In this document: piece by piece, positions 1 to 12,397 of the stretch | Position numbering within the stretch: the first letter of the stretch is position 1 | Layout of the letters: each line of letters begins with the position of its first letter | Assembly (NCBI GenBank): GCA_945876985.1 | Contig: CAMCQX010000014.1 | Span: forward strand, 1-12,397 | Direction of reading: 5' to 3' | DNA: 12,397 nucleotides | Origin: Chitinophaga pinensis | GTDB taxonomy: Bacteria > Bacteroidota > Bacteroidia > UKL13-3 | Notes under the pieces: model-generated | Databases searched by the model: none | What the model saw: the letters and a program-made list of their open reading frames with translations, nothing else | Told to the model about the DNA's origin: nothing | Position numbers and translations under genes: made by a program

Positions 1-605
1 GTAATATCTATGGCATGGCTTAGCTCATCTACACTTAATATATGACCACGTTTGGTAACTCGTTTATCAATAATTGAAGTAGAATTTTCTAATACATAAA
101 CCAACGGACGGAATAATTTATACATGTAAAACATAAAAACTGCCACCCAAGCTGAAACCTTTACATTGTTTTGAACAGCATATATTTTGGGAATTACTTC
201 ACCAAATAATACAATCATAAAAGTTACAAAAACTACTTCTATTAAAAAACCAAATAATGGGTTGTTTACAAAGTCAAAAATAGTAGTTAATAAAACCGTT
301 GAAACCATTACCATGGCTACGTTTATAAAGGTATTTCCAATTAAAATGGTGGCTAATAATTTTTTAGGATGATTGATTAAATATTTGATTGCTTTAGAAG
401 TGCTAGAAGTATCTTCTGTAAGTTCTTCTATTTGAGTTTTGTTCAATGAAAATAAAGCATTTTCTGAACCTGAAAATAAAGCTGAAGAAAGTATAAATAA
501 TACAATTGCAATCACACTTCCAAGAATAGTAGGCCAATCAGCTAATTGTAAGTTTGAATTGATATATGATAATGTGATGAATTGTAAATTAAGCGGAGGT
601 ATCAT
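1..605 (-). CDS. gldE: GldE-like CNNM/CBS-domain membrane protein (partial, C-terminus outside window)
   Basis: About 201 codons are visible from an ATG at 605 reading leftwards; the remainder lies beyond position 1. The protein opens MIPPLNLQF and has a hydrophobic segment followed by SGSENALFSLNKTQIEEL, then further membrane segments around ILIGNTFINVAMVMVSTVLL and VTFMIVLFGEVIPKIYA. These are hallmarks of the CNNM/DUF21 transmembrane domain of the HlyC/CorC family; CBS domains would follow outside the window. The late stretch LSVDELSHAIDIT resembles the linker of the Bacteroidota gliding-associated subfamily GldE, and the presence of gldB at the other end of the window fits that reading. 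The general family is secure; assignment as GldE rather than another CorC-like ion-transport protein is inference. In Bacteroidota gldE is often near gldD, which would lie to the left. It diverges from korA across 172 bp. Confidence 0.72.
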   Translation of the reverse strand, partial: MIPPLNLQFITLSYINSNLQLADWPTILGSVIAIVLFILSSALFSGSENALFSLNKTQIEELTEDTSSTSKAIKYLINHPKKLLATILIGNTFINVAMVMVSTVLLTTIFDFVNNPLFGFLIEVVFVTFMIVLFGEVIPKIYAVQNNVKVSAWVAVFMFYMYKLFRPLVYVLENSTSIIDKRVTKRGHILSVDELSHAIDI

Positions 606-657
606 TTATTGAATTTTATTTTTTGCAATAATAAATAAAAATTATTTCCTATTTCAT

Positions 658-665
658 CAAATTTA
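658..665 (-). promoter_or_regulatory. Possible -7 promoter element for the gldE-like gene
   Basis: On the minus strand this reads TAAATTTG, an exact match to the Bacteroidota -7 consensus TAnnTTTG, about 53 bp before the ATG at 605. No convincing -33 TTG was found at the expected spacing, and in DNA this AT-rich the motif can occur by chance. Confidence 0.3.
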
Positions 666-777
666 TTTCAAAAAAAACGAAATTCCTAATAAGAGTTAGT
701 TTTTAATTCAAGCAAAAGTTAAAAAAAATACATTTAGTTTTTTTATTATTGCCTAATTATAATTTAAATATACGTAA

Positions 778-2628
778 ATGAATCCAACAATAGATAAAGA
801 TTTAGAATCAGTTGTTATTCGCTTTGCAGGCGATAGCGGTGATGGAATGCAATTAACAGGAACACAGTTTACAAACTCAGCAGCTTTATTTGGAAACGAT
901 TTAGCTACATTTCCTGATTTTCCTGCTGAAATTCGTGCTCCTATAGGAACCCTTGCTGGTGTTTCTGGCTTTCAAATTCATTTTGGTTCAACTCGTATTC
1001 ATACCCCTGGCGATATGAGTCATGTATTGGTGGTAATGAATGTGGCTGCTTTAAAAGCAAATATAAAAAACCTAGTAAAAGGCGGTGTTATCATTGCCAA
1101 TTCCGATGGTTTTGATTCTAAAAACATGCGTTTGGCAAATGTGCCGGAAGATAAAAATCCGCTTACTGATGGATCCCTTGACGAATATGATTTAAAAATT
1201 ATAGATGTAACTAAAATAACTAGAGCAGCTTTAACCGATAGTGGTTTAGGCGTAAAAGAAATTGACCGTTGTAAAAACATGTTTGTTTTGGGTTTAGTTT
1301 ATTGGATGTATAACAGAAACATGGAAAGTTCTATTGCTTTTGTAAAAGCAAAGTTTAAAAAGAACGAAGCCGTAATGAACGCCAATTTAAAAATTATGCA
1401 AGCAGGATGGAGTTATGGCGAAACAACAGAAATGTTTGCAAACAGATACAACGTGGCTCCCGCAAAAATGGATGCTGGTGTATACAGAAGTATCATGGGA
1501 AATCAAGCTGCAGCATTAGGCTTAATTGCAGCTTCAGTAAAATCAGGATTATCATTATTTTATGGCACTTATCCTATTACTCCTGCTTCCGATATTTTAC
1601 ATGAATTATCAAAGTATAAAAACTTTAATATAAAAACTTTCCAAGCTGAAGATGAAATAGCTGCTATTTGTTCTTCTATTGGTGCATCATTTGGCGGAAG
1701 CTTAGCAATTACCGGTTCTTCAGGACCTGGAATAGCTTTAAAAGGTGAGGCCATTGGATTAGCAACCATGTTAGAATTACCATTGGTAATAGTAAATGTT
1801 CAGCGTGCAGGACCAAGTACTGGCTTACCTACTAAAACAGAGCAAGCAGATTTAATGCAAGCTTTTTATGGTAGAAATGGAGAATGTCCTTTAGTAATTG
1901 TTGCTGCGCAATCACCTGGCGATTGTTTTAACATGGCTTATGAAGCTTGTAGAATTGCTTTAGAGCATATGATTCCAGTATTTTTATTAACTGATGGTTA
2001 TATTGCTAATGGTTCTGAACCTTGGATGTACCCTCAATCAAAAGATTTACAAGATATCAAAGTAGAATTTGCTCCTGAAAAAACAAATACTGACGATAAG
2101 TTTATGCCATACCTACGTGACGAAAAATTAAGTCGTCCATGGGCATTACCAGGCACAAAAGGATTAGAACATAGAATTGGTGGATTAGAAAAACAAAATA
2201 TTACAGGTAATATTAGTTATGATCCAAATAACCATGAAGAAATGGTTCACTTACGTCAACAAAAAGTAGAAAATGTAGCTAATTATATTCCGTTACAAAC
2301 CATGGACAATGGCCCAGAAACTGGCGATTTGTTAATATTAGGTTGGGGTGGAACTTATGGTGCTTTAAAAACTGCTACCAGCATTTTACGTGGCGAAGGT
2401 TTAAATGTATCACACGCGCATTTGCGTTATATCAGTCCTTTTCCTAGTAATTTAGGTGAAATATTGAAAGGTTTTAAAACAGTAGTTGTTCCTGAACTAA
2501 ACAATGGTCAATTAGTGAAAATTATCCGTGATAAATATTTTATAGATGCTATTCCTTACAACAAAATTCAAGGATTACCATTTATGAGTACTGAAGTAGT
2601 AAATAAAATTAAAGAAATTTTAGCATAG
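778..2628 (+). CDS. korA: 2-oxoacid:acceptor (2-oxoglutarate:ferredoxin) oxidoreductase, alpha subunit with fused gamma domain
   Basis: This is the large subunit of an enzyme that oxidatively decarboxylates a 2-oxoacid, most likely 2-oxoglutarate, to acyl-CoA with ferredoxin as electron acceptor, in the cytoplasm. The 616-residue length is that of the fused gamma-alpha form. The N-terminal gamma domain (about 1-190) carries GDSGDGMQLTG at 18-28. The alpha pyrimidine-binding domain starts near 240 and carries YPITPAS at 265-271, EDE at 291-293, GSSGPG near 313-318 and GPSTGLPTKTEQADL from 345. A C-terminal transketolase-like domain (about 500-616) includes GWGGTYGALK. The ATG at 778 is a good start because the conserved domain begins within 12 residues. 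The beta subunit is korB at 3089, but the two genes are separated by an unrelated small gene. No ferredoxin-like delta subunit is present. Substrate could be another 2-oxoacid; 2-oxoglutarate is the usual call for this architecture. Confidence 0.93.
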   Translation: MNPTIDKDLESVVIRFAGDSGDGMQLTGTQFTNSAALFGNDLATFPDFPAEIRAPIGTLAGVSGFQIHFGSTRIHTPGDMSHVLVVMNVAALKANIKNLVKGGVIIANSDGFDSKNMRLANVPEDKNPLTDGSLDEYDLKIIDVTKITRAALTDSGLGVKEIDRCKNMFVLGLVYWMYNRNMESSIAFVKAKFKKNEAVMNANLKIMQAGWSYGETTEMFANRYNVAPAKMDAGVYRSIMGNQAAALGLIAASVKSGLSLFYGTYPITPASDILHELSKYKNFNIKTFQAEDEIAAICSSIGASFGGSLAITGSSGPGIALKGEAIGLATMLELPLVIVNVQRAGPSTGLPTKTEQADLMQAFYGRNGECPLVIVAAQSPGDCFNMAYEACRIALEHMIPVFLLTDGYIANGSEPWMYPQSKDLQDIKVEFAPEKTNTDDKFMPYLRDEKLSRPWALPGTKGLEHRIGGLEKQNITGNISYDPNNHEEMVHLRQQKVENVANYIPLQTMDNGPETGDLLILGWGGTYGALKTATSILRGEGLNVSHAHLRYISPFPSNLGEILKGFKTVVVPELNNGQLVKIIRDKYFIDAIPYNKIQGLPFMSTEVVNKIKEILA

Positions 2629-2634
2629 ATAATG

Positions 2635-2669
2635 TTGGATTTTGGATTTTGGATGTTGAATTTTAAATT
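2635..2669 (+). repeat. Heptamer repeat array, left arm of the inverted repeat around the four-helix-bundle gene
   Basis: Five consecutive 7-bp units, TTGGATT twice, then TTGGATG, TTGAATT and TTAAATT, begin 6 bp after the korA stop codon and end 6 bp before the ATG of the small gene. The first 20 bp (2635-2654) can pair with 3058-3077 with 18 Watson-Crick pairs and two G-U wobbles and no mismatch. Weaker pairing continues inward to about 2662. Confidence 0.8.
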
Positions 2670-2675
2670 GATAAA

Positions 2676-3035
2676 ATGGTAAAGAAAGAAAATTTAATTT
2701 TAGAAAAAAGCTTTACTTTTTCACTTTCAATTATTGAATTATTTAAGCATTTAAAATCAAACAATGAATTCATTATTTCAAAACAATTATTAAGAAGCGG
2801 AACCAGTATAGGTGCTAACATAAATGAATCAACAGCTGCTCAAAGTAAAGCAGATTTTATTCATAAAATGTCAATTGCATCAAAAGAAGCTAGAGAAACA
2901 AAATATTGGTTAATGCTACTAAATAAAAGTCAACTGGTTGTAATAAATTTAAATAAATATTTAAAAGAAATAGATGAAATTATCAATATCTTAACTGCTA
3001 TTGTTAAAACATCACAACAAAATAACAAAAACTAA
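2676..3035 (+). CDS. Four-helix-bundle protein, 23S rRNA intervening-sequence (IVP) family
   Basis: The 119-residue protein belongs to the small four-helix-bundle family first known from open reading frames in the intervening sequences of bacterial 23S rRNA, related to the Avd accessory protein of diversity-generating retroelements. The family signatures are visible: RSGTSIGANINES at 40-52 between helices one and two, and FIHKMSIASKEARETKYWL at 61-79. The C-terminal helix is about 93-115 and the tail is Asn/Lys-rich. It has no signal peptide and is predicted cytoplasmic. Biochemical function is unknown for the family; a nucleic-acid-binding role is suspected from its settings. It lies in the same direction as korA and korB and fills the space between them, bounded on each side by heptamer repeats in inverted orientation. 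It has no place in the oxidoreductase, so it is probably an insertion into a previously contiguous korAB operon. There is no 23S rRNA here. Confidence 0.88.
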   Translation: MVKKENLILEKSFTFSLSIIELFKHLKSNNEFIISKQLLRSGTSIGANINESTAAQSKADFIHKMSIASKEARETKYWLMLLNKSQLVVINLNKYLKEIDEIINILTAIVKTSQQNNKN

Positions 3036-3049
3036 AAATTGGGTTTTGT

Positions 3050-3084
3050 AATCCAAAATCCAAAATTCAAAATTCAAAATTTAT
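3050..3084 (-). repeat. Heptamer repeat array, right arm of the inverted repeat around the four-helix-bundle gene
   Basis: On the plus strand this is a run of CCAAAAT, CCAAAAT, TCAAAAT and TCAAAAT units; read on the minus strand it is ATTTTGA and ATTTTGG units, the same heptamer as the left arm. It lies between the stop of the four-helix-bundle gene (3035) and the start of korB (3089), ending within about 5 bp of the korB ATG. It could therefore affect korB translation if it folds with the left arm. Confidence 0.8.
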
Positions 3085-3088
3085 AGTT

Positions 3089-4111
3089 ATGAGTGAAGTA
3101 ATAGAGAAGTTAACATCAAAAGATTTTTCATCAGACCAAGAAGTGCGTTGGTGCCCAGGTTGTGGTGATTATAGTATATTGAAACAAGTTCAAACTATTT
3201 TGCCTGACTTAGGTCGTCCAAAAGAAGAGTTTGTTTTTATTTCAGGTATTGGTTGTTCTAGCCGTTTTCCATATTATATGGATACTTATGGCATGCACTC
3301 CATTCATGGAAGAGCCACCGCAATTGCTACTGGCTTAAAAGCTACCAGACCCGAGCTTTCTGTTTGGGTAATTACTGGTGATGGTGATTCAATGAGTATT
3401 GGTGGAAACCATTTTATTCATATGCTTCGCAGAAATCCTGATTTAAATGTATTGTTATTTAATAACCAAATATATGGTTTAACTAAAGGACAATATTCAC
3501 CTACAAGTGAGCAAGGAAAAGTTACTAAATCATCTCCTGTAGGGAGTGTTGATTATCCGTTTAACCCCATTGCACTAGCACTTGGCGCTGATGCGACTTT
3601 TGTTGCTCGCAGCATGGATAGAGATCCAAAACACCAACAATATGTTATAAAAAGAGGTTACGAACATAAAGGAACTTCATTGATAGAAATATATCAAAAC
3701 TGTAATGTATTTAACGATGGTGCTTTTGAAATTTATACTGAAAAAAGTAGCAAAAAGGAAAATATATTATTGATGGAAAATGGTAAACCATTAATTTTTG
3801 GTGCCAACGATGACAAAGGAATTATGTTAGATGGTTTTAAACCTATAATTGTGAACTTAGCAGACGTGTCGGCAAATGATTTATGGATTCACGATGAAAC
3901 AGATTTAGTAAAAGCTACTATTCTTTCTCGTTTTTACGATGATCCTACTCATCCTGACCACAAACCTCGTCCTTTTGGCGTATTTTATGTAAATAACAAC
4001 AAAGAAACATTTGATACTTTATTTAACAAACAAATGGAACATGCCATGGAAAATGGCATGGGAGACTTAGACAAACTAATAGCAGGAAGAGAAACTTGGG
4101 TAGTTAACTAA
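3089..4111 (+). CDS. korB: 2-oxoacid:acceptor (2-oxoglutarate:ferredoxin) oxidoreductase, beta subunit
   Basis: This is the thiamine-diphosphate-binding subunit that pairs with KorA and carries an iron-sulfur cluster. The start is supported because the typical WCPGCGDYSIL motif begins at residue 21. Cluster ligands are probably Cys22, Cys25, Cys56 (GIGCSSRF) and Cys205 (YQNCNVFND), the usual pattern for the single [4Fe-4S] cluster of two-subunit enzymes. The ThDP/Mg motif GDGDSMSIGGNH is at 97-108, followed by NNQIYGLTKGQ from 125. The 340-residue length matches the family. korB follows korA in the same direction but is split from it by the repeat-bounded small gene, leaving 53 bp between that gene and korB. 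A strong terminator follows directly, so this is the end of the transcription unit. No separate promoter was recognised for korB. Confidence 0.94.
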   Translation: MSEVIEKLTSKDFSSDQEVRWCPGCGDYSILKQVQTILPDLGRPKEEFVFISGIGCSSRFPYYMDTYGMHSIHGRATAIATGLKATRPELSVWVITGDGDSMSIGGNHFIHMLRRNPDLNVLLFNNQIYGLTKGQYSPTSEQGKVTKSSPVGSVDYPFNPIALALGADATFVARSMDRDPKHQQYVIKRGYEHKGTSLIEIYQNCNVFNDGAFEIYTEKSSKKENILLMENGKPLIFGANDDKGIMLDGFKPIIVNLADVSANDLWIHDETDLVKATILSRFYDDPTHPDHKPRPFGVFYVNNNKETFDTLFNKQMEHAMENGMGDLDKLIAGRETWVVN

Positions 4112-4128
4112 TTTTTTTTTCTATAAAT

Positions 4129-4168
4129 AATCAAAAAGCCAAGCATTAATGTTTGGCTTTTTGATTTT
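4129..4168 (+). terminator. Rho-independent terminator after korB
   Basis: A perfect stem pairs AATCAAAAAGCCAA (4129-4142) with TTGGCTTTTTGATT (4153-4166). It can extend by three pairs, one of them G-U, to a TTAA loop. The T-run on the 3' arm and the A-run on the 5' arm are typical of a terminator, 17 bp after the korB stop. It separates the kor genes from argS. Confidence 0.85.
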
Positions 4169-4257
4169 AAAGCAATAAGAAAACTATTTTTTATTTACTA
4201 AAATTAAATGGCGGGAAAATCATTTTAATAAAATATTTTCGCAGCAGAAAAATTATC

Positions 4258-6039
4258 ATGATTCAAGACATACTCAAACACCAAATAGCAGCTGCTATTA
4301 AGCATTTATACCAAATTGATTTACTCGATAACCAAATAGTAATTGAAAACACCAAACCCGAATTTGAAGGCGATTTCACCTATGTGGTTTTTTCTATTTT
4401 AAAACAAAGCAAAAAATCACCAGAGCAAACGGCTCAAGAGATAGGCGAATATTTGAAAACAAATTTTTCACAATTAGCCGACTTCAATGTTATCAAAGGA
4501 TTTTTAAATATTTCACTCAGTAATCAGTTTTGGTTTGAGTTTTTAAATAACACTTATGCTAATAAAGATTATGGGTTTGTATTTGCACCTAGTGGGCAAA
4601 AAATATTGGTTGAATATTCATCGCCAAACACCAACAAACCTTTACACTTAGGACATATCAGAAATAACTTATTAGGATATTCAGTTGCACAAATTTTAAA
4701 GGCAAACGGTCATCAAGTAAACACTTGTAATTTGGTAAACGATAGAGGCATTCACATATGCAAAAGTATGTATGCTTGGATGCAGTTTGGAAATGGCGAA
4801 ACTCCTGAAAGTGCGGGCTTAAAAGGCGATCATTTGGTTGGGAAATATTATGTAGCTTTTGACAAACAATACAAATTAGAAATAGCAGCATTAGTTGCCA
4901 ATGGAATGCCTGCCGAAGAAGCTGAAAAGAAAGCTCCTGCAATCATTGCTGCGCAACAATTATTGTTAAAATGGGAAGCCAACGACAAAGAAACTGTTGA
5001 CATTTGGAAACTAATGAATGGCTGGGTTTACGATGGTTTTGCTGTTACTTATAAAAAATTAGGCGTTCAATTTGATAAGTATTATTACGAATCGAATACT
5101 TATATATTAGGAAAAGACATTGTTCAACAAGGATTAGCTACTGAAACATTTTTTAAGAAAGAAGATGGCTCGGTTTGGATTGATTTGACAAACGATGGTT
5201 TAGACCAGAAATTATTGCTTCGTGGCGATGGAACTTCAGTTTATATTACACAAGACATTGGAACTGCTGAACTAAAATACAAAGATTTTGACTGTGAACG
5301 CTCCGTTTATGTGGTGGGAAATGAACAAGATTACCATTTTAAAGTATTGCAATTAATTTGCAAACACATGCATAAACCGTATGCAGATGGCATTTATCAT
5401 TTAAGTTATGGAATGGTAGAATTGCCTCATGGCCGCATGAAAAGCCGTGAGGGAACTGTAGTAGATGCCGATGATTTAATAGATGAAATGATTGCTACTG
5501 CCACTGCTACAACCATAGAATTAGGCAAAGCAAACGGAATTCCTGATGGAGAATTAAATCATTTGTATGAAACCATAGGAATGGGTGCTTTAAAATATTA
5601 TTTGTTAAAGGTAGATCCGAAAAAGAAAATGATGTTTAATCCGGAGGAATCAATCGATTTTCAAGGAAATACAGGACCGTTTATTCAATATACTCATGCG
5701 CGTATCAAATCAATATTACGCAATACTGGCGAAATAGATTTTACACAATTTGATTTCAATCAAACAAACTTAAGCAAGCCTGAAAGAGCTTTGTTATTCA
5801 CTATTTACCAATTTCCACAAGCTATTTTTGATGCGGGTAAAGACATGAGTCCTGGTGTTATTTGTAATTATGCTTACGATTTGGCTAAAGCATTTAATCA
5901 TTTTTACCACGAATGTTCCGTACTTAAAGAAGAAAACTTGGAACAAAGAAACTTTAGAATTCAATTGGTAAACTTAACTGCTCATATTATTAAATCGAGT
6001 TTTGGTTTATTAGGCATTGAGGTTCCTGAAAAAATGTAG
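4258..6039 (+). CDS. argS: Arginyl-tRNA synthetase
   Basis: This cytoplasmic class I aminoacyl-tRNA synthetase charges tRNA-Arg with arginine using ATP. The 593-residue length is normal. Order of domains: N-terminal ArgRS additional domain (about 1-105); catalytic Rossmann core with VEYSSPNTNKPLHLGHIRNN at 118-137, containing the HIGH-type signature HLGH (130-133); the second ATP motif appears as MKSREGTVV at 394-402, the form seen in many Bacteroidota enzymes in place of KMSKS; then a DALR anticodon-binding domain from about 470, starting near NTGPFIQYTHARIKSILR. The ATG at 4258 gives a complete N-terminal domain. It is a single-gene unit between two terminators. A TATTTTCG at 4234-4241 is one base off the -7 consensus and may be its promoter. 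Confidence 0.96.
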   Translation: MIQDILKHQIAAAIKHLYQIDLLDNQIVIENTKPEFEGDFTYVVFSILKQSKKSPEQTAQEIGEYLKTNFSQLADFNVIKGFLNISLSNQFWFEFLNNTYANKDYGFVFAPSGQKILVEYSSPNTNKPLHLGHIRNNLLGYSVAQILKANGHQVNTCNLVNDRGIHICKSMYAWMQFGNGETPESAGLKGDHLVGKYYVAFDKQYKLEIAALVANGMPAEEAEKKAPAIIAAQQLLLKWEANDKETVDIWKLMNGWVYDGFAVTYKKLGVQFDKYYYESNTYILGKDIVQQGLATETFFKKEDGSVWIDLTNDGLDQKLLLRGDGTSVYITQDIGTAELKYKDFDCERSVYVVGNEQDYHFKVLQLICKHMHKPYADGIYHLSYGMVELPHGRMKSREGTVVDADDLIDEMIATATATTIELGKANGIPDGELNHLYETIGMGALKYYLLKVDPKKKMMFNPEESIDFQGNTGPFIQYTHARIKSILRNTGEIDFTQFDFNQTNLSKPERALLFTIYQFPQAIFDAGKDMSPGVICNYAYDLAKAFNHFYHECSVLKEENLEQRNFRIQLVNLTAHIIKSSFGLLGIEVPEKM

Positions 6040-6116
6040 ATAATATTATGTGATATTTATTTAAAGTTTACTTTATCAAACATCAGGTTTTACTATTATA
6101 ACTTATTATTTCTTAC

Positions 6117-6154
6117 ATATAAAAAACCACGATAAATACCGTGGTTTTTTATAT
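6117..6154. terminator. Bidirectional terminator between argS and the response regulator
   Basis: A 15-bp perfect stem pairs ATATAAAAAACCACG (6117-6131) with CGTGGTTTTTTATAT (6140-6154) around an 8-nt loop. Each arm has six A or T bases, so each strand presents a GC-rich core followed by T residues. It lies between the convergent ends of argS (6039, +) and the response regulator (6179, -), and can serve both. Confidence 0.85.
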
Positions 6155-6178
6155 TTAAAATTATAATTGATATTATTA

Positions 6179-6880
6179 TTAATCTTCAAATTTATATCCA
6201 ACACCTTTTACAGTTCCTACCAAATCTTCACCAATTTTTTCTCTAATTTTTCTTATATGAACGTCAATTGTTCTATCACCAACAATGACTTCATCGCCCC
6301 AAACTTTTTCTAAAATGCTATCGCGCTTAAAAACTTTTCCGGGTTTACTAGCCAAAAGGTATAATAATTCAAACTCTTTGCGTGCTAATTGAATTTTTTC
6401 AGTTCCTTTATACACCATAAAAGTATCTCTATCTATAATTAGTCCCTTTACTTTTAATTGAATATTTTCCGGTTCTATATTTTCTACTAATTGTGATTCT
6501 TTTCTACGTAATATAGCAGCAATTCTTGTTAATAATACCTTTGGTTTTATTGGCTTTGCTATGTAATCATCGGCACCAGCATCAAAACCTGCAAGTTCAC
6601 TATATTCCTCGGAACGGGCGGTTAAAAAAACGATAAATATTTTGCTAAACATTGGATTCGTTTTTATTTGCTGACAAGCCTGAATTCCATCCATCAATGG
6701 CATCATTACATCCATTAATATTAAGTCTGGTTTTATTTTTTTTGTTTGTTCAATGGCTTCAATACCATTGTTTGCCAAAAAAACATCATAACCTTCCTTT
6801 TTTAAATTATATTCAATAAATTCTTGAATGTCTTTTTCATCATCTACAACTAGAATTTTGTATTGGTCTTTGTTTTTCAT
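6179..6880 (-). CDS. OmpR/PhoB-family DNA-binding response regulator
   Basis: A 233-residue two-component response regulator acting as a transcription factor. The receiver domain (about 7-122) has the acidic pair Asp13-Asp14 (VVDDEKD), the phospho-acceptor Asp57 (LILMDVMMP), Thr87 (FLTARSEE) and Lys109 (AKPI), a complete active site. The C-terminal winged-helix domain (about 135-232) contains LARKEFELLYLLASKPGKVF, WGDEVIVGDRTIDVHIRKIREKIG and the closing VKGVGYKF, typical of the PhoB type. No histidine kinase is adjacent, so the partner and the regulon cannot be read from the context. It is transcribed alone, towards argS, with 175 bp of upstream intergenic DNA and a candidate promoter. The family call is firm; the specific pathway is unknown. 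Confidence 0.94.
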   Translation of the reverse strand: MKNKDQYKILVVDDEKDIQEFIEYNLKKEGYDVFLANNGIEAIEQTKKIKPDLILMDVMMPLMDGIQACQQIKTNPMFSKIFIVFLTARSEEYSELAGFDAGADDYIAKPIKPKVLLTRIAAILRRKESQLVENIEPENIQLKVKGLIIDRDTFMVYKGTEKIQLARKEFELLYLLASKPGKVFKRDSILEKVWGDEVIVGDRTIDVHIRKIREKIGEDLVGTVKGVGYKFED

Positions 6881-6912
6881 TTTTAAAAACTATTTACATA
6901 TAATTTATTTTA

Positions 6913-6920
6913 CAAAAGTA
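6913..6920 (-). promoter_or_regulatory. Possible -7 promoter element for the response regulator gene
   Basis: Reads TACTTTTG on the minus strand, a match to TAnnTTTG, 33 bp before the ATG at 6880. A -33 TTG at standard spacing is not obvious, so support rests on the motif and its position. Confidence 0.35.
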
Positions 6921-6956
6921 ACAAGTTGTACGTTATGTAATTATTAACTTAATAAC

Positions 6957-6981
6957 AAAAAATAATTATTTAATAATAATT
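6957..6981 (-). terminator. Weak A/T-only terminator candidate after the cytochrome gene
   Basis: On the minus strand AATTATT (6981-6975) pairs with AATAATT (6970-6964) around a 4-nt loop, followed by ATTTTTT. It lies about 75 bp after the end of the cytochrome operon. The stem is only seven A-T pairs, so it may not terminate well. Confidence 0.25.
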
Positions 6982-7055
6982 TGTTTATAATCAACTGTAT
7001 GTCCATAGTTAAAATCAAAATTTTTTATCTATTGAATTACGGAGGAACATCATAT

Positions 7056-7439
7056 TTACTCCACCAACAACGAATCTAACTTGTTGAACTTAATTAAAAC
7101 GTAATAAGTAATTTGATTGACTTCATGCTGAGTCAATTTAGTATAAGCTGGCATGGCCAAATTATATTCCACTCCATTTACTTTGATGGAACCTTTTTGC
7201 CCATGTTTTATAATGGAATCAACCATATTTGGATTATTCAGAATATAATCGGAATTCAATAATGGCGGATATAAACGTGCAAAACCACTTCCATCTTTTT
7301 GGTGGCAATTACTACAATTTCTTTCATATAATTGGTAACCAGACGCCAAATTTACAGAAGCATTTGAAAATTGGTTTTCAATACAAGCACTGAATATGAA
7401 AACAAAAATAATAAAAAGTAAAATGCTACTCTTTTTCAT
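7056..7439 (-). CDS. c-type cytochrome lipoprotein
   Basis: A 127-residue lipoprotein with one covalently bound haem, facing the periplasm. The N-terminal signal ends in the lipobox IFSAC with lipidated Cys19. The haem motif is CSNCH at 42-46, within the typical class I context YERNCSNCHQKDGSG. Met96 in YNLAMPAY is the probable sixth haem ligand, and a C-terminal helix (TQHEVNQITYYVLIKF) closes the fold. Its start overlaps the end of the SCO1-like gene by 14 bp, so the two are co-transcribed and probably translationally coupled. The pairing suggests an electron carrier serving a respiratory copper enzyme, but no oxidase or reductase gene is in the window to name the partner. Confidence 0.9.
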   Translation of the reverse strand: MKKSSILLFIIFVFIFSACIENQFSNASVNLASGYQLYERNCSNCHQKDGSGFARLYPPLLNSDYILNNPNMVDSIIKHGQKGSIKVNGVEYNLAMPAYTKLTQHEVNQITYYVLIKFNKLDSLLVE

Positions 7440-8058
7440 TCAATAAAAGCTCCATATCCTCCATTAAAGTTTTGGTATCCTTCTCGCTTGTTCCATCATA
7501 GATTCCTCTCACTCTTCTATTTTTATCAATCAATATTAATCCACCGCTGTGAACGTAACCTCCCGGTTCCGTTGAGTCAGGCAAGGCTGTTGCATAATAT
7601 CCATGCGTGGCTAATTCATATATAGAATCCCTGTTTCCTGTTAAAAAATGCCATTGTTTGCTATCAGCGCCTAATCGTTCAGCAAAGTCTTTTAAAACCG
7701 CTACTGAATCATGCTCTGGATCAATGGTGTGAGATAAAAATAAAATATTAGGATTGCCTTTATATGCTTCGTAAACCGTTAGCAAATTCTTTTTCATTCT
7801 TGGGCAAATGGTTGGACAAGTAACAAAAAAGAAATCGGCTACATAAATTTTCCCTTTTATGGTATTTTGATCAATGATTTTTCCATCTTGATTGGTAAGC
7901 GAAAAATCAGGAACAGTTTGATAAATGGTGTCAAATACTTCTTGGCCATTTACTATTTTTACATCCACTGCTCTTTCCCCTAAAATAGGTAGTTTTTTTT
8001 TGCCACAGGCAATTAAAACGCAAATTAATAATACCAATGTTATTATTTTATATTTCAT
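7426..8058 (-). CDS. SCO1/SenC-family copper-delivery lipoprotein
   Basis: A 210-residue thioredoxin-fold lipoprotein of the SCO family, which delivers copper or reduces thiols during assembly of the CuA site of cytochrome c oxidase or related enzymes. The signal peptide ends in LIAC with lipidated Cys18. The copper-binding motif CPTICP places the paired cysteines at 81 and 85, and the conserved histidine is His170 in GYVHSGG. FLSHTIDPEHD at 107-117 is another family landmark. All three metal ligands are present, so it should be functional. It overlaps the upstream lipoprotein gene by 4 bp (ATGA type) and the downstream cytochrome by 14 bp, so the three form one operon. A role as a redox protein rather than a copper chaperone cannot be excluded. 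Confidence 0.93.
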   Translation of the reverse strand: MKYKIITLVLLICVLIACGKKKLPILGERAVDVKIVNGQEVFDTIYQTVPDFSLTNQDGKIIDQNTIKGKIYVADFFFVTCPTICPRMKKNLLTVYEAYKGNPNILFLSHTIDPEHDSVAVLKDFAERLGADSKQWHFLTGNRDSIYELATHGYYATALPDSTEPGGYVHSGGLILIDKNRRVRGIYDGTSEKDTKTLMEDMELLLNEKE

Positions 8059-8447
8059 TTATTTAAAATTTCTTTTGCTTCTTTGATGCTTTCAAAAGTA
8101 AGAATATAAACTTTATTTATTTCAGTTAGTTGATTTGTTAAATATCTTTCAGCCGAATCGGCTTTTAAATTAGGTGTTTTGTATGCGTGCATCCAATCCA
8201 ACATGCTTCTATCTGCTTTATACAAATGACTCGAAATTGCTAATAATGAATCTTTAAACAATCCATCTTTAGTTGAATCTATTTTATTATTTATTTCTTT
8301 TTTTAACGACAATACCAATGCAGCTTTCGTCATGGCTTCATCGTGAATTTGCATAATTTTATCATCTAAAACCTGTGCATTATTGGGTGCTTCATTGCAT
8401 GCAAAAAACAGCAAAGCAATCATTGAAAAAAGTGATATTTTTATCAT
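8055..8447 (-). CDS. Small helical lipoprotein of unknown function, first gene of the SCO-cytochrome operon
   Basis: A 130-residue protein that I do not assign to a characterised family, although short helical lipoproteins of this kind next to SCO genes are familiar from Bacteroidota. The signal peptide is hydrophobic and ends in LFFAC, with lipidated Cys17. The mature part looks wholly helical. It has two clusters of potential metal ligands: Met32, His35 and Met39 in KIMQIHDEAM, and His74, Met82, Met86 and His87 in SHLYKADRSMLDWMHAYK. The stop codon overlaps the SCO start by 4 bp, so it is translated together with the copper chaperone. A periplasmic accessory role in copper handling is a reasonable inference, but there is no direct evidence for binding. 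Confidence 0.8.
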   Translation of the reverse strand: MIKISLFSMIALLFFACNEAPNNAQVLDDKIMQIHDEAMTKAALVLSLKKEINNKIDSTKDGLFKDSLLAISSHLYKADRSMLDWMHAYKTPNLKADSAERYLTNQLTEINKVYILTFESIKEAKEILNK

Positions 8448-8484
8448 TTCAGTTTTTTGGAAAAATATACTTGATCTTGATTTA

Positions 8485-8545
8485 ACGTCATTGCGAGGAA
8501 CGAAGCAATCCCATGGTGAGATTGCTTCGTTCCTCGCAATGACGT
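8485..8545. repeat. Perfect 26-bp palindromic element (REP/MITE-like hairpin)
   Basis: The arms at 8485-8510 and 8520-8545 are exact reverse complements with a 9-nt spacer, and begin with ACGTCATTGCGAGGAACG. It is much richer in G and C than its surroundings. Hairpins with GTCATTGCGAGGAACGAAG cores are familiar as dispersed intergenic repeats in many bacterial genomes, including Bacteroidota; that is recollection, not a search. It lies between the end of the PhnA-type gene and the start of the lipoprotein operon, only 38 bp before that operon's first ATG. It could stop or shield read-through, but lacks an adjacent T-run. No transposase is nearby. Confidence 0.9.
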
Positions 8546-8575
8546 AATAAATTATTTATTTTGATTACTTTAAAC

Positions 8576-8603
8576 AAAAAAACAGTTATCAAAAATGGTA
8601 ACT
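8576..8603 (-). terminator. Probable terminator after the PhnA-type gene
   Basis: On the minus strand AGTTA (8603-8599) and TAACT (8588-8584) form a short stem followed by G and a run of seven T (8582-8576). It lies 25 bp after the stop of the PhnA-type gene. The stem is short, but the T-run and position are right; the plus strand also ends in a T-run. Confidence 0.45.
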
Positions 8604-8627
8604 TTTTTTAAATTATAGGTTAAATTA

Positions 8628-8840
8628 CTATGCTTTCTTAACAAATTCAGCTTTTAAAACCATCATCGATTTTTCTACTTTTCCTTCTATTTCCTCCTCA
8701 CTGTCTGTTAAACGAATGTTTTTAACAATGGTTCCGCGCTTAATTACCGATGAAGAACCTTTCACTTTTAAATCTTTTATAATTGATACCGAATCGCCTT
8801 CATTTAATAAGGTTCCGTTGCTGTCTTTAACTTCCATCAT
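8628..8840 (-). CDS. Short PhnA/YjdM-type protein (C-terminal domain only)
   Basis: A 70-residue protein matching the C-terminal domain of the PhnA (YjdM) family, with the family's characteristic [20 protein letters not shown] followed by LKVKGSS and [11 protein letters not shown], and the end LKAEFVKKA. The full-length family protein is about 110 residues with an N-terminal zinc ribbon; that ribbon is absent here and the DNA upstream of the ATG does not encode one in frame. Short stand-alone versions are common in Bacteroidota, so this is probably an intact gene and not a truncation. The name PhnA reflects old linkage to phosphonate genes; a role in phosphonate use is not established. Start is at the first or second Met (8840 or 8837). 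It has its own terminator and no functional partner nearby. Confidence 0.85.
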
Positions 8841-8957
8841 TGTATTTTTTGTTTAGGGTAAATGAATTAATTTTATGAATGCAATAATAATTTATTTACG
8901 TGGCAATAAGAGAATTGCTTCCATGACTTATATTTTGAATAAAGGAAAGGAAATAGA

Positions 8958-8987
8958 AAATTCGAAATAACAATATCGAAATTCGAA
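8958..8987 (+). repeat. 30-bp direct repeat, copy 1, left of the HigA-like gene
   Basis: Matches 9476-9505 at 28 of 30 positions; both begin AAATTCGAAATA and end ATATCGAAATTCGAA. Each copy is an imperfect dyad built from TTCGAA. This copy is 128 bp upstream of the HigA-like ATG. Confidence 0.85.
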
Positions 8988-9030
8988 AAATTAAATTATA
9001 AATATGCTTAAGTAATTTTGTATAAAACAG

Positions 9031-9038
9031 TATTTTTG
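9031..9038 (+). promoter_or_regulatory. Possible -7 promoter element for the HigA-like gene
   Basis: TATTTTTG matches TAnnTTTG and lies 77 bp before the ATG. A second match, TAATTTTG, is at 9013-9020; the two are too close together to be -33 and -7 of one promoter. Which one is used, if either, cannot be told. Confidence 0.3.
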
Positions 9039-9115
9039 AAAAGTGAAGATATGATTGTAAACCTATAAATTAAGTGATTCGACACAAAAATATTAACCAA
9101 TAAAAAACTATAAAT

Positions 9116-9472
9116 ATGACCTGGAAAGTAATAAAAACCGAAAAAGAATACCATAATGCTTCCATCAGATTAATGGAAATATTTCATACAGCACCAAATT
9201 CTGCTGAACATGATGAATTAGATTTACTAATGGTTTTGATAAAGGATTATGATGATAAGCACTATCAATTACCTGAACTTGATGCCTTGGAAGTTATTAA
9301 ATATAAAATGTTAGAAATGGGCATCAAAGCAAAAGATTTAGAACCAATTATTGGGAGCAAAGGGCATGTTTCTGCTGTGCTTTCAGGTAAACGAGAAATA
9401 ACTTTAAAAACTGCACAAAAACTAAAAAATTATTTCAGTATTCCTGCAGAGGTATTTTTGCATAGTGCATAA
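9116..9472 (+). CDS. HigA-type HTH transcriptional regulator / antitoxin, solitary
   Basis: A 118-residue cytoplasmic DNA-binding protein of the HigA antitoxin-like type. The N-terminal half (about 1-55, rich in acidic residues: TAPNSAEHDELDLL) resembles the leader of COG5499-type HigA proteins. The Xre-type helix-turn-helix runs from about 57 to 108, with IKYKMLEMGIKAKDLEPIIG, SKGHVSAVLSGKREITLKTA as the turn and recognition helix, and LKNYFSIPAEVF at the end. A HigB-type toxin would normally lie directly upstream, but that 275-bp stretch has no such gene, and downstream is the end of nadE on the other strand. It is therefore a lone antitoxin or regulator. It is framed by 30-bp direct repeats, the second starting 4 bp after the stop, which suggests the gene and its promoter region travel or arrived as a unit. 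Self-repression is usual for the family. Confidence 0.85.
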   Translation: MTWKVIKTEKEYHNASIRLMEIFHTAPNSAEHDELDLLMVLIKDYDDKHYQLPELDALEVIKYKMLEMGIKAKDLEPIIGSKGHVSAVLSGKREITLKTAQKLKNYFSIPAEVFLHSA

Positions 9473-9475
9473 AGT

Positions 9476-9505
9476 AAATTCGAAATATTAATATCGAAAT
9501 TCGAA
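9476..9505 (+). repeat. 30-bp direct repeat, copy 2, right of the HigA-like gene
   Basis: 28 of 30 identical to 8958-8987, in the same orientation, with the two differences in the central triplet (TTA here, ACA there). The copy starts 4 bp after the HigA-like stop. The spacing between the two copy starts is 518 bp. Confidence 0.85.
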
Positions 9506-9513
9506 TTCAAGAT

Positions 9514-9537
9514 TTTTTGTCATCACCAATCGAATTT
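9514..9537 (+). repeat. 24-bp direct repeat, copy 1, downstream of nadE
   Basis: Contains TCACCAATCGAATTT and differs from 9586-9609 at one position of 24 (A or C after TTTTTGTC). It sits between the TTCGAA repeat and a small hairpin. Confidence 0.85.
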
Positions 9538-9539
9538 GA

Positions 9540-9564
9540 GTGGTTGGTCGGGAGACACAACCAC
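9540..9564. other. Small hairpin between the 24-bp repeats
   Basis: GTGGTTG (9540-9546) pairs exactly with CAACCAC (9558-9564) around an 11-nt loop that includes GGGAGACA. It is notably GC-rich for the region. It could act as a weak terminator for nadE or the HigA-like gene, though no T-run follows directly. Confidence 0.55.
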
Positions 9565-9585
9565 GGGCAAGTTAGGTGTTCCGTA

Positions 9586-9609
9586 TTTTTGTCCTCACCA
9601 ATCGAATTT
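9586..9609 (+). repeat. 24-bp direct repeat, copy 2, overlapping the nadE stop codon
   Basis: 23 of 24 identical to 9514-9537, with a 72-bp offset. Its last two bases fall in the nadE stop codon (9608-9610), so the repeat starts exactly where the gene ends. Confidence 0.85.
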
Positions 9610-11263
9610 AGCCAAGATACTTTGCTACCAAAGGCATTCTTCGGCCTTGTCCAAACGATTTGCTAGAAACTCTTAAAACTGGAGGAGCTTGCAAGCGTTT
9701 CCATTCATTGGTATTTACCATTTTTAAAGTTCGTAATACCAGTGCTTCTTCAAATCCTAAAGCTATGATTTCTTGCGGACCTTTACGCTCTTCAATGTAA
9801 TGAAACAAAATAGCATCTAACACTTCATAATCAGGCAATGAATCACTGTCTTTTTGATTTGGTCGTAATTCAGCACTAGGAGCTTTTGTCAAAATATTTT
9901 TAGGTATAATTTCTTCGTTTCTATTTATGTAATCGCAAAGCGCATATACTTCTGTTTTGTATAAATCGCCAATTACTGAAATGCCACCACACATGTCGCC
10001 ATACAAAGTTCCATAACCAACAGCCAACTCACTTTTGTTAGAAGTATTGAGTAAAATATAAGCAAATTTATTGGCCAATGCCATTAAAATAACTGCCCTA
10101 CTCCTACTTTGCATGTTTTCTTCAGCAATGCCAAATTCCGTATTTTCAAATTGATTGCTTAAGGTATTTTGCAAAGCATCAAAAGTATTTTCAATAGAAA
10201 TCAAATCACTTTTAACACCTAAATTTTCAACCAATTTTTCAGAATCTGAAACTGAATGATCACTGCTGTATTGCGAAGGCAACATGACCGCCATTACATT
10301 TTCGGCACCCAAAGCTTTTGCAGCCAAATATACTACAAGCGCAGAATCTACTCCACCTGAAAGACCAAGAATGGCTTTTTTAAATCCTTGTTTTCTAAAA
10401 TATTCTTTAATTCCAAGCACCAATGCATGTTCAATATCTTGGTAATTTATGGTTTCATTTTCATTGTTTTCAAGAATACTTTGCGTTGAATTGATGGCAT
10501 CCAATTCCACCATTATTGTGTCTTCTTCAAAATGTCTCAATTGCTTTACAACCTTACCATTGCTATTTAACACACAACTTCCACCATCAAAAATTAATTG
10601 CGTTTGCGCACCAATATGATTGACATAAAACAGTGGTAAATTGTATTTTATGGCATTGGTTTTTAAAACTTCCAAACGCGTATTTATTTGCACTTTACTA
10701 AATGGCGAAGCTGCAATATTAATAATGCAATCAGGCTGTTGTTTGATTAACTCATCCATTGGACATTGAATGTACATGGGGTTTGAATTTAAATTCCACA
10801 AATCTTCACAAATAGTAATGGCTAATTTTTTACCTTTATAATTTACAATTTCAAAAACTCGGTTGGGTTCAAAATAGCGATATTCGTCAAACACATCGTA
10901 GTTAGGCAATAAGGTTTTATGAATAATTTGCTGCACTTTTCCGTCTGCTAAAAAGTAGGCTGAGTTAAATAAATCTTTACCTTCAGTTTTTGGATTAACA
11001 GTTGGAGAACCAATGATAGCAGCCACTCCAACACATTGCTCAGCAATGATGTTTACATTTTGCAAGCATAAATTTATAAAATCTTGGAACTCTAAAAAAT
11101 CGCGAGGAGGATAACCACAAACCGATAATTCAGAAAAAACGATTAAATCAGCTTGTTCAGATTTAGCCTTATTAATGGCCTCAATAATTTTTTGTGTATT
11201 TAACTCAAAATTACCAGTATGATAATTCAGTTGCGCTAATGTTATTTTCAAATTTTTTATCAA
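9608..11263 (-). CDS. nadE: Glutamine-dependent NAD+ synthase
   Basis: This cytoplasmic enzyme makes NAD+ from nicotinate adenine dinucleotide, ATP and ammonia released from glutamine. The 551 residues hold two domains. The N-terminal nitrilase-type glutaminase (about 1-270) has the catalytic triad Glu45 (VFSELSVCGYPP), Lys116 (HKTLLPNYDVFDEYRYF) and Cys152 (ITICEDLW). The C-terminal synthetase domain has the ATP pyrophosphatase loop SGGVDSA at 302-308, followed by GTLYGDMCGGISVIGDLYKT and the late KAPSAELRPNQKD, so all key elements are intact. It follows the PorT-family gene by 37 bp in the same direction and is probably co-transcribed with it. The nearness of nadE to gldB is a familiar arrangement in Bacteroidota. 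The gene ends at a dispersed-type repeat. Confidence 0.97.
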   Translation of the reverse strand: MIKNLKITLAQLNYHTGNFELNTQKIIEAINKAKSEQADLIVFSELSVCGYPPRDFLEFQDFINLCLQNVNIIAEQCVGVAAIIGSPTVNPKTEGKDLFNSAYFLADGKVQQIIHKTLLPNYDVFDEYRYFEPNRVFEIVNYKGKKLAITICEDLWNLNSNPMYIQCPMDELIKQQPDCIINIAASPFSKVQINTRLEVLKTNAIKYNLPLFYVNHIGAQTQLIFDGGSCVLNSNGKVVKQLRHFEEDTIMVELDAINSTQSILENNENETINYQDIEHALVLGIKEYFRKQGFKKAILGLSGGVDSALVVYLAAKALGAENVMAVMLPSQYSSDHSVSDSEKLVENLGVKSDLISIENTFDALQNTLSNQFENTEFGIAEENMQSRSRAVILMALANKFAYILLNTSNKSELAVGYGTLYGDMCGGISVIGDLYKTEVYALCDYINRNEEIIPKNILTKAPSAELRPNQKDSDSLPDYEVLDAILFHYIEERKGPQEIIALGFEEALVLRTLKMVNTNEWKRLQAPPVLRVSSKSFGQGRRMPLVAKYLG

Positions 11264-11277
11264 TAATTATATGATGA

Positions 11278-11302
11278 AAGGATTTTAAAAAAACTAATCC
11301 TT
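11278..11302. other. Short hairpin between the PorT-family gene and nadE
   Basis: AAGGATT (11278-11284) pairs with AATCCTT (11296-11302) around an 11-nt loop, overlapping the stop codon of the PorT-family gene. No T-run follows on the minus strand, so it is more likely an intercistronic mRNA structure than a terminator. Confidence 0.3.
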
Positions 11303-12050
11303 AAAAAATAATGCCAATATTTAAGGCTGTATAACTATTATTTGCAGTCCATTTATCTGCGTCCATATAATCGGCCAATCCATTGTCATATCTTATACCA
11401 ATATACGATTTTGTATTACCAACAAGGTCATAAACTAATCCACCACCAACAATAAATGAAGGACGTATCAAATTAATTTGTGTGCTGTAATTTTTGTCAA
11501 ACTTATCACTGTTAATATAAAATACATCCCCCTTTTCAGGATTGTCAACATCCACGTCATTTAGCTTTAAAACAGAAGAACTTACATCTACTTTGCTTCG
11601 CAATAAAAAACTAAAACCTAATCCAAATTCACCATAAGCTTTCCACTTATCTTTAAAAGGATCTGTGGTCATTTTAAACAAAACTGGAATTTGTAAATAA
11701 CGCAAATGAAAGTTCAATGACATGTCGGTGACAGGTGCTCCCGCTGGTAATTTAGTAGGCGAAAATACATTGATAGAATCAATCACTTTAATTTTTGAAG
11801 TCATGTTTATTACATTTACCTCAAAAGCAATGGCGTAACGGGAAGTAAATTTTTTAGCCACATGAAAACCATAATTCCAATCTAAACTAATTCCACCGTC
11901 TGTAATGCTTTTACTATCGGGCTTACTCCAACTCACTTGCGGAGCTATTCTTAAGCCAAATTCATACATCGATTCATCAGCAATTTGTGCATTGGCTTTA
12001 CTAATTATTAAAGCGCAAATAATTAAAGCAAAAATGTTTTTTATTCTCAT
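11301..12050 (-). CDS. PorT-family outer-membrane beta-barrel protein
   Basis: A 249-residue predicted outer-membrane protein. The best start is the ATG at 12050, which gives a clean signal peptide, MRIKNIFALIICALIISKANAQ, cleaved after ANA; a longer reading from a TTG at 12077 would put a polar extension before it and is rejected. The mature part has alternating, aromatic-rich strands (YEFGLRIAPQVSW, LDWNYGFHVAKKF, NFHLRYLQIPVLFKM, WKAYGEFGLGFSFLL, SFIVGGGLVYDL) and ends in a strand with C-terminal Phe (ALNIGIIF), as barrels do. LRYLQIPVLFK is the hallmark of the PorT-like barrel family. The true PorT/SprT is needed for type IX secretion, but this family has many members and I cannot say that this is PorT itself. 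It heads a likely operon with nadE and diverges from gldB. Confidence 0.83.
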   Translation of the reverse strand: MRIKNIFALIICALIISKANAQIADESMYEFGLRIAPQVSWSKPDSKSITDGGISLDWNYGFHVAKKFTSRYAIAFEVNVINMTSKIKVIDSINVFSPTKLPAGAPVTDMSLNFHLRYLQIPVLFKMTTDPFKDKWKAYGEFGLGFSFLLRSKVDVSSSVLKLNDVDVDNPEKGDVFYINSDKFDKNYSTQINLIRPSFIVGGGLVYDLVGNTKSYIGIRYDNGLADYMDADKWTANNSYTALNIGIIF

Positions 12051-12057
12051 ATTTTTG
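12050..12057 (+). promoter_or_regulatory. Possible -7 promoter element for gldB
   Basis: TATTTTTG matches TAnnTTTG but ends only 5 bp before the gldB ATG and overlaps the start codon of the divergent gene. If used, the transcript would begin at or next to the start codon, giving little or no leader. This unusual spacing lowers confidence. Confidence 0.25.
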
Positions 12058-12062
12058 TTGCC

Positions 12063-12397
12063 ATGAAAGCATTGCAATTTATTGATAGTTTTAACAAAAA
12101 CAGTAACATTTTTTTTACAGGTATATTTATTTGTTTTTTAGCTGCTTGCGGCAATCATACAAGCATAGAAAACGAGGCTATAGATGTTGACCACATTAGC
12201 ATTACTAGGTTTGAACAAGATTTAATTTTAAATGACACCCATTTGGTAAATGATGCGCATTTTTTAAATATTGCTAAAAAATATAACGAATTTTATTTTG
12301 GATTTTGTGAAAACACCTTAGGAATATTACCCCAAACCAATGATCCATTTTATGCCAAAAGTTTAGTTGGCTTTGTAAAATATCCAAGTATTTTAGC
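12063..12397 (+). CDS. gldB: Gliding-motility lipoprotein GldB (partial, 3' end outside window)
   Basis: About 111 codons of an open frame run from the ATG at 12063 to the window end without a stop. The N-terminus MKALQFIDSFNKNSNIFF is followed by a hydrophobic stretch and the lipobox FLAAC, with lipidated Cys29. The mature part begins with an acidic segment and then ISITRFEQDLILND, AKKYNEFYFGFCENTLGI and DPFYAKSLVGFVKYPSI, which matches the start of GldB, an envelope lipoprotein needed for gliding and linked to the Bacteroidota type IX secretion and motility machinery. Adjacency to nadE supports the call; gldC would be expected next. No other in-frame ATG lies before the lipobox. It diverges from the PorT-family gene with 12 bp between the start codons. 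Confidence 0.8.
   Translation, partial: MKALQFIDSFNKNSNIFFTGIFICFLAACGNHTSIENEAIDVDHISITRFEQDLILNDTHLVNDAHFLNIAKKYNEFYFGFCENTLGILPQTNDPFYAKSLVGFVKYPSIL

Follow-up and report, generated by a model that had tools for sequence, protein, structure and literature searches.

A four-helix-bundle (IVP) gene between inverted heptamer arrays at the korA-korB junction, and related cassettes at operon junctions of Bacteroidota

Results and Discussion

The korA-korB junction in the window

The stretch of DNA analysed here (the window; 12,397 nucleotides of contig CAMCQX010000014.1, Chitinophaga pinensis, assembly GCA_945876985.1) carries the genes for both subunits of a 2-oxoacid:acceptor oxidoreductase, between which lies a small gene of the four-helix-bundle or IVP family (Table 1). 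The initial annotation had described a 119-residue IVP gene which fills the gap between korA and korB and is transcribed in the same direction, and this description is borne out. The korA gene ends with a TAG codon (positions 2626-2628), the IVP product matches PF05635 with an E value of 2.3e-25 (Pfam) and also TIGR02436, and the korB product scores 260.6 bits against TIGR02177, just below the cut-off of 261.9.

Table 1. Features of the korA-korB junction and of the cassette that it contains
Feature	Position	Strand	Basis
korA, 2-oxoacid:acceptor oxidoreductase subunit alpha, upstream host gene	778..2628	+	Pfam POR_N/POR/PFOR_II; TIGR03710 above cut-off
Left heptamer array, TTTTGGA / TTTTGAA type, inverted copy of right array	2631..2667	+	
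IVP gene, 119 aa	2676..3035	+	PF05635 / TIGR02436 'four helix bundle protein'
Right heptamer array, AATCCAA / AATTCAA, inverted copy of left array	3045..3081	+	
Whole cassette as RNA, arms predicted to pair, loop holding the IVP gene	2626..3091	+	fold prediction
korB, beta subunit of the same enzyme type, downstream host gene	3089..4111	+	Pfam TPP_enzyme_C; TIGR02177 PorB_KorB

On both sides the IVP gene is separated from its neighbours largely by 7-nt repeat arrays, which TRF places at 2635-2664 and 3050-3081, i.e., beginning 6 nt after the end of korA, as had been annotated, and ending 7 nt before korB rather than the 5 nt or so previously given. The two arrays are inverted copies of each other, a point absent from the initial annotation: the arms listed in Table 1 are 81% complementary over 37 nt, with an inner segment of 92% over 24 nt. 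Among 1000 dinucleotide shuffles of both gaps, arm complementarity reached at most 32 (observed, 39) and the 7-nt self-match at most 44 (observed, 60 of 86 positions). The cassette RNA is predicted to fold with an energy of -83.2 kcal/mol (z -3.75), a stability equalled by none of 100 shuffled sequences.

The reported absence of a transposase, an integrase and rRNA was reproduced, in that neither enzyme was found among the nine ORFs (of 17 listed in the window) that were scanned against Pfam, and an Rfam scan of the window returned no RNA family and so no rRNA. Rfam likewise gave no match in 20 further loci picked for their odd neighbours, and no target-site duplication was apparent when empty and full korA-korB junctions were compared by eye. 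Elsewhere in the window, positions 9116-9472 encode a 118-residue HTH_3 protein.

The same junction in related genomes

A korB match was obtained in 54 genomes and 30 loci were read; two of these were without a korA match, and the junction was read in the other 28, ten of them from the genus of the host genome (G000; 1.86 Mb, 66% complete). Within the genus, the junction holds an IVP cassette in four of ten genomes (G000, G002, G004 and G006, with a broken frame in G004) and is empty in another four, the korA stop and korB start lying 3 nt apart in G001, G005 and G008 and the genes overlapping in G007; in these four korA terminates with TAA, as opposed to TAG in the window. In the remaining two genomes (G003 and G009; loci L013 and L010, respectively) the place of the IVP gene is taken by a gene pair, of which the first member is small, lacks a Pfam match and is antitoxin-like by its position 5' of the second, a PIN-domain gene. 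The PIN frame of G003 is interrupted, while a left arm resembling that of the G004 element persists there.

The initial annotation had proposed a cassette rather than an ancestral operon member and had suggested that short empty junctions be sought in related korA-korB loci. Such junctions are indeed present in close relatives, and korA and korB of the empty G001 and the occupied G002 are 99% identical; the IVP gene is not found at this site in all relatives along the phylogeny of korAB, but in four of ten genomes of the genus. Outside the genus, 15 of 18 junctions contain neither an IVP gene nor a remnant, the matched parts of korA and korB being separated by 9-178 nt, a distance that counts the stop codon and any unmatched codons. 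The other three comprise an IVP gene that is 62% identical, with different arms and an in-frame stop (L015), an internally deleted IVP remnant that has kept both arms (L028), and a scar-like gap of 96 nt.

The IVP reading frames of G000 and G002 are identical but for 1 of 357 nt. The neighbouring 400 nt of korA and of korB have diverged by 4.2 and 5.0%, respectively, a contrast indicative of recent exchange; with the arms included, the korA-korB gap is only 96.9% alike in these two genomes. The left array of L007 is one unit shorter than that of L005. As judged from the compared sequences, turnover of junction content between relatives is shown. The first korB codons (window positions 3089-3110; loci L005-L014) are of an MSEV type or a METT type in sister species, in a pattern that does not follow overall korAB identity, hinting that junction alleles may have been exchanged along with some flanking DNA.

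IVP cassettes at other operon junctions of the genus

It had also been suggested that the host genome be searched for further copies with the same flanks. Three more IVP genes were found, located between sufB and sufC, between pntA2 and pntB, and upstream of a gene without an NCBIfam match that is probably hmgA; the expectation of shared flanks did not hold, as each copy has heptamers of its own and has only the 7-nt spacing and an R-G core in common with the others. The genus as a whole yielded 76 IVP matches, distributed over all ten genomes, of which 74 were retained and, after removal of one with insufficient flanking sequence, 73 analysed; this list omits the korAB copy of G004 and one half of a split copy in G007. 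Both neighbours are co-directional with the IVP gene in 63 of the 73 loci. According to family models, the neighbours include sufB and sufC, two pntA parts and pntB, two metH parts, serC and serA, paaA and paaB, nrdB and nrdA, an RND pump with an outer-membrane efflux protein, and a GDP-mannose dehydratase. Of 99 genomes sampled from the phylum of the window, 75 contain IVP genes; the cassette phenomenon is genus- and phylum-wide, not peculiar to korAB.

Several junctions are occupied by different cassettes in different genomes. The sufB-sufC junction carries a cassette in all ten genomes, consisting of one IVP lineage (broken in G007) or a gene-less form, with two arm types; an earlier count of two IVP lineages was rejected, the IVPs of G000 and G003 being 69% identical. 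The gene-less cassettes at this site, present in six genomes (L305, L307-L309, L311 and L313), measure 88-110 nt, have inverted heptad arms, and are predicted to form a stable hairpin in all six (z -3.5 to -7.3). Two IVP lineages, 35% identical to each other, or a GxxExxY gene are found at metH1-metH2, two IVP lineages at pntA1-pntA2, and three IVP lineages or a gene-less cassette at pntA2-pntB, where the 118-nt gap of G007 has arms (0 of 300 shuffles as good). Gene-less cassettes at pntA1-pntA2 were considered and rejected, since the 106-nt gap of G005 and the 87-nt gap of G006 are without arms (70 and 259 of 300 shuffles as good, respectively). Other sites appear stably inherited, which counts against fast turnover everywhere: one IVP lineage occupies the hmgA-like site in seven of ten genomes and one family occupies nrdB-nrdA in six of ten.

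At paaA-paaB of G003 and G004 the flanks are 96 and 93% identical, the IVP genes 63% (nucleotide). The IVP gene is more alike than the measured flanks in eight of 66 same-site pairs; these eight lack full independence, as a single trio accounts for three of them, and for one of the eight the comparison covers a single flank. In addition, 73 pairs of IVPs that are at least 60% identical reside at junctions without homologous neighbours; their arms are plainly alike in some cases (L160/L165, the best at 89.6%; L175, L240, L284) and unlike in others, and this similarity across junctions suggests spread to new sites. Recent exchange between species, together with spread to new junctions in some lineages, is likely from these comparisons; no jump within one genome was seen.

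Arms and heptads of 262 IVP loci

A total of 262 IVP loci were compared, namely the 73 genus loci, another 111 that belong to the family or the phylum, and 78 of the 80 in named records (two were dropped for short flanks), the last being partly metagenome bins labelled as other phyla. Both latter sets are best-scoring matches, not random draws, the named records being the best-scoring among the matches listed. The complementarity of an element's own two arms exceeds the 95th percentile of mismatched arm pairs in 58 of 73 genus loci, 77 of 111 family and phylum loci and 47 of 78 named loci (among the matches listed), and own pairs in the genus score a median of 35, versus 17 for mismatched pairs. 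Over both flanks of all 262 loci, the self-match is 0.41 at lag 7, 0.38 at lag 14 and 0.36 at lag 21, the other computed lags up to 15 giving 0.27-0.32, and the 7-nt period was also recovered separately in subsets of 96 and 78 loci.

Of 192 arms, 140 (12 after shuffling) entered a phase alignment, which gave a core of NNNN-R-G-T, with G at 89%, and the same core emerged when left arms and reverse complements of right arms were taken separately. Its information content is 3.03 bits, compared to at most 2.68 in 20 permuted controls. The heptad sequence itself differs between elements, the NNNNRGT core being what they have in common, and IVP lineage predicts it only weakly (0.49 vs 0.45). Array-like runs, with a median of 4.7 units, occur in 191 of 270 representative arms and in seven after shuffling; the representatives, on which the 96-locus subset and the phase alignment also rest, are the best-armed members of clusters at 60%. 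This choice raises arm figures, but does not enter into the comparisons of own and mismatched arms or the self-match over all 262 loci. ORFs and neighbours were called mechanically throughout.

Among orthologues, an element's own arm pair is better than the cross pair in 28 of 38 comparisons, worse in nine and equal in one, which is suggestive only of a possible concerted evolution of the arms. Arm mismatches comprise 53 G-U against 93 A-C in the representatives (19 vs 37 elements) and 43 against 82 in the genus. As G-U wobble does not exceed A-C mismatch, selection on a sense-strand RNA stem is not claimed, and recognition of the arms as DNA is at least as likely.

On cyanobacterial plasmids an IVP match was obtained in 36 records, from which 12 loci were fetched. 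Their arms match, at scores of 29-63, in eight and score 16-22 in four (uncontrolled values), and the IVP gene is sense with both neighbours in nine and antisense to both in three, including one at nrdB-nrdA. Three of the nine sense plasmid cassettes (L292, L296, L301) are located inside CRISPR-Cas operons, twice at cas6-cas4 and once at cas10-cmr3. The nrdB-nrdA junction is a recurrent target across phyla, being occupied in the sense direction in the genus and in antisense on a Nostoc plasmid (L295).

Orientation and position at host operons

Where both neighbours point the same way, the IVP gene is sense in 109 and antisense in four of 113 cases (135 representatives; p 1e-27), the corresponding figures over all 262 loci being 219 and eight. 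A preference for co-directional junctions as such was rejected: such neighbours are found at 113 of 132 IVP sites and at 181 of 213 sites elsewhere in the same loci, so only orientation is biased. In 51 of the 67 representatives that could be measured, no more than 12 nt separate the start of the left arm from the stop codon of the upstream gene, and this stop codon is TAG in 51 of 109 cases as compared to 46 of 235 control genes (p 4e-7). Of 37 cases that allow the test, 20 have the AG of TAG in phase with the heptad core; by eye, the window element does not.

The IVP protein

Comparison of the window IVP with its G006 orthologue gave a dN/dS of 0.05, and among orthologues at ten sites all defined, non-zero pairs but one (0.38) lie between 0.02 and 0.23, several dS values being above 1 and saturated. 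These low ratios indicate that the protein is maintained, and purifying selection on IVP is shown by this comparison. Of the solved relatives, 2RLD matches the window protein with an E value of 5e-26, and the more distant 2GSC matches the alignment with an E value of 2e-31; both are listed with five chains, which fits a pentamer. A reading of the genes as anti-phage defence was discarded, two IVPs having returned no PADLOC match.

GxxExxY genes as a parallel cassette class

A second class of cassettes at operon junctions, parallel to that of IVP, is built on GxxExxY (PDDEXK_3) genes, and its inverted arms have a period of roughly 9 nt. The genus contains 23 matches to PF13366, two of which have internal stops and were left out of the analysis. 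The flank self-match at lag 9 is 0.357 in the genus and weaker, 0.31, in the phylum set, while both neighbours are co-directional in 20 of 21 and 24 of 29 cases, respectively. Four of these genes (L326, L328, L332, L338) are located at metH1-metH2 or its left part.

Comparison with known systems

The nearest described counterpart is the intervening sequence (IVS) of Coxiella 23S rRNA, which, according to the available portion of PMC4990558, encodes S23p, a member of the same protein family, in the sense direction of the host transcript, is 428 nt long with a 28-bp terminal inverted repeat, carries tandem heptameric repeats upstream of its ORF, and is excised by RNase III. The window element is likewise bounded by inverted repeats, and the Coxiella heptamers fit NNNNRG(T/A) by our own reading. 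The host sequence differs, a protein operon junction with no rRNA found in the window as opposed to 23S rRNA, as does the state of the protein: the window class is under purifying selection, whereas the Coxiella S23p is reported as decaying and probably not expressed (PMC4990558, same portion). The window element accordingly shares with the IVS class a PF05635/TIGR02436 protein and heptameric arm repeats, lies outside 23S rRNA, and has a stem closing around the ORF in the transcript by sequence and folding prediction only.

Heptamer families have also been described as arrays alone, namely TAACTGA in Beggiatoaceae, Cyanobacteria and Bacteroidetes, GGGAATC in Xanthomonas, and GGGGA(C/T)T and ttgtcag in Nostoc (available text of PMC4679880, PMC4692102 and PMC2408588). 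Similar to the window arms, these are 7-nt tandem arrays in intergenic DNA, and the heptamers of Xanthomonas campestris also occur as 70 inverted pairs; the terms S23, four helix and intervening (sequence) do not appear in the available text of PMC4679880 and PMC4692102. The cassettes and the heptamers published for Coxiella, Nostoc and Xanthomonas may form a single class.

The gene-less forms at sufB-sufC and pntA2-pntB resemble MITEs in their size and paired inverted arms, but differ from them in that the arms are heptad arrays which vary between elements rather than one fixed terminal repeat, and in that no parent transposase is known. Neither a transposase or integrase among the nine scanned ORFs of the window nor, by eye, a target-site duplication was found, so that the element does not classify as a transposon or insertion sequence.

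Proposed nature of the cassette

The comparison establishes, at the level of sequence, the anatomy of the element, its sense orientation, its presence or absence in close relatives and its replacement by other cassettes at the same junction. We regard it as probable, with room for doubt, that the window element is a small selfish cassette of intervening-sequence type which has adapted to protein-coding operons. It consists of one IVP gene between two inverted 7-nt arrays, presumably lacks its own promoter, judging by its position, and lies between co-directional genes in the sense direction, from the upstream stop codon onward. In this placement host transcription can express IVP and both host genes stay intact, and the view of the initial annotation that the cassette is tolerated because co-transcription is preserved is consistent with the data. 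The arms are predicted to pair in the transcript, where RNase III may cut them, as in 23S rRNA intervening sequences, and would thereby split the operon mRNA into korA, IVP and korB parts. The oligomeric IVP protein, in turn, would bind the R-G heptads and help the cassette, or its allele, to spread.

It is conceivable, though unlikely, that the cassette is instead a domesticated regulator, which would use its IVP protein or arm hairpin to set the relative amounts of the two flanking gene products by attenuation, mRNA cutting or translational uncoupling. Purifying selection on IVP would suit such a role, as would the fact that many cassettes separate components of a single enzyme or pathway (gene names are confirmed for suf, pnt, metH, ser, paa and nrd), the occupation of sufB-sufC in all ten genomes and the strong hairpin that its gene-less cassettes retain. 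A regulator is harder to reconcile with a korA-korB junction that is empty in four of ten close relatives and holds another gene pair in two, with the replacement of the cargo at one junction by unrelated proteins, and with sites that have no common pathway.

An origin of the arrays as ordinary polymerase-slippage repeats of intergenic DNA, with IVP genes as incidental neighbours, is improbable. Slippage has been proposed for heptameric repeats at 7 nt generally (cited in the available text of PMC4679880 and PMC4692102), and the one-unit difference between L007 and L005 is of the kind that it would produce, yet it does not give rise to two arrays that match each other in inverted orientation, as seen in the excess of own over mismatched arm pairs, and the pattern recurs with a common core around IVP genes in records of several phyla.

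We give very little credence to retro-mobility, whereby an Avd-like IVP would hold the transcript and a reverse transcriptase supplied in trans would convert it back into DNA, in the manner of diversity-generating retroelements. The PF05635 family is described as resembling Avd, a homology suggested by structural alignment (available portion of PMC10053308), and sense orientation suits an RNA intermediate. Against this, RVT_1 was detected in two of ten genus genomes, several of them incomplete, as opposed to IVP genes in all ten; the eight without a match include G000. A reverse transcriptase requirement is not supported, although mobility in the past is conceivable. That IVP is an ancestral kor operon member which was repeatedly lost can be set aside almost entirely: the frame with an in-frame stop in L015 and the remnant in L028 belong to two other genera, as such a history would have it, but most out-of-genus junctions lack any IVP trace and IVPs of many lineages occupy many other junctions.

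Beyond the probable selfish cassette of the window, we tentatively propose, with somewhat less conviction than would make it an even call, a new class of transposase-free mobile operon-junction cassettes, in which inverted arrays of R-G heptads surround an interchangeable small gene (mostly IVP, sometimes none) at the upstream stop codon. Special or decayed cases of this class would include the intervening sequences of 23S rRNA as well as the orphan heptamers known from cyanobacteria, Beggiatoaceae and Xanthomonas, and the GxxExxY class with its repeats of roughly 9 nt would be a parallel one that competes for the same junctions. Given the median array of 4.7 units, a pentameric IVP might grip about five heptads per arm, one per subunit. 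The cyanobacterial STRR repeats are presumably linked to the class as well, a connection that we draw partly from their published sequences.

If the cassettes are mobile, the operon structure of a whole phylum would be subject to rewriting by an element without a known recombinase. The proposal offers a testable role for a protein family lacking an assigned function, as well as a common explanation for several orphan heptamer-repeat families; although the IVP family takes its name from 23S rRNA, the copies examined adjoin protein genes, often those for parts of one enzyme. A search of open-licence literature on IVP or four-helix-bundle genes together with inverted or heptamer repeats retrieved, among the papers listed, no description of these cassettes at protein operons. 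In the available portion of PMC5524665, Table 5 records, for two strains of Flavobacterium columnare, a four helix bundle protein between guanylate kinase and nicotinate-nucleotide adenylyltransferase that was counted as part of a phage region, and this gene looks like another operon-junction IVP cassette.
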